A stretch of DNA of 64,000 bases from Chthoniobacterales bacterium (GTDB lineage Bacteria; Verrucomicrobiota; Verrucomicrobiia; Chthoniobacterales; JACTMZ01), in the NCBI GenBank assembly GCA_018883245.1, contig VEQL01000002.1, positions 1 through 64,000 of the forward strand, in the 5' to 3' direction. Shown piece after piece: positions 1-64,000 of the stretch (positions are counted from its first letter, which is position 1; each line of letters begins with the position of its first letter). A program made the translations under genes and the position numbers. The notes under the pieces were generated by a model that worked only from the letters and a program-made list of their open reading frames with translations, had not been told where the DNA came from and made no database searches.

Positions 1-222
1 GTCATGGATCGGGCGCACGAGGTTCTTCCGAGCGCGGCCGTTCGGGCTGCTTCCCGGCGATTACTTTTCACGCATGGGCTGCGAGCCGCAGACGCATTGC
101 AACTCGCGGCGGCGATCGTGCTGGCTGGGGCGGATGTTGCAGCACTCGGATTCGTGACCCTTGACGATGCGCTTGCGCGCGCCGCGCGCAAGGAAGGGTT
201 GAGAGCAATCGGGATGGATTGA
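1..222 (+). CDS. PIN-domain (VapC-like) toxin, C-terminal part
   Basis: The frame is open to the left edge of the window, so this is the last 73 or so codons of a longer gene. The segment LRAADALQLAAA followed by FVTLDDALARAA is the usual C-terminal signature of VapC-type PIN ribonucleases, in which the first conserved Asp (AADA) and the second (TLDD) belong to the acidic metal site. Such toxins cleave RNA and are held inactive by a co-transcribed antitoxin, which would lie to the left of the window. Two more toxin-antitoxin loci follow immediately. The N-terminal catalytic Asp cannot be seen, so completeness is unknown. Confidence 0.6.
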   Translation, partial: VMDRAHEVLPSAAVRAASRRLLFTHGLRAADALQLAAAIVLAGADVAALGFVTLDDALARAARKEGLRAIGMD

Positions 223-346
223 GGCCTCAACAATCAGTGGGGAGAAACACTGTCAAAACGGTGCGGGACTGTCGCCCGAGTTGAGTGGTGCGGAGGGAAG
301 ACTTGCTGGTCTTGCAAAACTTGAAAGTGTGTGTAAACTTCCAAGT

Positions 347-618
347 GTGCTGTTTGAATATGATCCGCCGAAAAGTCGCTCCAACGCGTCAAAGCACGGT
401 ATCGATTTCGAAACGGTGCAAAAATGTGGGATGGCATCGTGGTTGGCGGACCAGCCAGATCGGTGAGCAAGGATCGCATGCTGGCGATCGGAGTGATTGA
501 CGGCAAATTCTGGACGGTCATTGCAACGTTGCGCGGCCATGTTTTGCGCATCATCAGCGCCAGAAGGAGCAGACAGAATGAAATCAAAATCTACCAAAAC
601 CACTGCGGACAATCTTGA
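347..618 (+). pseudogene. brnT: BrnT-family toxin, frameshifted
   Basis: The first frame, from a GTG at 347, reads LFEYDPPKSRSNASKHGIDF, the standard BrnT (DUF497) opening. The family resemblance then continues in a different frame from about 424: MWDG, then DRMLAIGVIDGKFWTV and RIISARRSRQNE, the typical BrnT core and C-terminus. The switch falls in the run of five A at 420-424; one extra A would restore a normal protein of about 90 residues. BrnT is an RNase toxin neutralised by the downstream BrnA antitoxin, present here and overlapping. The break could be a real inactivating deletion, a sequencing error in a homopolymer, or slippage, and the sequence alone does not decide. Confidence 0.65.
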
Positions 619-841
619 GGGTCGTTTCGATGCGGGAGACGACGTATCGGACTATTTCGACTTTTCTCGGCCCGTCGTCTGGGGCGGGTCTCGCCGCGGT
701 GCAGGGCGCAAAAAGCTCGGCAAGGTGCGGAAGCAGGTGATGCTCACCGAAGCCGTTGCCGAAAAGATTCGGCGCATCGCCGCGCGCAAGAAGCAAAGTT
801 TCTCCGCCACGGTCGAGGCCGCTTGCGCTGTTCTGCGGTGA
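578..841 (+). CDS. brnA: BrnA-like antitoxin
   Basis: An 87-residue protein whose ATG lies inside the 3' end of the brnT remnant (41-base overlap), the normal toxin-first order of brnTA operons. The N-terminal stretch FDAGDDVSDYFDFSRP is the toxin-contacting region often seen in these antitoxins. The C-terminal part, RKQVMLTEAVAEKIRRIAARK, resembles the ribbon-helix-helix/helical DNA-binding segment that autoregulates the operon. A frame extending further upstream exists, but the ATG at 578 follows GGAGCAGACAGA, a plausible ribosome-binding site, and gives the family length. The antitoxin frame is intact although the toxin is shifted. Confidence 0.65.
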   Translation: MKSKSTKTTADNLEGRFDAGDDVSDYFDFSRPVVWGGSRRGAGRKKLGKVRKQVMLTEAVAEKIRRIAARKKQSFSATVEAACAVLR

Positions 842-915
842 GCGGCCGGAAGGGTGCCGGCGAACAATCCAGCGGGCGTGCTTGTTGACAGAAAAGTGCA
901 AATGTTTATCTTAAG

Positions 916-1179
916 ATGATCATGCGCACGGCGGCAGAAATCATCAACACTCGACAACTGCGGGAGGAAATGCCGCTGGTTGTAGCGAGTGTGCGCCGGG
1001 GCAAGCGGTTCCTGGTGTTGCATCGCAGCCGGCCGGCGTTCGAGCTGGGCCCACCCGGCGCGGTCGCGCAGCCTTTGCCGCCTCTCGAAGACGACCCCAT
1101 TTACCAATGGCAGGGCGTCGGGGAATCGAACGACGGTCTCAAAGCGGCCGATCACGATCGGGTCCTTTACGGGGCATGA
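916..1179 (+). CDS. Phd/YefM-like antitoxin
   Basis: An 87-residue protein directly upstream of, and overlapping by four bases, a PIN toxin gene. The segment RTAAEIINTRQLREEMPLV followed by RGKRFLVLHRSRPAFEL follows the Phd/YefM plan: a short helix binds the operator and a strand pair ends in the consensus in which the antitoxin asks whether a residue list is to be left alone (VLHRSRPAF corresponds to the usual V...NR.P.AVL). The C-terminal 40 residues would wrap the toxin. The start could be the ATG at 916 or the in-frame ATG at 922. Assignment rests on the N-terminal pattern and on the neighbour. Confidence 0.55.
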   Translation: MIMRTAAEIINTRQLREEMPLVVASVRRGKRFLVLHRSRPAFELGPPGAVAQPLPPLEDDPIYQWQGVGESNDGLKAADHDRVLYGA

Positions 1180-1583
1180 GGCGTTTGTTTGTCGATACCG
1201 CGGGTTGGATGGCGTGTGCCGACCGCAACGATGTCGCGCATAGAAAATGCACTGCGGTGCGCGATGCGGAACTCCGGGTGGGACGATTGTTGCTGACGAC
1301 GGATTACGTCGTGGACGAGACATTGACTTTGCTGCGCTTGAGATTGGGGCTTCGTGCAGCGAGGGAGTGGTGGGAGCGGATCTCGGGAAGCCCGAGACTG
1401 ATTGTCATGAGCAGCGATGGGGAAATTCGAGAACAGGCCTTGCAGTGGTTTTTCCGATACGCCGACAAGGAATTCTCGTTCACTGACTGCACGAGCTTTG
1501 CCGTGATGAAGGCGGAGAAAATCCGCGATGCATTGACGACCGACCGGCACTTTGAGCAGGCAGGATTCAGGATGGTGCCGTGA
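1176..1583 (+). CDS. PIN-domain toxin ribonuclease
   Basis: A 135-residue protein starting at the ATG of an ATGA overlap with the antitoxin stop. The four acidic positions of a PIN active site can be seen: Asp in LFVDTAGW near residue 6, Glu in YVVDETLTLLR, Asp in FSFTDCTSFAVMK and Asp in TTDRHFEQAGF. PIN proteins are Mg-dependent RNases. The FSFTDC and TTDRHF spacing is that of VapC-like toxins. With the upstream antitoxin it forms a complete two-gene unit, the only apparently intact pair among the three toxin-antitoxin loci at this end of the window. Confidence 0.75.
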   Translation: MRRLFVDTAGWMACADRNDVAHRKCTAVRDAELRVGRLLLTTDYVVDETLTLLRLRLGLRAAREWWERISGSPRLIVMSSDGEIREQALQWFFRYADKEFSFTDCTSFAVMKAEKIRDALTTDRHFEQAGFRMVP

Positions 1584-1689
1584 GTCAAACGGCTGGCCAC
1601 GTCCGCAGAATGTTCTTTCCGGGGGGGGGCGTATGGCCGATAAGGGAGCGCTGCGGGCGATGTCCGGGGAGAGTTAGAAAGAAGAATTC

Positions 1690-2913
1690 ATGGGTTTCAA
1701 CGAGTTAGGTTTGTCCGACGCCGTGGTGCATGGCGTCCAATCGATGGGTTTTGTGGATCCGACGCCGATCCAATTGCGCGCGATCCCCGCGGTGCTTAAC
1801 GGTCGAGATCTCATGGGATCCGCACAGACGGGCACCGGCAAGACGGCGGCATTCGGCCTGCCAATCTTGAGCAAGCTTGGATCGCACACCTCTGTGCCGC
1901 GATGCCTCGTGCTTGAACCGACCCGCGAGCTTGCCATGCAGGTTGAGACGGCGTTCCGCGACTACGGGCGTTTCACCGATCTGACCGTGGCGCTGCTTTA
2001 CGGCGGCGTGGGCTACGGGAAACAGCGTGAGGATCTCAAGCGCGGGTGTGACATCATCGTGGCCACGCCGGGGCGATTGCTGGATTTCATGGAGCAGAAC
2101 GAAGTGCCGCTCGGCGGCCTGGAGTTTCTCGTGCTCGATGAGGTGGATCGCATGCTCGACATGGGCTTTCTCCCGCAGGTTCGGCGTATCATCCAGAAGC
2201 TTCCGAAGAAGCGTCAGACGCTGTTTTTCTCGGCGACGATGCCGTCCGAGATCGAGTCGCTGGCGAAGTTTGCCGTCAACAATCCCGAGAAGATCGAGAT
2301 CGGGCTGCGGCGTTCGCCCGCCGAGACGGTGTCTCACGCGTTTTATCCGGTCGCGATGGACCAAAAATACGATTTGCTGTCCGCACTGATGGCAAAAACC
2401 AACTTCGACTGCGTGCTGGTGTTCTGCCGAACCAAGGACGGGGCTGACCGCATCGCGCGCCAACTCAAGAAAGAGAACCACTCGGTGGTGGCCTTGCACT
2501 CGAACCGCACCCAGCGCGAGCGCGAAGAGGCGCTCGAGGGATTCAAGAGCGGTCGTTACGAGGTGCTGGTGGCCACGGACATCGCTGCTCGTGGACTCGA
2601 CATCGCGGGTGTTTCTCACGTCATCAACTACGACATACCTTCCCATCCCGAGGACTATGTGCACCGCATCGGACGCACGGGACGCGCCCAGGCGGTGGGC
2701 GATGCATTCACGTTGGTCACGGCCGAAGACTTGGCCATGATCGAATCGATCGAGCGGTTTATTGGCATGAAAATCCCGCGTCTCAAGCTCGACGGCTTCG
2801 ACTACAAATACACGACGCTTCTGGATCCGTCGGCAACCCATGTGAAAGCGCGGGCGGCCGGCGGCGGGCGTCACCGCAGCGGCTATTCTTTCGGCATCAA
2901 GCGCCGGCGCTGA
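1690..2913 (+). CDS. rhlE: DEAD-box ATP-dependent RNA helicase, RhlE-like
   Basis: A 407-residue superfamily 2 helicase. It has the Q motif (Phe3 and PTPIQ), Walker A AQTGTGKT, PTRELA, GG..., TPGR, a motif II reading DEVD at residues 150-153 instead of the usual DEAD, SAT, the C-terminal lobe motifs VATDIAARGLDI and HRIGRTGRA, and a short basic tail. Members unwind short RNA duplexes in ribosome assembly and mRNA turnover. A good ribosome-binding site, GAAAGAAG, lies just upstream. The gene stands alone, 50 bases before hisC on the same strand. The Ala-to-Val change in motif II keeps both acidic residues, so activity is expected. Confidence 0.93.
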   Translation: MGFNELGLSDAVVHGVQSMGFVDPTPIQLRAIPAVLNGRDLMGSAQTGTGKTAAFGLPILSKLGSHTSVPRCLVLEPTRELAMQVETAFRDYGRFTDLTVALLYGGVGYGKQREDLKRGCDIIVATPGRLLDFMEQNEVPLGGLEFLVLDEVDRMLDMGFLPQVRRIIQKLPKKRQTLFFSATMPSEIESLAKFAVNNPEKIEIGLRRSPAETVSHAFYPVAMDQKYDLLSALMAKTNFDCVLVFCRTKDGADRIARQLKKENHSVVALHSNRTQREREEALEGFKSGRYEVLVATDIAARGLDIAGVSHVINYDIPSHPEDYVHRIGRTGRAQAVGDAFTLVTAEDLAMIESIERFIGMKIPRLKLDGFDYKYTTLLDPSATHVKARAAGGGRHRSGYSFGIKRRR

Positions 2914-2962
2914 GCCTTCGCAGCGCTGGAAAAAAGCCCAGTCGCACCATAAGCTCAGTCAT

Positions 2963-4087
2963 ATGTGGAAGCACGCCAACCCGCAACTTCGCGACTTGGT
3001 TTCCTACGAGCCGGGGAAGCCGGTCGAGGATTTGGCCCGCGAGCTTGGGATCGCGGCGCACCAAATCATCAAGCTGGCTTCGAATGAAAATCCCCTGGGT
3101 CCTTCGCCCAAGGCGAAGCAGGCAATGATCGACACGCTCGAGCGGGCGCATTTTTACCCTGACGGCGGGGGCTACTACCTGCGCGAGGCGATTGCCGAGA
3201 AGCACGGGCTGTCTATGGCCAATGTGATCCTTGGATGCGGATCCAACGAGATCATCGAGTTTATCGGTCATGCTTACCTGCAACCCGGTGACGAGGTTGT
3301 CGTAGCCGAGCACTCCTTCGCCGTTTACCGTCTCATGGCGCAGTTGTTCGGGGCGAAGGTGATCGATGTTCCGGACCCGAACTTCACCCACGATCTCGTG
3401 GCGATGCTGGCGGCCATCACGCCGGAAACGAAAGAGGTTTTCATCGCCAACCCGAACAATCCCACCGGAACCATGGTGTCGCAGGAAGAGATCGACCGGT
3501 TCATGGACCGCGTGCCGGACCGGGTGATGGTCGTGTTCGACGAGGCTTACTACGAATTTTTGGACAATCCACCGGATGTTTTGAAATACGTGCGGGCCGG
3601 GAGAAACGTGGTGGTGTTGCGGACCTTCTCGAAGATCCAGGGGCTTGCCAACCTGCGCATCGGCTACGGACTGGCCGCACCGGAGATCATCGAGGTGCTG
3701 CAAAAGACGCGTCAGCCGTTCAACGTCAATGGCATCGCGCAAGCGGGAGCATTGGCCGGATTGCAGGACGCCGAGCACATGGAGCGGACGCGGCGTGTGA
3801 CCCACGACGGCCGGAATTTTTTGCAGGCTGAGTTTCTCGACATGGGTCTCGAGTTCGTGCCGAGCGTGGCAAACTTCGTGCTGGTGCGCGTGGGCGACGG
3901 CAAGAAGGTTTTCGAAGCTCTCTTGCGCCGCGGGATTATCGTCCGTGCGATGGGTAGCTACGGGTTGCCGGGCTGGATCCGGGTTTCGGTGGGCACGATG
4001 CCGCAAAACGAGGCATTCGTTGCGGCGTTGCGCCAGCTGGACGCCGAGGGAATTGTGGAGCGCGGTGTTTTGGCCAAGGTGCCTTGA
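2963..4087 (+). CDS. hisC: Histidinol-phosphate aminotransferase
   Basis: A 374-residue class I/II PLP aminotransferase that converts imidazole-acetol phosphate and glutamate to histidinol phosphate in histidine synthesis. Visible motifs: LASNENPLGPSPKA at the N-terminus, NPNNPTGT, the PLP-contacting DEAYYEF, and RTFSKIQGLANLRIGYG, in which Lys of TFSK is the Schiff-base residue. The loop after it reads IQGLANL instead of the common AYGLAGL. Paralogues of this family also act on phenylalanine or tyrosine precursors, so the substrate is family-level inference; no other his gene is in view. The stop codon overlaps the ATG of mnmE. Confidence 0.88.
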   Translation: MWKHANPQLRDLVSYEPGKPVEDLARELGIAAHQIIKLASNENPLGPSPKAKQAMIDTLERAHFYPDGGGYYLREAIAEKHGLSMANVILGCGSNEIIEFIGHAYLQPGDEVVVAEHSFAVYRLMAQLFGAKVIDVPDPNFTHDLVAMLAAITPETKEVFIANPNNPTGTMVSQEEIDRFMDRVPDRVMVVFDEAYYEFLDNPPDVLKYVRAGRNVVVLRTFSKIQGLANLRIGYGLAAPEIIEVLQKTRQPFNVNGIAQAGALAGLQDAEHMERTRRVTHDGRNFLQAEFLDMGLEFVPSVANFVLVRVGDGKKVFEALLRRGIIVRAMGSYGLPGWIRVSVGTMPQNEAFVAALRQLDAEGIVERGVLAKVP

Positions 4088-5415
4088 TGCGAGGCGCGGA
4101 CACCATTGCCGCCCTTGCTACCCCGTTCGGGACAGGCGCGGTGGCCATGACGCGGCTGAGCGGACCGCAGGCTGTCGAGATGGCCGACAAGGTTTTTCGC
4201 GGGCGTGTGCCGCTTTCCAAGGCTGCTTCGGGTCGCGTCCGCCTCGGCAAGATCGAGGCGCATGGTGCGGTTATTGACGAGGTTCTTTGCACGGTATTCC
4301 GCGCTCCGCGTAGCTACACGGGCGAGGACATGGTCGAGATAAGCGGTCATGGCGGCATCGTTGTCGCGCAAAGCATCCTGCGTGCATTGCTCGACGCGGG
4401 CGCGCGTGCTGCCGATCCAGGCGAATTCACGCAAAGGGCTTTTCTCAACGGCAAACTCGATCTCACCCAAGCCGAAGCGGTGATGGATTTGATTTCTGCG
4501 CGGGGCGAAGCTTCGGCCCGTGCCGCGGCCGGACAACTCGCAGGCCGGCTGGGACGCGCGGTCGGAGAATTACGCGAGGAGCTTCTCACCGCGGTGGCTC
4601 ACCTTGAAGCGTTCATTGATTTTCCCGAAGAGGGGATTGATGCGGAGAGCGGGCGGGCTTTGCTCGCAAGGGTGGAGAAGATTGCCGATGGCGTGCAGCG
4701 CCTTCTGGCCACAGCGGACGAGGGGCGGATGCTACGTGAAGGCGTCAGGCTGGTCATCTACGGCGCGCCCAATGCGGGCAAGTCGAGTTTGCTCAATCTT
4801 TTGCTGGGCTATGACCGGGCAATGGTCAGCGATATTCCCGGGACGACCCGCGACACAATCGAAGAGAATCTGACACTGCGTGGTGTGCCGTTCCGGATGA
4901 TCGATACGGCCGGACTGCGCGAGTCCTCCGATCCCCTCGAACTCGAGGGCATGCGGCGCACGAAGGCTCATCTCGAACAAGCGGATGTTTTTCTGCGTGT
5001 GCTCGATGCCTCGGCATGGATCGATCCGGGAGAGGTGCCGCCCCGGGAAATTCGTGTTCTTAACAAAATCGATCTTTGGCGCGGGGGCGATCTTCCGTCC
5101 GGTGCCATTCCCCTGTGCTGTCTCGACGGGCGTGGCTTGGAGCAGTTGGTCGAAGCGGTGATGCGGACTGTCGATCTTCGGATGTTCGGCCGGCTTGAGG
5201 AGACGGTGGCGATCAACGCGCGCCACAGGAATTGTCTCGACCGGGCAGCCGCCTGTCTGTCGGAGGCAAAGCGCTCTTTGGAACGTGCGGACGCGCCCGA
5301 GTTGACAGCAGTTGAGCTGCGCTCGGCGCTCGCCGCGGTGGGCGAGATCACCGGAGCAATCGACACGGAGGAAATCCTGGGCAAAATCTTCGGCACTTTC
5401 TGCATCGGCAAATGA
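4087..5415 (+). CDS. mnmE: tRNA modification GTPase MnmE
   Basis: A 442-residue protein that, with MnmG, installs the 5-carboxymethylaminomethyl group on wobble uridines. The N-terminal folate-binding domain (DTIAALATPFGTGAVAMTRL) is followed by helical parts flanking a G domain with GAPNAGKSSLLN (G1), DIPGTTRD (G2), DTAGLRE (G3) and NKIDL (G4). It ends in FCIGK, the conserved C-terminal Cys motif. The ATG at 4087 overlaps the hisC stop (TGATG); a TTG one codon earlier is possible. The 3' end overlaps pyrD by ATGA, so hisC, mnmE and pyrD are likely translated as a coupled unit. Confidence 0.96.
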   Translation: MRGADTIAALATPFGTGAVAMTRLSGPQAVEMADKVFRGRVPLSKAASGRVRLGKIEAHGAVIDEVLCTVFRAPRSYTGEDMVEISGHGGIVVAQSILRALLDAGARAADPGEFTQRAFLNGKLDLTQAEAVMDLISARGEASARAAAGQLAGRLGRAVGELREELLTAVAHLEAFIDFPEEGIDAESGRALLARVEKIADGVQRLLATADEGRMLREGVRLVIYGAPNAGKSSLLNLLLGYDRAMVSDIPGTTRDTIEENLTLRGVPFRMIDTAGLRESSDPLELEGMRRTKAHLEQADVFLRVLDASAWIDPGEVPPREIRVLNKIDLWRGGDLPSGAIPLCCLDGRGLEQLVEAVMRTVDLRMFGRLEETVAINARHRNCLDRAAACLSEAKRSLERADAPELTAVELRSALAAVGEITGAIDTEEILGKIFGTFCIGK

Positions 5416-6410
5416 GCTTTTATTCCGCAATTGCGCGTCCGCTGCTGTTTCGTCTTCCGCCCGAAACAGCGCACGAGGTGACCATGCATATGCTGTCGAT
5501 GGCGGGCGCCGTGTTCGGCCGCTGCGTTCCTGCACCTGGCGGCAAGCGCGTGCACTGCCTCGGCATGGATTTTCCTAATGCGATCGGCCTCGCCGCGGGC
5601 ATGGACAAGAACGCAATAGCGCTGCCCGCCTGGCCTCTGCTCGGATTCGGTTTTGTGGAAATCGGCACGATCACCGCGCACGCGCAGCCCGGCAACCCGA
5701 AGCCTCGGCTGTTCAGGTTGCCAAAGCAAAAAGCGCTCATAAACCGCATGGGCTTCAACAACGAGGGCGCGGAGCGTGTCGCCGCGCGTCTCGATCGCTG
5801 GAAGACCAGCGGACGCTGGCCGCGGGTTCCGGTCGGGATCAATCTCGGCAAGTCGCGCATTACGGCCCTCGAAGACGCGCCCTCGGATTATGCGGAAAGT
5901 TTCCGGTGTCTGCAGTCTTACGGCGATTATTTCGCGGTGAATGTCAGTTCCCCCAACACTCCGGGGCTGCGCCAGCTTCAAGCAGCGGATCATTTGCGCG
6001 AGATCCTTCGAGCGATTCGCAAGGAAAACACCGCGGGCAAGCCGGTCTTGGTGAAGATCGCGCCGGATCTGGCAGACGACGATATCGCATCTGTCGTGGC
6101 CGCGGGCGAAGAGGAAGGCGCAGCCGGATGGATCGCGACGAACACGACCATCGACCATCACGCGGTGCCGGCCGGCGAGGATCAGGAGGGCGGTTTGAGC
6201 GGAGAGCCGCTGCGTCAGAGATCGACGGACGTGATCCGGAAAGTTGCTGCCGCGGCTTCGCGGCCGGTCATCGGGGTGGGGGGCATCAGCGACGTCGAAA
6301 GTGCGCGCGAAAAGGTCGAGGCCGGCGCCAAGCTTCTGCAGATTTATTCGGCTCTGGTTTACGAGGGACCAATGTTGCCCCGAAGATTGGCACGTTGCTT
6401 ACAGGCCTGA
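5412..6410 (+). CDS. pyrD: Dihydroorotate dehydrogenase (quinone), class 2
   Basis: A 332-residue FMN enzyme that oxidises dihydroorotate to orotate in pyrimidine synthesis and passes electrons to membrane quinones. Class 2 features are seen: an N-terminal membrane-associating helix (SFYSAIARPLLFRLPPETAHE), GLAAGMDKNA, NRMGFNNEG, NVSSPNTPGLR with the catalytic Ser, KIAPDL, ATNTT and the FMN-phosphate loops GVGGIS and YSALVYEGP. Length is as expected for the class. It starts inside the mnmE stop codon. Confidence 0.96.
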   Translation: MSFYSAIARPLLFRLPPETAHEVTMHMLSMAGAVFGRCVPAPGGKRVHCLGMDFPNAIGLAAGMDKNAIALPAWPLLGFGFVEIGTITAHAQPGNPKPRLFRLPKQKALINRMGFNNEGAERVAARLDRWKTSGRWPRVPVGINLGKSRITALEDAPSDYAESFRCLQSYGDYFAVNVSSPNTPGLRQLQAADHLREILRAIRKENTAGKPVLVKIAPDLADDDIASVVAAGEEEGAAGWIATNTTIDHHAVPAGEDQEGGLSGEPLRQRSTDVIRKVAAAASRPVIGVGGISDVESAREKVEAGAKLLQIYSALVYEGPMLPRRLARCLQA

Positions 6411-6454
6411 ATCGCCAGCTTTTCAGGAGTCTACGCAGAGGTAATATCTGAGCG

Positions 6455-7348
6455 ATGGAACCAGAGGTCCAAACAAGGAAGGAGGCGCCATCCCGCAGTC
6501 ATTGGCGCATCCTCGTTGAGGCCCTGAACCGTTATGTGATGGAAGGTGGCATGACCTATGGGGCGGCGCTGACTTATTACGCGGTATTTTCCATCGGGCC
6601 ACTGCTGCTGATTGCAACGGCGATTGCGGGTTGGTTTTTCGGCGAGGAAGCGGCGCGGGGCGAGCTGCGCGACAAACTGATCGAGATGTTCGGTCCCGAC
6701 ACGGCGTGGACCATCGAGGGCTTGCTCGCCAGCGTGCGGGCGCGCACGGCGTCGGGTTGGGCGGCCGCCATCGGTGCGATCGTTCTACTTTATACTTCCT
6801 CCAGCGTGATGCGCATGCTCCGGGATGCCATGAATTACATTTGGCGCGTCTCGCACATGCGGGAGTCAACCTGGCTCACTTGGGTCGAGCATTACCTGAT
6901 CTCGCTCGCCGGGGTGTTGGTTGCCGGGCTTTTGCTCATTCTCTCGCTCATCGGAACCACGGTGCTGGCCGCGATGAAAAAATACGTGCCGGAGGGCCTT
7001 CCTTACTCGGGGACATTCCTCCTTTCCATGGAGTTCTTGGTGACTGTGATCATGGTCACTCTCGTCTGCGCCATGGTCTTCAAGTTCCTGCCCGAGGCGC
7101 GTGTCCAGTGGCGCTACGTGTGGCTCGGCGCCTTCGGGACGGCCCTGCTCTTCTCGATCGGAAAACTCGGCATGGGGCTCTATCTGGGATGGCTGAGTGC
7201 GGAGTCGTTCTACGGCGCGATGTCGTCATTCATGATCCTGCTTTTCTGGATGTATTACTCCGCGCAGGTGCTGATCATGGGCGGCTACTTCACGGAGGGA
7301 TTCAGTCGCGCGCGCATGGCCGCGAAAGCCGAAGAGGGGCGGATCTAA
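6455..7348 (+). CDS. YihY/BrkB-family inner membrane protein
   Basis: A 297-residue polytopic membrane protein of the YihY (UPF0761, formerly mis-called RNase BN) family. It has the N-terminal amphipathic start, MTYGAALTYYAVFSIGPLLL as first membrane segment, a loop carrying the family-typical SSSVMRMLRDAMNYIWRV, and four further long hydrophobic segments, about six in total. The biochemical role of the family is not settled; transport or efflux has been suggested. It is convergent with the bactofilin gene, with which it shares its last four bases. Confidence 0.88.
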   Translation: MEPEVQTRKEAPSRSHWRILVEALNRYVMEGGMTYGAALTYYAVFSIGPLLLIATAIAGWFFGEEAARGELRDKLIEMFGPDTAWTIEGLLASVRARTASGWAAAIGAIVLLYTSSSVMRMLRDAMNYIWRVSHMRESTWLTWVEHYLISLAGVLVAGLLLILSLIGTTVLAAMKKYVPEGLPYSGTFLLSMEFLVTVIMVTLVCAMVFKFLPEARVQWRYVWLGAFGTALLFSIGKLGMGLYLGWLSAESFYGAMSSFMILLFWMYYSAQVLIMGGYFTEGFSRARMAAKAEEGRI

Positions 7349-7953
7349 GTTGCGGGGCCGGGGCGCGTCGCCTTGCGTGACGCGGTGGTTGCGGGGCTTT
7401 TTGCCTTGGGCGCAGATTTCGAGTTGACGTGCGATTTGCCGTTGAAGGTCGCACCGTCCTCCACCAGAACGCGGGCGGCGTGGATGTCGCCGAGAAGCGT
7501 GCATGTGCTCTTGAGCACCGCGCGATCAGTTGCGTGAACCTCGCCTTCGACGCGGCCGAAGATGATCACCGACTCGGCGCGGATGTGTGCCTTGACCTGG
7601 GTGTCTTTGGCAATGATGACGGTCGATGGACTTTGGATTTCGCCCTCCACGCGGCAAGTGACCGTGCGCTCGTCGGGGAGTTTCAAGGTGCCGATAATCT
7701 CGATGTCGTTGGGGATATGGCCGTTTTGCAACGGTGGCGGAGGTGTGGCAACAGGCGGGGCTGCGGCGATGGCATTGGGCGCGGAGCGGACGGGTTTGTC
7801 CGGAAGGATCGATGAAATCGGCCGCCACTCGGGCCAACCCTCCTGCCAGCAGAAGTCTTCGGGCAAAAAGTCGCCGGCCGCGAGGAAGACAGCGATTTCG
7901 TCGGCTTCGTGCGGGCCGTAGGTCTGTCCGTTTTTCGTGATGAAGAAGGGCAT
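7345..7953 (-). CDS. GYF_2 domain-bactofilin fusion protein
   Basis: A 202-residue protein with two recognisable parts. Residues 1-52 (FFITKNGQTYGPHEADEI, then DFCWQEGWPEWRPI) match the GYF_2 domain, a small module thought to bind short peptide ligands at membranes. After a Pro/Ala-rich linker, residues about 83-175 show the bactofilin pattern of repeated short beta strands (EIIGTLKL, VTCRVEGEI, VIIFGRVEGEV), which polymerises into cytoskeletal filaments. The Lys/Ala/Thr-rich tail is probably disordered. It is third in an ileS-lspA-bactofilin run on the minus strand. Which protein the GYF module recruits is unknown. Confidence 0.8.
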   Translation of the reverse strand: MPFFITKNGQTYGPHEADEIAVFLAAGDFLPEDFCWQEGWPEWRPISSILPDKPVRSAPNAIAAAPPVATPPPPLQNGHIPNDIEIIGTLKLPDERTVTCRVEGEIQSPSTVIIAKDTQVKAHIRAESVIIFGRVEGEVHATDRAVLKSTCTLLGDIHAARVLVEDGATFNGKSHVNSKSAPKAKSPATTASRKATRPGPAT

Positions 7954-8034
7954 GGGCGTGCGGGGTTCAGGGGAACAATTTCAGAGGCCGGCAAGATCTA
8001 CAAGCGTCACCGGTGAATCTTGGCGCGGGGAAAA

Positions 8035-8496
8035 TCAGTTGTTTTCCGGCGTTTTGAACGAGACCCAGAAGAAGATGCCGACGGCGATGACAATGGCGGA
8101 ATCCGCGATATTGAATGCCGGCCAGTGATATTGGCCTATGTAAAAGTCGAGGAAATCGACAACGTGGCCGAACCGGAGGCGGTCGGTGATGTTCCCGAAA
8201 ATTCCCGCGAGAATCAGGGCGGCGGCGAGACGGCTGGGTCTGTCGGTGCTCTTGCGAAAGAGCAGCCAGAACATGACGCCGGCCATCGCCGTTCCGAACA
8301 CGATGTGGAAGTTGAACCAGCCTTTCATCATTCCGAAGGCCGAGCCGGTATTGAGGACGTGCACGAGGTTGAAAAATCCCGGCACCACGGGGATTTCCCG
8401 GTGCAGGGGAATGAACGTCAACGTTGCCCATTTGGTCACCTGATCCAGTGCAAACAGGGGCAGGGTGACAAGCAGAAGGAGTCGCACGGGAGTCAT
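8035..8496 (-). CDS. lspA: Lipoprotein signal peptidase (signal peptidase II)
   Basis: A 153-residue inner-membrane aspartic protease that cleaves signal peptides of diacylglyceryl-modified prolipoproteins. Four hydrophobic segments are visible. The family motifs are present: LDQVTKW at the end of the first segment, NTGSAFGM, GNITDRLRFGHVVDF with the first catalytic Asp region, and FNIADSAIVIAV with the second. The gene starts 33 bases after the ileS stop, the same linkage seen in many bacteria. Confidence 0.96.
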   Translation of the reverse strand: MTPVRLLLLVTLPLFALDQVTKWATLTFIPLHREIPVVPGFFNLVHVLNTGSAFGMMKGWFNFHIVFGTAMAGVMFWLLFRKSTDRPSRLAAALILAGIFGNITDRLRFGHVVDFLDFYIGQYHWPAFNIADSAIVIAVGIFFWVSFKTPENN

Positions 8497-8529
8497 GTGC
8501 TTTGCGTCGCTCTTTGCGGTGGGTGCGAC

Positions 8530-11253
8530 CTAGCCGACTGCATCGGCGCATCGGTCGCAGAGCGCGGGGTGAGCCGGATGCTTGCCGACGCTCGGGCGGT
8601 GACGCCAGCACCGCGCGCATTTGGCAGATGCGGTTTTCACGATTTGTGCCGAATCGGACGGCCCGGATTCGAGCACCAGCTCGCTCAAGATGAAAAACTC
8701 CTCGAGTTCGGCCGCGAGCGGCTTCCACGCCTCGATCCACGCGGGATCGGCAACTTGCAATGTGACCCGGGCCTCAAGGTTGTTGGTGATGACTTTGTCC
8801 GCCCGCGCCTTTTCCAGAGCTTGCGAAACGATGGCGCGCAGTTCGAGCAGGCGGGAGCCTTCGGCCAGAGCTGCGGGATCCGCATTGCGCGGCGCGGGAA
8901 ACGACTGCAGGTGGACCGAATCGCCGGGGTGGAAGTAGCCCCACGCCTCCTCGGCGGTGAAGGCGAGAATGGGGGCGAGCAGACGCGTGAGCGAGGAAAG
9001 CACCTCGTGCATCGCGTCTTGCGTCGCCCGCCGCCTCTTGCTCCCGGGCGCATCGCAATACATGCGGTCCTTGGTGATATCGACATACAAGCTGCTGAGG
9101 TCCACGGCGCAGAACTGGTTGAGCGCATGGTAAACACGGTGGAACTCATAAGCCGCGTAAGCCTCCACGCACGTCTTCTCGACTTCCGCCAAGCGCGCGA
9201 GAATCCAGCGATCGACAGTTGTCGGTGCGGCGTCCGAGGACGCGCTGTGATCGTGAAGATTGCCGAGCAGGATGCGAAGCGTATTGCGTATCCGGCGGTA
9301 GGTGTCTCCGAGACGGTTGAACATCTCCTCCGAAAAGGGAACGTCGTCGGTGAAGTTCACGCTGCTGACCCAAAGCCGGACCAGATCCGCGCCGGATTTT
9401 TCGACGAAGTGCATCGCCTCGGTCGGCTTTTGGTATCCGCCTTGGGCGGACTTCGAGATTTTTTCCCGCGTATCGACATCGACGACAAAACCGTGGGTGA
9501 GGCAGGTGCGGTAGGGCGAACCGCCCTCGATCGCGACCGCGGTCATGAGTGACGACTGGAACCAACCACGGTGTTGGTCCGTGGCCTCCAGATAAAGGTC
9601 GGCGGGGTAATGCAGCTCCGGGCGGCGCCGCAGCACGGCTTGATGGCTGACGCCGGAATCGATCCACACATCGAGCGTGTCGTGGCCCTTGGTCGTTCCA
9701 GCCGGCAGTCCGAGCATCGCCGCGAGTTCGGCGTCCTGCATTTCGAACCACGCGTTGGTTCCGCGTTTTTCCACAAGGTCGGCAACCCGCAGGATCAGTC
9801 CGGCGTCGAGGATGGGTTCGCCCTGTGCGGAGTAGAACACGGGAAGCGGAACGCCCCAGCTGCGCTGCCGGCTGATGCACCAGTCGGGGCGCGACTCCAC
9901 GGTTCCGGTGATGCGCTTGAGTCCCCAGTCCGGAATCCATCGCGTGTTGTTGATGGCTTTGATCGCTTCGGGGCGGAGGTCGTCGATTCGGATGAAGAAC
10001 TGCTCGACTGTGCGGAAGATGATCGGCGTCTTCGATCGCCAACAATGCGGATACGAGTGTCGGTAAGGCGAGGCGCCGAGCAAAGCGCCCGTCGAGCGCA
10101 GGTGATCGACCACGAGGGGATTGGTCTCGAAGACTTGTTTTCCGACCCACGCACCCACGCCGCACTCCGCGGTGAAGCACCCCAGGTCATCGACCGGGCA
10201 AAGAATTTCGAGTCCCTTCGCTTTGCCCAAATGGAAGTCGTCGGCGCCGTGTCCGGGCGCAATGTGAACACAGCCTGTGCCGGTGTCCATGGTGACGAAA
10301 TCGGCCCCGAACACCGGCGACTCGCGGTCGAGGAACGGATGGCGGGCAACGGTTCCCTCGAGGTCCGCGCCGGAAAGTCTTCGCGCATCTCCCTGCGGTT
10401 GCCATCCGGTTTCCGCGACGAAGGCCTGGACGCGGTCCGCGGCCATGACAAGCAAGCGGGCTGTGCCATCCTTGGAAAAAGTCTGGAGGGCGTATTCGTG
10501 CTTCGGGCTCACCGCGATAGCCAAGTTCGCCGGCAACGTCCATGGTGTGGTGGTCCAAATGACGATGGCCGCGTCTTGGGGGATGTTTTTTCCACGCACC
10601 ACGGGGAATGCCACATGGACGGCTGGTGACTCCTTGTCTTTGTATTCCACCTCGGCCTCGGCGAGCGCCGTTTGTGCTCCGTAGCTCCAGAGCACCGGCC
10701 GTTTGCTGCGATAGACGAGGCCTTTTTCGACGAAGACAGAAAAGGCGCGCAGAATGTCCGCTTCGTAGGACGGATCGAGGGTGAGATAGGGGTGCTCCCA
10801 GTCGCCGAAGACGCCGAGGCGGCGGAATTGCTCCCGCTGCAAATCGATGTATTTGCGCGCGTAGGCTTCGGAGCGCTTGCGGACTTCGACCGGCGAAAGC
10901 CCGGCCTTTTCTTTGACCACCTTGAATTCGATCGGGAGACCGTGGCAATCCCAGCCGGGCACGAAGGGCGCGCGGAAGCCGGCCATGGTCTTGGACTTCA
11001 CGATGATGTCCTTGAGGATTTTGTTGAGCGCGGTGCCCATATGGACATCGCCGTTGGCGAAGGGGGGACCGTCGTGCAGGACAAAAAGCGGCGCATCCTG
11101 GCGCGCTTGCTGGATCCGTTGGTAGAGACTTTCTTTTTCCCACGTCGCCAGCTGCTGCGGTTCGCGGGCGGCAAGCCCGGCTTTCATTGGAAACTCGGTG
11201 CGCGGAAGATTCAGCGTCTTTTTGTAGTCTTCGCTCATGTCAAAAAGGTTCAT
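8530..11253 (-). CDS. ileS: Isoleucyl-tRNA synthetase
   Basis: A class I synthetase of about 907 residues that charges tRNA-Ile. It shows FVLHDGPPFANGDVHMGTAL, in which the HIGH motif is written HMGT, the editing domain (WTTTPWTLPANLA, then the editing-site Thr-rich loop), WCISRQRSWGVPLP, DVWIDSGVSH, and KISKS for KMSKS. The C-terminus keeps a zinc knuckle, CARCWRH...CDRC. The first base of the frame reaches 11280 by a TTG; the ATG at 11253 (MNLFDMSEDYKKTLN) or 11238 (MSEDYKKTL) fits the family better. The HMGT variant is seen in several bacterial groups and is probably functional. Confidence 0.95.
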   Translation of the reverse strand: MNLFDMSEDYKKTLNLPRTEFPMKAGLAAREPQQLATWEKESLYQRIQQARQDAPLFVLHDGPPFANGDVHMGTALNKILKDIIVKSKTMAGFRAPFVPGWDCHGLPIEFKVVKEKAGLSPVEVRKRSEAYARKYIDLQREQFRRLGVFGDWEHPYLTLDPSYEADILRAFSVFVEKGLVYRSKRPVLWSYGAQTALAEAEVEYKDKESPAVHVAFPVVRGKNIPQDAAIVIWTTTPWTLPANLAIAVSPKHEYALQTFSKDGTARLLVMAADRVQAFVAETGWQPQGDARRLSGADLEGTVARHPFLDRESPVFGADFVTMDTGTGCVHIAPGHGADDFHLGKAKGLEILCPVDDLGCFTAECGVGAWVGKQVFETNPLVVDHLRSTGALLGASPYRHSYPHCWRSKTPIIFRTVEQFFIRIDDLRPEAIKAINNTRWIPDWGLKRITGTVESRPDWCISRQRSWGVPLPVFYSAQGEPILDAGLILRVADLVEKRGTNAWFEMQDAELAAMLGLPAGTTKGHDTLDVWIDSGVSHQAVLRRRPELHYPADLYLEATDQHRGWFQSSLMTAVAIEGGSPYRTCLTHGFVVDVDTREKISKSAQGGYQKPTEAMHFVEKSGADLVRLWVSSVNFTDDVPFSEEMFNRLGDTYRRIRNTLRILLGNLHDHSASSDAAPTTVDRWILARLAEVEKTCVEAYAAYEFHRVYHALNQFCAVDLSSLYVDITKDRMYCDAPGSKRRRATQDAMHEVLSSLTRLLAPILAFTAEEAWGYFHPGDSVHLQSFPAPRNADPAALAEGSRLLELRAIVSQALEKARADKVITNNLEARVTLQVADPAWIEAWKPLAAELEEFFILSELVLESGPSDSAQIVKTASAKCARCWRHRPSVGKHPAHPALCDRCADAVG

Positions 11254-11386
11254 AATAGGCCGTGGAAGGGCCGAGGGCAAAAGTAGAAATTGACGCGGCC
11301 TTTACGCCGGACAGATTGGGTGCCGTGACGGCAAGGGAGAAACAGGGCGGCGGGGCGGCAAAGGCGGCACGTGCTGGCGTGCAGCC

Positions 11387-13378
11387 ATGAGCGCGGATTC
11401 GCCGAAAGGGGAGAGTCCGAAGCCTCGCAAGCGTTGGCCGCTGAGGACGGCCTTGATTGTGCTTATGGCGTTGTGTGCATGCGCGGGTTTTGTCGCGTGG
11501 AAGGGACCCTCGGCGGCATTACGCTGGGCGGTGAGGACGTGGGATCCGGCTTTGAGGCTGAGAATCGACAAAAGCATCTACCACGACGGCGAGTGGGTTC
11601 TTCGTGGCGTGGCTTTGGAGTTGCGCGGACGGCGTGACCCGGTTTTCCGGAGCAAAGAAATCCGCGCCGGTTTGGGATCGGGGTGGATGCGCGGGAAAAT
11701 CGGAGCGCTGCGGCTCGTGGAGCCCATTGTTCATTTGGACAAGGTTTCTCTCGCGCATTTTTCACGCGGATCTTCGGGCCAACTCCCGATAACGATCGGG
11801 AAAGTCTCGATCGAGCGCGGACACATTTGGCTGGAGAACGCGGGAGAGCAGGGGCTGGAGGTTTCTGCGGACTTCCAGGGAGAGATGAGCTCGATCGGTC
11901 CCGGAAGCAGCGGCGAGACGCGGGAGCTTGCGTTCTCGAATGTGTATGTGGCTGCGCGTGACGGTGACTCCACGCTTCCGGTTTTGGGGGCCGACCGTGC
12001 TGGTGTGCGGTTCACGTTGGACGGATTGCTGGCGGGACGCCTCGCCGGTGCGAGGATCGAAGGCGGATGGATGGTCGCGGGTGAGGGACTCCGCAAACTC
12101 ATGGCGGACTCCGGACATGACGGTGGGAACGGAGGCGAGGGCGGGTTTGTTCTGGAGTCTCTGGACATCGTGAAGATGCAGCTCCAGCCCGACGGCTTGC
12201 CCGGCGGCTTGCCCGAGCTGCGCCTGCGGGTGAATACCGCGCTGCGCAACGTGCCGCTCGGCGCGGTGACAAAGGAATTGGCGCAGACCGTCCACCAGAT
12301 CGAATTCAGCGATGTGGAATTGCTCTCACCCACGGATCCTCTGCGGCGCGCCGTCACCATCCGCTCGCTTTTCGTCAAATTCACGCTCGAGGGCCTGGCA
12401 CGGCGCGATCTGGAGGAATTGATCGTTCTCGGTCCGACCGTTTATGTCGGCGAGCCGCTATTCGAATACATGCAGGGCGCGGACAAGGCGGCAGGGCCTC
12501 CGCAGCCGGACCAAGAATGGAACGTGGACAAGTTGCAGATCAACTTCGGCCGCGTGGTCATCGCCGTCGGCGGGCGCTCGCAGGTCGGTTTGCCTTTGGC
12601 TTTCCACACGTCGGTCACCAATCTTTCGCTGTCATCACTTGCCGGTCTGAATGTGGAGCTGGTCCTGACCGTCCCCACCGAAGACTACGATTTTCCCGCT
12701 TACGATCTGTCGCTGTCGAATGTCCGCGGCGACCTGCGCTTCAATTACCCGCCGGCGTGGAACCGGAACAACCTCGTCAACGTGATCAAGTTCGACCGTG
12801 CGCGTTGGAGAAACTTCCACGCGAGCGAACTCTGGTTGTCGGTGACCTACGATGAAAAAGGCATCAACGGGCTCTTCGGCGGCCGCGCGTATCGCGGTTA
12901 TGTCAACGGAGGTTTCAGCTTTTTTCTCCAGCCTGATTCCCCGTGGACCGGATGGGTGGCGGGAACAAGCGTCGATCTCGATCCGCTCACTGCAGACGGA
13001 GTTCCGCAGCACGTCGTTATGGACGGCCGGAGCAACTTCAAACTCGAGGCCAATGGCCGTGCTGCCGTGGTGGAACGCGTGTCCGGCAGCGCCGCCGCGA
13101 AGGGGAAGGGCCGTCTGGTCGTGAACAAGCTCAACGATATGCTCGCGGCGATCCCGGCGGAATGGTCGGCTCTGAAAAGTGAACTGACGCGGGTCAGCCT
13201 TGAGACCTTGCGCGACTTCGACTACACGAAAGCGTCATCGGATTTCTGGTTTGTGGGCAAGCAGGGCATTATAAACGTCAACATGAAAGGCCCTGCTGGT
13301 TCGCGGAATTTGGAGATGGTTTTCCACGGGCGCGACACGGCAAAGACGGCCCGTTGGCAGCAAGGGGGGCGGAGATGA
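11387..13378 (+). CDS. YdbH-like AsmA-family protein
   Basis: A 663-residue protein with an N-terminal membrane anchor (RTALIVLMALCACAGFVAW, residues about 21-39) and a long periplasmic beta-rich body rich in LRGVALELRG-type strands, the style of the AsmA/YdbH/TamB bridge proteins that carry phospholipid between the two membranes. The C-terminal 170 residues (LDPLTADGVPQHVVMDGRSN, VVERVSGSAAAKGKGRLVV, then the strand NVNMKGPAGSRNLEMVFHG) resemble the YdbH C-terminal domain. The strongest support is the next gene, which overlaps by ATGA and carries YnbE-like and YdbL-like sequences, the partners of YdbH in enterobacteria. Function in lipid transport is inferred from that. Confidence 0.7.
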   Translation: MSADSPKGESPKPRKRWPLRTALIVLMALCACAGFVAWKGPSAALRWAVRTWDPALRLRIDKSIYHDGEWVLRGVALELRGRRDPVFRSKEIRAGLGSGWMRGKIGALRLVEPIVHLDKVSLAHFSRGSSGQLPITIGKVSIERGHIWLENAGEQGLEVSADFQGEMSSIGPGSSGETRELAFSNVYVAARDGDSTLPVLGADRAGVRFTLDGLLAGRLAGARIEGGWMVAGEGLRKLMADSGHDGGNGGEGGFVLESLDIVKMQLQPDGLPGGLPELRLRVNTALRNVPLGAVTKELAQTVHQIEFSDVELLSPTDPLRRAVTIRSLFVKFTLEGLARRDLEELIVLGPTVYVGEPLFEYMQGADKAAGPPQPDQEWNVDKLQINFGRVVIAVGGRSQVGLPLAFHTSVTNLSLSSLAGLNVELVLTVPTEDYDFPAYDLSLSNVRGDLRFNYPPAWNRNNLVNVIKFDRARWRNFHASELWLSVTYDEKGINGLFGGRAYRGYVNGGFSFFLQPDSPWTGWVAGTSVDLDPLTADGVPQHVVMDGRSNFKLEANGRAAVVERVSGSAAAKGKGRLVVNKLNDMLAAIPAEWSALKSELTRVSLETLRDFDYTKASSDFWFVGKQGIINVNMKGPAGSRNLEMVFHGRDTAKTARWQQGGRR

Positions 13379-13872
13379 AGTGGTCCGCCGCAGCCATTCC
13401 CGTGCTCTTGCTGGCCGCAGCTTGCAAGGGGCCGAACGTGAGCCTGTCCACCCCCGAGCCGATCGTCGTGGATATCAACATGCGCGTGGACATTTACGAA
13501 CGCGGCGGCGGTTCGTCGTCGGCCAAGCCCTCGCCCGCGGCGGACATGCCGGCGGCCGATGCAAGGCGGCGTTCGCGGACGGGTGACATCCAGACGTTCA
13601 AGAATTCGCGTCTGGTCGGGGAGGGGCGCGACGGCCTGCTGTCCGTGCTCAGCCGGCCCGAGGGCAGCTACGGCGCGTATGTCGAGAAGACGGTGGCGGA
13701 AGAAAATGCCGACCGTCTGGTGGTCATGCGGGAGCTTGCCGCCGAGCGCAAAATGTCGTTGCCCGAGGTTCAGGCGCAACAGGGGGAGTTGTGGCGCAAC
13801 AGGTCGTTCAGCGGCGAGTGGGTCGAGGTTTTGCAGGACAACAACTCGTGGCGCTGGGCCCAGAAGCAATAG
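13375..13872 (+). CDS. YnbE-YdbL composite lipoprotein
   Basis: A 165-residue protein. Residues 1-17 (IPVLLLAAAC) form a lipoprotein signal with the lipidated Cys at 17. Residues 18-40 (GPNVSLSTPEPIVVDINMRV) follow the short YnbE pattern of a proline-flanked beta strand ending in INM.V.I. After a Gly/Ser/Pro/Ala linker, residues about 70-165 (SRLVGEGRDGLLSVL, then ENADRLVVMRELAAERKM, ending GEWVEVLQDNNSWRWAQ) match the YdbL/DUF1318 plan. In enterobacteria YdbH, YnbE and YdbL are three separate genes working as one system; here the last two are one chain. The start codon overlaps the stop of the upstream gene. Confidence 0.68.
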   Translation: MKWSAAAIPVLLLAAACKGPNVSLSTPEPIVVDINMRVDIYERGGGSSSAKPSPAADMPAADARRRSRTGDIQTFKNSRLVGEGRDGLLSVLSRPEGSYGAYVEKTVAEENADRLVVMRELAAERKMSLPEVQAQQGELWRNRSFSGEWVEVLQDNNSWRWAQKQ

Positions 13873-14072
13873 AGCCTATCACAACACCTCGCGGGGTGGC
13901 GCAGAGACATGCCGGATAGGGTGGCATGCCACAAACGAAAATTATCCGCACTGCCACGCGCGCAAGGTTTTGGGATAGTTTGTAGATTCAGTGTTGTTTG
14001 GGGTGAATACCCCACGCGGCATAAGGCGGTTTCGCATTTTGGCGGACGATAGGGCCGATTAATCTGAATGCG

Positions 14073-14741
14073 ATGAACGAAGCAGGCGTTCAGGTTTTCG
14101 CCGACCGCGAACAGGCAGGAAAACTCCTCGCCTCGAGGCTGCAGCGTTATGCGGGCAGGAACGATGTGGTTGTCTTGGGATTGCCCCGCGGCGGCGTTCC
14201 CGTTGCGGCGGAGGTCGCGCGGGCTTTGAGGGCGCCCCTGGACGTTCTGGTTGTCCGCAAATTGGGGGCGCCCGGCCAGGAAGAGTTGGCGATAGGTGCC
14301 ATCGGCGAGGGGGGTATCCGCGTGTTGAATGCGGGACTGGTGCGCACTCTGGGGCTGGGCGAGGCTGATATCGACCGCATTGCGTCGTGCGAGGAGCGCG
14401 AGTTGGAACGCAGGGTTTCGGCTTACCGCGGACGCCATGATGCTCTTCCGGTCGAAGACAAAACGGTTGTCGTGGTCGATGACGGAGTTGCGACGGGCGC
14501 CACGATGCGTGCCGGTCTTCAAGCGCTGCGGGCGGCCGGTGCTGCCCGGATCATTGCCGCTGCGCCGGTGGGTTCGGTCGATGCCGTTGCCGCTCTCGAT
14601 CAGGACGCCGACGAGGTTGTGGTGCTCGAAACGCCGGAGTGGTTCAGTGCTGTCGGGCAATGGTATGAGGATTTCGGGCAGACTTCGGATGACGAGGTGC
14701 GCGCGTTGCTTGCGGCGATCCGCAAGGAGATCGGTGTATGA
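14073..14741 (+). CDS. Phosphoribosyltransferase-family protein
   Basis: A 222-residue type I phosphoribosyltransferase fold. The PRPP-binding loop is VVVVDDGVATGATMRA (the two acidic residues and the TGAT turn), and the N-terminal part has VVLGLPRGGVPVAAEVARAL and RKLGAPGQEELAIGAI. No specific base-salvage enzyme is indicated: this subfamily is found next to, or fused with, the alpha/beta hydrolase that follows. The two genes overlap by ATGA. The substrate is unknown. Confidence 0.85.
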   Translation: MNEAGVQVFADREQAGKLLASRLQRYAGRNDVVVLGLPRGGVPVAAEVARALRAPLDVLVVRKLGAPGQEELAIGAIGEGGIRVLNAGLVRTLGLGEADIDRIASCEERELERRVSAYRGRHDALPVEDKTVVVVDDGVATGATMRAGLQALRAAGAARIIAAAPVGSVDAVAALDQDADEVVVLETPEWFSAVGQWYEDFGQTSDDEVRALLAAIRKEIGV

Positions 14742-15388
14742 GCCGGAGCGTCCGCATCGAATTGCCCGACGCAGTCCTGGAGGGTGATCTGGAAGTGCCC
14801 GCAGGCGCCGAGGGACTTGTCGTCTTCGCCCACGGAAGCGGGAGCAGTCGTCACAGCCCGCGGAACCGGTTCGTGGCCCGGTGGCTGCAGCAAACGGGTC
14901 TCGGCACTTTGCTCATGGATCTTCTGACCGCGGAAGAGGGGGAGATCGACGATCAGACGAGGGAGATGCGCTTCGACATCGGGTTGCTGGGCCGGCGCGT
15001 CGCGCAAACCATCGAATGGGTCGGCGGGAGAAAGGATACGGCGAAGCTTGGAATCGGCCTCTTCGGGGCGAGCACGGGAGCCGCTGCGGCGCTGGTTGCC
15101 GCGGCGGAACTTCCTCAAGATGCTGTGCGTGCGGTCGTTTCTCGTGGAGGGCGTCCCGATCTCGCAGGGAACGCACTTCCGCTGGTCAGATGCCCCGTGC
15201 TCCTGATTGTCGGCGGCGAAGACGACATCGTTATCGGGCTCAACGAACAGGCCAAAGGGCAGATGGCCTGCACGGTCGATCTGGCCATCGTGCCCGGCGC
15301 GACGCACCTTTTCGAGGAACCGGGCACCCTCGAGAAGGCCGCGGATCTCGCGGCGGCGTGGTTTTGCCGGTATCTTCCGGCGCAGTAG
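14738..15388 (+). CDS. Alpha/beta hydrolase, dienelactone-hydrolase-like
   Basis: A 216-residue alpha/beta hydrolase. It contains GLVVFAHGSGSSRHSPRN near residue 26, the nucleophile region IGLFGASTGAAAALVAA (G-x-S-x-G read as GASTG), an acid-bearing strand VLLIVGGEDDIVIGLNEQ and the final His in PGATHLFEEPG, which together make a Ser-Asp-His triad. It is coupled to the upstream phosphoribosyltransferase; the two activities occur as single fused proteins in some actinobacteria. The physiological substrate is not known. Confidence 0.83.
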   Translation: MSRSVRIELPDAVLEGDLEVPAGAEGLVVFAHGSGSSRHSPRNRFVARWLQQTGLGTLLMDLLTAEEGEIDDQTREMRFDIGLLGRRVAQTIEWVGGRKDTAKLGIGLFGASTGAAAALVAAAELPQDAVRAVVSRGGRPDLAGNALPLVRCPVLLIVGGEDDIVIGLNEQAKGQMACTVDLAIVPGATHLFEEPGTLEKAADLAAAWFCRYLPAQ

Positions 15389-15397
15389 GAAGGCGGA

Positions 15398-16990
15398 TCA
15401 AAGACGCAGAACGCGCGCGCCGTAGATGTCCGGATCGCCGCGCAGTTCGGCCATGACATTGTCGGCGGGTGCCGAGTCGAGGTTGAGAACGGTGAGGGCG
15501 GTTCCTCCGGCTTGGTCGCGTCCGAGCGACATACCCGCAATGTTGATGTTGTGCTTGGCCAGCAAGGTCCCGATGTGACCGACGATTCCGGGACGGTCGC
15601 GGTTTTCCAGCAAAAGGAGAACGCCTTCCGGTTGCGCTTCGACGTGCTTGCCGTTGATGACGACAACGCGGGGTTTTTGCCCGAAGAATGTTCCGCCGAC
15701 CGATGCGCCGGCCCCGGAATCTTCCGCGATCACGCTGATGAGGTCGGTGAATTCGCTGCTGTCGCTGACGCGGGATTCCACGACCTGAAGTCCGAGGTTG
15801 GCCGCGAGGCCGGGTGCGTTGATCTCGTTGACCTCGTCGCCGCTGATGTGAGCGAGGAAACCTTTGAGGATCGAGCGGGTGACGGGGGCGGTGTCGAGGT
15901 CGCGGGCTTTGCCGCTGTAAACGATGCGCAGTGTGCCGCAGCGCTTCGGGGCGATCTGTGCCACGAAACGGCCGAGGCTTTCTCCGAGGCGCAGGTAGGG
16001 TCCGAGCACGGCGAGCGTCTTGGCATCGACGCTCGGGGCGTTGACCGCGTTGTTGATTGTGCCGTCGAGGATCGCGGCGCGGATGGTATGGGCTATCTCG
16101 ATGCCGACACTCTCCTGGGCTTCCGCGGTCGAAGCGCCGAGGTGCGGGGTGAAGACCACGTTGGGTGCGGTGCGCAGAGGGTTTTCAGGACCGGGAGGTT
16201 CTTCCTCGAAAACGTCAACCGCCGCGCCGGCGAGATGACCCGACGCGAGGCTCTCGGCCAGCGCCTTTTCGTCGATCAGGCCGCCGCGCGCGCAGTTGAC
16301 CACGCGGGCGCCTTTTTTGAGCAGGGCAAGTCTCCTCGCGTCGAGCATGTGCCGCGTCTCGTCGGTGAGCGGCATATGCATGGTCACGAAGTCGGCCCGG
16401 GGCAGTGCTTCGTCGAGATCCTCGACCAACTCGACCTGCAGGCTTTGGGCCCGCGCTTCGGAAAGATAGGGGTCGTAGGCAAGCACGTGCATGCCGAAGG
16501 CGCGGGCGCGTTTGGCGACTTCCGTGCCGATGCGACCCATCCCGAGCACGGCGAGCGTTTTGCCGTTCAGTTCGACGCCTTGGAAACTTTTGCGGTCCCA
16601 TTTGCCGGATTTCACGCTCGCGTCGGCCTGGGGAATTTTGCGCGCCACGGAAACGAGAAGGGAGAAGGCGTGCTCGGCCGTGGAAACCGTGTTGCCGCCG
16701 GGGGTGTTCATCACCACGATCCCGCGCCGCGTGGCTGCATCCACATCAACGTTGTCAACGCCGACACCGGCGCGACCGACCGCTTTGAGCTTCGAGGCGG
16801 CGGCGATCACGTCGGCACCGACCTTTGTCTGGCTGCGCACGACCAAGGCGGAATACTCCGGGATGATCGCCAGCAATTCGTCGTGCGGGAGGCCGGGGCG
16901 GAACGTGACGTCGAGTTGTCCGCCCTCGGCGAGGGCATCAACCCCGAGCTGCGAGATCGGATCGGAAACGAGAACTTTCGGTTTGCTCAT
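15398..16990 (-). CDS. serA: D-3-phosphoglycerate dehydrogenase
   Basis: A 530-residue long-form enzyme, the first step of serine synthesis from 3-phosphoglycerate. The substrate domain holds RAGVGVDNVDVDAATRRG; the NAD domain holds LGMGRIGTEVAKRA, VNCARGGLIDEKAL and the catalytic His region FTPHLGAST. An intervening domain precedes the C-terminal ACT domain (ENRDRPGIVGHIGTLLAKHN), where serine may bind for feedback inhibition. Length equals the three-domain form of many bacteria. It is convergent with the hydrolase gene, 9 bases apart. Confidence 0.95.
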   Translation of the reverse strand: MSKPKVLVSDPISQLGVDALAEGGQLDVTFRPGLPHDELLAIIPEYSALVVRSQTKVGADVIAAASKLKAVGRAGVGVDNVDVDAATRRGIVVMNTPGGNTVSTAEHAFSLLVSVARKIPQADASVKSGKWDRKSFQGVELNGKTLAVLGMGRIGTEVAKRARAFGMHVLAYDPYLSEARAQSLQVELVEDLDEALPRADFVTMHMPLTDETRHMLDARRLALLKKGARVVNCARGGLIDEKALAESLASGHLAGAAVDVFEEEPPGPENPLRTAPNVVFTPHLGASTAEAQESVGIEIAHTIRAAILDGTINNAVNAPSVDAKTLAVLGPYLRLGESLGRFVAQIAPKRCGTLRIVYSGKARDLDTAPVTRSILKGFLAHISGDEVNEINAPGLAANLGLQVVESRVSDSSEFTDLISVIAEDSGAGASVGGTFFGQKPRVVVINGKHVEAQPEGVLLLLENRDRPGIVGHIGTLLAKHNINIAGMSLGRDQAGGTALTVLNLDSAPADNVMAELRGDPDIYGARVLRL

Positions 16991-17032
16991 GGAGCAGGGG
17001 AAATTAAACGAAACCCCGGCTGTCCGTCACGT

Positions 17033-18535
17033 TCACAATGGGAGAGTCGAGTAATCGGAGCACAGATAAATACGGAGGATTTGGCCCGGTGCCGTTTCGA
17101 TTTCGGCAACAAGCCTCACGGCGCCGAAAGCGGCGGTGACAGCCTGGGGAAGATTGCCGGGCGCGGCGGTTCCGACGAAAAGGGCCGACCGGCCGATAAA
17201 CAGATTGGTGCCGCTTTGTTCGGTAAAGGGGTCGGCGCCCTCAAGCGCGGCCTGCCGCGGTGCGTCCACGAACTGATCGTATCGCGGCCACAGGGCGAAT
17301 TGGCTGTCGGCGTAAGGCGACTCGAGGACATAGACCGAGGGATGACCGGGCACGGCGAAGGTCGAGTCCTTCAATCGCAGGGCGATGGATGATGCAAGGA
17401 GCGCGTTCTCGGCGATGAGAAAAACGGGTGTGCCCGTGGTGGCGCTCTGCTCAAGACGCAGTTTTTCGATTGCTTCCACGCTCTCGCCGGAGATTTTCGC
17501 GGGTGGAGGTTGTCCAACTGCGAGTGCGAGCGCCGTCCAGACAGCCGCTGCCGGATAGGCGGCGACAACAAGCCCTTGCACGCGCCACTTGCCGATGTAT
17601 CCGGGAATCCACGAAAGGAGTGGAACGGTCAGCGTCCCCGCGAGAAGCATCTCCGTGTGTGCTGTGCCTCCCCTCAGCGCCACATAAGCCGCCTGTATCG
17701 AGGCGGCCAAGGCCGGCACCAAGAGAAACTTCGCACGCCTGCTCGCACTTGACTGCACAAGGGCGAGGCAAATGGCTGCGATCAGGCAGGGCGCGAAGAA
17801 CGGCGTAAAGTCGCGGGCAATATCCGTCAAAATGCGAAAGGATTGCGCCCAGTGCAGGGATAGTGATGACCGCAAAGTTTGCCCGATGAAATGCACCCAG
17901 CCGTGGGTGGAATTCCAGTGGAGGAGCAAAGCAAGCACAATGGCCGGAGCAAGGGCCGACATCCAAAAGCCCGGCAGCAAGAGTTGCTTCCGCCAACGGT
18001 GCGAGGCGCACAAAACCACGGCGAGGGCGGGCACAAGCAGCCATGCAGAGTAAGAAAAGAAAAGTGCGGCAGCGGCGGAAAGACCGGAGGCCAGCCACCA
18101 GACCGCAGAGTCGTTTTCCAATGCGCGCCACGCGCACGCGGCAAAGGACAACGCGAACAAAGCAACCGGCAGAGCAGGTGTCGCCTCGAGCGCGGCGGTG
18201 TTGAACGCGGGAAAGAGATTGAGAGCCGCGGCCCCGGCAAGCGCCGCGCGCTTGTCCGCGATGCGGGCAATGAGCAGATAAACCGCGACCGTCGCCCAAA
18301 AGGCGAGCAGCGGCCATGCAAGCCGGGCTCCGAGGGCGCTGGCGCCGGCCAATTTGATGCCCGCATGAACAAGCAAGGGAACGCCTGCCGGACCGTCGAA
18401 GGTGGCCACGTCCGGTGCCTCGCCGCACAGCGCGAGGTATGAGTCGCTTGCCGAAAGTTCCTGCGGAGCAAGAACCGCCCAGCGCAAGGCTGTGACCAAC
18501 GCCAAAAAAAAGAGCAGAATCAGGCGCCCGCGCAT
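17033..18535 (-). CDS. GT-C (ArnT/PMT-like) membrane glycosyltransferase
   Basis: A 500-residue protein with ten or more hydrophobic segments followed by a soluble C-terminal region, the architecture of GT-C transferases that use polyprenyl-phosphate sugars. The first loop, SASDSYLALCGEAPDVATFD followed by GPAGVPLLVHAG, sits where family members have an acidic metal-binding loop and a DxPP-like turn. The frame extends upstream to 19357, but that part is antisense noise over the PAP2 gene; the ATG at 18535 gives a proper membrane start (MRGRLILLFF). It overlaps the PAP2 phosphatase gene by 16 bases. Donor and acceptor are unknown. Confidence 0.7.
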   Translation of the reverse strand: MRGRLILLFFLALVTALRWAVLAPQELSASDSYLALCGEAPDVATFDGPAGVPLLVHAGIKLAGASALGARLAWPLLAFWATVAVYLLIARIADKRAALAGAAALNLFPAFNTAALEATPALPVALFALSFAACAWRALENDSAVWWLASGLSAAAALFFSYSAWLLVPALAVVLCASHRWRKQLLLPGFWMSALAPAIVLALLLHWNSTHGWVHFIGQTLRSSLSLHWAQSFRILTDIARDFTPFFAPCLIAAICLALVQSSASRRAKFLLVPALAASIQAAYVALRGGTAHTEMLLAGTLTVPLLSWIPGYIGKWRVQGLVVAAYPAAAVWTALALAVGQPPPAKISGESVEAIEKLRLEQSATTGTPVFLIAENALLASSIALRLKDSTFAVPGHPSVYVLESPYADSQFALWPRYDQFVDAPRQAALEGADPFTEQSGTNLFIGRSALFVGTAAPGNLPQAVTAAFGAVRLVAEIETAPGQILRIYLCSDYSTLPL

Positions 18536-19230
18536 GATGTGCAAAAAAGCCGCGGATGCCGGGCCGCCAAGCCGGGCAGAATGCGCGGCCCGACACGCCG
18601 CCAGATCCACCCGTAGGCGGCGAGAAGTCCCAGCGTGAAGACGACCGAAAGAACGGCGCTGAAAAGGACGTCGGATGGCCAATGCGAGCCGGTGGCAACC
18701 CGCGACAAGGCGACGAGCGCGGCCACGGCGTAAAGCCATGCCCCTCGGAACTTGTAAAAGGCGGTCACAATGGTGGCGAAGGCGAACATGTTCCACGTGT
18801 GTGCCGACGGAAATGATTTCCCTTTGGCCGGAGAGGGCGCGATTTCGGCCTTTCGAACATTGGGAGGTGCGCCAAGAGCAAGCAAACGCGGTCTTGCCGG
18901 CGCAAGATCGACGAATCTGGCTTCGATCAAAGTTTGGTGAGGCCGGGGGCGACCGAATGCTTTTTTCAAGGGGTTGATCACCCCCGCCTCCATGATTCCG
19001 ATCGACAGGGCGATGCAGACGAGCATGGCACGGGCACGAAATCCGCCGCGCCAGGCAACCAGCAGCCCCGCGACAACGAAGAAGGGGAACCAAAAGTCCA
19101 AACTCGAGACGGCCGCCCAGAACATGTCGAGCGCCGCGCATCCGCGGTCGGCGTTGAGCCACAGAAAAAGTTGCTGGTCGAGAGCGGATGGCACCTGTGG
19201 TAGTGTTGGCGCTGCCCGGGCATGAGACAA
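18520..19230 (-). CDS. PAP2-family membrane phosphatase
   Basis: A 236-residue integral membrane protein with the three phosphatase motifs in order: KKAFGRPRPH (KX6RP), FPSAHTWNMF (PSGH-like, here PSAH) and SRVATGSHWPSDV (SRX5HX3D). Such enzymes remove phosphates from lipid pyrophosphates such as undecaprenyl pyrophosphate or from phosphatidyl and lipid-A phosphates. It lies upstream of, and overlaps by 16 bases, the GT-C transferase, which suggests that the two act on the same envelope glycan or lipid. The start faces the LolA-like gene with a 9-base antisense overlap. Confidence 0.9.
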   Translation of the reverse strand: MSHARAAPTLPQVPSALDQQLFLWLNADRGCAALDMFWAAVSSLDFWFPFFVVAGLLVAWRGGFRARAMLVCIALSIGIMEAGVINPLKKAFGRPRPHQTLIEARFVDLAPARPRLLALGAPPNVRKAEIAPSPAKGKSFPSAHTWNMFAFATIVTAFYKFRGAWLYAVAALVALSRVATGSHWPSDVLFSAVLSVVFTLGLLAAYGWIWRRVGPRILPGLAARHPRLFCTSCAGA

Positions 19231-19929
19231 GAAATGATGATACGTGTGGCGATGCGCGCGGGGGCTGTGGTGGTGGCCGCTGCCCTGTGCGCGTCCGGAT
19301 TGGTTGCCGCGCCGGATCCGGACCCGGAGGAACTTTTGCGTGTCGCGCGGGCGGCATCGACCAGCAATGACGCCGAGGTGCAGGGGCGTTTGCGCGCAGG
19401 GGAGGCGGTCACGCCTTTCAGTCTCCGTGTCGGTTCCGGCAAACTCCGTTTCACTTTTGCGAATCCCGACCGCGTGCTGGAAGTGCGCTTGGGCGACGAA
19501 TCGTCGGGGGTTTACGATGCGCGCGGACGTGAGGTTCAGAAGGGAATGATGGAAAGCGTGGCAGAGGGCAGCGGTGTCACGGTCGAGGATTTGTCCCTGG
19601 GTTTCCTTTACTGGCCCGATGCGAGGTTGCTCGGTCGCGAGACAGTGAAGACGCGTCCTTCATGGAACATCGAGTTGCGGCCCGGCAAGCGCGGCTCGGA
19701 GTTTGCCATCGTGCGTGTCTGGCTGGACGAGGAGAGCGGCGCGCTCCTGCGCATCGAGGGTTTCGATTGGCAAGGGCACCTGTCACGGCGCTTCGAGGTT
19801 GTTTCCGGACAGCGCATCGACGGCAAGTGGATGCTCAAGCAAATGCGCATCGAGAAGTTTGAGCCGGGAAATTCCGCGCGGGCCGTGTCCCGCTCTTACC
19901 TGGAGATCCTCGGCAAAGAAAGTTCCTGA
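19222..19929 (+). CDS. LolA-like outer-membrane lipoprotein-sorting family protein
   Basis: A 235-residue secreted protein with a signal sequence (AGAVVVAAALCASGLVAA, cleavage near residue 30). The body reads like the LolA/LppX open barrel of antiparallel strands: FSLRVGSGKLRFTFANPDRV, then SLGFLYWPDARLLGRETVKT, VRVWLDEESGALLRIEGFDW and KQMRIEKFEPG. Related proteins carry lipids or lipoproteins across the periplasm. Methionines at 19222, 19234 and 19237 are all possible starts; the later ones would avoid overlap with the divergent PAP2 gene. Specific cargo is unknown. Confidence 0.6.
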   Translation: MRQEMMIRVAMRAGAVVVAAALCASGLVAAPDPDPEELLRVARAASTSNDAEVQGRLRAGEAVTPFSLRVGSGKLRFTFANPDRVLEVRLGDESSGVYDARGREVQKGMMESVAEGSGVTVEDLSLGFLYWPDARLLGRETVKTRPSWNIELRPGKRGSEFAIVRVWLDEESGALLRIEGFDWQGHLSRRFEVVSGQRIDGKWMLKQMRIEKFEPGNSARAVSRSYLEILGKESS

Positions 19930-19948
19930 TCCCGCGCGGGCCGCCTGG

Positions 19949-21292
19949 CTACCGGCGACGCGCTGTTTCCGAGTAAAGCCGCCATGTTTCGCGGAAACCC
20001 GGGGCGAAGTCGCCCGGGCGCGACCGCATCCATTGGTCGATTGTGGCGGGCTCGAAAAACTCCGCGGCTTCAACCTCGGCCGGAGGCAAAACAAATGGTC
20101 CCTCGTGAATCCCGGTGAAAACCTCGACGAATTCATGACCGGTCTCCGCGGAAGCTGATATTCGTCCGACACTTTCGAGGTTGCTTTGGACGCCGAGTTC
20201 TTCCTCCGTTTCGCGCGCAGCGGCGCGGGCATAGTCTTCGCCCGAGTCGAGGTGACCTGCCGCACTCGAGTCCCATTTGAGCGGTTCGCGGTCTTTCCAC
20301 GCCGATCTTTTTTGCAGGAGCAATTCGCCAGCCGCGTTGAAAATCAAAACATGGACCGAACGGTGGCGCAGATTTTGCCCGTGAACCTCGCAGCGCGGAG
20401 CGGTTCGCAAAACGCGGTTGTGCTCATCGACCACGTCGAAAAGTTCGTGGTCGTGCTGGGCGACTGTGGCGGCCGCAGGGTCCATTGCCGCCGCGAGATC
20501 GACCCATTGGGCCACCGAAAGATTTTCCGCCCGGCATGTCGGAGGCACCGCGTGCCGGTTGCACCATTCGCCCCATTTCTCCGGTTCAATTTCGATAAGG
20601 TTCCGCAGTTGTTTGCGGCGCTGGCTGAATCCGCGCTGCACGATGTCGTCGAAGAAAGCTGCGCGCACCGGAGGATAGGTCCGGGGTGGCAAAGGCTCGA
20701 GAACCACGATGGCGGAGGAAACTGCGGGTTCGGGAAAAAACACACCGGGCCCGAGGCTCCGCTCGCGGCTGATGCTCCACAGTCTCTGCAAGCGGACGGT
20801 CAGCGCGCTGTAATCCGCGGTCCCGGGCTTCGCGGACATCCTGACGGCAAACTCGTCCTGCACGCCGAACACGGCCCGAGCGGCGGGCGAAACGGGTCCG
20901 AGAAAATTTCGTAGGACCGGGGACGTGACGTAGTAGGGAAGGTTGCCAATGAGAGGAAACGGTCCGTGTATCATCAACGGGCGCCAGTCATAGGTGACCG
21001 CGTCCGCCGTCTCCACGGTCAGTCCCCGGCCCTCCGGGAGCTTGCGGCGCAGCCAGTCGGCCAAGCGTGCGTCCTTTTCCAGCGCGAGCACTTGCCGGCA
21101 AATTCCGAGCAGATGCGCGGTGATCGCACCGAGACCGGGGCCGATTTCGAGTGCGAACGGCGAACCTTGCGGGACGGCTGTCGTGGCTATGAGGCGCGCG
21201 ATGTTGGCGTCCCTCAGGAAGTTCTGGCCGAGGCCTTTTGACGGACGCAGTTGCAGTTCTTGCAACGCATCGCGGATGTCGTGGTAACGCAC
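19949..21292 (-). CDS. rsmA: RsmA (KsgA) 16S rRNA dimethyltransferase-Nudix hydrolase fusion
   Basis: A single chain of about 447 residues. The N-terminal 270 residues are a complete KsgA: GLGQNFLRD, ALEIGPGLGAITAHLL (SAM loop) and IGNLPYYVTSPVL with the catalytic NLPYY; this enzyme dimethylates two adenines near the 3' end of 16S rRNA. After about residue 280 a Nudix domain follows: VVDEHNRVLRTAPR, NLRHRSVHVLIFN, and the box GHLDSGEDYARAAARETEEE then LGV, matching GX5EX7REUXEEXGU. The Nudix part looks like the isopentenyl-diphosphate-isomerase/YfcD group. The GTG at 21292 starts just after ptsI; a TTG at 21337 would overlap ptsI. Confidence 0.88.
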   Translation of the reverse strand: MRYHDIRDALQELQLRPSKGLGQNFLRDANIARLIATTAVPQGSPFALEIGPGLGAITAHLLGICRQVLALEKDARLADWLRRKLPEGRGLTVETADAVTYDWRPLMIHGPFPLIGNLPYYVTSPVLRNFLGPVSPAARAVFGVQDEFAVRMSAKPGTADYSALTVRLQRLWSISRERSLGPGVFFPEPAVSSAIVVLEPLPPRTYPPVRAAFFDDIVQRGFSQRRKQLRNLIEIEPEKWGEWCNRHAVPPTCRAENLSVAQWVDLAAAMDPAAATVAQHDHELFDVVDEHNRVLRTAPRCEVHGQNLRHRSVHVLIFNAAGELLLQKRSAWKDREPLKWDSSAAGHLDSGEDYARAAARETEEELGVQSNLESVGRISASAETGHEFVEVFTGIHEGPFVLPPAEVEAAEFFEPATIDQWMRSRPGDFAPGFRETWRLYSETARRR

Positions 21293-21299
21293 GCGGGGA

Positions 21300-23060
21300 T
21301 CAGCGTTCGAAAAGCTCCGGGTAGCACTTGCGGGCAAGTGCGCGGCTCAGGTCCTCGATCGCATCCGGGTCCGACATTCCGCGCGCCTGACCGGCGAGTT
21401 CCCGGCATTCCGAGAGGTCGAGGGATTGCACGGCCTTTTTGATGCGAGGCACCGACGCTGCGCCGACACTCAATTCGTCGATGCCGAGGCCGAGGAGCAG
21501 GGGAGTAAGATGGAATTCCGACGCCATCTCGCCGCAGACGCCGACCCAGATGCCCTGCTCGTGCGCGCCGTCCGCAGCGAGGGCCATGAGTTGGAGCACC
21601 GCAGGGTGCGTCGGCTGGTAAAGTTTGGTGATCCGCTCGTTGCCGCGATCGACGGCGATGGTGTATTGCACGAGATCGTTCGTCCCGATGCTGAAAAATT
21701 TCACCTCGCGGGCAAGGTGGCGTGCCACGAGCGCCGCGGCCGGAACCTCGATCATCGTGCCGGTCTCGATATCCGGGTTGAAGGGCTTGCCTTCGTTGCG
21801 CAGCTCATCCTTGCACCGCGCGAGCAGCGCGTTGGCGCGACGGACCTCGTCGATCGAGGAAACCATGGGATACATGACGCGCACGTTGCCGTGGGCCGAA
21901 GCGCGCAGGATGGCGCGGAGCTGGGTCCTGAAAAGTTCGGGCTGGTCGAGGCAAAGGCGGATGGCGCGGCAGCCTAGGAACGGGTTGTGTTCGGACGCCA
22001 ACTGCGGCAGTTGCATGAGTTTGTCGCCGCCGATGTCGAGCGTGCGGATGATCACGCCGTGCGGAGCGCATTTTTCCGCGACCAGCCGGTATGCCTCGTA
22101 TTGCTCGTCCTCGCCGGGGAGCGCGGGCTTGTTGAGGAAAAGGAACTCGGTCCGGAACAGGCCGACGCCTTCGGCGCCCGAAGCGGCAACCGAGTCGATT
22201 TCTCCCGGAAGTTCAATGTTGGCCGAAAGGACGATGTGCCGCCCGTCGCGCGTCGTGGAAGCCGTGTCGCGGATGGCTTCCAGCCGCTGGTCCACCTCGA
22301 CCATTTGCTTTTCGATGCGTCCGTAGTCCGAGCGGGTTTTCGCCGAAGGTCGCAGAAAAACCTTGCCGGTGTAACCATCGAGCAGGACCGGGTTGCCGGT
22401 GGCTATTTTTCCGCAGGCCTCGGGCAACGCCACGACGGCGGGAATGCCCAAAGAGCGGGCCATGATGGCGCTGTGCGAGGTCCGACTGCCCTGCTCCGTC
22501 ACGAAGCCGCGGACGAACTCGCGGTTGATTTGCGCCGTATCAGACGGAGTCAAATTGACCGCCACGATGATGTGGGGGCGTTCCAGCTTGTGCAGTTCGT
22601 CGCGATTTTTGCCGAGAAGATGGCGGATGATGCGTCGCGTCACGTCTTCCACGTCCACGACGCGCTCCTGGAGATAGGGGTCGTCGATCGCGGCAAGCGA
22701 ACGGCAGTATTTTTCGGCCACTTGGTGGAAGACGAACTCGATGTTGTGGCGGTCGCGCTCCAACCCGCGGACGGCTTCATCGATGAGGGTGCGGTCCTCG
22801 ACGACAAGAAGGTGGGCGTCGAAAATGCTGGCATCGGCAGCGCCGATCGCGGAAGCGATGCGGGCTTGGATATCGAGAAGTTCCTGGCGCGTCGCGATAA
22901 GGGCCGCCTCGAAGCGAGCTATCTCGTCGGGGATTTCATCCTCGGTGATATCGCGCAGGGGAATCTCTTCCTCGTTGCGCCATTGCACAACGGCCTCCGC
23001 TTCCGCGATGCCCGGCGAAACGCCCAAGCCTTGGAGAACGCCCTCTCGATCCTCGCCCAT
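21300..23060 (-). CDS. ptsI: PTS Enzyme I (phosphoenolpyruvate-protein phosphotransferase)
   Basis: A 586-residue Enzyme I that passes phosphate from PEP to HPr. The phosphorylated His is residue 196 in GSRTSHSAIMARSLGIPAVV. The PEP-binding barrel motifs are present: LFRTEFLFL, RTLDIGGDK, NPFLGCRAIRL, and the active-site Cys region GVCGEMASE. Length is normal. It sits downstream of ptsH and hprK in the same direction. No sugar-specific EII gene is visible in the window, so a regulatory role is likely, as for HprK-linked PTS in many Gram-negatives. Confidence 0.95.
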   Translation of the reverse strand: MGEDREGVLQGLGVSPGIAEAEAVVQWRNEEEIPLRDITEDEIPDEIARFEAALIATRQELLDIQARIASAIGAADASIFDAHLLVVEDRTLIDEAVRGLERDRHNIEFVFHQVAEKYCRSLAAIDDPYLQERVVDVEDVTRRIIRHLLGKNRDELHKLERPHIIVAVNLTPSDTAQINREFVRGFVTEQGSRTSHSAIMARSLGIPAVVALPEACGKIATGNPVLLDGYTGKVFLRPSAKTRSDYGRIEKQMVEVDQRLEAIRDTASTTRDGRHIVLSANIELPGEIDSVAASGAEGVGLFRTEFLFLNKPALPGEDEQYEAYRLVAEKCAPHGVIIRTLDIGGDKLMQLPQLASEHNPFLGCRAIRLCLDQPELFRTQLRAILRASAHGNVRVMYPMVSSIDEVRRANALLARCKDELRNEGKPFNPDIETGTMIEVPAAALVARHLAREVKFFSIGTNDLVQYTIAVDRGNERITKLYQPTHPAVLQLMALAADGAHEQGIWVGVCGEMASEFHLTPLLLGLGIDELSVGAASVPRIKKAVQSLDLSECRELAGQARGMSDPDAIEDLSRALARKCYPELFER

Positions 23061-23100
23061 TACGGGCGATTTAACCGAAATCCGCGCTCAGGTCAAAAAG

Positions 23101-23406
23101 TCAATCTTCGTGGAAGCGCTTGGCCACGAGTTCCTCGATCTCGCGGAGGAACTTCTCGGCGTCGGAACCCTCGGCCGAAATCTTGAGTTTCGAGCCGTGG
23201 CCCGCGGCCAGCATCATCAGGCCCATGATGCTTTTGCCGTTCACTTCCTCGCCGTCTTTTTCCACCCAGACATCGGCCTTGAAGCGGTTCGAGGTTTTGA
23301 CGAATAGGGCTGCGGGCCGGGCATGCAGCCCGTAGCGGTTGAGGATGATCAACTCGCGCGTGAGGCGCTTGCCGGCTGAATCCGATTTTTTGGCTAGAAT
23401 TCCCAT
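23101..23406 (-). CDS. ptsH: Phosphocarrier protein HPr
   Basis: A 101-residue HPr with an extra stretch of about 13 residues at its N-terminus compared with the typical 88-residue protein. His28 in RYGLHARPAALF corresponds to His15, phosphorylated by Enzyme I; Ser59 in NGKSIMGLMML corresponds to Ser46, phosphorylated by HPr kinase. Both regulatory sites are therefore kept, in line with the adjacent hprK. The start overlaps the hprK stop by one base, and ptsI follows 40 bases later. Confidence 0.95.
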   Translation of the reverse strand: MGILAKKSDSAGKRLTRELIILNRYGLHARPAALFVKTSNRFKADVWVEKDGEEVNGKSIMGLMMLAAGHGSKLKISAEGSDAEKFLREIEELVAKRFHED

Positions 23407-24362
23407 TATTCTGACTTGGGCTGCATCACTTTAATCAACTTGTCATTGAATTCCAGCGCGCTGTTGATGCCAAGCCCCTTCAGCTTCTGGTCGAGGGCGG
23501 CGACTTCCACCAGACGTCCTAGGTCCCTGCCGCTTCGCACCGGGATGATGACGTGCGGCACGGAGATGCCGAGAATCTTGTAAGTGTGGCGGTGCAGGCC
23601 GTGGCGGTCCACTTCCTCCATCTCGCGGTAGTCTTTCAGGGTCACGACCAGGTCGAGAATTTTTTCCGGGCGGATGCTGCGCACGCCGAATACCGAGGCC
23701 ACGTTGATGATGCCGATGCCGCGCACCTCCATGTGGAAGCGGGTCAACTCGGCCGAGCGTCCTACCAGTTCTCGTCCCTCGATCGAACGGAAGCGCGTGA
23801 TGTCGTCGCTGACCAGGCTGTAGCCGCGCTCCAGGAGGCTGAGCACGCACTCGCTTTTGCCGATCCCGCTGGCCCCGCGTATGAGGGTGCCGATGCCGTG
23901 GATATCCACCATGCTGCCGTGCTCGCTGCTCCGCGGGGCGAAATCCCAGTCGAGCGCGATGGTGGCCGCGTTGATGAACTTCATCGTGATCATCGGCGTG
24001 CGGAACACCGGGACGCCGAAGGTTTCGGCGAGCTTCGGCACCGGGGCGGGCACGCCCGCGTTGCGCGCGATCACCACGCACGGCATGGCGGTTTGGAAGA
24101 AGCGTTTGAGCCGGTCGGCCCTCATGCGGGCCGGCATGCTCTGCAGATAGCTGAGTTCCGCTCCGCCGAAGACCTGGACCCTTTTCGGGGCGAAGTAGCT
24201 GTAAAAACCCGTGAGAGCCAGGCCCGGACGGTTGACCGTAGGCTCGCGAATAAGGCGGTCGAGGCCGCGCTCGCCGGCGACGAGTTCCAGGCCGAGGGTT
24301 TCCGCGTGGTGGCGGTGGAAGTCCCCGACGCTGATGGGTTTGACTTTTGCGGCTGCGGGCAT
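23406..24362 (-). CDS. hprK: HPr kinase/phosphorylase
   Basis: A 318-residue bifunctional enzyme that phosphorylates or dephosphorylates the regulatory Ser of HPr according to metabolic state. The Walker A loop is RGASGIGKSECVLSLLERG near residue 160; downstream VSDDITRF and the signature MEVRGIGIINVASVFGVRSI are typical. The N-terminal half (RPGLALTGFYSYFAPKRVQVFG) matches the regulatory domain. It lies between lptB and ptsH, the hprK-lpt linkage known from the rpoN region of proteobacteria, though rpoN is absent here. Confidence 0.95.
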   Translation of the reverse strand: MPAAAKVKPISVGDFHRHHAETLGLELVAGERGLDRLIREPTVNRPGLALTGFYSYFAPKRVQVFGGAELSYLQSMPARMRADRLKRFFQTAMPCVVIARNAGVPAPVPKLAETFGVPVFRTPMITMKFINAATIALDWDFAPRSSEHGSMVDIHGIGTLIRGASGIGKSECVLSLLERGYSLVSDDITRFRSIEGRELVGRSAELTRFHMEVRGIGIINVASVFGVRSIRPEKILDLVVTLKDYREMEEVDRHGLHRHTYKILGISVPHVIIPVRSGRDLGRLVEVAALDQKLKGLGINSALEFNDKLIKVMQPKSE

Positions 24363-24374
24363 GGCCGTGCGGGC

Positions 24375-25148
24375 TTACATGGTGAAACTCTCGCCGAGAT
24401 AGAGCCTGCGGCTTACCGGGTCGTTCAAGAGGAAGTCCTTGCTGCCTTCGCTTTCCACGCGCCCTTCGTAGATCAGATAGGCGCGATCAACAATCGAAAG
24501 CGTCTCCCGCACATTGTGGTCGGTGATCAGGATGGCCAGGCCGGCATCGCGCAAATTGGTGATGATTTGCTGCACGTCGAAAACGGCGATCGGATCGACG
24601 CCGCTGAACGGTTCGTCGAGCATGAGCAGGCTGGGGTTGGTGACCAGCGAGCGCGCGATGGTCAGACGGCGTTTCTCGCCGCCGCTCAAGGTCAGGGCCT
24701 CGTTTTTCGCGATGTGCTCGATGCCGAACTGGTGCAAAAGTTCCTCGCATCGCGCCTTCCGTTCCGTCCTCGTGAGTTTTGTCGTCTCGAGGATCGCCAT
24801 GATGTTCTGCTCCACCGTGAGCTTTCGGAAGATGGATTCCTCCTGCGGAAGGTAGCCCATGCCGGACCGGGCGCGCTTGAACATCGGGAGCCGTGTGACA
24901 TCGTCGCCGGCGAAAAACACCTTGCCCCCGTTCGGACGGACGAGCCCCACGATCATGTAAAAAGTGGTCGTCTTGCCCGCGCCGTTCGGCCCGAGAAGAC
25001 CCACGACTTCCCCGCGGCGGACATTGATATCGACGCCGTTGACGACGGCCCGGCCGCCGTAAATTTTGACCAGCTGCTCGGTGCGGAGCAGGGGGTGCCC
25101 GGTATCGGTGGCGGAATGGGCGGCGGTTTCTGGCTGCACTGCGCTCAT
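24375..25148 (-). CDS. lptB: LPS export ATPase LptB
   Basis: A 257-residue ABC ATPase that powers lipopolysaccharide extraction from the inner membrane with LptF and LptG. Walker A is LLGPNGAGKTTTFYMIVGL, the signature LSGGEKRRLTIARSL, Walker B SLLMLDEPFSGVDPI and the switch His ILITDHNVRETL, in the form specific to LptB. Its start overlaps the lptA stop by four bases, and hprK starts 12 bases after it. Confidence 0.95.
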   Translation of the reverse strand: MSAVQPETAAHSATDTGHPLLRTEQLVKIYGGRAVVNGVDINVRRGEVVGLLGPNGAGKTTTFYMIVGLVRPNGGKVFFAGDDVTRLPMFKRARSGMGYLPQEESIFRKLTVEQNIMAILETTKLTRTERKARCEELLHQFGIEHIAKNEALTLSGGEKRRLTIARSLVTNPSLLMLDEPFSGVDPIAVFDVQQIITNLRDAGLAILITDHNVRETLSIVDRAYLIYEGRVESEGSKDFLLNDPVSRRLYLGESFTM

Positions 25149-25684
25149 GGAATTTTGGGGGCGGCGGTATCGGTTATGACGGTCCGGCTTGGTCCGTCTG
25201 TGGTGGCCTTCCCGTCGCGATTGAGGGTCATTCGTGTTCCCGGTGACGTGGCGATATGGCGGTTGATGCCTTGCTGGATTTCCGGACTGCCGGTCAGCGT
25301 GATGCTGCCCTTCGCCGGGATGTATTCCGCACGCTGAGCGCGGCCGGTGGCGGCTTTGTCGGTTTCGCCCTCCTTCGTTTGCTGCACGATCACCACGCGC
25401 CCCTCGGCAATTGCGCGTTCGATACCCGAGCGGTCGGCAGTGAGTTTCACCGTGAGTTTATCCGAGCTGAGCAGGAAGCTCGGGTCGTTCACGCGCACGC
25501 TGCCGACAAAAACAGCGGTGTTTTCGGCCTCGTTGAAAGTGGCCTCTTTTTGCGCGGTGATTTCGGTCTTGCTGCCCATCGGGCGATCCTGGGCGAGGGG
25601 CCCTAGGCCGAGCGGGTCCGGCGCTGTCTGCGCATGCAGCATTGCGGCGGAGAAGGAAAACAGAACGGCGAAAAAGGTCTTCAT
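25145..25684 (-). CDS. lptA: LptA-like periplasmic LPS bridge protein
   Basis: A 179-residue secreted protein with signal sequence FFAVLFSFSAAMLHAQ. The OstA/LptA fold is visible as successive short strands: TEITAQKEATFNEAENTAVF, VGSVRVNDPSFLLSSDKLTV, RVVIVQQTKEG and AEYIPAKGSITLTGSPEIQQ. LptA oligomerises to carry LPS through the periplasm. The gene overlaps both neighbours by ATGA (lptC upstream, lptB downstream). Confidence 0.88.
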   Translation of the reverse strand: MKTFFAVLFSFSAAMLHAQTAPDPLGLGPLAQDRPMGSKTEITAQKEATFNEAENTAVFVGSVRVNDPSFLLSSDKLTVKLTADRSGIERAIAEGRVVIVQQTKEGETDKAATGRAQRAEYIPAKGSITLTGSPEIQQGINRHIATSPGTRMTLNRDGKATTDGPSRTVITDTAAPKIP

Positions 25685-26130
25685 GGCTGGAACTTCTCCG
25701 TGCCGGTGACGACCATGGTCACGGGACCCTGCAGGTGGCTTGACCGCGTGTTGACGTCGAATTGTAGCTGGCGTCCGGTGATCTGCACGTTCTCGCCCTT
25801 GATGGTGGAAGAGCTGCTGCCGGTGAGCAGATTTTTCGTGCGGTCGAAAACCGCCTTGCCGAGGACGACTTCGAGCGTGGGTTTTTGCGGATCGTCCTCG
25901 AAAATCTCGATCGTCATGTCGTCGAAGTTGAACTGGTCGTGGCTGGCCCGTTCGGCCTGGGAGGCGTTCATGCGAAGGCTCAGTTTTCCCTGGGCGTTGA
26001 AGTGGGGGACACGGATGTCCTTTACGCTTTGCCCGATGTTGACCGGGATGTCCACGGGGCCCGAGGCGTCCTGCGCGCGTGCCGCGGCGAGGAACAAAAA
26101 GCCGGTGATGAGCGCGCTCTTAAAGTGCAT
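25681..26130 (-). CDS. lptC: LptC-like periplasmic LPS transport protein
   Basis: A 149-residue secreted protein beginning at the ATG at 26130 (MHFKSALITGFLFLAAARAQ, which looks like a cleavable signal rather than the usual retained anchor). The OstA-type strand pattern follows: PHFNAQGKLSLRMNASQAER, DDMTIEIFEDD and FDRTKNLLTGSSSSTIKGEN, ending QLQFDVNTRSSHLQGPV. The location before lptA and the fold suggest LptC or a second OstA protein; the lack of a clear lasting membrane helix makes this assignment less sure. The frame reaches 26319, but that part overlaps kdsA. Confidence 0.7.
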   Translation of the reverse strand: MHFKSALITGFLFLAAARAQDASGPVDIPVNIGQSVKDIRVPHFNAQGKLSLRMNASQAERASHDQFNFDDMTIEIFEDDPQKPTLEVVLGKAVFDRTKNLLTGSSSSTIKGENVQITGRQLQFDVNTRSSHLQGPVTMVVTGTEKFQP

Positions 26131-26935
26131 GGCGGATCGCTGCCAGTTTGCGCAGAAGGCCGGGCAACTGCGCGAGAGGAATCTGGTTGGGGCCGTCGGA
26201 GGGCGCCTTCGCCGGATTTTCGTGGGTCTCCAGAAAAACACCCGAAGCTCCGGCCGCCACGGCCGCGCACGCCAGAACCGGCGCCAGACGGCCGTCACCG
26301 GTCGTCCTGTCGCCGCCACCCCCGGGCCTTTGCACGGAGTGTGTCGCGTCGAAGATCACGTGATAGCCCTGCTCCTGCACCCACGGGATCGATCGCATGT
26401 CGGCAACCAAGTTGTTGTAGCCGAAAGTCGTGCCGCGCTCCGTGAAGCAGAACTTCCGGCATCCCTCCGCGAGCAGTTTGTCCGCGATGGGCTTCACCTC
26501 CCAGGGCGAGAGGAACTGTCCCTTTTTGACGTTCACCGCCCTGCCGCTGCGGGCCGCGGCGCTGATGAGGTCCGTTTGCCTGCACAAAAACGCCGGGATC
26601 TGCAGCAGATCGACATGGTCCGCGGCGATCTCGACCTCCTGCGGCGAGTGCACGTCCGTGGTCACCGGAATGCCGAATTCTTCGCGTATGGCGGCGAGGA
26701 TACGGCAGCCTTCCTCCGGCCCGGGCCCCCGGAACGAGCGTCCGGATGTGCGGTTGGCTTTGTCGTAGGAGGCCTTGAAAACGAACGGAAGGCCGAGACG
26801 CGCAGTGATTGTGACCAGACGGGCGGCCGTCCGGCGCGCTGCCTTCTCGCTCTCGATCACGCACGGGCCGAGAATCAAGGCGAGTTCCTTGCCGCCGAAC
26901 GTGACATGGCCGACTTTGAAAGGTTTGCCTTTCAT
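26120..26935 (-). CDS. kdsA: 2-dehydro-3-deoxyphosphooctonate aldolase (Kdo-8-P synthase)
   Basis: A 271-residue enzyme that joins PEP and arabinose-5-phosphate to make Kdo-8-phosphate for the LPS inner core. Visible: LILGPCVIESEK (Cys25 at the position of the metal ligand of metal-dependent forms, where E. coli has Asn), FKASYDKANRTS, DVHSPQE, the PEP-site LLQIPAFLCRQTD, NVKKGQFLSP and FDATHSVQRPGGG. It is followed by lptC with 11 bases of overlap and preceded by waaA, so Kdo synthesis, Kdo transfer and LPS export lie in one run. Confidence 0.95.
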   Translation of the reverse strand: MKGKPFKVGHVTFGGKELALILGPCVIESEKAARRTAARLVTITARLGLPFVFKASYDKANRTSGRSFRGPGPEEGCRILAAIREEFGIPVTTDVHSPQEVEIAADHVDLLQIPAFLCRQTDLISAAARSGRAVNVKKGQFLSPWEVKPIADKLLAEGCRKFCFTERGTTFGYNNLVADMRSIPWVQEQGYHVIFDATHSVQRPGGGGDRTTGDGRLAPVLACAAVAAGASGVFLETHENPAKAPSDGPNQIPLAQLPGLLRKLAAIRHAL

Positions 26936-26967
26936 CCGCGCGAACTTACACGCAGCGGGCGGCGGAG

Positions 26968-28257
26968 TCACTCCCGTTGAACTGCCGCCTCGATGAGATC
27001 GGCAGTCCGGGCGACCGCGCCGCGGTGCGGTTTGAGCGCGAGCAGGGCTGCTTCGGTAGTTTTTTTTCTCAGGTCGCCATCGGCAAGTTGGCTCCGGAAG
27101 GCTTCCAGCAACGAATCTTCGCCGGAAACTTCGACCGCCCCGCCCAACTTCAGGAGGTTGTCGCGAAGGTCGGCGAAATTTTCCATGTGCGGCCCGAAAT
27201 TGACGGGCCGTCCGGCCATGATCGCTTCCACCGGGTTCTGCCCGCCGCGCCCCGTGATACTTTTTCCGATGAACACGCAGTCCGCGCAGGCATACCAATC
27301 GCGCAGTTCGCCGGTGGTATCCACCAGCAAGACGTCGGGTCCGGAGCCATCAGGTGCCGCACTGCGCAAGGCCACGCGCAGGTCGCCGGCAGAAAGCTCG
27401 GCGACGATCTCGCTTGCGCGCTCCGCATGGCGGGGAACCAAGATCAGCTTCACGCGGGGAAACGCGGTCTTGAGCCGCCGCAACACTGCGGTCATCAGGG
27501 CTTCTTCGCCGCGGTGCGTGCTGCCGGCGAGGATTACAGGGTCCGAGGCGCCGAAGCCCCATGCCGTCAAGATCGGCCGGAAGTCGCGCGGCGCGCTGTT
27601 GCTGTCCGCCGGATCAAATTTCACGCTTCCGGTCACGTGCAGGCGCGAAGCCGGAACACCGAGCCGGCGCCAGAGTTCCGTGTGTCCGGGTTCCTGCAGT
27701 CCGATCGCCGAGAGATGGCGGGTGGCGGCCTTCACGATCGGCGCAAAGCGCAGCAGGCGGCGTTCGGAGCGGGGAGAGACGCGGGCGTTGATCAAGAGGA
27801 TCGGTATCTGGCGGCGCGAAGCGTCCCATATGAAATTGGGCCACATCTCGCTCTCGGTCAGAACCACCGCGCGCGGCCGAACGGTGTCGAATGCACGGCG
27901 CACGAAAGCCGCGACGTCGAGCGGTCCGTAGATCGCAACCAGCCAATCCTTCTGCTTGGAGAGCGCGATGGCGTGGGCCGTGGATGTCGTGTTGGAGATC
28001 ACGAAATGCCAGTCCGGGTGCCTGCGGTGCAATTCGTCGATGACTTTCAAGGCCACGAGCAATTCGCCGACGCTGACTGCATGGACCCAAATCCAATCGC
28101 CATTTCCGAACCTCACCCTGATTTCCGGCGAATACCGCGCGAACCGTTGTCCGAAATCCTGCTTGAATCCTCCGCGCCGGAACATGCGGACCAAGTAGCG
28201 CGGGAGGGCGACGATGAGCCCGAGCGGCAGAAGGAAATTGTAGAGGAACCGGATCAT
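26968..28257 (-). CDS. waaA: 3-deoxy-D-manno-octulosonic acid transferase
   Basis: A 429-residue membrane-anchored glycosyltransferase that adds Kdo to lipid A precursor. The N-terminal anchor FLYNFLLPLGLIVALPRYLV is followed by the acceptor-binding GGFKQDFGQRFARY, WVHAVSVGELLVA, LTESEMWPNFIWDA, the N-terminal NARVSPRSERR, then the GT-B second half with GSTHRGEEALM and HAERASEIV, and the nucleotide-sugar loop GRGGQNPVEAIMAGRPV. The ATG at 28257 lies in an ATGA overlap with the rsmD stop; the longer upstream frame belongs to rsmD antiphase. Confidence 0.95.
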   Translation of the reverse strand: MIRFLYNFLLPLGLIVALPRYLVRMFRRGGFKQDFGQRFARYSPEIRVRFGNGDWIWVHAVSVGELLVALKVIDELHRRHPDWHFVISNTTSTAHAIALSKQKDWLVAIYGPLDVAAFVRRAFDTVRPRAVVLTESEMWPNFIWDASRRQIPILLINARVSPRSERRLLRFAPIVKAATRHLSAIGLQEPGHTELWRRLGVPASRLHVTGSVKFDPADSNSAPRDFRPILTAWGFGASDPVILAGSTHRGEEALMTAVLRRLKTAFPRVKLILVPRHAERASEIVAELSAGDLRVALRSAAPDGSGPDVLLVDTTGELRDWYACADCVFIGKSITGRGGQNPVEAIMAGRPVNFGPHMENFADLRDNLLKLGGAVEVSGEDSLLEAFRSQLADGDLRKKTTEAALLALKPHRGAVARTADLIEAAVQRE

Positions 28258-28808
28258 CAGGCGTGGCGTTTGCGGTAAAACGCGACCCAAGCCTGCCCGT
28301 AACGCTTGTTGCGGAGCAACTCCCAAGCGCCGGTCTCCGGCGGCGGTTCGATCGGCAACTCGACGACAAAGATCGCGTGCAAGGCCGCGCACGCGGCGAA
28401 TTTCGCGTCGGCGAGCAGTGACACGGGATGCGCTGCATCCGCAGGATCGAGGGCAAACGGCGGATCGGCGAAGATCAGGTCGAGTGATTGCGGCGAGGCC
28501 GTGGCGATGAATGATGCCACGTCCTGCTGGCGCACGTTTCCGTCGAGCTTGGCGCGCCGGAGATTCTCCCGGATGGCGGCGACGGATTTGCGGTTGCTGT
28601 CCACGAACATGCAGGACGCCGCACCCCGGCTCAGGGCCTCCAGACCGATGGCGCCGCTTCCCGCGAACAAGTCGGCAACCCGCGCGCCGACGACCGCCTC
28701 GCCGAGACTCGAGAAGACGGCACCGCGCACGCGGTCCATCATCGGTCGTGCCACGCCTGCGGGGCATTCCAGGCGCAATCCTCCCGCCGTGCCGGCAATG
28801 ATCCGCAT
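28257..28808 (-). CDS. rsmD: 16S rRNA (guanine-966-N2)-methyltransferase RsmD
   Basis: A 183-residue SAM methyltransferase that modifies G966 of 16S rRNA. The signatures are MRIIAGTAGGLRLECP at the start, RPMMDRVRGAVFSSLGE, ADLFAGSGAIGLEALSRGA (SAM loop) and LIFADPPFAL for the catalytic [DN]PP[FY]. The methionine at 28808 gives the family length; a longer upstream frame overlaps the AsmA-like gene. It overlaps waaA by ATGA. Confidence 0.95.
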   Translation of the reverse strand: MRIIAGTAGGLRLECPAGVARPMMDRVRGAVFSSLGEAVVGARVADLFAGSGAIGLEALSRGAASCMFVDSNRKSVAAIRENLRRAKLDGNVRQQDVASFIATASPQSLDLIFADPPFALDPADAAHPVSLLADAKFAACAALHAIFVVELPIEPPPETGAWELLRNKRYGQAWVAFYRKRHA

Positions 28809-28810
28809 GG

Positions 28811-30187
28811 TCAGGGCGCGCCGATAAGGTTGAGGAAAAGCTCGCCGACGCGCCCGCCTGCGCCGCCCCCGAAAAGGCTCGAGGCCAGATTGCTGCTCGG
28901 TTTCTCGAGTGTTCCCGTCACGCGGAAGCGGACCTCGTGATACCCGGAAAAACTCTCGCGGTTGCTCTCCGGAATTTCCCGCCGCGTCAACGATGTCAGT
29001 CGTGCTGCAACGGGCGGACTGAGCAGCAGGTGGCCGCGCAGATCGAGCGTGCCCGTGCGCGTCACGGTGCCCGACAGCTCGACGGCGAATTCCTCCGCGC
29101 GCAGCCAGATCGGTTCGATGTGCAGAAGGTCGTCGTCGAGACGAAGATCGGCCGTGGCTTCCTTCAAGTTGACCCCGCGCGCCTCGCGGATCCCCAAGAT
29201 CTCGCCGAGCCCCTGCAGATAAGGCGACGGAACAAGCCGCCCCTCGTCGATTTTTACCCGGCCATGACCCGCGACCGTGCGGCCCGGAGCATTGCGGCCC
29301 TCGAGTTCGACGTCCGTGGAAAGGCGACCCTCGATCCGCGTTCCGCCGAACGACGAGGGCAGAGTGAGACGCGCCATGTCCAGCCCGTCCAGGCGCAGCG
29401 ACCATCGGTAAGGCGAGCCTTCCTGCTTCGTGGCGATGCGTCCGCTGCCGGAGAGCGCCCCGCCGGACACATCCCCGCGGATATCCGGAAAAGAAAGATT
29501 GCCGCCATCGAGGGCGAAGCCCGACTCGAGTCCCGTCGCGACAAGCAGCCCCGCGAGCACTGCTTCGGGAATTCCCGCGGTTCCCTTGGCGTCACCGTTC
29601 GCATCGAGCGAAGCCGACGCAGTGATGCCGTCCGCGTCGAGCAATGGCCAGCCGTCGCGGTTCTCGAAGACCATGCGCGAACGCAACACTTGCAACTGTT
29701 CGACCCGCACCTCGAACGGCGCCGCGGTTTCCTGAGCGGGCTCCGCAGCGGGAGTGGTCGCGGCGGCGGGCGAGCCGGCCGGCATCGGCTTCGCGTCCAA
29801 AGCGCGACGCGGGATCCGCCATTGCCCCCCGGAATTCTGGCGCCATGTAACCACCGCTTCTTTGAGACAGACGCTGCTGACCACAAATTGCCTCCTCAGG
29901 AGCGGTGCCAGGCGGAAGCGGATCTGGAACTCTGAAGCCTCGACGAAGTTCACACCGGCGTTGACCATGTCCGGTATGACGATCCCTCGAAGGCGGATAC
30001 CGTCCCATGGCGTGTAAAAAGTGCTGCGCACGGTAAGGGGAAGGCCGATGGTGTCCATGGCCGCCTTGCGCAACTCGCTCTGCATCGCGGCCGATTGCAG
30101 CTGCACGTTGACGGCAACGACCGCCACGGCGATCAACAGAATGATCGCCGACAGCGCATACAGACACGGCCGGAGGAAGGGCGGCAT
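28811..30187 (-). CDS. AsmA-like periplasmic protein
   Basis: A 458-residue protein with one N-terminal membrane helix (LYALSAIILLIAVAVVAVNV) and a beta-rich periplasmic body in the AsmA style: GLPLTVRSTFYTPWDGIRLR near the start, repeated strands such as VEQLQVLRSRMVFENRDGWP, and a C-terminal segment ADLRLDDDLLHIEPIWLRAE then FAVELSGTVTRTGTLDLRGH. An alanine/proline spacer of about 25 residues lies at about 135-160. It heads the minus-strand LPS run, ending 3 bases before rsmD, so it may affect envelope lipid transport; no substrate can be inferred. Confidence 0.7.
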   Translation of the reverse strand: MPPFLRPCLYALSAIILLIAVAVVAVNVQLQSAAMQSELRKAAMDTIGLPLTVRSTFYTPWDGIRLRGIVIPDMVNAGVNFVEASEFQIRFRLAPLLRRQFVVSSVCLKEAVVTWRQNSGGQWRIPRRALDAKPMPAGSPAAATTPAAEPAQETAAPFEVRVEQLQVLRSRMVFENRDGWPLLDADGITASASLDANGDAKGTAGIPEAVLAGLLVATGLESGFALDGGNLSFPDIRGDVSGGALSGSGRIATKQEGSPYRWSLRLDGLDMARLTLPSSFGGTRIEGRLSTDVELEGRNAPGRTVAGHGRVKIDEGRLVPSPYLQGLGEILGIREARGVNLKEATADLRLDDDLLHIEPIWLRAEEFAVELSGTVTRTGTLDLRGHLLLSPPVAARLTSLTRREIPESNRESFSGYHEVRFRVTGTLEKPSSNLASSLFGGGAGGRVGELFLNLIGAP

Positions 30188-30273
30188 TGGTCGGAAAGAC
30201 TAACGCAACGGCAAGAGATGCAAAGAGCCAACCGTGCGTTGTCGCACTGACGGCCGGCTGATAGACTCGTCCG

Positions 30274-31020
30274 GTGGATGCGTTGAGAGAAAAATTCCGC
30301 ATGGCGCCGGCGACGGTGATTTTGGCGGCGAGTCTTGTTGCTTGCTTCGTTCTCGAAGTGCTTCTGGCCGGAGGCAGCCGCGGGCTGGTGCTCGGGCGCT
30401 TTTCGCTGAGCGGCGACGCCTTGGCCCGGGGCGACTGGTGGACACTTGTCACGCACATGTTCATCCATGGTAGCCTGCTTCACCTGATCGTCAATGTGCT
30501 CGGGCTCTGGTTTGTCGGACCGGAGGTCGAATTCCTTCTCGGACGCGCGAAATATCTCGTGCTTTATCTCGTGTCGGGAATATCCGGCGGGCTTCTCCAG
30601 ACGGCATTCGCCGCGTCCGACTCCGAATTGATCGGTGCGTCCGGCGCGGTTTGCGGCATTCTTTTGTCCTTCACCACGGCTTATCCGGATGCCCCCCTGC
30701 AAGCGCTGCTGTTCTTTGTCCTCCCCGTGAGGATGAAGGCGAAAACGCTCGGCCGCGGTGTCATAGTCGTCTCTTTTCTTTGTGCCGTGCTGCGGATTTT
30801 TCCGCGCATCGGGCATCTCGCGCATCTCGGCGGCGCGCTGGCCGGTGCCGCGCTGACCAAATGGTGGGTGCCCGCAATCGTGCCGCCAAGGTCGCGGTCC
30901 GGTGATCGTTCCGCATTGGACGATGTGCTTCGACGGGTGATGGAAGAGGGGATCGAGGGCCTTTCCCCCGCCGAGCGGCGGATTCTGGAGAAGCTGGATC
31001 GGCGCCGAGGAGATCGCTGA
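30274..31020 (+). CDS. Rhomboid-family intramembrane serine protease
   Basis: A 248-residue membrane protein with six or so hydrophobic segments. TM2 has HMFIHGSLLHLIVNVLGLW (the rhomboid HxxxxHxxxN pattern), TM4 has ELIGASGAVCGIL with the catalytic Ser in GASG, and TM6 has IGHLAHLGGALAG with the catalytic His. It cleaves membrane helices; the substrate is unknown. The C-terminal soluble region of about 60 residues (DDVLRRVMEEGIEGLSPAER) is charged. The start may be the GTG at 30274 or the ATG at 30301, which has GAGAGA upstream. Confidence 0.9.
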   Translation: MDALREKFRMAPATVILAASLVACFVLEVLLAGGSRGLVLGRFSLSGDALARGDWWTLVTHMFIHGSLLHLIVNVLGLWFVGPEVEFLLGRAKYLVLYLVSGISGGLLQTAFAASDSELIGASGAVCGILLSFTTAYPDAPLQALLFFVLPVRMKAKTLGRGVIVVSFLCAVLRIFPRIGHLAHLGGALAGAALTKWWVPAIVPPRSRSGDRSALDDVLRRVMEEGIEGLSPAERRILEKLDRRRGDR

Positions 31021-31026
31021 GAGAAA

Positions 31027-31254
31027 TCAACCGGCGTCCGCTTGATCCATGCGGACTTCATCGAGGGCCGCGCTTGCGGAATCCAGTGCTGCACAGGCTT
31101 CGTCGAGCGAACCCAAAGCCGCGGTCAGCGGTGATGCCTTGGCCCGCGGCAAATCCCCGAGGGCAAGACGTGCGCCCGTGATAGCGTTGTGGGCCTGTTG
31201 GATGCAGCGATCCGCGGCGCGCAGCCGTTTGGCCCGAGGGTCGAGAGAGTTCAT
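31027..31254 (-). CDS. Small helical protein of unknown function
   Basis: A 75-residue, alanine- and leucine-rich protein with no recognised motif (DEACAALDSASAALDEVRMD in its second half). It is predicted by eye to be two amphipathic helices. It starts 24 bases downstream of the aminotransferase stop on the same strand and ends 6 bases from the convergent rhomboid gene. The ribosome-binding site is weak. Its placement inside an otherwise filled gap is the main support. Confidence 0.4.
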   Translation of the reverse strand: MNSLDPRAKRLRAADRCIQQAHNAITGARLALGDLPRAKASPLTAALGSLDEACAALDSASAALDEVRMDQADAG

Positions 31255-31278
31255 GGAAAAGGTCGCGTCAAGAGCGGT

Positions 31279-32619
31279 TCACAACCGGCCGAAGCATTCA
31301 TCGAGCACATCCAAAAGAAAATCCGCATCGGCTTCGTTCACGCACATGGGCGGGGCGATGCGGAGGGTTTGTCCGCGGAGGCCGCCCTTGCCGAGGAGCA
31401 ATCCTAGATCGCGCGCTGTTTCGAGAACCTGTGCGCACTCGGCGGTCCCCGGTTCTTTCGTCGAGCGGTCTTTGACAAGCTCGATGCCTTGCATCAGTCC
31501 GCGCCCGCGGACGTCGCCGATGGCCTTGTGTTTGGCCTTGAGTTTCGCGAGGCCCGCGGAAATGCGTCGGCCAACCTTGTGCGCGTTGTCTTGCAGGTTT
31601 TCCGCTTCAATCACTTCAAGAACGGCTTTGCCGATGGCGCTGGCGACCGGGTTGCCGCCGAACGTGTTGAAATGCACTTTGCCGACAAGCGACGCGGCGA
31701 TCTGCGGCGTGGTGACCACGGCGGCCAGAGGGAAGCCGTTTCCGATGCCTTTCGCCATGGTGACGATGTCCGGAACCACGCCTTGGGTCTCGAAGCCCCA
31801 GTAGTGGGAACCGAGGCGTCCGAAGCCGGTTTGGACTTCGTCCGCAATACAGAGACCGCCCGCCGCCTTCACATGTGCGTAAGCATGCTTGAGATACCCG
31901 CTGGGAAACTCCACGAAGCCGCCGACACCCTGCATGGATTCCGCAATGAACGCGGCGACTTTTCCGGGAGTTGCCGAGTCGATCAAGTCTCCCACGTCGC
32001 CGGCATACTTGGCGCCGGCTTCCGGATCGTCCGAGCCCCACGGCCCCCGGTAAGGGTAGGGAGCGACGGCTTGGTGCACCCCAAAGCTATGCGGCACATT
32101 GTATTTCCAAGTGCTTTGGCCGGTGACTCCCATCCCCGAGAAGTTGCCGCCGTGGTAGGCGTTGCGGAGTGAAATAACATCGTAATTTCCCGTGTGAACC
32201 CGCGCCATGAGCAGCGCAAGGTCGTTGGCCTCCGATCCCGAATTCACGAAGTAGCAGACTTTGAGATCGCCGGGCAGCTTGGACGCCAATTTCTCCGCGT
32301 ATTCCGCCACGTTGGGATGGAGATAAATCGTCGTCGTGTGTTGCAACATCTCCGATTGCCTCCCGGCCGCGGCGACGACGTGCGGATGGCAGTGGCCCAC
32401 GCTCACGGTGACGATGCCGCCGATGGCATCGAGGTAGCGCGTGCCCGCCTCGTCCCACACGTATTGCATCCGCCCCTCCACGATCATGAGGGGCTTTTTG
32501 TAGTAGAGAAAAATGCCGGGGTTCAGGAACTCCCTGCGCAATCGCAGCACCTCCTCCGGCGGCAGGCCTTCATAATGGCGTGGGGCATGACCGCATGGCG
32601 GCAACTCGGGGCATTTCAT
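31279..32619 (-). CDS. Class III PLP-dependent aminotransferase, AGXT2-like
   Basis: A 446-residue class III aminotransferase. Visible: [37 protein letters not shown] (PLP phosphate loop), [16 protein letters not shown], the cofactor Asp in [17 protein letters not shown], and the Schiff-base Lys in [17 protein letters not shown]. The overall pattern resembles alanine-glyoxylate aminotransferase 2/beta-alanine-pyruvate aminotransferases rather than ornithine or GABA enzymes. The exact amino donor is not decided by sequence. It is divergent from the DUF302 gene. Confidence 0.88.
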
Positions 32620-32747
32620 CGGGAAAGCGGATTTGCATGCACGCTACACGAAGGCGGCGAAAAGGCGAAGCTTGCGCAGCAAATCCCGCCTTCCGGCATT
32701 TTCGCGGCGGATTGCAGTCGCGGTGCCGGCCCGGTTAAACTCCACCC

Positions 32748-33176
32748 ATGAACAACCAGCAAACCTCACCCAACCCGGATTCCCCGGTTTTCAGTCGCAC
32801 GACGTCCACTCCGGCGGATGCTACGGCCGCGCGTTTGATGGAAGTTGCAAAGGAGAACGGTTTCGGCACGCTCCACAGCTACGATCTCAAGCAGATCCTA
32901 ACCTCCAAAGGTTTTCCGCAGACGAAAGCCTGTCACGTGCTTGAAGTTTGCAATCCCGCGCAGGCGAGCAAAGTTCTGGCGGCCGATTACGGCATGAACA
33001 TCATGCTTCCCTGCCGTATTTCGGTGTATGAAGACGATGGAAAGACGGTCATTGCGATGGCGCGCCCTGCCTCGCTGATCGGCCTTTTTGCGCCGAAGGC
33101 GGAACTGCAGGCCGTCGCGCGGGAGGTGGAGTCCACGATGGTGAAAATCATCGAGGATACGGCGGGCGGATCGTGA
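32748..33176 (+). CDS. DUF302-family protein
   Basis: A 142-residue cytoplasmic protein. The segment ARLMEVAKENGFGTLHSYDL, then CHVLEVCNPAQASKVLAADY and MLPCRISVYEDDGKTVIAMA, is the DUF302 alpha/beta pattern, in which CNP and LPCR are conserved. The function of the family is unknown, though its members often sit near metal or redox-stress genes. Here the neighbour is a TSUP exporter on the opposite strand, 48 bases away and convergent. Confidence 0.8.
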   Translation: MNNQQTSPNPDSPVFSRTTSTPADATAARLMEVAKENGFGTLHSYDLKQILTSKGFPQTKACHVLEVCNPAQASKVLAADYGMNIMLPCRISVYEDDGKTVIAMARPASLIGLFAPKAELQAVAREVESTMVKIIEDTAGGS

Positions 33177-33224
33177 TCTCTCCGAAGTTGCGGCGATCCG
33201 CCGCGCGCAAATCCGGACGAAGGC

Positions 33225-33977
33225 TCAGCCTGCGGACGCGATGAGTCTGATTGCGGCACCGATGGCAAAGCAGATCGTGATCCATTCGAACAGGCGTTGC
33301 GGCACGCGATGCAGCAGCATCCTCCCGGCGATGCCGCCGACAAGAACGACCGGCAGCAGTGCGAGGTCGAACAACAGCGACGGCAGTGTGATGAGCCCGA
33401 GTTGCGCGCTGAATGGCGCCTTTGAAATGTTCACGATCATGAAGAACCATGCCGCCGTCCCGACAAATGTCATTTTGTCCATGCGACGCGCGAGGAAGTA
33501 GAATGCGGTGACCGCACCGGCCGCGTTCGCGAGCATGGTGGTCACACCCGTCGCCAGCCCCGCGAACAGTCCCAAAAGCGGGTGCTCCGTCGCGCGGCGC
33601 ATCATGCCGGGGCAGCGCCGCTGCACGATGGTCAGCGCCATCAACCCGAGGATCAGCCATCCGAGCAACCGCGTGAACGCGCCGTCCGGGATCCGCGGCA
33701 TCAGCCACCAACCGATGACAATTCCTGCGAGCGTTGCGGGGAGAAGCCGGATGAGGTCGTTCCAGTTCGCGTGGCGCCGGTAGAAACGCACCGCAAGCAA
33801 GTCGGCAAAAATCATCAACGGCAGGAGGGCGCCCGTCGATTGCTTGGCCGGAAAAAGCAGGGCGAAGAGCGCGACGGAAACGATGCCGAGTCCTCCGAAG
33901 CCCGTCTTGGACATGCCGACGCAGAACGCAGCCCCGATGGCGATGGCCCAAGTGGAGAGTGAATGGAGGTCGGGCAC
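33225..33977 (-). CDS. TSUP-family (TauE/SafE) anion exporter
   Basis: A 250-residue membrane protein with about eight hydrophobic segments in two similar halves. The halves show the TSUP pattern: IAIGAAFCVGMSKTGFGGLG at the start of the first, and LGLFAGLATGVTTMLANAAG at the start of the second. Members export sulfite, sulfoacetate or other small organosulfur anions. The start is taken as the ATG at 33977; longer in-frame sequence overlaps the M20 peptidase. Specific substrate unknown. Confidence 0.85.
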   Translation of the reverse strand: MPDLHSLSTWAIAIGAAFCVGMSKTGFGGLGIVSVALFALLFPAKQSTGALLPLMIFADLLAVRFYRRHANWNDLIRLLPATLAGIVIGWWLMPRIPDGAFTRLLGWLILGLMALTIVQRRCPGMMRRATEHPLLGLFAGLATGVTTMLANAAGAVTAFYFLARRMDKMTFVGTAAWFFMIVNISKAPFSAQLGLITLPSLLFDLALLPVVLVGGIAGRMLLHRVPQRLFEWITICFAIGAAIRLIASAG

Positions 33978-34010
33978 GCTGCGGCGGAATAAGGCGGGGC
34001 CGGCTGGCGG

Positions 34011-35381
34011 TCAGCCTGCTGTCGCGGCGATTTCCCGCAGCAGGTTCTGGTGAAGACGCAGGCCGGCCTCGAAGTTGTCCAAAGGAAAATTCTCGTCTGG
34101 TGCGTGGGCTTTGCAGTCCGGCGCCGCCAGGCCCAGCAGCAGCGTGTCGGACCCGAGCAGTTCTCGGAATGTCTGCACGATGGGAATGCTGCCTCCCTCG
34201 CGCATCAGGGCAGGCTTGCGTCCGAATGTCTGCTCCAACGCGCGCAAGGCGGCCGCGCACCACGGTGTTTTGAGGTCGAGGAGATAAGGGAGCCCTCCGT
34301 GGCCGCGGACGATCTCCATCTCGACACCCGGCGGCAGGAGGTTTTGGAAATGAATTTCCACGAGGTTGAGCACGCGTTCCGGTTTCTGGTTCGGGACAAG
34401 ACGGAACGTGAGTTTTGCCGACGCGCTGGAGGGAAGCACGGTCTTGGTGCCGGCGCCTTGGTAGCCGCTGGTCAGTCCGTTGATTTCCGCGGTCGGACGT
34501 ATCCCGATGCGCTCGACGCTGCTGAAACCTTCCTCGCCGGAGAGCAGAAGCACTCCCGTCTCGCGCTGGTAATCGGATTCGCTGATCGGCAGCGCGGCGA
34601 GCGCCTCGCGCTCGGCCGGATCCGGTTTTGCCACGTCGTCATAAAATCCGCGCACCGCCACGCGCCCTTTCTCGTCGTGCAGTCCCGCAAGCATCCTCAC
34701 CAGGGCCGTGGCCGGGTTCATGACCGCACCGCCGAAAATTCCGGAATGAAGGTCTGTGATAGGTCCGCGCACGATGATTTCCATGGCCGCGATGCCGCGC
34801 AGGCTTTGGGTCAGCGTGGGATGCCCCTCCGCGACCATCCCGGTGTCGGAGATGGCAATGACGTCGCAGCGCAGGTCATTGCGGCGCGCGCGGATGAAAT
34901 CGTCGAGATTCGTGCTGCCAACTTCCTCTTCGCCTTCGATGAGAAAGATGAGGTTGACGGGCAGGCTGCCTTCTTCGCGCAGAAGATGGATGGCGCCGAG
35001 AACATGCGCGAGAATCTGGCCCTTGTTGTCGGTGGCACCTCGGGCAAAGACGCGTTTGTTGCGGATGGCGGGCTCGAAGGGCGGCGAGGTCCACATTTCC
35101 AAGGGTTCCTCGGGTTGCACGTCGTAGTGGCCGTAAATCAGCACTGTGGGCTTGCCCGGGGCCTCGGGTCCGCGCGCCAGCACCGCCGGGTGTCCACCCG
35201 TTTCTGCGACTTCCGCGCGGAATCCTCCATGCCGCAAAAGCCCGCAGAGCCACTCCGCGCAGGCCCGCATCTGCGGGGCATGGTCAGGCTTGGTGGAAAC
35301 GCTGCGGAAACGCAGGAAATCGAAGAGCAAGTCCAAGTCGGACTTTCCTTCGAAAGAGGGGTGTGGCCCGGTCGGCTGCAT
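34011..35381 (-). CDS. M20-family metallopeptidase/dipeptidase
   Basis: A 456-residue peptidase of the M20 group (carnosinase/CNDP-like). Zinc ligands are visible: VLIYGHYDVQPEEP (His and Asp), RGATDNKGQIL (bridging Asp), FLIEGEEEVGSTN (catalytic Glu and ligand Glu), DTGMVAEGHPTLT, and the late His in ALRALEQTFGRKPA region followed by LGLAAPDCKAHAPDENF. The dimerisation domain lies between. It probably cleaves dipeptides or deacylates amino-acid derivatives. It is divergent from smc, with the 113-base gap holding a small inverted repeat. Confidence 0.88.
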   Translation of the reverse strand: MQPTGPHPSFEGKSDLDLLFDFLRFRSVSTKPDHAPQMRACAEWLCGLLRHGGFRAEVAETGGHPAVLARGPEAPGKPTVLIYGHYDVQPEEPLEMWTSPPFEPAIRNKRVFARGATDNKGQILAHVLGAIHLLREEGSLPVNLIFLIEGEEEVGSTNLDDFIRARRNDLRCDVIAISDTGMVAEGHPTLTQSLRGIAAMEIIVRGPITDLHSGIFGGAVMNPATALVRMLAGLHDEKGRVAVRGFYDDVAKPDPAEREALAALPISESDYQRETGVLLLSGEEGFSSVERIGIRPTAEINGLTSGYQGAGTKTVLPSSASAKLTFRLVPNQKPERVLNLVEIHFQNLLPPGVEMEIVRGHGGLPYLLDLKTPWCAAALRALEQTFGRKPALMREGGSIPIVQTFRELLGSDTLLLGLAAPDCKAHAPDENFPLDNFEAGLRLHQNLLREIAATAG

Positions 35382-35397
35382 GGGGCGGGCCCTACAT

Positions 35398-35427
35398 ATA
35401 GTGGGTTGCCGCGCCGCGGGCCACTAT
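35398..35427. repeat. Inverted repeat in the M20/smc divergent gap
   Basis: ATAGTGG at 35398-35404 and its exact reverse complement CCACTAT at 35421-35427 flank a 16-base GC-rich spacer. It sits between two divergent start codons (35381 and 35495). It could be an operator or a transcript hairpin. No U-run follows, so it is not a terminator. Confidence 0.35.
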
Positions 35428-35494
35428 TTGTTGTAATGAAGGTTGCCAAGGCTCCGGCGCGCGCTTACATAGTGCTTTTGCGTGCTTTTTCCCC

Positions 35495-38400
35495 ATGTTT
35501 CTCAAATCACTCGAACTGGTAGGTTTTAAATCCTTCGTCAACAAGACGCACCTGGAATTTCACGAGGGCATCACTTCGGTGGTCGGCCCCAACGGCTGCG
35601 GCAAATCCAACATCCTCGATTCCATCCGCTGGTGCCTCGGCGAGCAATCGGCCAAAGCCCTGCGCGGCGGGGAAATGGCCGACGTGATTTTCAGCGGGAC
35701 CGACTCGCGCTCACCGGTCGGAATGGCGGAAGTCTCGCTCACGTTCGGCGGTTGCGCGGAGCACCTTGGCACCGAGTGGGAGGAGGTTTGCGTGACGCGG
35801 CGCATTTTCCGCGACGGCAAGGGGGAATACCTGCTCAACAAAACCCCGTGCCGTCTGCGCGACATCCACGAACTGTTCATGGACACCGGCATCGGGCGCA
35901 GCAGCTACTCGATCATGGAGCAGGGCAAGATCGACCTGATCCTGAGCAGCCGCCCGGAAGACCGCCGCGCGGTGTTCGAGGAAGCCGCGGGCATCACCAA
36001 GTTCAAAGCGCAAAAAAAGGAAGCGCTCCGCAAACTCGAATACACCGAGGCCAATCTCGTCCGCGTGAACGACATCATGCGCGAGGTCAAACGCCAGATC
36101 GGCTCGCTCCAGCGTCAGGCCGGCAAAGCGCGCCGCTATCAGGCCATTTCCAACGATCTCAAGGTCCTCGAGCTTAATTTTGTCCGACGCCAGCACGACG
36201 AGATCGCGGCCTCGCAACGCGGTTTGCACGACACGCTGCGCTCCCTCGAAGTCCGCTGGCATGAAACGGCGACTTCTTTGGAAGAAGGAGAGGCTGCGGT
36301 TGCCGGACATCGGGCGCGTCTCACCGAACTCGAGCAGCAAGTTGAATCCTCGCGCCAGTCGATGCAGTCCATCCGCGATCGCATGGTGCAGGCAAGAAGC
36401 CGTGCCTCGCACAATGAAGAGACGTGCGAGCAACTTCGCCAGACGATCGCCCGTTGCGGCGAGGAGATGGCCGCCGCCCGCGAACGCCAGCGTATGCAGC
36501 GCGAGGAGATGGGGCGGACGGACGAGCAGGTGACTAAGGTCTCGGCCGAGTTGGCCGAGCGCTCCGCCGCCCTCGACGCCCTCCAGGCCCGCCTGCGCGA
36601 AAGCGCGGGTCGCCGCGAGTCGTCGCAGCAATCCTTGGAGGCACTGCGTGCCGAGATCAGCAAGGCGGAGAACGAATCGCTCCGTTTGCAGGGCGAGTTG
36701 GCCGGACTCGAGGCGCGGCGCGAAGCCACCCAGGCCCGCATTGAATCTCTCGAGAACGAAGGGCGCCAATTGTTCGACGCGCAGTCGGTCGCGAGAAAGC
36801 GTCTGGAAGACACCGCAGCCCAAGTCGCGTCCGCAACGGAAGCGCTCCACGCCGCCGAGGCCGCGCTGGACCGCGCGGAAGCCGAGGTCGAGCGCGGCGA
36901 ACTCGAGCGCCAGCGCGTCGAGCAGGAAACCGCCGCGGCCCAACGGACGCTCGCCCAGATCCAGTCGCGTCTCGAAGTGCTCGAGCAACTCAACCTCGAA
37001 GGCGAGGGGGCGGCGCCCGGGGCGCAGGCCGTGTTGCGCGGGTTGGATCGTCCGGACCACTTCAAGCCGTCCGTGCGCGGAATGCTCGGCAGCCTTCTCA
37101 GCGTTGAGCCGGGCTTTTTGCCGGCCATCGAGGCCGCTCTCGGAACGCGCGGGGATACCATCGTGTTGACCGACAAGGCATCGGCCCGCGAAATCCTCGA
37201 GTCCCTCTACGAGCACAAACTCGGCCGCGCCAGCGTGGTGAGTCCCAACGGGAACCATTTCGCCGCACAAGGCCCCGCACCGGACGGATCGCTCGGCTGG
37301 GCGGCTGACCGCGTCCGTTGCGACAGCGAGGATGTGCAACGTTTGGTGCGCGGCGTGTTGAATGGTGTCGCCCTGGCGACGAATCTCGACCATGCAACGG
37401 AATTGCGCGGACGGTATCCGGCTGTTGCTTTTGCCACGCAGCACGGGGAGCTGATCGATGCCGCGGGCATTGTGACCGGCGGACGCGCGGGCGAGGGGGC
37501 GACATCCGCCCTGCAGCGCCGAGATGAAATCGCCTCGCTCGGGCAGAGGCTGGCGGTGGTCCAAGCAGAATTGGTCAACCACGAGGCCGCCCGTGTGGCC
37601 GCGCTTTCGGGACGCGATCGACAAAAGGAAGTGCTCGAAGCCGCGCGGGCCGATATCCGCACCAAGCAAAACGAGCTTGCCGGGCTGCGCGCCAACCACG
37701 GCCTTTTGGAAAAGGAATTGCAGGAGGCGGGCAGCCGGTCCTCCGCTTTGCAGCGCGAGCGGGAGCGTGCCACGCAGGATCTCGAAGGGGCGAAGCAGAA
37801 GGCACAGGAGCTGTCCGGCCGCATCGCCGAATGCCGTCGGCAGGTCGAGGAAGCAAACGCGAAGTCGGCCGAGGTTATGGAGCAGGCCCGCCGCGAAGCG
37901 GGTGAGGTTGAGGCGGCGGCCGAGCAGTTCAACGAGCTGCGCGTGCAGCTGGCCGCAGCCCGTCAACTCGAGGAGAGTCTGCAAGCCCAGCGCGCGCCGA
38001 TGCTCAGCCGCATCGAGGAGTTGGAAGAAACCGTGCGTCAGCGGGAGCTGGAAAAGTCGTTCGCCGAAGCGCGGGTCCAATCCGTGCAGGAACAAACCGA
38101 GGCGCTGGGGCGCGAAGCGGCGAATTTGCAGGCGGAGATCGACACCAAGCAGGGCGATCTTGATGCCTTGCAGAAAGAGCGATCGGGGTTGCAGGCCGAA
38201 GTGCAAGTGGCGGACGAGACCTTGCGCCAAAAGCGCCGCGAGCACGCCGAGATGCAGGACCAGAAAGGAAAGCTCGAGGTTCAGGCCGCCGAATTGCGTC
38301 TGAAGGTCGAGAACCTCGCGGATGACATCCGGCGCCGCTACCATGTCGAGCTGGGTGAGGTGCCCATGGACAGCTACGCGCTGCACTGCGCCGTTCGTGA

Positions 38401-39280
38401 GCACCGCAAGCGCCGTAAGGCCCGGCCGTCATCCGCGGAAGCGGACGCCAACAGCGAGGTGGAAGGCGAGGAAGCGCCCGCTGTCGCGGTGGATGCGCCG
38501 GTTGTCGAGGAATCCAAGGAAACCTCCCCCGAGGGAATCGAAGCCGAGTTGGACTGGAACGAGATCGAGATGTTCGTGGCCGAGTTGCGCGACAAGCTCG
38601 ACTCGATGGGCCCGGTCAATATCGATGCCATTCAGGAGTTCGACGACCTGCTCGACCGTCAAAAGTTCCTCGACGAGCAGTTCACCGATCTCACCAACTC
38701 GAAGGAAGAGTTGCTCGAGGTGATCAAAAAGATCAACGCCACCACGACCACGCTCTTCGCCGAGACATTCGGTAAAATCCGCGATAATTTCCGCGAAACC
38801 TTCCGCGAGCTGTTCGGCGGGGGGAAATCCGACCTCGCGTTGATGAACGAGGAAGATCCGCTCGAGAGCGGCATCGAAATCACCGCCAAGCCCCCGGGCA
38901 AGCAGCTCCAGTCCGTTTCCCTCCTGTCCGGCGGCGAACGCACCATGACCGCGGTTGCTCTTCTCTTCGCCATCTACATGGTCAAGCCGAGCCCGTTCTG
39001 CATCCTCGACGAAATGGACGCGCCGCTCGACGAATCGAACATCAACCGATTCCTCGCCATGCTCGACCGCTTCGTGAAGCAGAGCCAGTTTCTTGTCATC
39101 ACCCACAACAAGCGCACCATCGCGCGGGCCGACGTGCTTTATGGCGTGACCATGGAAGAGCAGGGCGTGAGCAAGCTGGTCGGCGTCAAGTTCACGGACT
39201 CCACCGGCAAGTTCTCGACCGCCAAGGCGCCGGCGCGCGCCGAGGAATCCGCCGGGGAGTTGGAAGCGGCGGAAGCCTGA
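35495..39280 (+). CDS. smc: Chromosome segregation protein SMC
   Basis: A 1261-residue structural-maintenance ATPase that compacts and separates sister chromosomes with ScpA and ScpB. The N-terminal head has MFLKSLELVGFKSFV and Walker A GPNGCGKSN at residues 31-39. Long coiled coils flank a hinge at about 518-680 (VRGMLGSLLSVEPGFLPAIE). The C-terminal head has LLSGGERTMTAVALLFAIYM (signature at 1143-1149) and Walker B FCILDEMDAPLDESN. Before the C-terminal head, about 970-1022, is a Glu/Ala/Val-rich acidic stretch (EADANSEVEGEEAPAVAV) not usual in SMC. The next gene starts 10 bases after the stop. Confidence 0.97.
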   Translation: MFLKSLELVGFKSFVNKTHLEFHEGITSVVGPNGCGKSNILDSIRWCLGEQSAKALRGGEMADVIFSGTDSRSPVGMAEVSLTFGGCAEHLGTEWEEVCVTRRIFRDGKGEYLLNKTPCRLRDIHELFMDTGIGRSSYSIMEQGKIDLILSSRPEDRRAVFEEAAGITKFKAQKKEALRKLEYTEANLVRVNDIMREVKRQIGSLQRQAGKARRYQAISNDLKVLELNFVRRQHDEIAASQRGLHDTLRSLEVRWHETATSLEEGEAAVAGHRARLTELEQQVESSRQSMQSIRDRMVQARSRASHNEETCEQLRQTIARCGEEMAAARERQRMQREEMGRTDEQVTKVSAELAERSAALDALQARLRESAGRRESSQQSLEALRAEISKAENESLRLQGELAGLEARREATQARIESLENEGRQLFDAQSVARKRLEDTAAQVASATEALHAAEAALDRAEAEVERGELERQRVEQETAAAQRTLAQIQSRLEVLEQLNLEGEGAAPGAQAVLRGLDRPDHFKPSVRGMLGSLLSVEPGFLPAIEAALGTRGDTIVLTDKASAREILESLYEHKLGRASVVSPNGNHFAAQGPAPDGSLGWAADRVRCDSEDVQRLVRGVLNGVALATNLDHATELRGRYPAVAFATQHGELIDAAGIVTGGRAGEGATSALQRRDEIASLGQRLAVVQAELVNHEAARVAALSGRDRQKEVLEAARADIRTKQNELAGLRANHGLLEKELQEAGSRSSALQRERERATQDLEGAKQKAQELSGRIAECRRQVEEANAKSAEVMEQARREAGEVEAAAEQFNELRVQLAAARQLEESLQAQRAPMLSRIEELEETVRQRELEKSFAEARVQSVQEQTEALGREAANLQAEIDTKQGDLDALQKERSGLQAEVQVADETLRQKRREHAEMQDQKGKLEVQAAELRLKVENLADDIRRRYHVELGEVPMDSYALHCAVREHRKRRKARPSSAEADANSEVEGEEAPAVAVDAPVVEESKETSPEGIEAELDWNEIEMFVAELRDKLDSMGPVNIDAIQEFDDLLDRQKFLDEQFTDLTNSKEELLEVIKKINATTTTLFAETFGKIRDNFRETFRELFGGGKSDLALMNEEDPLESGIEITAKPPGKQLQSVSLLSGGERTMTAVALLFAIYMVKPSPFCILDEMDAPLDESNINRFLAMLDRFVKQSQFLVITHNKRTIARADVLYGVTMEEQGVSKLVGVKFTDSTGKFSTAKAPARAEESAGELEAAEA

Positions 39281-39290
39281 TCTGCTTGCC

Positions 39291-40493
39291 GTGATCCTGC
39301 CCATGCTCGCGGCGGCCGGCGGCTGGGAGCATGTTGCATGGCGTCTCGGCACGCTCGCCCTCGGTGTCTGGCTGCTCTGGGCCGCAATCCGCGCCTCGGT
39401 CGGCATGATGCTCGTGCCGCGCCCGACCTACACCAGACTCTCGCTGGTGGTGGAACTGGTGGCCAAGCGCGTCTTCCGTTCTTTTGCGCGCCGGAGCCGC
39501 AATTACTTCGCCCTCGACCGGTTGCTTGCCGCCCAGGGTCCGGCCACGGTGCTTTTCCTTCTTGCGCTCTTTCTCGCGATTTTCGTTCTCGCCTTCGCGC
39601 TGGTGTTTTACGGCATCGGGGGCTCGGATTGGCTCGAGGCCTTCGCGCGCGCCGGTTCCGGCATGACGACGCTCGGATTCGAGCCGGCCAAGAAGCCGCT
39701 GGCAGTCTTCTTCATGTTCCTTGCGGCATTCATGGGCAGCACCATCATCGCGGTTTTCATCGGTTTCCTCCTCACTCTCTATACTGCCTACACGGCGAGA
39801 GAGGCCGGGGTGAGCGAGTTGTCGCTGCTCACCGGCGAACCGGCATGGGGACCGGAAATGGTGGTCCGCACCCAGCGCATCAGCGACCGTCCCGACAGCG
39901 TCTCCATCGGCAAGTGGATCTCGTGGATGTGCGCCATGCGCGTGAACCAATACGTCTATCCGTTGCTGAACCACTTCCGGTCGCCGCTGCCGGAGCGTCA
40001 CTGGGTCACCTCGCTCCTCGCCATTCTTGATGCGGTGTCGATCCGGTTGGCCGCCATCGATCTTCCTTCGGACCCCTCGTTTGTGCGTTTCCTCGCGGAA
40101 GGCGCCGACACCATGCATATGTTGCGGCGCGGCGAGAGCGCCCGGCGCGGGTCCGGGGACGATACGGAAGGTGTCACGGCGTGGCGCTTCGAGAGCGAGA
40201 TTCTATCCACCGATGCACCGGTGTCCGGCGATCCTTGCGTCACACGCGGGGAGTGGGACGAGGCGATGAAGTTCCTCGCCGAAAGCGGTGTTCCGCTCAA
40301 GGCTGATCGCGAGACGGCCTGGCGCACCTTTGCCCGTCTCCGTGCGCAATACGCGCCGCCCGCTTGCTTTTTGGCCGGTGTTTTGTTCGCTGTCCCGGCA
40401 CCTTGGTCGGGATCACGGCCGCCCATGAAGCACTTCACCGTGCGCACCATCTGGCCGCAACTCGCCCGCAAGGCGGGGCTCGGAAAGTGTTGA
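39291..40493 (+). CDS. Membrane protein with a channel-like pore segment, function unknown
   Basis: A 400-residue protein I do not recognise as a named family. It has an N-terminal helix (WRLGTLALGVWLLWAAIRA), a strong pair of helices at about 85-165 (TVLFLLALFLAIFVLAFALV and FFMFLAAFMGSTIIAVFIGF), and between them AGSGMTTLGFEPAKKP, which recalls the pore loop of two-helix cation channels (there TTLGFGD or TVGYGD). The remaining 230 residues are soluble with acidic loops. It starts 10 bases after smc, so it may be co-transcribed. GTG at 39291 or ATG at 39303 are possible starts. A channel or sensor role is only a suggestion. Confidence 0.55.
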   Translation: MILPMLAAAGGWEHVAWRLGTLALGVWLLWAAIRASVGMMLVPRPTYTRLSLVVELVAKRVFRSFARRSRNYFALDRLLAAQGPATVLFLLALFLAIFVLAFALVFYGIGGSDWLEAFARAGSGMTTLGFEPAKKPLAVFFMFLAAFMGSTIIAVFIGFLLTLYTAYTAREAGVSELSLLTGEPAWGPEMVVRTQRISDRPDSVSIGKWISWMCAMRVNQYVYPLLNHFRSPLPERHWVTSLLAILDAVSIRLAAIDLPSDPSFVRFLAEGADTMHMLRRGESARRGSGDDTEGVTAWRFESEILSTDAPVSGDPCVTRGEWDEAMKFLAESGVPLKADRETAWRTFARLRAQYAPPACFLAGVLFAVPAPWSGSRPPMKHFTVRTIWPQLARKAGLGKC

Positions 40494-40551
40494 AGACTTC
40501 GCGCGCGGCAGAACCTTAAGGCTCCCGCACTTATTGATTGCCGCTAGAAAG

Positions 40552-41370
40552 ATGGCCATGAAGTTGCTGTCCTTTCTGCTTGTTGTGGCCGCGAGTGTTT
40601 GCGCTGCCAAGGCTCAAGGCATGGAAGATGCCATCCATGCGGCATTCGGCGAGGTGGAAGGGGCATTTGTGCTCCGCAACTGTGAGAGCGGAGAAGAGAC
40701 TGTTTTCAGACAGGAAACAGCCGACACGGCATTCGGTCCTTGTTCGACATTCAAGATCTGGAATTCGCTGATCGGGCTGGAAGTGGGGATAATCACGGGT
40801 CCGGACGATCCGTTTTGGAAGTGGGACGGCGAAGAGAGAGGCTTTCCCGGTTGGAACAAGGACCAGACGTGGCGCTCGGCGTTTGCCGTTTCCTGCGTGC
40901 CGGCATTCCAGAACTTGGCGCGGAAAATCGGTGCCGGGCGGATGCAGTCATGGCTCGACAAGCTCGGCTACGGAAACCGCGACATGGCGGGCCGTCCGGC
41001 CGCGTTCTGGCTGCCGCGCGCGGGCGAAAAGACGGTCATGATCACGCCGCGCGAGCAGGCAGCCATGATCTGCCGTCTGCTGAACGGGAAATTGCCGGTG
41101 AAAGCGGGATCGATCGCTGCGCTCACCGACGTGATGAAACTCCAGGTCACGGATCGCGGAACGCTCTACGGAAAGACCGGTAGCGGATTGCGCTCGTCGG
41201 GGAACGGTCCCGAAGCCGATGCCGACTTCGATATGGGCTGGCTCGTCGGGTTTGTGGAGAGCGGCGGAAAAAAATACGCCTACGCGTGTCTCGTCCTGGG
41301 GCCCGGCTTGGGCGGAAAAGATGCACGCCTGCTCACGGAGTCGGTCTTCAAGGCCTCCGGGCTGCTGTAG
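40552..41370 (+). CDS. Class D beta-lactamase-like serine hydrolase
   Basis: A 272-residue secreted protein with signal LLSFLLVVAASVCAAKAQ. All class D motifs are in order: STFK at 65-68 (nucleophile Ser65, carbamylated-type Lys68), S-x-V at 114-116 (SCV), YGN at 140-142, FWLP at about 152 and KTG at 208-210. Enzymes of this class hydrolyse penicillins and often oxacillin. It starts with ATG at 40552 preceded by AGAAAG. It may be an intrinsic chromosomal enzyme or a BlaR-like sensor fold; no resistance claim can be made without assay. Confidence 0.87.
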   Translation: MAMKLLSFLLVVAASVCAAKAQGMEDAIHAAFGEVEGAFVLRNCESGEETVFRQETADTAFGPCSTFKIWNSLIGLEVGIITGPDDPFWKWDGEERGFPGWNKDQTWRSAFAVSCVPAFQNLARKIGAGRMQSWLDKLGYGNRDMAGRPAAFWLPRAGEKTVMITPREQAAMICRLLNGKLPVKAGSIAALTDVMKLQVTDRGTLYGKTGSGLRSSGNGPEADADFDMGWLVGFVESGGKKYAYACLVLGPGLGGKDARLLTESVFKASGLL

Positions 41371-41404
41371 ATGCCTGTGCTTCTCCTGCCGGAGCGGCGG
41401 GAGA

Positions 41405-42934
41405 TCACGCGGGGTTTTCCCAAGCGCGCCCGTCGCGTTCGAGAAGCTTGTCGGCCGCTGCCGGGCCCCACGTTCCGGCTGCGTAGTCCGGGAAATCGCG
41501 CGGTGGCAAGGCGCCCCAAACATCGAGGATGGGATTCACGATGCGCCACGATGCATCGACGCTGTCCTCGCGGTGAAAGAGTGTCATGTCGCCGACCATG
41601 CAGTCGTGCAAAAGCGTCTCGTATCCGGTGGCGGGGGATTGTTCTCCGAACTCGGAGTAATCGAAATGCAGCGGAATGGTTTCCACCGCGACCGCGGGTC
41701 CCGGCCTTTTGGCGCGGATCATGATCGTGATGTTCTCCTCGGGCTGGATGTTGAGGACAAGGGCATTGGGGCCGGCCTCGCTGTTCACTTTCTCGCCGAA
41801 AAGCATGAGCGGCGTGCGTTTGAAACGGATGACCACCTGCGTGAGGTGCTTGGCGAGGCGTTTGCCGGTCCGCAGATAGAAGGGCACGTCGGCCCAGCGC
41901 CAGTTTTCCACGAACAGCCGCAGTGCCGCGTAGGTCTCGGTGTAGGAATGCGGATCAACGCTGGGCTCCTCACGATAGCCGCACACGGGTTGGCCGTTGA
42001 CCGTTCCGGGTCCGTATTGTCCGCGCACGGCGTTCTCGAGCACGTCTTCGGGGGTCATCGGACGGATGGCGTCGAGGACTTTGACTTTTTCGTTGCGCAC
42101 GGCGTCGCCGCGTATGGTTCCGGGCGGTTCCATGGCGATAAGCGAGAGCACGCTGAGCATGTGGTTTTGCAGCATGTCGCGCAGCACGCCGTAGTGATCG
42201 AGATAGCCTCCGCGGTTCTCCACGCCGAGCGACTCGGCCACGGTGATCTGCACGCTGTCGACATACCGACGGTTCCAGTTTGGCTCGAAAATCATGTTGG
42301 CGAACCGGAAAACCATGATGTTCTGCACCGTTTCTTTGCCGAGATAGTGGTCGATGCGGAAAATCTGGGATTCGGCCAGGCACTTGTGCAGCACGTCGTC
42401 GAGCGCACGGGCGGAATCCAGGTCGCGGCCGAAGGGTTTCTCGATGATGACCCGGCGATAGGCGTCGGCGGCCTCGTGCAGCAGGCCCGCCGCGCCGAGC
42501 TGCGTCACCACGGTGCCGAAGAGTGTCGGTGTCACCGCAAGGTTGAACACCACATTGCCGCCGGGAATTTTTTGCTCCGCTTGCACGGCAGCGATCTTTT
42601 CCTTGAGCCGACCGAATACGGCGCCGTCGTTGAAGTCACCCGAGAGGTAGTAGCACGCCGAGACAAAAGTGTCCCATTCCGCGGCATCGAACGGGCGGGT
42701 GCCGAACTCACGGATGTCGGACGACATCTGGTTCCGGAAACTGGCATCGTCGCCCGGCGTGATCGCAACGCCGATGACGGCGAACTGCCGCGGCAGGAGC
42801 CCGAGGCAGCGCAGATTGAAAAGGGCGGGAATGAGTTTTCTTTTGGTCAGGTCCCCCGAAGCGCCGAAGATGACGAAGATTCCCGGCGGGCCGGGTTGCG
42901 GTCGGTCGGTCTGCGGCGTATCGGACGTTGTCAT
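41405..42934 (-). CDS. zwf: Glucose-6-phosphate 1-dehydrogenase
   Basis: A 509-residue enzyme of the oxidative pentose phosphate pathway: glucose-6-phosphate plus NADP to 6-phosphogluconolactone. It shows FVIFGASGDLTKRKLIPALF (nucleotide loop), RIDHYLGKETVQN with the active-site His and Lys, EKPFGRDL and DHYGVLRDMLQNHM. The frame reaches 43000, but the ATG at 42934 (MTTSDTPQTDRP) is the sensible start. It is convergent with the beta-lactamase-like gene. No gnd or pgl is in view. Confidence 0.95.
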   Translation of the reverse strand: MTTSDTPQTDRPQPGPPGIFVIFGASGDLTKRKLIPALFNLRCLGLLPRQFAVIGVAITPGDDASFRNQMSSDIREFGTRPFDAAEWDTFVSACYYLSGDFNDGAVFGRLKEKIAAVQAEQKIPGGNVVFNLAVTPTLFGTVVTQLGAAGLLHEAADAYRRVIIEKPFGRDLDSARALDDVLHKCLAESQIFRIDHYLGKETVQNIMVFRFANMIFEPNWNRRYVDSVQITVAESLGVENRGGYLDHYGVLRDMLQNHMLSVLSLIAMEPPGTIRGDAVRNEKVKVLDAIRPMTPEDVLENAVRGQYGPGTVNGQPVCGYREEPSVDPHSYTETYAALRLFVENWRWADVPFYLRTGKRLAKHLTQVVIRFKRTPLMLFGEKVNSEAGPNALVLNIQPEENITIMIRAKRPGPAVAVETIPLHFDYSEFGEQSPATGYETLLHDCMVGDMTLFHREDSVDASWRIVNPILDVWGALPPRDFPDYAAGTWGPAAADKLLERDGRAWENPA

Positions 42935-43055
42935 GACGCGCGGCAGTCTGTCTGCGCGGCGAATGGCGCTCAACCAGAAAACCCCCGCGGTGCTTTGCAA
43001 AGGACGGCGCGGGCGTTAGCCTCCTGAGCATGATCCGGCCGTGCCGCGTTTCGCT

Positions 43056-44174
43056 ATGAAGATTATCGACCGTTACGTCGGTCGCGGCGTGGTGGTCACC
43101 ACGCTCTACGGGCTGTTCGTGCTCAGTCTGGTGCTGGTGCTGGGCAACATCTTCAAGGAACTGCTCGACCTCATGATCAATCGCGAGGTCCCGGCGAAAT
43201 ACCTGTTCCTCTTCATGCTCTACGTTTTGCCTTTTTCGTTCACCTTCACGGTTCCCTGGGGCTTTCTCACTGCGGTGCTGCTCGTTTTCGGACGCATGTC
43301 GGCGGACAACGAAATGATCGCCTTGCGCGCTTGCGGCACCAGCCTGCTGCGCGTGTGCATGCCGGTGCTCGGCGTGGCCGTTCTTCTCAGCGCTTTCACC
43401 TTTTGGATCAATACCGAGGTCGCTCCGCGGGCCCTCGACGCGATGCGGACATCGATCGTCACCATCGCCCGCAGCAATCCGGAAGCGCTTTTCGTCGCCG
43501 ATGAGGTCATCGACGAATTCGAGGGAAGAAAGATTTTCATCCGGGGCAAGGAGGGCAACCAGCTCACCGGCATCACGCTCATCGAGCAGACGCCCGGGGC
43601 GAGGCCGGGGCGGATCATTTCGGCGGACAACGGGGAGATCGATGTGGACGAGGACAGCGGCGAACTTCTTCTCACCCTGCGCGGCGCGCGCTTCGAGCAG
43701 CGCGACGACAAGGCCGAGGACGACTACATGAAGATCCGGCACGGCGTTTCGATCGGCGAGGCGACTTTGGCGATCCAGCTCGAGGATCTGGTCTCGGACT
43801 ACTGGCTTTCGCGTCCGCTGCGCGCCTACACGCTGACTGAGTTGTGGAATTACATCCCCGCAGCCAAGGCGGACCCGGACAAGAATCTCGCCAGCCGCGT
43901 GATGGTGGAGCTGAGCAAACGGATTTCTTTGTCCTTCGCTTGCATCGCCTTCGCCATGGTCGCCATGCCGCTCGGCGTCACGGCGCAGCGCAAGGAAACG
44001 TCGGTGGGCTTCGCCATCAGCCTTGCCCTCGCCTTCAGCTATTTCTTTTTCGTCGTGCTCGCCGAGACGTTCCGCGACAACGCCGCGGCCTATCCGTGGC
44101 TCGTTCTCTGGGCACCGAACCTGCTGTTCATCGGCCTAGGGACGTGGCTTCTCCTGCGCCTGGACTATCGCTGA
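43056..44174 (+). CDS. LptF/LptG-family LPS export permease
   Basis: A protein of about 372 residues (YjgP/YjgQ family) with three N-terminal and three C-terminal membrane segments flanking a periplasmic beta-jellyroll (about 130-270). N-terminal DRYVGRGVVVTTLYGLFVLS and LRACGTSLLRVCMPVLGVAV are typical, and the C-terminal block is SKRISLSFACIAFAMVAMPL then GVTAQRK. With LptB it would extract LPS and hand it to LptC. Only one of the two expected permeases is visible in the window. GTG at 43041 is an alternative start giving MPRFAMKII; the ATG at 43056 matches the family's usual beginning. Confidence 0.88.
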   Translation: MKIIDRYVGRGVVVTTLYGLFVLSLVLVLGNIFKELLDLMINREVPAKYLFLFMLYVLPFSFTFTVPWGFLTAVLLVFGRMSADNEMIALRACGTSLLRVCMPVLGVAVLLSAFTFWINTEVAPRALDAMRTSIVTIARSNPEALFVADEVIDEFEGRKIFIRGKEGNQLTGITLIEQTPGARPGRIISADNGEIDVDEDSGELLLTLRGARFEQRDDKAEDDYMKIRHGVSIGEATLAIQLEDLVSDYWLSRPLRAYTLTELWNYIPAAKADPDKNLASRVMVELSKRISLSFACIAFAMVAMPLGVTAQRKETSVGFAISLALAFSYFFFVVLAETFRDNAAAYPWLVLWAPNLLFIGLGTWLLLRLDYR

Positions 44175-44178
44175 GCCG

Positions 44179-45195
44179 TCAGAACTTGCGGCCTGCGGCG
44201 GCGACAAAAGGCGCGAGGCCCGAAACCAGGTCGGCAAAACCGGCGGGATCCAGTTGCTGCTGCCCGTCGCTCAAAGCCTCGGCAGGGTTGGGGTGAACTT
44301 CCACGATCACGCCGTCGGCGCCGACGGCCGCCGCGCCGCGGCAGAGGACTTTGACAAGATCGGCGCGTCCGCAGCCCTGGCTGGGATCGACGATCACGGG
44401 AAGGTGGGTCTCCTGCTTCGCAATGGCGACGGCGGCGAGATCGAGCGTGTTGCGCGTGTGGGTCTCGAAGGTCCGGATGCCCCGTTCGCAGAGGATGACG
44501 TTCGGGTTCCCGTGAGCGAGGAGGTATTCGGCGGCGAGCAGCCATTCCTCGATGCGCATGCTCATCCCGCGTTTGAGCAGCACCGGTTTGCCGCTGCGCG
44601 CGCAGGCGATGAGAAGCTGGAAGTTCTGGGCATTGCGCGCGCCGATTTGCAGGATGTCTGCCGTCCCGGCGACAAGGTCCACATCGTGTTCGCCGAGCAC
44701 CTCGGTGATGATGCGGAGTCCGGTTTCTTTGCGCGCCAGCTCCAGCAGGCGCAGGCCTTCCGGTCCGAGTCCTTGGAACTCGTAGGGGGAGGTGCGAGGT
44801 TTGTAGGCGCCGCCGCGGAGAATGGTTGCACCCGCGGCTTTCACCGCGCGCGCGGTGGAGAGAAGTTGCTCCTCGCTTTCCACCGAACACGGCCCCGCCA
44901 TCACGACGAAATTGTCCCCGCCGATCTTGATTCCGCCGGCGTCCACAACGGTTCTGGCCGGCCGGGCATCGAGACTGGCCAGCTTGTAGCGTTTTTGCAC
45001 CCGCAGGACCTGCTCCACTTGTGGAAGCGCCGTGAGCGACTCCAGGCTGGCGTGTGTCGTTTCGTCGCCGATGGCGGCGACCACGGTCTGGTATTCGCCC
45101 CGGATGGGGTTGGGCGTGTAGCCGAGACTCGAGATTTCCGCGATGACTTGGTCGATCTGCTCGGGGGTGGAATGCGGACGGATGACGACGATCAT
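44179..45195 (-). CDS. aroF: 3-deoxy-7-phosphoheptulonate (DAHP) synthase, AroF/AroG-Bsub type
   Basis: A 338-residue enzyme that condenses PEP and erythrose-4-phosphate, the entry to aromatic amino-acid synthesis. The first 70 residues ([20 protein letters not shown]) form the small ACT/ferredoxin-like regulatory domain of the Thermotoga-type enzymes. The barrel then carries [50 protein letters not shown] and VDPSQGCGR. The frame runs upstream all the way to 47886, but only because the opposite strand of cimA and the LOG gene lacks stops; the ATG at 45195 is the real start. Confidence 0.93.
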
Positions 45196-45279
45196 GTCAT
45201 TACACCTTAACAGCCTGCGGTGCCTCCGCCGATTTAATTGTGTGCTTTCCGGCGCGAAGTGCGCATATTGAAACGCTTT

Positions 45280-46299
45280 ATGAGTGAAAATGAAGAGGCT
45301 GCGGTCAGGGGCCTCGTGGCCGCGAGCGGGTGCGTGCATTCGCCGCAACTGATCGAAGAAATGGTGCTCACGGCTCTGCGCCTGGGCCGCGACAAAGCGT
45401 CCGTCGCCGACCTGAAGCTTTTTTCCCGCGCGCTCAAGGAATTGCGCTACGCCGCCAAGGTGTTCCAGCCTTACAACGGACGGCGCAAGGTTGCCGTTTT
45501 CGGTTCCGCGCGGTTGAAACCCGAGACCGTGGAATACCAGATGGCCGAGGAAATGGGGCGGCGGCTCGTGGAGCGCGGTTTCATGGTCATCACCGGCGGG
45601 GGCGACGGCATCATGGGCGCGGCGCAGAAAGGCGCGGGGCGCGACCACAGTTTCGGCCTGAACATCCGCCTGCCGTTCGAGCAGCGCGCCAACGAAACGA
45701 TCCACGGCGACCGCAAGCTCATCACCTTCAATTATTTTTTCACCCGCAAGGTGAACTTCGTCAAAGAAACCGACGCCTTCGTGCTTTTTCCCGGCGGCTT
45801 CGGGACGCAGGACGAAGGTTTCGAATGCCTGACGCTCATGCAGACAGGCAAGGCGAAAATCACGCCGCTTGTTTTCCTCGACACGCCCGACGGCCGCTAC
45901 TGGGAGACATGGGAGTTTTTCATCAAGAACGACCTGCTGCGGATGAAGCTCATCTCGCCGAGCGACTTCCATCTTTTCAAAATTTTCCACGACTGCGAGG
46001 AAGCCATCGACCACATCACGCAGTTCTACAAGGTGTTCGTGTCCTACCGCTGGGTGAGGGAAAAGATGGTGATCCGTCTCAAACGTCGCATCACGCCGCG
46101 CAGCGTCGAGGTGCTGAACGACCAATTCAAAAATATTCTGGTTTCCGGGCGGATCGAGCAAACCGTCGCTTTGCCCGAGGAAGCGGAGGCCGCCGACATC
46201 GCCGATCTTCCGCGGCTCGTCCTGACCCCGGAAAAGACCGATTTCGGAATGTTGCGCCTCCTCATCGACTCGATCAACAATTCGGAGACGGAGGCCTGA
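45280..46299 (+). CDS. LOG-family (Rossmann-fold) nucleotide hydrolase-like protein
   Basis: A 339-residue protein containing the LOG/TIGR00730 signature FPGGFGTQDEGFECLTLMQT (PGGxGTxxE) and the N-terminal loop AVFGSARLKPET, followed by MVITGGGDGIMGAAQKGAGR. LOG proteins hydrolyse nucleoside monophosphates, releasing ribose-5-phosphate, or cytokinin ribotides. This one is longer than the plain enzyme, with an N-terminal helical part of about 70 residues and a C-terminal extension of about 110. Start is the ATG at 45280; a TTG further upstream extends the frame. The substrate is not defined. Confidence 0.85.
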   Translation: MSENEEAAVRGLVAASGCVHSPQLIEEMVLTALRLGRDKASVADLKLFSRALKELRYAAKVFQPYNGRRKVAVFGSARLKPETVEYQMAEEMGRRLVERGFMVITGGGDGIMGAAQKGAGRDHSFGLNIRLPFEQRANETIHGDRKLITFNYFFTRKVNFVKETDAFVLFPGGFGTQDEGFECLTLMQTGKAKITPLVFLDTPDGRYWETWEFFIKNDLLRMKLISPSDFHLFKIFHDCEEAIDHITQFYKVFVSYRWVREKMVIRLKRRITPRSVEVLNDQFKNILVSGRIEQTVALPEEAEAADIADLPRLVLTPEKTDFGMLRLLIDSINNSETEA

Positions 46300-46320
46300 C
46301 CGGCCCGGGTTTGGCGAAAC

Positions 46321-47904
46321 ATGAGCAAGGCACCGCGAGTCAGCATTTACGACACCACACTGCGTGATGGCACGCAGGGCACGGGTATTTCGTTCAGCGT
46401 GCAGGACAAACTGCGCGTGGCGGAGCGGTTGGATGCGTTCGGCATCGACTTCATCGAAGGTGGATGGCCGGGGTCCAACCCCAAAGACGCGGAGTTTTTC
46501 GCCGAGGCGGCCAAGCGTCGGTGGAATCACGCCAAGATCGCAGCTTTCGGGATGACGCGCCGCGGCGGGGTCAATGTCGCGGACGATGCGCAGGTGCGGC
46601 AGTTGCTCGAGGCCGGGACGCCCGTGGTGACCGTGGTGGGCAAGACGTGGCCGCTCCACGTCAGCGAGGTGTTCGGGGTCACGCTGGAGGAAAATCTCGC
46701 GATGATCCGCGATACCGTGGCGTATCTGCGCGACCGCGGACGGCGTGTTTTCTATGACGCGGAGCATTTTTTCGACAGTTGGAAGGAGGATCCGGAATAT
46801 TCCCGGGCGACCATCTGCGCGGCGGCCGAAGCGGGGGCGGAGATTGTTGTTCTGTGCGACACGAACGGCGGCAGTCTTCCCAGCTTTGTCGCCGGGACAA
46901 CAAAGCAGGCCTTGGCTTCGGTGAAGTGCAGCGTGGGAATCCATACCCACAACGACTCGGGGCTCGGAGTTGCCAACGCGCTTGCCGCGGTGGATGCCGG
47001 TGCCGTGCAGGTGCAGGGCACGATCAACGGCTACGGTGAACGCGTGGGGAATTGCAACCTGACCACGGTTGTTCCGCTGCTTCAGCTCAAATGCGGCCTC
47101 TCGCTGGTGCACGATCTCGAACGGCTCACGGAATTGTCCCGCTTCGTCGATGAGGTGGCCAACGTGCCTCCCGATATCCGCGCGCCGTTCGTGGGCGGTG
47201 CGGCGTTCACCCACAAGGGAGGCTTGCACGTTCATGCCGTGCAAAAACTCGCGCGCTCCTACGAGCATATCGATCCTGCCCTCGTCGGGAACGAGCGCGT
47301 CGTCACGATCTCCGACCTTTCCGGCCGGACAAACGTGCTGATGAAAGCCGAGTCGATGGGGCTCAGTCTCGCCAAAGGTTCGCCCGAGGTTGCCCGCGTG
47401 CTCGAGGAGGTGAAGCGGCTCGAGCACGAAGGCTACGAATTCGAGGCGGCGGAAGCCTCGTTCGAATTGCTCATGCGACGGCTGCTCGGCCATCACCGGC
47501 CTTTGTTCGAGCTGGACGAATACCAGTGCGACTTCATCCGCTCCGGACGCCCGGGCAGCGATTGGAACAAGTGCGTTGCCTCGGTCAAACTCCGCATTAA
47601 CGGCGAACACGTGCACAAACAGGGGGCTGGAGACGGTCCGGTCAATGCGCTGGACGCGGCCTTGCGCTCGGCCCTCGAACCGTTTTACCCGGTGATCCGC
47701 TCGGTGCGCCTGGACGATTACAAGGTGCGCATCATCAACGGGCGCCGTGGCACGGCGGCACGGACGCGCGTTTTTATTTCTTCGACCGACGGCAACAGCG
47801 GGTGGGGAACCGTCGGCGTGTCGGACAACATCATCGAGGCAAGCTGGCAGGCCCTCGTGGACAGCTTCGATTACGCCGTCCTTCAATCCGGCCGGGAAAC
47901 CTAA
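46321..47904 (+). CDS. cimA: Citramalate synthase
   Basis: A 527-residue member of the alpha-isopropylmalate synthase superfamily. The catalytic barrel begins SIYDTTLRDGTQGTGISFSV, which carries the metal and substrate motif, and includes FIEGGWPGSNPKD, HTHNDSGLGVANALAAV and INGYGERVGNCNLTTVV. The C-terminal third (GDGPVNALDAALRSALEPFY) is the allosteric LeuA dimer domain. Citramalate synthases of the long type (about 520-540 residues) condense pyruvate and acetyl-CoA in the pyruvate route to isoleucine. It shares four end bases with the M23 gene. Confidence 0.9.
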   Translation: MSKAPRVSIYDTTLRDGTQGTGISFSVQDKLRVAERLDAFGIDFIEGGWPGSNPKDAEFFAEAAKRRWNHAKIAAFGMTRRGGVNVADDAQVRQLLEAGTPVVTVVGKTWPLHVSEVFGVTLEENLAMIRDTVAYLRDRGRRVFYDAEHFFDSWKEDPEYSRATICAAAEAGAEIVVLCDTNGGSLPSFVAGTTKQALASVKCSVGIHTHNDSGLGVANALAAVDAGAVQVQGTINGYGERVGNCNLTTVVPLLQLKCGLSLVHDLERLTELSRFVDEVANVPPDIRAPFVGGAAFTHKGGLHVHAVQKLARSYEHIDPALVGNERVVTISDLSGRTNVLMKAESMGLSLAKGSPEVARVLEEVKRLEHEGYEFEAAEASFELLMRRLLGHHRPLFELDEYQCDFIRSGRPGSDWNKCVASVKLRINGEHVHKQGAGDGPVNALDAALRSALEPFYPVIRSVRLDDYKVRIINGRRGTAARTRVFISSTDGNSGWGTVGVSDNIIEASWQALVDSFDYAVLQSGRET

Positions 47905-48647
47905 CGCAGCGGTTCGCCGTAGCGGTTCACTTTGAATCCGCCCGGACGTGAAGGCGCGGTGCTCTCGCTCGAGCCCGATCGCGCGCCGCCCATTTCATCG
48001 ACCACGCGGGCCTGCAGGCGGAAGGTGTTGAGGGGAACGGACACGCGGCGGTTGCCGCCCTGCAGTGTCCGCCGCCCGAGGATGAATTCGTAGGGGCGGT
48101 AATAATTGCTGAGATCTTTGCGGTAGGAACCCTGGTTGATGCCGATGCGCAGGTTCTTGCGGATCTCGAAGTGCAAGTGCGCCACATACATCCCGCGATT
48201 GGTTCCGATGCTCCCGACCAACTGTCCCCGGCGGACTTGCTGGCCCTCGCGCACGAAAATCTGGTGCATGTGCGTGTAAAAAGAATCGACGTAATTCCAG
48301 CGACCGCCCTCCCAGTAAACGTGCCTGACAATCACCGTCTTGCCCCAGCCCATGCGGGCGTCGCGGGCATAGACCACAAGGCCGTGGGCGGTGCTGTAAA
48401 CCGGAGCACCGAGGTCGGTGTTGCCCATTCCATTGCCGTTCCAGTCGTCGCCCATGTGGCGCCCGATGATGAGCCCGCGCGAGCGGTAGTATCCCTCGGC
48501 ATCCGGCTTGCCCACGGGCATGTCGAATCCGTCCGCACTGCGCGTCGGGGAAAAGCGGATGCCTGCGGGCAGGCCGGGGCCGTCCTGCGCGGCGGCGAAG
48601 GATGCGACGGCAACAAGCGTGGACAGGACGCGAAGAATGGGGCGCAT
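47901..48647 (-). CDS. M23-family secreted peptidase
   Basis: A 248-residue protein with signal PILRVLSTLVAVASFAAAQ from the ATG at 48647. The M23 zinc-site pattern is HMGDDWNGNG (H...D) and AHLHFEIR (HxH), with the intervening GAPVYSTAHGLVVYAR and QVRRGQLVGSIG typical of LytM endopeptidases that cut peptidoglycan cross-bridges. The C-terminal 70 residues contain a Ser/Thr-rich tail. The putative further upstream start at 48824 overlaps the MBL gene region and is less likely. Confidence 0.88.
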   Translation of the reverse strand: MRPILRVLSTLVAVASFAAAQDGPGLPAGIRFSPTRSADGFDMPVGKPDAEGYYRSRGLIIGRHMGDDWNGNGMGNTDLGAPVYSTAHGLVVYARDARMGWGKTVIVRHVYWEGGRWNYVDSFYTHMHQIFVREGQQVRRGQLVGSIGTNRGMYVAHLHFEIRKNLRIGINQGSYRKDLSNYYRPYEFILGRRTLQGGNRRVSVPLNTFRLQARVVDEMGGARSGSSESTAPSRPGGFKVNRYGEPLR

Positions 48648-48733
48648 GCGAACCTTAAAGTTAGACGTGCATGCTGGGTGGGGCAAGATCAGGCGGCTTG
48701 CCGGGCTCAAAGCGTGAGAATACAAGGACATTC

Positions 48734-49513
48734 GTGCGGTCCCTTCTTTTTCTCGGCACCGGCCCCGGTCAGCCGGTGAAAGGACGCTTCTGCTCGTCCA
48801 TCGTTTTGCGCACCGGCGCGGCATCCGTCTTGATCGATGCCGGTGAGCCGTGCAGTCAGCGCCTGCTCGAGCACGAGGTGCCGGTGGCGGATCTCGACGC
48901 GGTGCTCATCACCCACGGTCACTCGGATCACATCGGTGGTCTTCCCATGCTGCTGCAATCGGCGTGGCTGGCTCCCCGGAGCAAGCCTCTGAAAATATTC
49001 CTGCCGCGGGAATTGATCGCCCCTTTGTCGTCATGGCTCGACGCGGTGTATCTCCCGCCGCGCCTTTTGGGATTTCCGCTCGAATTCGTGCCATGGGAGT
49101 GCGGGGTGAAAAGCGAAGTTGCCGTGGACGTGTTCGCGCGGCCTTTTCCCACGACGCATTTGGAAGGGCTCCGGCGCATCATCGAGCCGGACGCTGCGGG
49201 CCGGTTCAAGGTCTTCGGTCTGGACGCGGATTGTGCAGGGCTCCGTGTGGTGTTTTCCTCCGACCTCGGGACGCCGGAAGACTTGAAGGATGTTTTGAGG
49301 CGTCCGATCGATGTGCTTGTCTGCGAGTTGTCGCACTTCGCGCCGGATGACTTGTTCGGTGTTCTCCGCGGACAGAGCATCGGCAGGCTGGTTTTCAACC
49401 ATCTTGCTCCCGATCTGGCCGGACGGGAGGAAGACTTGGCGCGACTGGCGCGCAAGGCGCTCCCGGAGACGGAGATTGTTGTCGCGCGGGACGGGGATTC
49501 GATGGCTTTTTGA
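48734..49513 (+). CDS. Metallo-beta-lactamase-fold hydrolase
   Basis: A 259-residue MBL-fold protein. It has LFLGTGPGQPVKGRFCSSIV near the N-terminus, the metal-binding AVLITHGHSDHIGGLPML (HxHxDH), FPTTHLEG, FSSDLGTPEDLKD with an Asp ligand, and the final His region VFNHLAPDLAG. The pattern resembles RNase Z/PhnP-like or other phosphodiesterases. The GTG at 48734 has a good ribosome-binding site, AAGGA, 6-10 bases upstream, and fits the family start better than the ATG at 48671. The substrate is unknown. Confidence 0.8.
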   Translation: MRSLLFLGTGPGQPVKGRFCSSIVLRTGAASVLIDAGEPCSQRLLEHEVPVADLDAVLITHGHSDHIGGLPMLLQSAWLAPRSKPLKIFLPRELIAPLSSWLDAVYLPPRLLGFPLEFVPWECGVKSEVAVDVFARPFPTTHLEGLRRIIEPDAAGRFKVFGLDADCAGLRVVFSSDLGTPEDLKDVLRRPIDVLVCELSHFAPDDLFGVLRGQSIGRLVFNHLAPDLAGREEDLARLARKALPETEIVVARDGDSMAF

Positions 49514-49615
49514 CTGCGGTCCGCGGGTGCCTTGCCCGTGATCTCCAGGGTAATTTTTGCGGGGCAAAAAAAACAGTTGCGCAGGGGCGCTTTTGAGGCT
49601 TTTTTATGCCGCGTT

Positions 49616-49744
49616 ATGAAATACATCCTTACCTTGGCTCTCACGGTTGCCTTCGCTACGTCCACCTTCGCCGGCGGCAAGTGCGGCGATTGCCCGGATG
49701 ACGAGAAGGCAAAAGACAAAACCCAAGAGAGCACGCAGAGCTAA
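49616..49744 (+). CDS. Small secreted CxxC protein
   Basis: A 42-residue protein: a clear signal peptide (MKYILTLALTVAFATSTFAG) and a short charged tail KCGDCPDDEKAKDKTQESTQ with a single CGDC (CxxC). A strong terminator follows 24 bases after the stop, suggesting a monocistronic small transcript. The mature part of about 22 residues is too small for a typical enzyme; a metal or redox role is only a guess. An upstream extension of the frame is unlikely because the signal would then be internal. Confidence 0.6.
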   Translation: MKYILTLALTVAFATSTFAGGKCGDCPDDEKAKDKTQESTQS

Positions 49745-49767
49745 GAGCCCTGCTTTATACGATTCAC

Positions 49768-49797
49768 AGAGGCGGCCTTCGGGCCGCCTCTTTTTTA
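49768..49797 (+). terminator. Rho-independent terminator with UUCG loop
   Basis: A perfect 10-bp stem AGAGGCGGCC / GGCCGCCTCT (49768-49777 and 49782-49791) closed by a TTCG tetraloop at 49778-49781, followed by a T-run to 49796. It terminates the small-protein transcript. It overlaps the end of the GH130 gene on the opposite strand by three bases. Confidence 0.92.
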
Positions 49798-51270
49798 TTC
49801 CGCGTGGAGCGCGCCGATCAGCTCGTCGAGCGGAATCGATGCAAAACGGGTGGCGGTGTCGGAAACCGCGTAGGGAAGGATCAAGACCCCGTCATGCACG
49901 AGTGATCCGCAGCTGTAAACGACGTTGGGGACGTATCCCTCGCGCTCGTCCGGTGCCGGGCCGAGCAGAGGCTCGTGCAGGCGGCCGATGACCACGGACG
50001 GATCGTCGCGGTCGAGCAGGACAGCACCGATGCAATATTTCCGCATGGGGCCCACGCCGTGGGTCAGCACAAGCCACCCGGCTTCGGTCTCGATGGGCGA
50101 GCCGCAGTTGCCCAGTTGGGTGAACTCCCAAGGTTGCGATGGCCGGACAATGACCCGGGATTCATACCAGAAGTGCGGGTGGTCCGAATACATGAGGTGT
50201 ATGTTTTCGCCGTCTTGGCGTCCGAGCATGGCGTAGAGGCCGTTGATCTTCCGCGGGAAGAGCGCCAGCCCTTTGTCGCGCACCGCGGGTCCGTTGAGTG
50301 TGCTGGTGCGGAATTCCGAAAAATCGCGGGTCTGCAATATCTGGGGGAAGACCACGCTGCCGTTGTAGGCCGTGTAGGTCGCGTAATACATGCAGCTGCC
50401 GTCGTCTTCGGTGAAGCGCACGAATCTCGCGTCCTCGATGCCGTTGCTCTCCAAAGGCGAAAAAGGAAAGATCACCTTTTCGGACATGTCCAAGCCGTCT
50501 TTGAACCTGACGGTGTAATTTGCTTCCGCCAGCAACAAAGCCTGCTCGCCGGCACGCAGCACTTCGGGTTCGAGTCCTTCGCGCCGCAATCGCGTGATGC
50601 GCATGACCAGTTCGCTCATGCAAAACGAGTCCGGCAGCTCCGATGTGGCTTGCTGCGCCATACGCCGGTCGATTCCCATCTCGTAAAGCTTGCGGCGGAA
50701 GAGCTTCAGGTCGTATCGCGCGGCCGGTTCCGGGCGCGGGGCATGGACGAACTTGGAGACGGGGTCGAGGCGGAGCTGGCCGTCGGTGCCGGCCACCCCC
50801 GAGCGGAAGGTCACCGACGAAATGTGCCCTTCACCCGTGGCGCGCAGGCTGAGGACGAACCGCAGTTCACCGGGGTCGAGGCCTGATTGGTCGGGCGCCG
50901 GCACGATGCTCGGGTTGAAGAGGGCGCTCGATTCCAGCGAGTATTCGTTCGTGAAATAGGATCCGATGAGCAGACGGCGCGATTCGTCGAGTGTGCGGTC
51001 GATCGGCAGCAGCGGCGCCATCTTTGCGAAACGGTCGAGGAAAATGGCGCGGATATCCTCGTGCCGATCGTGGAATTCCGCCAGCACGCCGTCCAAGGTC
51101 GCCTGCACCGCCGCGTCGTCGAGCATGAGAACCCTCGCCAGCACATCGAGCAACCGGCGGCTGGGTTCGGCGTGGCCGGTTGGCTTGACCACGACCGAGG
51201 CCATGAAGGGCCGCAGGAGAACGCGCCGCGGGTCGGGGCGCAGTTCGAGAGATTGGCGTCTGATGTTCAT
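49795..51270 (-). CDS. Glycoside hydrolase family 130-like (mannoside phosphorylase-like) protein
   Basis: A 491-residue protein whose C-terminal 320 residues show the GH130 five-bladed propeller: SNGIEDARFVRFTEDD with the general-acid Asp near residue 280, YYATYTAYNGSVVFPQILQT, FPRKINGLYAMLGRQDGENI and SPIETEAGWLVLTHGVGPMR. GH130 enzymes phosphorolyse or hydrolyse beta-mannosides. The N-terminal 150 residues differ from common short GH130 enzymes. It shares an ATGA overlap with the GT4 gene, so the two probably act on one glycan. The exact linkage cannot be read from the sequence. Confidence 0.82.
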   Translation of the reverse strand: MNIRRQSLELRPDPRRVLLRPFMASVVVKPTGHAEPSRRLLDVLARVLMLDDAAVQATLDGVLAEFHDRHEDIRAIFLDRFAKMAPLLPIDRTLDESRRLLIGSYFTNEYSLESSALFNPSIVPAPDQSGLDPGELRFVLSLRATGEGHISSVTFRSGVAGTDGQLRLDPVSKFVHAPRPEPAARYDLKLFRRKLYEMGIDRRMAQQATSELPDSFCMSELVMRITRLRREGLEPEVLRAGEQALLLAEANYTVRFKDGLDMSEKVIFPFSPLESNGIEDARFVRFTEDDGSCMYYATYTAYNGSVVFPQILQTRDFSEFRTSTLNGPAVRDKGLALFPRKINGLYAMLGRQDGENIHLMYSDHPHFWYESRVIVRPSQPWEFTQLGNCGSPIETEAGWLVLTHGVGPMRKYCIGAVLLDRDDPSVVIGRLHEPLLGPAPDEREGYVPNVVYSCGSLVHDGVLILPYAVSDTATRFASIPLDELIGALHAE

Positions 51271-53546
51271 TTGTCTGCCTGTGAATCATGCCGCTGGAAC
51301 GCGGCTGTTGCGTTGACCAGCGCTTTCATCTCGGCCAATGCCAGCGCGAAAGAGAGGGTCGATTCGGCGCCTTCGTTCTGGTTGGCGCGGTTGGCGTGAA
51401 GTCCGTCGCGGCATCCTCCCGTCGCGGGGTCGTAGAGAATCTCGTTGGAATCGTTGGCTCCGAGATACCAGTCGAAAGCCCGCTGGGCTTCCCGGCGCCA
51501 GTGGGCGTCGCCCGTGCAGTTGAACGCCTCGATGCACGCGCTGACCGCGGCACAAGCCTCGATCGGTTGCTGGTCGAACTCCGCGGGAGGGCTGCCCTTG
51601 TGCCAGAAACCGTTCGAGCCGACCGGACGGAAACATCCTCGCTCCCCGGTCTGTGCGTCCATCAGCCAGCGCAAAGACGTCAAACCTGCGTCGCGCATCT
51701 CTTTGTTTTCGGTCCATCTTCCGGTGAGGATCATCGCCTGGCTGATGCGCGCGTTGTCGTAGCCGACCACTTCCTCATACCACGGCCAATCCGGGGTCGC
51801 CACGGACTTCCAAAGCGAAAACAGCCGGGCGGCCAGGCTTTCGCGCATGCGCGCCGCCAGCAGGTCGCCGTCGAATGCCCGCAGGTATTCATGGAGTCCG
51901 ATGATCGTGAAGGCCCACGCGCGGGGCGAGGTGAAGGTCTCGACCACGGGCAAGGCGGACTCGAACAGCGGCGTGGCCCAAGCGCGCAAATTTTCGCTCT
52001 TGGTGCGCCCGACCACCGCACCCAAGGCCCAAAGGGCGCGGCCGTGGCTGTCCTCCGATCCGTGTTCCTCCAGCCACTTGCGCTCGAAGCTCATGAAGTT
52101 GCGGAAGCGCTGCGTGGAGGGCGAGAAGGCGTGTTGCAAAAAGGCAGCGTAGGCCGACCGCTGCTGCCGCAGCGGGATCGGGCACTCGCCGAGTTCATCC
52201 ACCAGCACGGTGAACAGCAGGGCGCGCGCATTGTCATCCGTGCAGTAGCCGTGCTCGAAGCAAGGCACGGCGAAGCGTGCATGTTGGAAAATTCCGGTGC
52301 TGTCCGACATGCGCAGCACATGGTCGAATCGCCATGGCGGAAGATGCGCGTGCTCTCCGAAGTGGGTGTTGGATACAACGCGGGTGTTCTGGAAGTGGAT
52401 GCACGCATCCTCGAAAAGTTCACAGTAATTCCGTGCGACTTGGGGCCAGACCATGTGGCGGGCGGAGAGATAGGCTTGCTTGCGCAGGGAGTTGAGCCGC
52501 TTTTCGTCTCCGAGCAGTGCATTGACTTCCGTCGCGACGGCGGCCGCATCGCGGAATGGCACAACCATGCCGCGGCCTTCGGCAAGCAATTCCGACGCAT
52601 GCCAATACGGTGTCGAAACAACCGCTTTCCCCGCGCCATAACAATATGAAAGCGTCCCGGAAGTGATCTGCGCTTCGTTCAGGTAGGGGGTGATGTAGAT
52701 GTCCGCTGCCCCGATGTATTCGCAAAGCTCGGCGTTGGACACGTAGCGGTTGACGAACATGACGTTCTTCTCCACCCCGAGGCTGCGTGAGAGACGCTCC
52801 AGCTGGAGCCGGTAGCTCTCGCCGGTCTCCCTCAGGAGATTCGGGTGCGTCGCCCCGAGCACGATGTAAACGATGCTCGGGTGCTTGCGCACGATGTCGG
52901 GAAGCGCTTGGATCACGTATTCGATACCCTTGTTCGGCGAAAGCAGCCCGAAGGTCAGCATCACGGGCCTGCCCGCAATGTCGAACTGGTCTTTGTAAAA
53001 ACTGGGATCAGTGAACGGAATGTCCGGAATCCCGTGCGGTATCAGCGCGATCTTGTCGGATGGCACATCGTAAATGCTTTTGAGCATGCCGCGGGCACGT
53101 TCGGCCATCACGACCACGCGTGTCGAAAGGGAGACCAGTTCGTCGAAGACACGGCGCTGGTCGGCGTCGGGCCGTTCGAGCACGGTGTGCAGTGTGGTGA
53201 TGACCGGCAGTCGCACGCGCCGAAGCAATCCGAGGAGATGGCTGCCCGCCGGACCGCCGAAAATTCCGAATTCGTGCTGAACACAAAGCGCGTCGGTGTG
53301 CGAAATATTCAGGAAGTGTGCCGCGCGCAGGTAGGATGCCACGTCGGGCTGGGGGATTTCGAAGCGGACGTCCGGCGGGTAATCGTAACTGTCGTTGTCC
53401 GACACGGCGATGACCGGGCAATTCCAGTCCGGCTTTGCTTGCGCGACCGCATCACGCAGGTCGCGCGTGAAAGTCGCGATCCCGCATTGTCGCGGCGGGT
53501 AGTCGCCCAGAAAGGCGACTTTGCTCACGGTCGGTGAAGCCACCAT
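51267..53546 (-). CDS. Family 4 glycosyltransferase with C-terminal alpha/alpha-toroid domain
   Basis: A 759-residue two-domain protein. Residues about 8-385 are a GT-B transferase: AFLGDYPPRQCGIATFTRDL, VQHEFGIFGGPAGSHLLGLL, IPHGIPDIPF, MLTFGLLSPNKGIEYVIQAL and YLNEAQITSGTLSYCYGAGK, the sugar-nucleotide site. Residues about 410-745 resemble an alpha/alpha toroid of glycan-processing type: HGYCTDDNARALLFTVLVDE, GRALWALGAVVGRTKSENLR and GYDNARISQAMILTGRWTEN. A synthase and a trimming or recognition unit in one chain is suggested. It is coupled to the GH130 gene. Confidence 0.85.
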   Translation of the reverse strand: MVASPTVSKVAFLGDYPPRQCGIATFTRDLRDAVAQAKPDWNCPVIAVSDNDSYDYPPDVRFEIPQPDVASYLRAAHFLNISHTDALCVQHEFGIFGGPAGSHLLGLLRRVRLPVITTLHTVLERPDADQRRVFDELVSLSTRVVVMAERARGMLKSIYDVPSDKIALIPHGIPDIPFTDPSFYKDQFDIAGRPVMLTFGLLSPNKGIEYVIQALPDIVRKHPSIVYIVLGATHPNLLRETGESYRLQLERLSRSLGVEKNVMFVNRYVSNAELCEYIGAADIYITPYLNEAQITSGTLSYCYGAGKAVVSTPYWHASELLAEGRGMVVPFRDAAAVATEVNALLGDEKRLNSLRKQAYLSARHMVWPQVARNYCELFEDACIHFQNTRVVSNTHFGEHAHLPPWRFDHVLRMSDSTGIFQHARFAVPCFEHGYCTDDNARALLFTVLVDELGECPIPLRQQRSAYAAFLQHAFSPSTQRFRNFMSFERKWLEEHGSEDSHGRALWALGAVVGRTKSENLRAWATPLFESALPVVETFTSPRAWAFTIIGLHEYLRAFDGDLLAARMRESLAARLFSLWKSVATPDWPWYEEVVGYDNARISQAMILTGRWTENKEMRDAGLTSLRWLMDAQTGERGCFRPVGSNGFWHKGSPPAEFDQQPIEACAAVSACIEAFNCTGDAHWRREAQRAFDWYLGANDSNEILYDPATGGCRDGLHANRANQNEGAESTLSFALALAEMKALVNATAAFQRHDSQADK

Positions 53547-53680
53547 GCCCGGTTATCTTCGCCCCGGGCGCCTCCCGCGCCAACCGCAAAATCCGGAATC
53601 GGGTATGGGTGCATGTCCTCATGTCCTCATTCATGCAGTTGGCTTTTCCGGCGCGTGTCCGTCATAATGGCCCTTGCAGG

Positions 53681-54598
53681 ATGGATCACTGGTTCTGGTT
53701 CAGTCTTCCGGATTTTGCCTACGCGTTCCTGAGCATCGTGCTTGAGGGTGTGCCGTTCATTCTTGCCGGAGTCATCCTAAGCGGCCTGATCGATGCCTTT
53801 CTTCCGCCGCGTGTGCTTGCGCTCGCTCTCCCGGGCAATGCCGCCGCCGGAATTGTGATCGGGGGATTGATGGGCGCCTTTCTGCCGATGTGTGAATGCG
53901 GGATCGTCGTGGTGATCCGTCGTTTGTTGAAGAAGGGGTTGCCGCTTTCCACAGCCATGGCCTACATGCTCGCGGCACCGGTCGTGAACCCGGTTGTGGC
54001 CTTCAGCACTTATGCCGCCTTCCGGGGGCAGGGAGCGCTCGAGATGGTGCTGTGCCGGATGGCTCTGGCGTTCGGCGTTGCCGTCGTGATTGCAACGATT
54101 GTGCACTGGCTGCCCCGGACGCTTGTTCTGCGGCCCGACATGATTTCTTCGCCGGGCCACGAGCATGACCACGGAGGACTCACGTTTCTCGGCAAAACGG
54201 CTGCGGCCATACGTGCGAGCGTGGGCGACTTTTTCGATGTCACGATCTATTTCATCGTCGGGGCCGCTTTGGCGACTTTGTTCAACACCAGCATCAACCA
54301 GCAAGTGGTGCTCCCGCTCGCTGATGACCGCAACCTCGCCGTGGGTGGAATGATGGTGCTGGCCGCTTTGCTTTCGCTCTGCAGCACGTCGGACGCGTTT
54401 GTTGCAGCCACGTTCACGGGTTTTCCATCCGCGGCCAAGCTGGCCTTCCTCGTCTTCGGACCGGTGGTCGATCTCAAGCTGGTTTTCATCTACGGCTTTG
54501 TTTTCCGGCGTCGATTTGTGTTTGTGATGGTCCTCGCCATAGCCGTGCTCGTCTGGATGGCTTGCAGCTTGCTGCCGATCCCCAATTTTCGCGGATGA
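53681..54598 (+). CDS. DUF318-type permease (YcgR/ArsP-like)
   Basis: A 305-residue membrane protein with about eight hydrophobic segments. Conserved elements are MGAFLPMCECGIVVVIRRLL (the CxCG in a membrane entry helix), AYMLAAPVVNPVVAFSTY and LAALLSLCSTSDAFVAATF. The middle loop has GHEHDHGGL, a His-rich cytoplasmic segment. The family includes ArsP and YcgR permeases. With the next gene, a TIGR03943 protein, it makes the YcgR-YcgQ type pair. Substrate unknown; a metal or metalloid complex is plausible from the His and Cys motifs. Confidence 0.85.
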   Translation: MDHWFWFSLPDFAYAFLSIVLEGVPFILAGVILSGLIDAFLPPRVLALALPGNAAAGIVIGGLMGAFLPMCECGIVVVIRRLLKKGLPLSTAMAYMLAAPVVNPVVAFSTYAAFRGQGALEMVLCRMALAFGVAVVIATIVHWLPRTLVLRPDMISSPGHEHDHGGLTFLGKTAAAIRASVGDFFDVTIYFIVGAALATLFNTSINQQVVLPLADDRNLAVGGMMVLAALLSLCSTSDAFVAATFTGFPSAAKLAFLVFGPVVDLKLVFIYGFVFRRRFVFVMVLAIAVLVWMACSLLPIPNFRG

Positions 54599-55437
54599 TG
54601 AAACGCGTGCTTGCAACTGTTGCCCTCGCCGTGTGGTCGGCAACTTTGATGTGGCTCTGGCTCGCTGGCCGGCTGGCCGACTACCTGCATCCGCAGTTCC
54701 ATACTCCGGTCGCCGTAGCTGCGTTTGTCCTGATGGCTTTGGTCCCGCTCTGGTGGTGGGCGTCGGGGGAGAGCAACGGCCACGCTTGCGGTTGCCACCA
54801 TGATCACGAGGAACCTGCGCAGCGCGGCGAGGGGTTCTGGTCGCTGGCGATGTTCGCGCTTCTCATCGTTCCCGTTGCGGCATCGGCATTTGTCTCGCCC
54901 GGACAGTTCGGTGAAGCCGCCGTGAGAAACCGGGGGATCGTCAGTGATGTCTCGCTGCTGCCGACCGCGCCTGCTCTTGGGGATTCGCTGGAGTCCGCTC
55001 CGGAGATCGGAGCCGGCGAAGAGTTGCCCGATGTTGCGGATTTCGGAGGAGAGGAAGGAGTCGAGTATTTCACGCGAGGCGACGACGGCGCGATTCAGCT
55101 CGAGATCATCGATCTTCTTTTTGCCGCGGAGGAACCGGCTTTGCGCGAAACCTTCGAAAACGAAAAGGTCGCGGTTGTCGGTCAATACGCGCCGCGCCCG
55201 GGAAAGGACGCCGGGGCCTTCGATCTGGTGCGCATGTTTGTCGTTTGCTGCGCGGCGGATGCGCGTCCGCTCGGCGTGAAAGTCTCGGGAATTACCCAAG
55301 ACGGGCTGGAAAGCATGGGTTGGGTTCGTGTCACCGGCGTCGCGCGTTTCGCGGGACAAGAGGGAGCCGTCGAAACTAGCCTCGAACTGGAGAAAATCGA
55401 GCCGGTCGAAGCACCCGACAACAAGCTTCTACACTGA
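54595..55437 (+). CDS. TIGR03943/YcgQ-like permease partner
   Basis: A 280-residue protein with two or three N-terminal membrane segments (ATVALAVWSATLMWLWLAG, then PVAVAAFVLMALVPLWWWA) interrupted by a Cys/His-rich loop GHACGCHHDHEEP, and a third helix FALLIVPVAASAFVSPGQFG. The C-terminal half is a soluble OB-like domain (EIIDLLFAAEEPALRETFEN, then VRMFVVCCAADARPLGVKVS) typical of the DUF1980/TIGR03943 group. It overlaps the permease stop by ATGA. The frame can begin at 54595 or 54598. Probably a non-transporting partner of that permease. Confidence 0.83.
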   Translation: MMKRVLATVALAVWSATLMWLWLAGRLADYLHPQFHTPVAVAAFVLMALVPLWWWASGESNGHACGCHHDHEEPAQRGEGFWSLAMFALLIVPVAASAFVSPGQFGEAAVRNRGIVSDVSLLPTAPALGDSLESAPEIGAGEELPDVADFGGEEGVEYFTRGDDGAIQLEIIDLLFAAEEPALRETFENEKVAVVGQYAPRPGKDAGAFDLVRMFVVCCAADARPLGVKVSGITQDGLESMGWVRVTGVARFAGQEGAVETSLELEKIEPVEAPDNKLLH

Positions 55438-55458
55438 GCGCGTTCTACACTGAGCGCG
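55427..55458. repeat. 16-base tandem duplication across a stop codon
   Basis: The unit TTCTACACTGAGCGCG occurs twice back to back, at 55427-55442 and 55443-55458, with no mismatch. The first copy contains the TGA stop of the TIGR03943 gene (55435-55437). The product is not changed, because translation stops in the first copy. It looks like a recent slippage or duplication between the permease operon and the convergent gcvP. Confidence 0.85.
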
Positions 55459-55485
55459 GAGAAATTGCCGTAGCCCCGGCGTTCG

Positions 55486-58329
55486 TCAGGCGTTTTCGGT
55501 CAACGGCGCGCAGGTGCAGAAGAGATGACGGTCGCCGTAAACGTTGTCCACGCGGCGGACAGACGGCCAGAATTTGCCGGTCTTGAGCCAAGTCAGCGGA
55601 AACGCCGCCATCTCGCGCGAGTAAGGATGCTTCCAGTTGTCGGCCGTCACGCACTCGGCGGTGTGCGGGGCGTTTTTCAGCGGATTGTCCGATTTGTCGA
55701 GGCGCCCTTCCTCGATGGCCACAAGCTCCCCGTGGACGGAAATCATGGCCTCGCAGAAACGGTCGAGTTCCTCGAGCGACTCGCTTTCCGTCGGCTCGAC
55801 CATAAGGGTGCCGGGCACCGGCCAGCTCATGGTCGGCGCATGGAATCCGTAATCCATGAGGCGCTTGGCCACGTCCTCGACCTCGATTCCGGCCCGCTGT
55901 TTCCATTCGCGCAGATCGAGAATGCACTCGTGGGCGACGAAACCGTTGGAGCCCTTGTAGAGAACCGGGAAATACGGGGCGAGCCGCGCCGCAATGTAGT
56001 TCGCATTGAGGATGGCGACCTTGGTGGCATGGGCCAGGCCGTCCGCACCCATCATCCGGATATACATCCACGAGATCGGGAGGATGCTCGCGCTGCCCCA
56101 CGGGGCTTGGGAAACTTCGCCGATGGCCTGCGTGCCGCCGGTTTTGATCAGGCAATGGCCGGGAAGGAAAGGCGCGAGGTGTTTCGCCACGCCGATGGGC
56201 CCCATGCCGGGGCCGCCGCCGCCGTGCGGGATGCAAAACGTTTTGTGAAGGTTCAGGTGGCAAACATCGGCGCCGATGTCTCCGGGACTGCACAGGCCGA
56301 CTTGGGCATTGAGGTTCGCGCCGTCCATGTAAACCTGTCCGCCGGCTGCGTGGACGAGATCGCAAATCTCGCGGATATTTTCCTCGAAGACGCCGTGGGT
56401 CGAGGGGTAGGTGACCATGAGCGCGGCGAGTTCATGGCCGTGCTTGCCGATCTTGGCGCGCAGGTCTTCGAGATCCACGTTGCCTTGGGCATCGCATGCA
56501 ACGGGCACAACGTGCATCCCGGCCATCACGGCGCTCGCCGGATTCGTGCCGTGAGCGGATGTCGGGATGAGGCAGACGTTGCGGTGGTGATCGCCGCGGG
56601 ATTGGTGGAATGCCCGGATGACAAGAAGACCGGCATACTCGCCTTGCGACCCGGCGTTGGGCTGCAGCGAGACGGCGGCGAAGCCCGTGATCTCCGCAAG
56701 CCATGTTTCCAGTTGTGAAAACAGGCGGGCATATCCCTGGGCACGTTGCAGCGGGGCGAACGGGTGAAGGTTCCCGAACCCCGGCCAGGTGACCGGAATC
56801 ATTTCGGCCGCTGCATTGAGTTTCATGGTGCACGAGCCGAGAGGGATCATGCTGTGGTTGAGTGCCAGATCCCTTCCCTCCAAGCGCCGCAGGTAGCGCA
56901 TCATCTCGGTCTCCGTGCGGTGCGAGTTGAAAACAGGATGGGCAAGGAAAGTTGAGGTTCTCGCAACCCCCGCCGGAAAATCGTCATCGACGAGAACGCC
57001 GGCAGGCCCGGCTCCGAAGATGCCGAGTATGTGGTCCAGATCCCGAGTGCCGACTGTTTCGTCGAGGGCGATGCCGAGCGAACCGTCGCCGAAGTCGCGG
57101 AACAAAATGCCCTTCTCGGCGGCGCGGTGCAAAGCATCGCCGACTGCCATGCCCCGTGGCGTGACGCGCAGTGTGTCGAAAAACAGATCGTGGTGGATGC
57201 GGTGCCCGGACTCGCGGAGACGCGCGGCCAACGTGGCCGCGTTGGCCCGGGCTTTGCGTGCGATGGCTTTCAGCCCGTCCGGCCCGTGATACACGGCATA
57301 CATCGAGGCCATCACAGCAAGAAGAACCTGCGCGGTGCAGATGTTGCTCGTGGCTTTGTCCCGGCGTATGTGTTGCTCGCGGGTCTGCAACGAAAGGCGC
57401 AGGGCCGGATTGCCCGCCGCGTCCTTCGAAATACCGATCAGTCTCCCGGGCAAGCGGCGCTTGTGTTCGTCCTTCGTGGCAAGGAACGCGGCATGGGGAC
57501 CTCCATAGCCGAGGGGCACGCCGAAGCGTTGTGCGTTGCCCACCACGATGTCCGCCCCGAATTCGCCCGGAGGTTTGATGAGGCAAAGCGCGAGCAGGTC
57601 GGTTGCGACAACGAAAACCGCGCCGGCGGCATGCACGCGCGCGGCAAAATCCGCGTAGTCCTCGATTGCGCCGTCGGTCGCCGGATATTGGACCAGCGCG
57701 CCGAAGAATGTCTCGTCCAGCACCGCGGCGTGCCACGGACCCGTGACAATTTGCCAGCCGAGCGGCTCGGCGCGGGTGCGAAGCAGTGAAATGGTCTGCG
57801 GATGGACATTGTCCGCTACGAAAAATTTGGCTCCCGAGCCTTTGATGCCGTGGGCCATGGCCATGGCCTCCGCGGCCGCGGTGGACTCGTCGAGCAGCGA
57901 GGCATTCGCGATTTCCATGCCGGTGAGGTCGGTCACCATGGTCTGGAAGTTGAGCAGCGCCTCGAGCCGGCCTTGTGCGATCTCGGCCTGATACGGGGTG
58001 TAGGCGGTATACCAACCTGGATTTTCCAGGATGTTGCGCAGGATCACCGGCGGGGTGTGGCAATTGTGGTAGCCCATGCCGATGTAGGCAGGGCCCGATG
58101 CGTTTTTATCGGCCAACTCCTTGATCTCGGCCAGCGCTTCCGGTTCGCCGACGGCCGGAGGCAGCGCGAGCGTTGCTCGAAGCCGGATAGCCTGCGGTAT
58201 GGTTGCGTCGATGAGCTTTTCCAAATCGGTGCAGCCGATGGCTTCGAGCATGCGCGCGATCTGCGCGTCATCAGGGCCGATGTGGCGACGGGAAAATGGA
58301 ATGACCTGATCTTCGGCGGGGCTTCTCAT
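55486..58329 (-). CDS. gcvP: Glycine dehydrogenase (decarboxylating), P-protein
   Basis: A 947-residue PLP enzyme, the decarboxylating component of the glycine cleavage system. The N-terminus is [20 protein letters not shown], and the PLP-lysine region is [20 protein letters not shown] with Lys in HKT. Further motifs are [20 protein letters not shown] and [20 protein letters not shown]. The single-chain form of full length indicates one subunit, not the split gcvPA/gcvPB. It follows gcvH and gcvT in the same direction; the complete T-H-P set is present. Confidence 0.97.
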
Positions 58330-58338
58330 CGCATGCGA

Positions 58339-58716
58339 TCAACCGATCTGCGCGCGGTAGTCGGCAGGGGACTTCAGGGATGCGGTCTGGGCCGGGTTGG
58401 TCAGGCGCACTTTGAACAGCCAGCCTTCGCCGTAAGGTGACGTGTTGACCAGCGAAGGGTTGTCGGCTAGCGACGTGTTGACCTCGGTGACCTCGCCGTC
58501 CACGGGCGAGTAGATATCGCTCGCGGCCTTGACGGATTCGACAACGGCAGCCGGTTGACCGGCGGCGAGCTTGGTGCCCGCCTTGGGGGGATCGACATAG
58601 ACGATATCGGTCAGCTCGTTTTGCGCGTGGTCGGTGATGCCGACAGTGCCGGTGTCGCCTTCCACCCGGATCCATTCGTGCGTTTCGGCGTATCTCAGAT
58701 CTTCAGGGACATTCAT
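58339..58716 (-). CDS. gcvH: Glycine cleavage system H-protein
   Basis: A 125-residue lipoyl carrier that shuttles the aminomethyl group among the P, T and L components. The lipoylated lysine is residue 63 in VVESVKAASDIYSPVDGEV. The N-terminal YAETHEWIRVEG and ITDHAQNELTDIVYVD are typical. Gene length and the 9-base gap before gcvP are normal. It sits between gcvT and gcvP. Confidence 0.97.
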   Translation of the reverse strand: MNVPEDLRYAETHEWIRVEGDTGTVGITDHAQNELTDIVYVDPPKAGTKLAAGQPAAVVESVKAASDIYSPVDGEVTEVNTSLADNPSLVNTSPYGEGWLFKVRLTNPAQTASLKSPADYRAQIG

Positions 58717-58752
58717 GGTTGGTATCCTTCGCTGTGTGTGCTGCGACCCGCA

Positions 58753-59829
58753 TCATGGACGATAAAAGGGCTTTTTTACAACCTCCGCGGAAAATTTGCG
58801 GCCGCGGATGTCGATCTGCACGGCTTGTCCGGGCTTTGCAGCGTCCGGCGGAAGGTAGGCGAGGGCGATGCCTTGCCCGAGACTGGGCGACAAAACGCCG
58901 CTGGTCGTTTCCCCCACCTGCCGGCCATCGATCAAGACCGGGTAATGGGAGCGGGGAGGAGGCGATTTTTCGGTCATTTTCAAAGCCGCCAGACGGGCGG
59001 GCAAGCCGTCGCGCTTTTGGGCAACCAAGGCGTCGCGTCCGGCGAATGCCGGCTTTTCCAAGGCCACGAAAACGCCCAAGCCAGCCTCGAGCGGTGTTCT
59101 TTCCGGCGACAAGTCCGAACCGTTGAGCGGATAGCACATTTCGAGCCGCAGGGTGTCGCGTGCGCCGAGACCGCAGGGTTTCGCGCCGGCTTCGATGATC
59201 TTCCGCCAAAGATGCTCCGCAATCTCGTCGGGGAAGAAAATTTCGAAGCCTGCCTCGCCCGTGTATCCGGTTCCCGCGGCAATGATGTCATGCGCCCCCT
59301 GGCGGATGACCGCAAATGTGTTGCGCTCGGGCATCGCAGCGCCAAAGACCTTGGTGAAGACGGAGGGCGCAACCGGTCCCTGCACGGCAAGCCCGCTCAT
59401 TTTGTTGCTGCGGTCATCGACAAGCACGTTTTCGGTCCGGTGAGACTCGAGCCACGCGACGTCTTCGGCGATCTTTGCCGCGTTGACGAGGAGGAGAAAA
59501 CGATCGTCGGCCAAGCGGTAAACGATCAGGTCATCGATGACCCCCCCCTTGTCGTTGAGCAGAAACGTGTATTGCGCGCCGCCGACCGCGCACTTTTCGA
59601 GGTCGTTGGCCAGAATGCGTTGCAGCCATTCCGGCGCCCCCGCGCCCGAGACGAAAACTTCGCCCATGTGCGAGATGTCGAACACGCCGCAGGCCGTCCG
59701 GACCGTTTGGTGCTCGTCGAGGATGGAGCTGAATTGCACCGGCATTTCCCATCCGCCAAAATCGACGAAACGCGCACCGGCGGCTTTTTGGATTTCGTAA
59801 AGGGCGGTGCGGCGGGATTCGATTGGCAC
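58753..59829 (-). CDS. gcvT: Glycine cleavage system T-protein (aminomethyltransferase)
   Basis: A 358-residue tetrahydrofolate enzyme that releases ammonia and forms methylene-THF. Visible: SRRTALYEIQKAAGARFVDF near the start, ISHMGEVFVSG (the folate-site SHMGE motif), GTGYTGEAGFEIFFPDE and LRLEMCYPLNGSDLSPERTP with the catalytic region. It is the first gene of the T-H-P run. The start codon at 59829 is GTG or ATG-like in frame and fits length and family. Confidence 0.96.
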   Translation of the reverse strand: MPIESRRTALYEIQKAAGARFVDFGGWEMPVQFSSILDEHQTVRTACGVFDISHMGEVFVSGAGAPEWLQRILANDLEKCAVGGAQYTFLLNDKGGVIDDLIVYRLADDRFLLLVNAAKIAEDVAWLESHRTENVLVDDRSNKMSGLAVQGPVAPSVFTKVFGAAMPERNTFAVIRQGAHDIIAAGTGYTGEAGFEIFFPDEIAEHLWRKIIEAGAKPCGLGARDTLRLEMCYPLNGSDLSPERTPLEAGLGVFVALEKPAFAGRDALVAQKRDGLPARLAALKMTEKSPPPRSHYPVLIDGRQVGETTSGVLSPSLGQGIALAYLPPDAAKPGQAVQIDIRGRKFSAEVVKKPFYRP

Positions 59830-60210
59830 CGCAGCACAATAGCTTCCGCGGCGCCGGTTTCAATGACTCAGAAAAAGCGGGGCTTTACGGGGTTGCCGTG
59901 CGGATGGCGATGCCGGACATGCCGGTTGACGGAGCCGGTGGGGCGCACAGACCAAAACGGAGCGATGAGCGGTGCATGCGGCGTGGGAGGGGGCGGGAGG
60001 TGTCCTGCGCTTAAGTTCTCCATGCCGTGCAGTGCAAGCAGAGGGCGCTGCCACCTTGACAAGCACGGTGCCGTAGCGACGCTTGCAGGTGTGCTCATCG
60101 AGGTTAAATCGGGCGTTGTAATTCGGATCGTGACGGCTGTTGTGGCCGAAATCGCGAACAATGGTTGGGGCCGGCGGGGTGGCGGGCCTCCGCGCTGACC
60201 CGGATTGTCC
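59830..60210. other. Intergenic gap between gcvT and the DUF72 gene
   Basis: About 380 bases without a convincing gene. It should hold the gcvT promoter on the minus strand and the DUF72 promoter on the plus strand. I looked for a tandem glycine riboswitch on the minus strand and saw none of its conserved core. A minus-strand frame at 59868-60212 exists, but its product is Pro/Arg/Thr-rich and unlike any known protein. Confidence 0.6.
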
Positions 60211-60951
60211 ATGGCGCAAGAGACAAGGATCGGTCTTGCCGGCTGGAGCGAAGCGGCCGGTCGCTACCGTGCGCTTCTGTCGCAGGGGCCGAATGAAGTC
60301 ACGGGGCTCCGGCGCTACGCGACAGCGTTTGACTTTGTCGAAATCAATTCGAGCTTTTACCGCAAGGTCCGCGCGTCCACCTGTGAAAAGTGGGCATCGG
60401 AGGTGCCCGATGACTTTCTCTTCTCGGTGAAAATGCACCGCTTGATCACGCATTACACGCGGTTGCAAAACACGGATCTGCTGGGGGATTTTTTCGGTCC
60501 GTTGTCGGGGCTTGGCGCGAAACTTGCCGTGGTGCTCGTCCAACTGCCGCCGACTTTGACCTTCGATTCGCGCACCGCCGGGCATTTCTTCGCGGCCCTG
60601 CGCCGCATTTACAAAGGTCATGCGGTTTGCGAGCCGCGCCATGCTTCATGGCAAAGCGCGGAAGCCGGCAAGACTTTGGCGGAATACCGCATCGGTCCGG
60701 TGCTGACCGCGATTCCCGACGGCCGGACGCGCCTCGGAGACAAAGCGCTGCCCGTTTACGTCCGCCTCCACGGCGAACCGCGGCGGTATTACAGCTCCTA
60801 CGACACGGACCAACTTCGCCAACTCACGGCCTTTCTGAAGCGGCAGTCACGCCGCCCGCGATTTGTCGTTTTCGACAACACGGCCAGCAGCGCCGGAGTG
60901 CGCAATGCTTTGGAATTGCAGGGACTGCTCGAAAGGCGGACAAAAGCGTAA
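60211..60951 (+). CDS. DUF72/YecE-family protein
   Basis: A 246-residue protein with the DUF72 TIM-barrel-like pattern: IGLAGWSEAAGRYRALL at the N-terminus, FDFVEINSSFYRKVRASTCE, DFLFSVKMHRLITHYTRL, LAVVLVQLPPTLTFDSRTAG, HAVCEPRHASW and YVRLHGEPRRYYSSYD. Function of the family is unknown. The start is ATG at 60211. The stop codon overlaps the first two bases of the SOS-like palindrome for the next gene, 46 bases before the polymerase start; co-expression is unproven. Confidence 0.87.
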   Translation: MAQETRIGLAGWSEAAGRYRALLSQGPNEVTGLRRYATAFDFVEINSSFYRKVRASTCEKWASEVPDDFLFSVKMHRLITHYTRLQNTDLLGDFFGPLSGLGAKLAVVLVQLPPTLTFDSRTAGHFFAALRRIYKGHAVCEPRHASWQSAEAGKTLAEYRIGPVLTAIPDGRTRLGDKALPVYVRLHGEPRRYYSSYDTDQLRQLTAFLKRQSRRPRFVVFDNTASSAGVRNALELQGLLERRTKA

Positions 60952-60973
60952 TACTGAACATTTGAACAGTATT
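60950..60973 (+). promoter_or_regulatory. SOS (LexA) box-like palindrome upstream of the polymerase fusion
   Basis: Arms AATACTG (60950-60956) and CAGTATT (60967-60973) are exact reverse complements separated by 10 bases. The core TACTGAACATTTGAACAGTA (60952-60971) has the CTG-N10-CAG plan of a LexA operator. It lies 24 bases before the GTG at 60998. A possible -35 TTGAAC at 60962 falls inside it and a weak -10, TTAGAT, at 60985, so a repressor bound here would block the promoter. LexA motifs vary among phyla and no lexA gene is in view. Confidence 0.65.
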
Positions 60974-60997
60974 CGGGTTTTCTGTTAGATCCGCGCT

Positions 60998-63900
60998 GTG
61001 AAGCGGACCGAACAACACCGTGCGGCGGTGCATCTGGATGCGGATGCGTTTTTTGTCGGTTGCGAGGTGGCATCCGAGCCGCGCTTGCGCGGGAAGGCGG
61101 TGGCGGTCGGGGGGATGAAACGGGGGATCATCGCATCGGCCAGCTACGAGGCGCGGCGGCTCGGGGTTTACACGCCGATGCCGACGGCACGGGCGCTCAA
61201 GATTTGCCCGCGTCTCATCGTGCTGCCGGGCGATTGGGAGAAATACGAACATTTCTCGCGGCTGATGTTTTCGCTGGTGCACGACTACACGCCGGTGGTG
61301 GAAGTCGGATCGATCGACGAGGGATACGGGGATTTGTCGGGAGTGACGAAGTGGAGTCCGCGCACGGCGGCCGAGCGACTGCGCAAAAATATCCGGGATC
61401 ATTTGCGGCTGTCCGTATCGCAGGGGCTGGGGACGAACAAGCTGGTCGCTTCGGTGGCGTCGAAGCTGCGCAAGCCGGATTGTTTTCTCGAGGTGCCGCC
61501 GGGGACGGAGCGCGAATTCCTCGCGCCGCTCGAGGTGAAATGGCTGCCGGGCGTGGGAACGAAGATGGAGCGCGTTTTCGAAGCGGCGGGTTTGCGCTGC
61601 ATCGCGCAAGTGGCGGCGGCAACCCCGGAGAGCCTGGAGCTGATCGCGGGATCGGCGGCCGGACAGCTGTGTGAATTCGCCCGGGGGATCGATGAGCGTC
61701 CGATCGTGACAGAGCGTCCGGACGCGCAGTCCTATGGCAAGCAGGAGACGTTCGACGAGGACACGACGGACGAAGATTATGTCCGGCGGGTGCTGCGGGG
61801 GATGGCGGACCATCTGATGGCCAACGTGCGGGCCGACGGGAAAATGATCCGCTGCGTCGAGGTGCGTCTGCGCTACAACGACATGGAGCAGAGCCGGCGG
61901 AGCGAAAGTCTCGCCGAGCCGACGGATTTGGAGACGGATGTTTACGGTTTGATCGACCGGCTGGCGCGGCGCGCGTGGGGCCGGCGCGTGAGTTTGCGGT
62001 TGGTGGGGGTGAAATTTTCCCGCGTTTATGACGCAGGAGGTTGGCGGCAGGCGGGGCTGGATTTGCCGGGCACGGGATACGACCGCGAGACGCGGCGGCG
62101 GTTGGCGCGGGTGATGGATGAGGCGAAAGTGCGCTACGGCGCGGGGAGCCTTGTGAGAGGGCACCAGTTGGAGGCGATGGATAGTGTCCAGTGTTCCGTT
62201 TTCAGTGTTCAGAAAAAACCGTCCGCAGGACGCAACTATTGCGCTCACGCTCAAAATCAAGTTTCAGCCGTCTTGAATGCCAAAAGCTGTTTCAGCTTCA
62301 TGGATTCGCTGCTGCGTCCGGAGGATATCGTGCGGATGGCGGTGGAGCGGGGGGCGAAGGCGGTGGCGATGACGGATCCGAATTTGCACGGGGCGGTCGA
62401 GTTCTGCACCGCGGCGCAGGAAGCGGGGATCAAGCCCATCGTTGCCGCGGAGGTGAAAGTCCGGGGGATTCCGTATCTGGCGTATGTGGAAAATGCCGCG
62501 GGCTACCGGAAGCTTTGCGGGTTGCTGAGCGGAACAAACAAAGACGTCTTGGACGGCTTGATCCTGCGTCCGGCGGCGGCGTTTCCGGAGGTCCGTTACG
62601 CCTCGCCGCGCGATGTGAAATTTTACGAAGTGATGCAGAGCATCCGGACCTTGTCGCTGGCGGGACAGCCGCATCCGGACAAACGCCGCGGGGATTTTTC
62701 GTGGTCGCGGCAGATCGGCGTGTCGCCGGGGATGCTCCGCGATACGGAAGAAATCGCGGAGAAGTGCGGCTTTGTTCTGCCCGTCGGCGGACTGAAGTTT
62801 CCCCGTTTCACTCCACCGGACGGCTCATTATCACGGGATTTTCTGGCGCGTTTGGCCCGCGAGGGAATGCGCAAACGCTATGGCGCGATACCGTCCGGCG
62901 GCGTGCGGCGTCAGGTGGACGAGGAACTGCGCATCATCGGCGAGGTAGGCTACGAGGAGTATTTCCTTGTGGTCTGGGAATTGCTTCAGCGTTGCCGGGA
63001 ACGCGGGATCGATTGGATCACGCGGGGCAGCGCAGCCGATTCGCTGGTGTGCTATTGCCTGGGGATCAGCTCGGTCTGTCCGGTGCGCTTCGAATTGTAT
63101 TTCCGCCGCTTCCTCAACCCCGAACGGATGAAGCTGCAAAAATTGCCGGATATCGACATCGATTTCCCGCACGACCGGCGCGACGAGGTGGTCGATTTGA
63201 TTTTCGAGCGTTACGGACCGCACCATGCCGCGGTGGTGGGAGGGTTCGGCACCTACCAAGGCCGTTCGGCCTTCGCCGACATCGCCAAGGCGCTGGGCGT
63301 ATCCGAATTCCAGATCCGGCGCATGACGGAAAAATTGCCGCAGACTTCGGCGCGCGATGTGGCCGCGGCAGCGCACGACAGCGTGGAAACACGCGGGCTG
63401 ACATGGGAAGAGAATCCGTATCAGGCGGCGCTCAGGTTGGCCGCACGATTGGACGGGTTTCCGCGCCACGCCAAGATGCATCCGTGCGGCGTGGTTGTTT
63501 CGCGGGATCCCGTGGGCGACCTGACACCGCTTTTCATCAGCGCAAGCGGGCGTCCGACCACGCAGTTCGACATGGAAGCGGTCGAGGCGATGGGTTTGGT
63601 GAAATTGGATATCCTCGCACAGGGCGGGCTTTCCGTGCTGCGTGACACGCGGGAGGCGCTGCGGGTGCGGGGCATCGAGCCGCCCGACCCGGGCACGTGG
63701 GACGATCCGCATGTGTGGCAAATGATCGCCGAAGGCGAAGCACGAGGGGCGCACCATATCGAGAGTCCGGCCATGACTTCGCTGGCGCGGATGTCCGGTG
63801 TGCGGGCCATCGACCAATTGATCGCCATCGTGTCGGTGATCCGTCCGGGCGCGGCCAACAGCCTGCGCAAGGAACAGTTCGCACGGCGTGCGCGCGGGAT

Positions 63901-64000
63901 CGAGCCCGTGCGCTATGCGCATCCGAGTCTGGAGCCGGTCTTGCGCTCGACCTGCGGCGTGGTGGCCTACGAGGAGCATGTGTTGCAGATCTGCGAGGTG
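60998..64000 (+). CDS. DinB-type Y-family polymerase fused to a DnaE-type C-family polymerase (3' end beyond window)
   Basis: One uninterrupted frame from GTG 60998 to the window edge, 1001 residues seen. Residues about 9-385 are a DinB-like Y-family polymerase: HLDADAFFVGCE (catalytic Asp14), SYEARRLGVYTPM, VGSIDEGYGDLSG (Asp107, Glu108) and SQGLGTNKLVASVASKLRKP. The SIDE acids are intact, unlike the dead ImuB of ImuA-ImuB-DnaE2. Residues 391-427 are linker. From about 428 a DnaE begins: NAKSCFSFMDSLLRPEDIV (HxH of the PHP domain missing), a shortened PHP region, RGSAADSLVCYCLGIS, RFLNPER and PDIDIDFPHDRRDEV (Asp718, Asp720), plus GLVKLDIL with the third Asp. Start may also be GTG 61028; no clear ribosome-binding site. 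Confidence 0.9.
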   Translation, partial: MKRTEQHRAAVHLDADAFFVGCEVASEPRLRGKAVAVGGMKRGIIASASYEARRLGVYTPMPTARALKICPRLIVLPGDWEKYEHFSRLMFSLVHDYTPVVEVGSIDEGYGDLSGVTKWSPRTAAERLRKNIRDHLRLSVSQGLGTNKLVASVASKLRKPDCFLEVPPGTEREFLAPLEVKWLPGVGTKMERVFEAAGLRCIAQVAAATPESLELIAGSAAGQLCEFARGIDERPIVTERPDAQSYGKQETFDEDTTDEDYVRRVLRGMADHLMANVRADGKMIRCVEVRLRYNDMEQSRRSESLAEPTDLETDVYGLIDRLARRAWGRRVSLRLVGVKFSRVYDAGGWRQAGLDLPGTGYDRETRRRLARVMDEAKVRYGAGSLVRGHQLEAMDSVQCSVFSVQKKPSAGRNYCAHAQNQVSAVLNAKSCFSFMDSLLRPEDIVRMAVERGAKAVAMTDPNLHGAVEFCTAAQEAGIKPIVAAEVKVRGIPYLAYVENAAGYRKLCGLLSGTNKDVLDGLILRPAAAFPEVRYASPRDVKFYEVMQSIRTLSLAGQPHPDKRRGDFSWSRQIGVSPGMLRDTEEIAEKCGFVLPVGGLKFPRFTPPDGSLSRDFLARLAREGMRKRYGAIPSGGVRRQVDEELRIIGEVGYEEYFLVVWELLQRCRERGIDWITRGSAADSLVCYCLGISSVCPVRFELYFRRFLNPERMKLQKLPDIDIDFPHDRRDEVVDLIFERYGPHHAAVVGGFGTYQGRSAFADIAKALGVSEFQIRRMTEKLPQTSARDVAAAAHDSVETRGLTWEENPYQAALRLAARLDGFPRHAKMHPCGVVVSRDPVGDLTPLFISASGRPTTQFDMEAVEAMGLVKLDILAQGGLSVLRDTREALRVRGIEPPDPGTWDDPHVWQMIAEGEARGAHHIESPAMTSLARMSGVRAIDQLIAIVSVIRPGAANSLRKEQFARRARGIEPVRYAHPSLEPVLRSTCGVVAYEEHVLQICEV
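62177..62218 (+). repeat. Repeat-like DNA in the polymerase linker
   Basis: The stretch GATAGTGTCCAGTGTTCCG followed by TTTTCAGTGTTCAGAAAAAA contains AGTGTCCAGTGTTCC and CAGTGTTCAG, tandem variants of an AGTGTTC unit. It encodes the odd linker piece DSVQCSVFSVQKK, unlike the flanking protein style. Similar AGTGTTC arrays occur in intergenic DNA of some bacteria. I infer that a non-coding repeat was captured between two formerly separate polymerase genes; it keeps the reading frame open here. Confidence 0.5.

Follow-up and report, generated by a model that had tools for sequence, protein, structure and literature searches.

Organization of the locus

Two genes lie on the forward strand of the window, as we call the whole stretch of 64,000 nucleotides that was analysed. 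The first (11387..13378, +) is an ATG-start open reading frame predicted to encode a YdbH-like protein of the AsmA superfamily with 663 amino acids, an assignment that draws on a fold match, a C-terminal profile match and co-occurrence with the lipoprotein gene. The second (13375..13872, +), also with an ATG start and with no stop inside the frame, encodes a lipoprotein of 165 amino acids in which YnbE- and YdbL-like parts are fused. The two frames have 4 nt in common, an ATGA stop-start overlap at 13375..13378 (+), and the initial annotation of this DNA had given both the coordinates and the overlap with the YdbH-like gene correctly; the ydbH and ynbE genes of E. coli also overlap by 4 nt. 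Upstream, and divergent from the pair, a reading of the sequence finds an isoleucyl-tRNA synthetase-like gene (8530-11280, -) and a lipoprotein signal peptidase-like gene (8035-8496, -). When both proteins of the pair were searched with Pfam and NCBIfam, DUF1318 in the small protein was the sole match.

The YdbH protein of E. coli has an interaction partner in YnbE, a lipoprotein of the outer membrane (PMC12977461, PMC11784454), and strand augmentation at the YdbH C-terminus has been proposed as the contact between them (PMC12045153). YdbH is redundant with TamB and YhdP, the three being jointly essential (PMC8593681).

The small protein combines a YnbE-like segment with a DUF1318 domain

The signal peptide of the 165-amino-acid protein ends in the lipobox-like sequence LAAAC (13411..13425, +), the cysteine of which (residue 17) was invariant in 57 of 57 aligned fused relatives. 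Aspartate followed this cysteine at position +1 in none of the 57 rows, which fits outer-membrane sorting of the fused lipoprotein, the sorting rule being that of E. coli. Beginning with the cysteine of LAAAC, the chain reads C-K-G-P-N-V-S-L-S-T-P-E-P-I-V-V-D-I-N-M-R-V-D-I-Y before it enters a variable linker and then DUF1318. These residues (17–41; 13423..13497, +) make up the YnbE-like segment, in which the lipobox cysteine is followed by an alternating hydrophobic strand, P29-I40, with the pattern P-[IV]-x-[VI]-x-[IM]-N-x-x-[VI]; the E. coli YnbE counterpart aligned to the segment is CTPRIEVAAPKEPITINMNVKIE. Every second strand residue is hydrophobic in both proteins, as would be expected of a strand that lines a hydrophobic groove.

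Compared as profiles, the N-termini of the mature proteins and enterobacterial YnbE matched with a probability of 93 and E = 4e-7, a score reached by none of 60 column-shuffled profiles. When the segment was aligned directly to E. coli YnbE, with the cysteine as anchor, the pairwise score exceeded those of all 20,000 shuffles. An earlier form of the profile test, which used 45 residues and members of the order only, had scored above every shuffle but weakly; the value of 4e-7 was obtained with the shorter segment and more sequences. The Pfam model for YnbE (PF13617, Lipoprotein_19) did not match the 165-amino-acid protein, and it matched one of the 57 relatives (E = 0.026) and none of 388 genomes across the phylum; since free YnbE-like lipoproteins do occur in Verrucomicrobiota, this model is blind there.

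The DUF1318/YdbL domain (PF07027) covers residues 69–152 (13579..13830, +), where its score of 45 bits lies well above the gathering score of 27 (E = 1.6e-11), and the same model matched all 57 fused relatives at E ≤ 0.1. An AlphaFold2 model built with the 57 aligned relatives had a pLDDT of ~97-98 for the DUF1318 half (residues 61–165), and Foldseek returned a single significant PDB match for the lipoprotein model, to E. coli YdbL as crystallised in entry 28oj (E = 5e-5, with a TM of 0.85 on the target). E. coli YdbL is a free secreted periplasmic protein, which the window protein is not; as the C-terminal half of a lipoprotein, its counterpart here is a DUF1318 domain and not a free YdbL. 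The pLDDT was ~45-62 for residues 1–50, with the YnbE-like strand at low confidence and unpaired in the monomer; such lack of order in the model would be natural for a strand that depends on a partner. Residues 42–53 (13498..13533, +) are predicted to be a flexible linker, being variable among relatives and of low pLDDT. A lipobox, a YnbE-like strand and a YdbL-like domain thus occur in one chain, as the initial annotation had read it, and profile searches found similarity of the small protein to both YnbE and YdbL, although PF13617 itself was silent.

Most of the relatives come from metagenome-assembled genomes, and a fusion of this kind might be an artefact of assembly or gene calling. To this we attach practically no probability, as the frame has no internal stop, 57 full-length members can be aligned, both domains are conserved around a variable linker, and the same architecture is found in Methylacidiphilum sp. 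Yel, the record of which is not labelled as metagenome-assembled. An artefact or a chance origin of the fusion is ruled out by the 57 conserved members.

The 663-amino-acid protein resembles YdbH at its C-terminus

A transmembrane helix is predicted at residues 17–39 of the large protein (11435..11503, +), from the model and from the hydrophobic sequence, and would serve as its inner-membrane anchor. The model as a whole (pLDDT 79, pTM 0.58) consists of this single helix at the N-terminus and an extended series of beta-strands that form a beta-groove, and its best fold match in the PDB was LPD-3 (E=2.7e-13), with the N-terminus of Atg2 next. LPD-3, Atg2 and Vps13 are bridge-like lipid-transfer proteins that have the repeating beta-groove fold in common with the window protein; unlike it, they are eukaryotic, far longer and found at organelle contacts, and the likeness is one of fold.

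The C-terminal region (residues 528–658; 12968..13360, +) contains the conserved motif LRDFDY...GP.GSR and is homologous by hhalign to the C-terminus of YdbH, and it is the proposed docking end for YnbE. When 26 members of the order were compared with a YdbH alignment of enterobacterial and Pfam-positive Verrucomicrobiota sequences, 125 C-terminal columns were matched with a probability of 97 and E = 8e-11, against E = 0.013 for a reversed control. The profile was not significant against gamma-proteobacterial YdbH alone, so that the bridging families were required. The YdbH model PF11739 matched neither the 663-amino-acid protein nor any other sequence in its genome, and the best match in the order was that of a relative from the same genus to the C-terminal part of the model (16.8 bits, E = 0.003). 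The protein therefore has an AsmA/bridge-superfamily fold with a YdbH-like C-terminus, and the label 'YdbH-like' that it had been given is right but remote, because Pfam is silent and the profile match is limited to the C-terminus. At another locus from the same genus (L085; G049:C33:92264-94213) the ydbH-like gene runs over more than one frame and has an internal stop, either as a pseudogene or through an assembly error.

Co-occurrence and distribution of the pair

DUF1318 was found in 34 of the 147 genomes of the order. The large protein was found in the same 34 genomes and as one partial copy in G061, the only genome of the order with half of the pair; there were three more weak matches (E ~3e-4). 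This co-occurrence of 34/34 (Fisher p ~1e-32, with genomes counted as independent though they are not) shows that the pair is conserved and co-inherited. Among the 30 fused loci for which an upstream gene was found, the start frame of the lipoprotein relative to that gene was identical in every case, with 28 overlapping and 17 of these by exactly 4 nt; 18 three-gene loci had scattered frames and gaps.

Beyond the order, the fused lipoprotein is present in other parts of the class and in further classes of the phylum (families f16, f18, f19, f25, f46, f49 and f86, genus g93 of f29 and genus g163 of f45). Among 84,980 species genomes scanned, it was found in Verrucomicrobiota, mostly Chthoniobacterales/'Spartobacteria', and in Candidatus Omnitrophota, with names taken as recorded although a few labels of metagenome-assembled genomes look wrong; the window was itself assigned to its phylum by these matches. 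A compact two-gene form had been suggested for this phylum: it is indeed present there, in several families, but many families have three genes and the fused form extends to Omnitrophota. Methylacidiphilum-like genomes (L119/L120, L135/L136) have two DUF1318 lipoproteins each, the second with a degenerate YnbE strand.

Three-gene loci and the history of the fusion

In other Verrucomicrobiota families, f17, f34, f54, f66 and f81 for example, the YnbE-like lipoprotein and a signal-peptide YdbL are separate, and in many such cases the upstream protein is a YdbH called by Pfam (E down to 4e-31). In these loci (e.g. L107, L114, L116) the three domains are those of the window pair and follow one another as they do there; the loci differ from the pair in that the lipoprotein, of 58-95 aa, and the YdbL with its own signal peptide are encoded apart. 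As the gene order in these sister genomes is Pfam-positive YdbH, free YnbE-like lipoprotein and free YdbL, the fusion joins exactly those two partners. At locus L123 the gene ahead of the fused lipoprotein encodes a YdbH that Pfam does recognise (E = 7e-25), which links the fused form to the three-gene form. A YdbL-domain tree requires at least six changes to explain the fused state, only one of them forced by well-supported branches, a pattern that either repeated fusion or fission could give. In family f30 (L226, L238) signal-peptide DUF1318 proteins were seen with no YnbE-like partner in the ~800 bases upstream.

The fused loci of Omnitrophota (L194-L207) resemble the window pair in the fusion itself, in the strand motif of the lipoprotein (profile probability 98.9) and, mostly, in an ATGA overlap with an AsmA/YdbH-like gene. 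They differ in that the YnbE helix is kept and the YdbH-like protein has only ~290-400 aa, seemingly short to span a periplasm. Two short YdbH-like genes lie in tandem ahead of the fused lipoprotein at L198:3000-4401, and at L193:3605-5007 the ATGA overlap is with an M48-type peptidase-like gene and not with a YdbH-like gene.

Given that the 663-amino-acid protein is remote from YdbH, that for seven of its relatives in the order YdbH is a poorer match than the general AsmA-type family DUF748, and that AsmA-family members of E. coli have several roles, the pair could be an envelope module of the AsmA family that does something else, for instance outer-membrane protein assembly or the sorting of other lipids, so that its resemblance to YnbE and YdbL would reflect ancestry and not function. 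Against this stand the gene order and overlap of E. coli ydbH-ynbE, the same two partners, the near-unbroken co-occurrence and the intermediates within the phylum, in which a Pfam-positive YdbH has the same partner; we regard another job as unlikely.

A probable compact form of the YdbH-type bridge

The reading we favour, and think probable, is that the pair is a compact form of the YdbH-type phospholipid bridge, with strand docking and a YdbL domain that acts in cis. The pair has in common with E. coli ydbH-ynbE-ydbL the gene order, the 4-nt overlap, an inner-membrane helix with a beta-groove, a lipoprotein strand and the DUF1318 fold. It differs in that the bridge protein is shorter, with 663 aa where YdbH has 879 aa, and can be recognised by its C-terminus alone, in that a linker takes the place of the C-terminal helix of YnbE, and in that YnbE and YdbL form one chain, so that YdbL is membrane-tethered.

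On this model, the 663-amino-acid protein would be anchored in the inner membrane by its one helix and extend a hydrophobic beta-groove across the periplasm. The lipoprotein would sit in the outer membrane via acylated Cys17, and its strand P29-I40 would add to the edge of the C-terminal groove, completing the path for phospholipid tails in a complex of the two proteins; a function in lipid transport is suggested by homology and by fold. YdbL is said to have been suggested by Kumar and colleagues, in PNAS in 2024, to prevent runaway YnbE multimers, a chaperone role to which the name of PDB entry 28oj also points. In E. coli YdbL is a protein of its own; here, as a domain joined to the strand by a short linker, it would act on that strand in cis and stop the exposed edge from pairing with further YnbE strands, and one strand would thereby be delivered per bridge.

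A tethered domain cannot leave, and its conserved core residues E110, N111 and R114 have no catalytic role known to us. The domain might accordingly be imagined as a structural spacer, or as a periplasm-facing part that holds the end of the bridge, and no longer as a chaperone of YnbE. We consider such a change of role rather improbable, though less so than another job for the whole pair, since the DUF1318 fold is intact and the conserved residues are the same in free YdbL relatives.

For the compact bridge with a cis-acting YdbL domain, the parts are those of a known system and the two-gene fused form is new, as far as the literature searched shows; no description of a YnbE-YdbL fusion was found in it. 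The fusions in several Verrucomicrobiota families and in Omnitrophota say that YnbE and YdbL act closely on one another, at 1:1, a clear case of gene fusion predicting partnership, and that a bridge can work with its YdbL tethered. The fusion also bears on the question of whether YdbL in E. coli is a transient chaperone or a lasting part, and the spread of the fused form hints that this 'chaperone' belongs to the bridge permanently. Its main value is a testable statement on YdbL, and it extends the YdbH-type bridge to lineages in which the YnbE model of Pfam finds nothing.

More tentatively, the fused lipoprotein might be a permanent stoichiometric end-piece, the YdbL domain of which stays on the completed bridge as a cap over the free edge of the YnbE strand instead of serving as a transient chaperone, with the pair as the cell's only full-length phospholipid bridge; we hold this stronger proposal to be doubtful. 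Its last part was put forward because TamB, YhdP and a second Omp85 were not detected. The Pfam models of TamB and YhdP had no match in the genome that contains the window, which is weak evidence of absence because Pfam misses the window's own bridge too; in this genome phospholipids may travel mainly by the YdbH-type bridge. A search of the genome with the alignment built for the large protein found no paralogue. The genome encodes one Omp85 protein and, as the only other AsmA-type match, a second AsmA-family protein of 458 aa (28811-30187, -; PF05170, E=1.6e-11).
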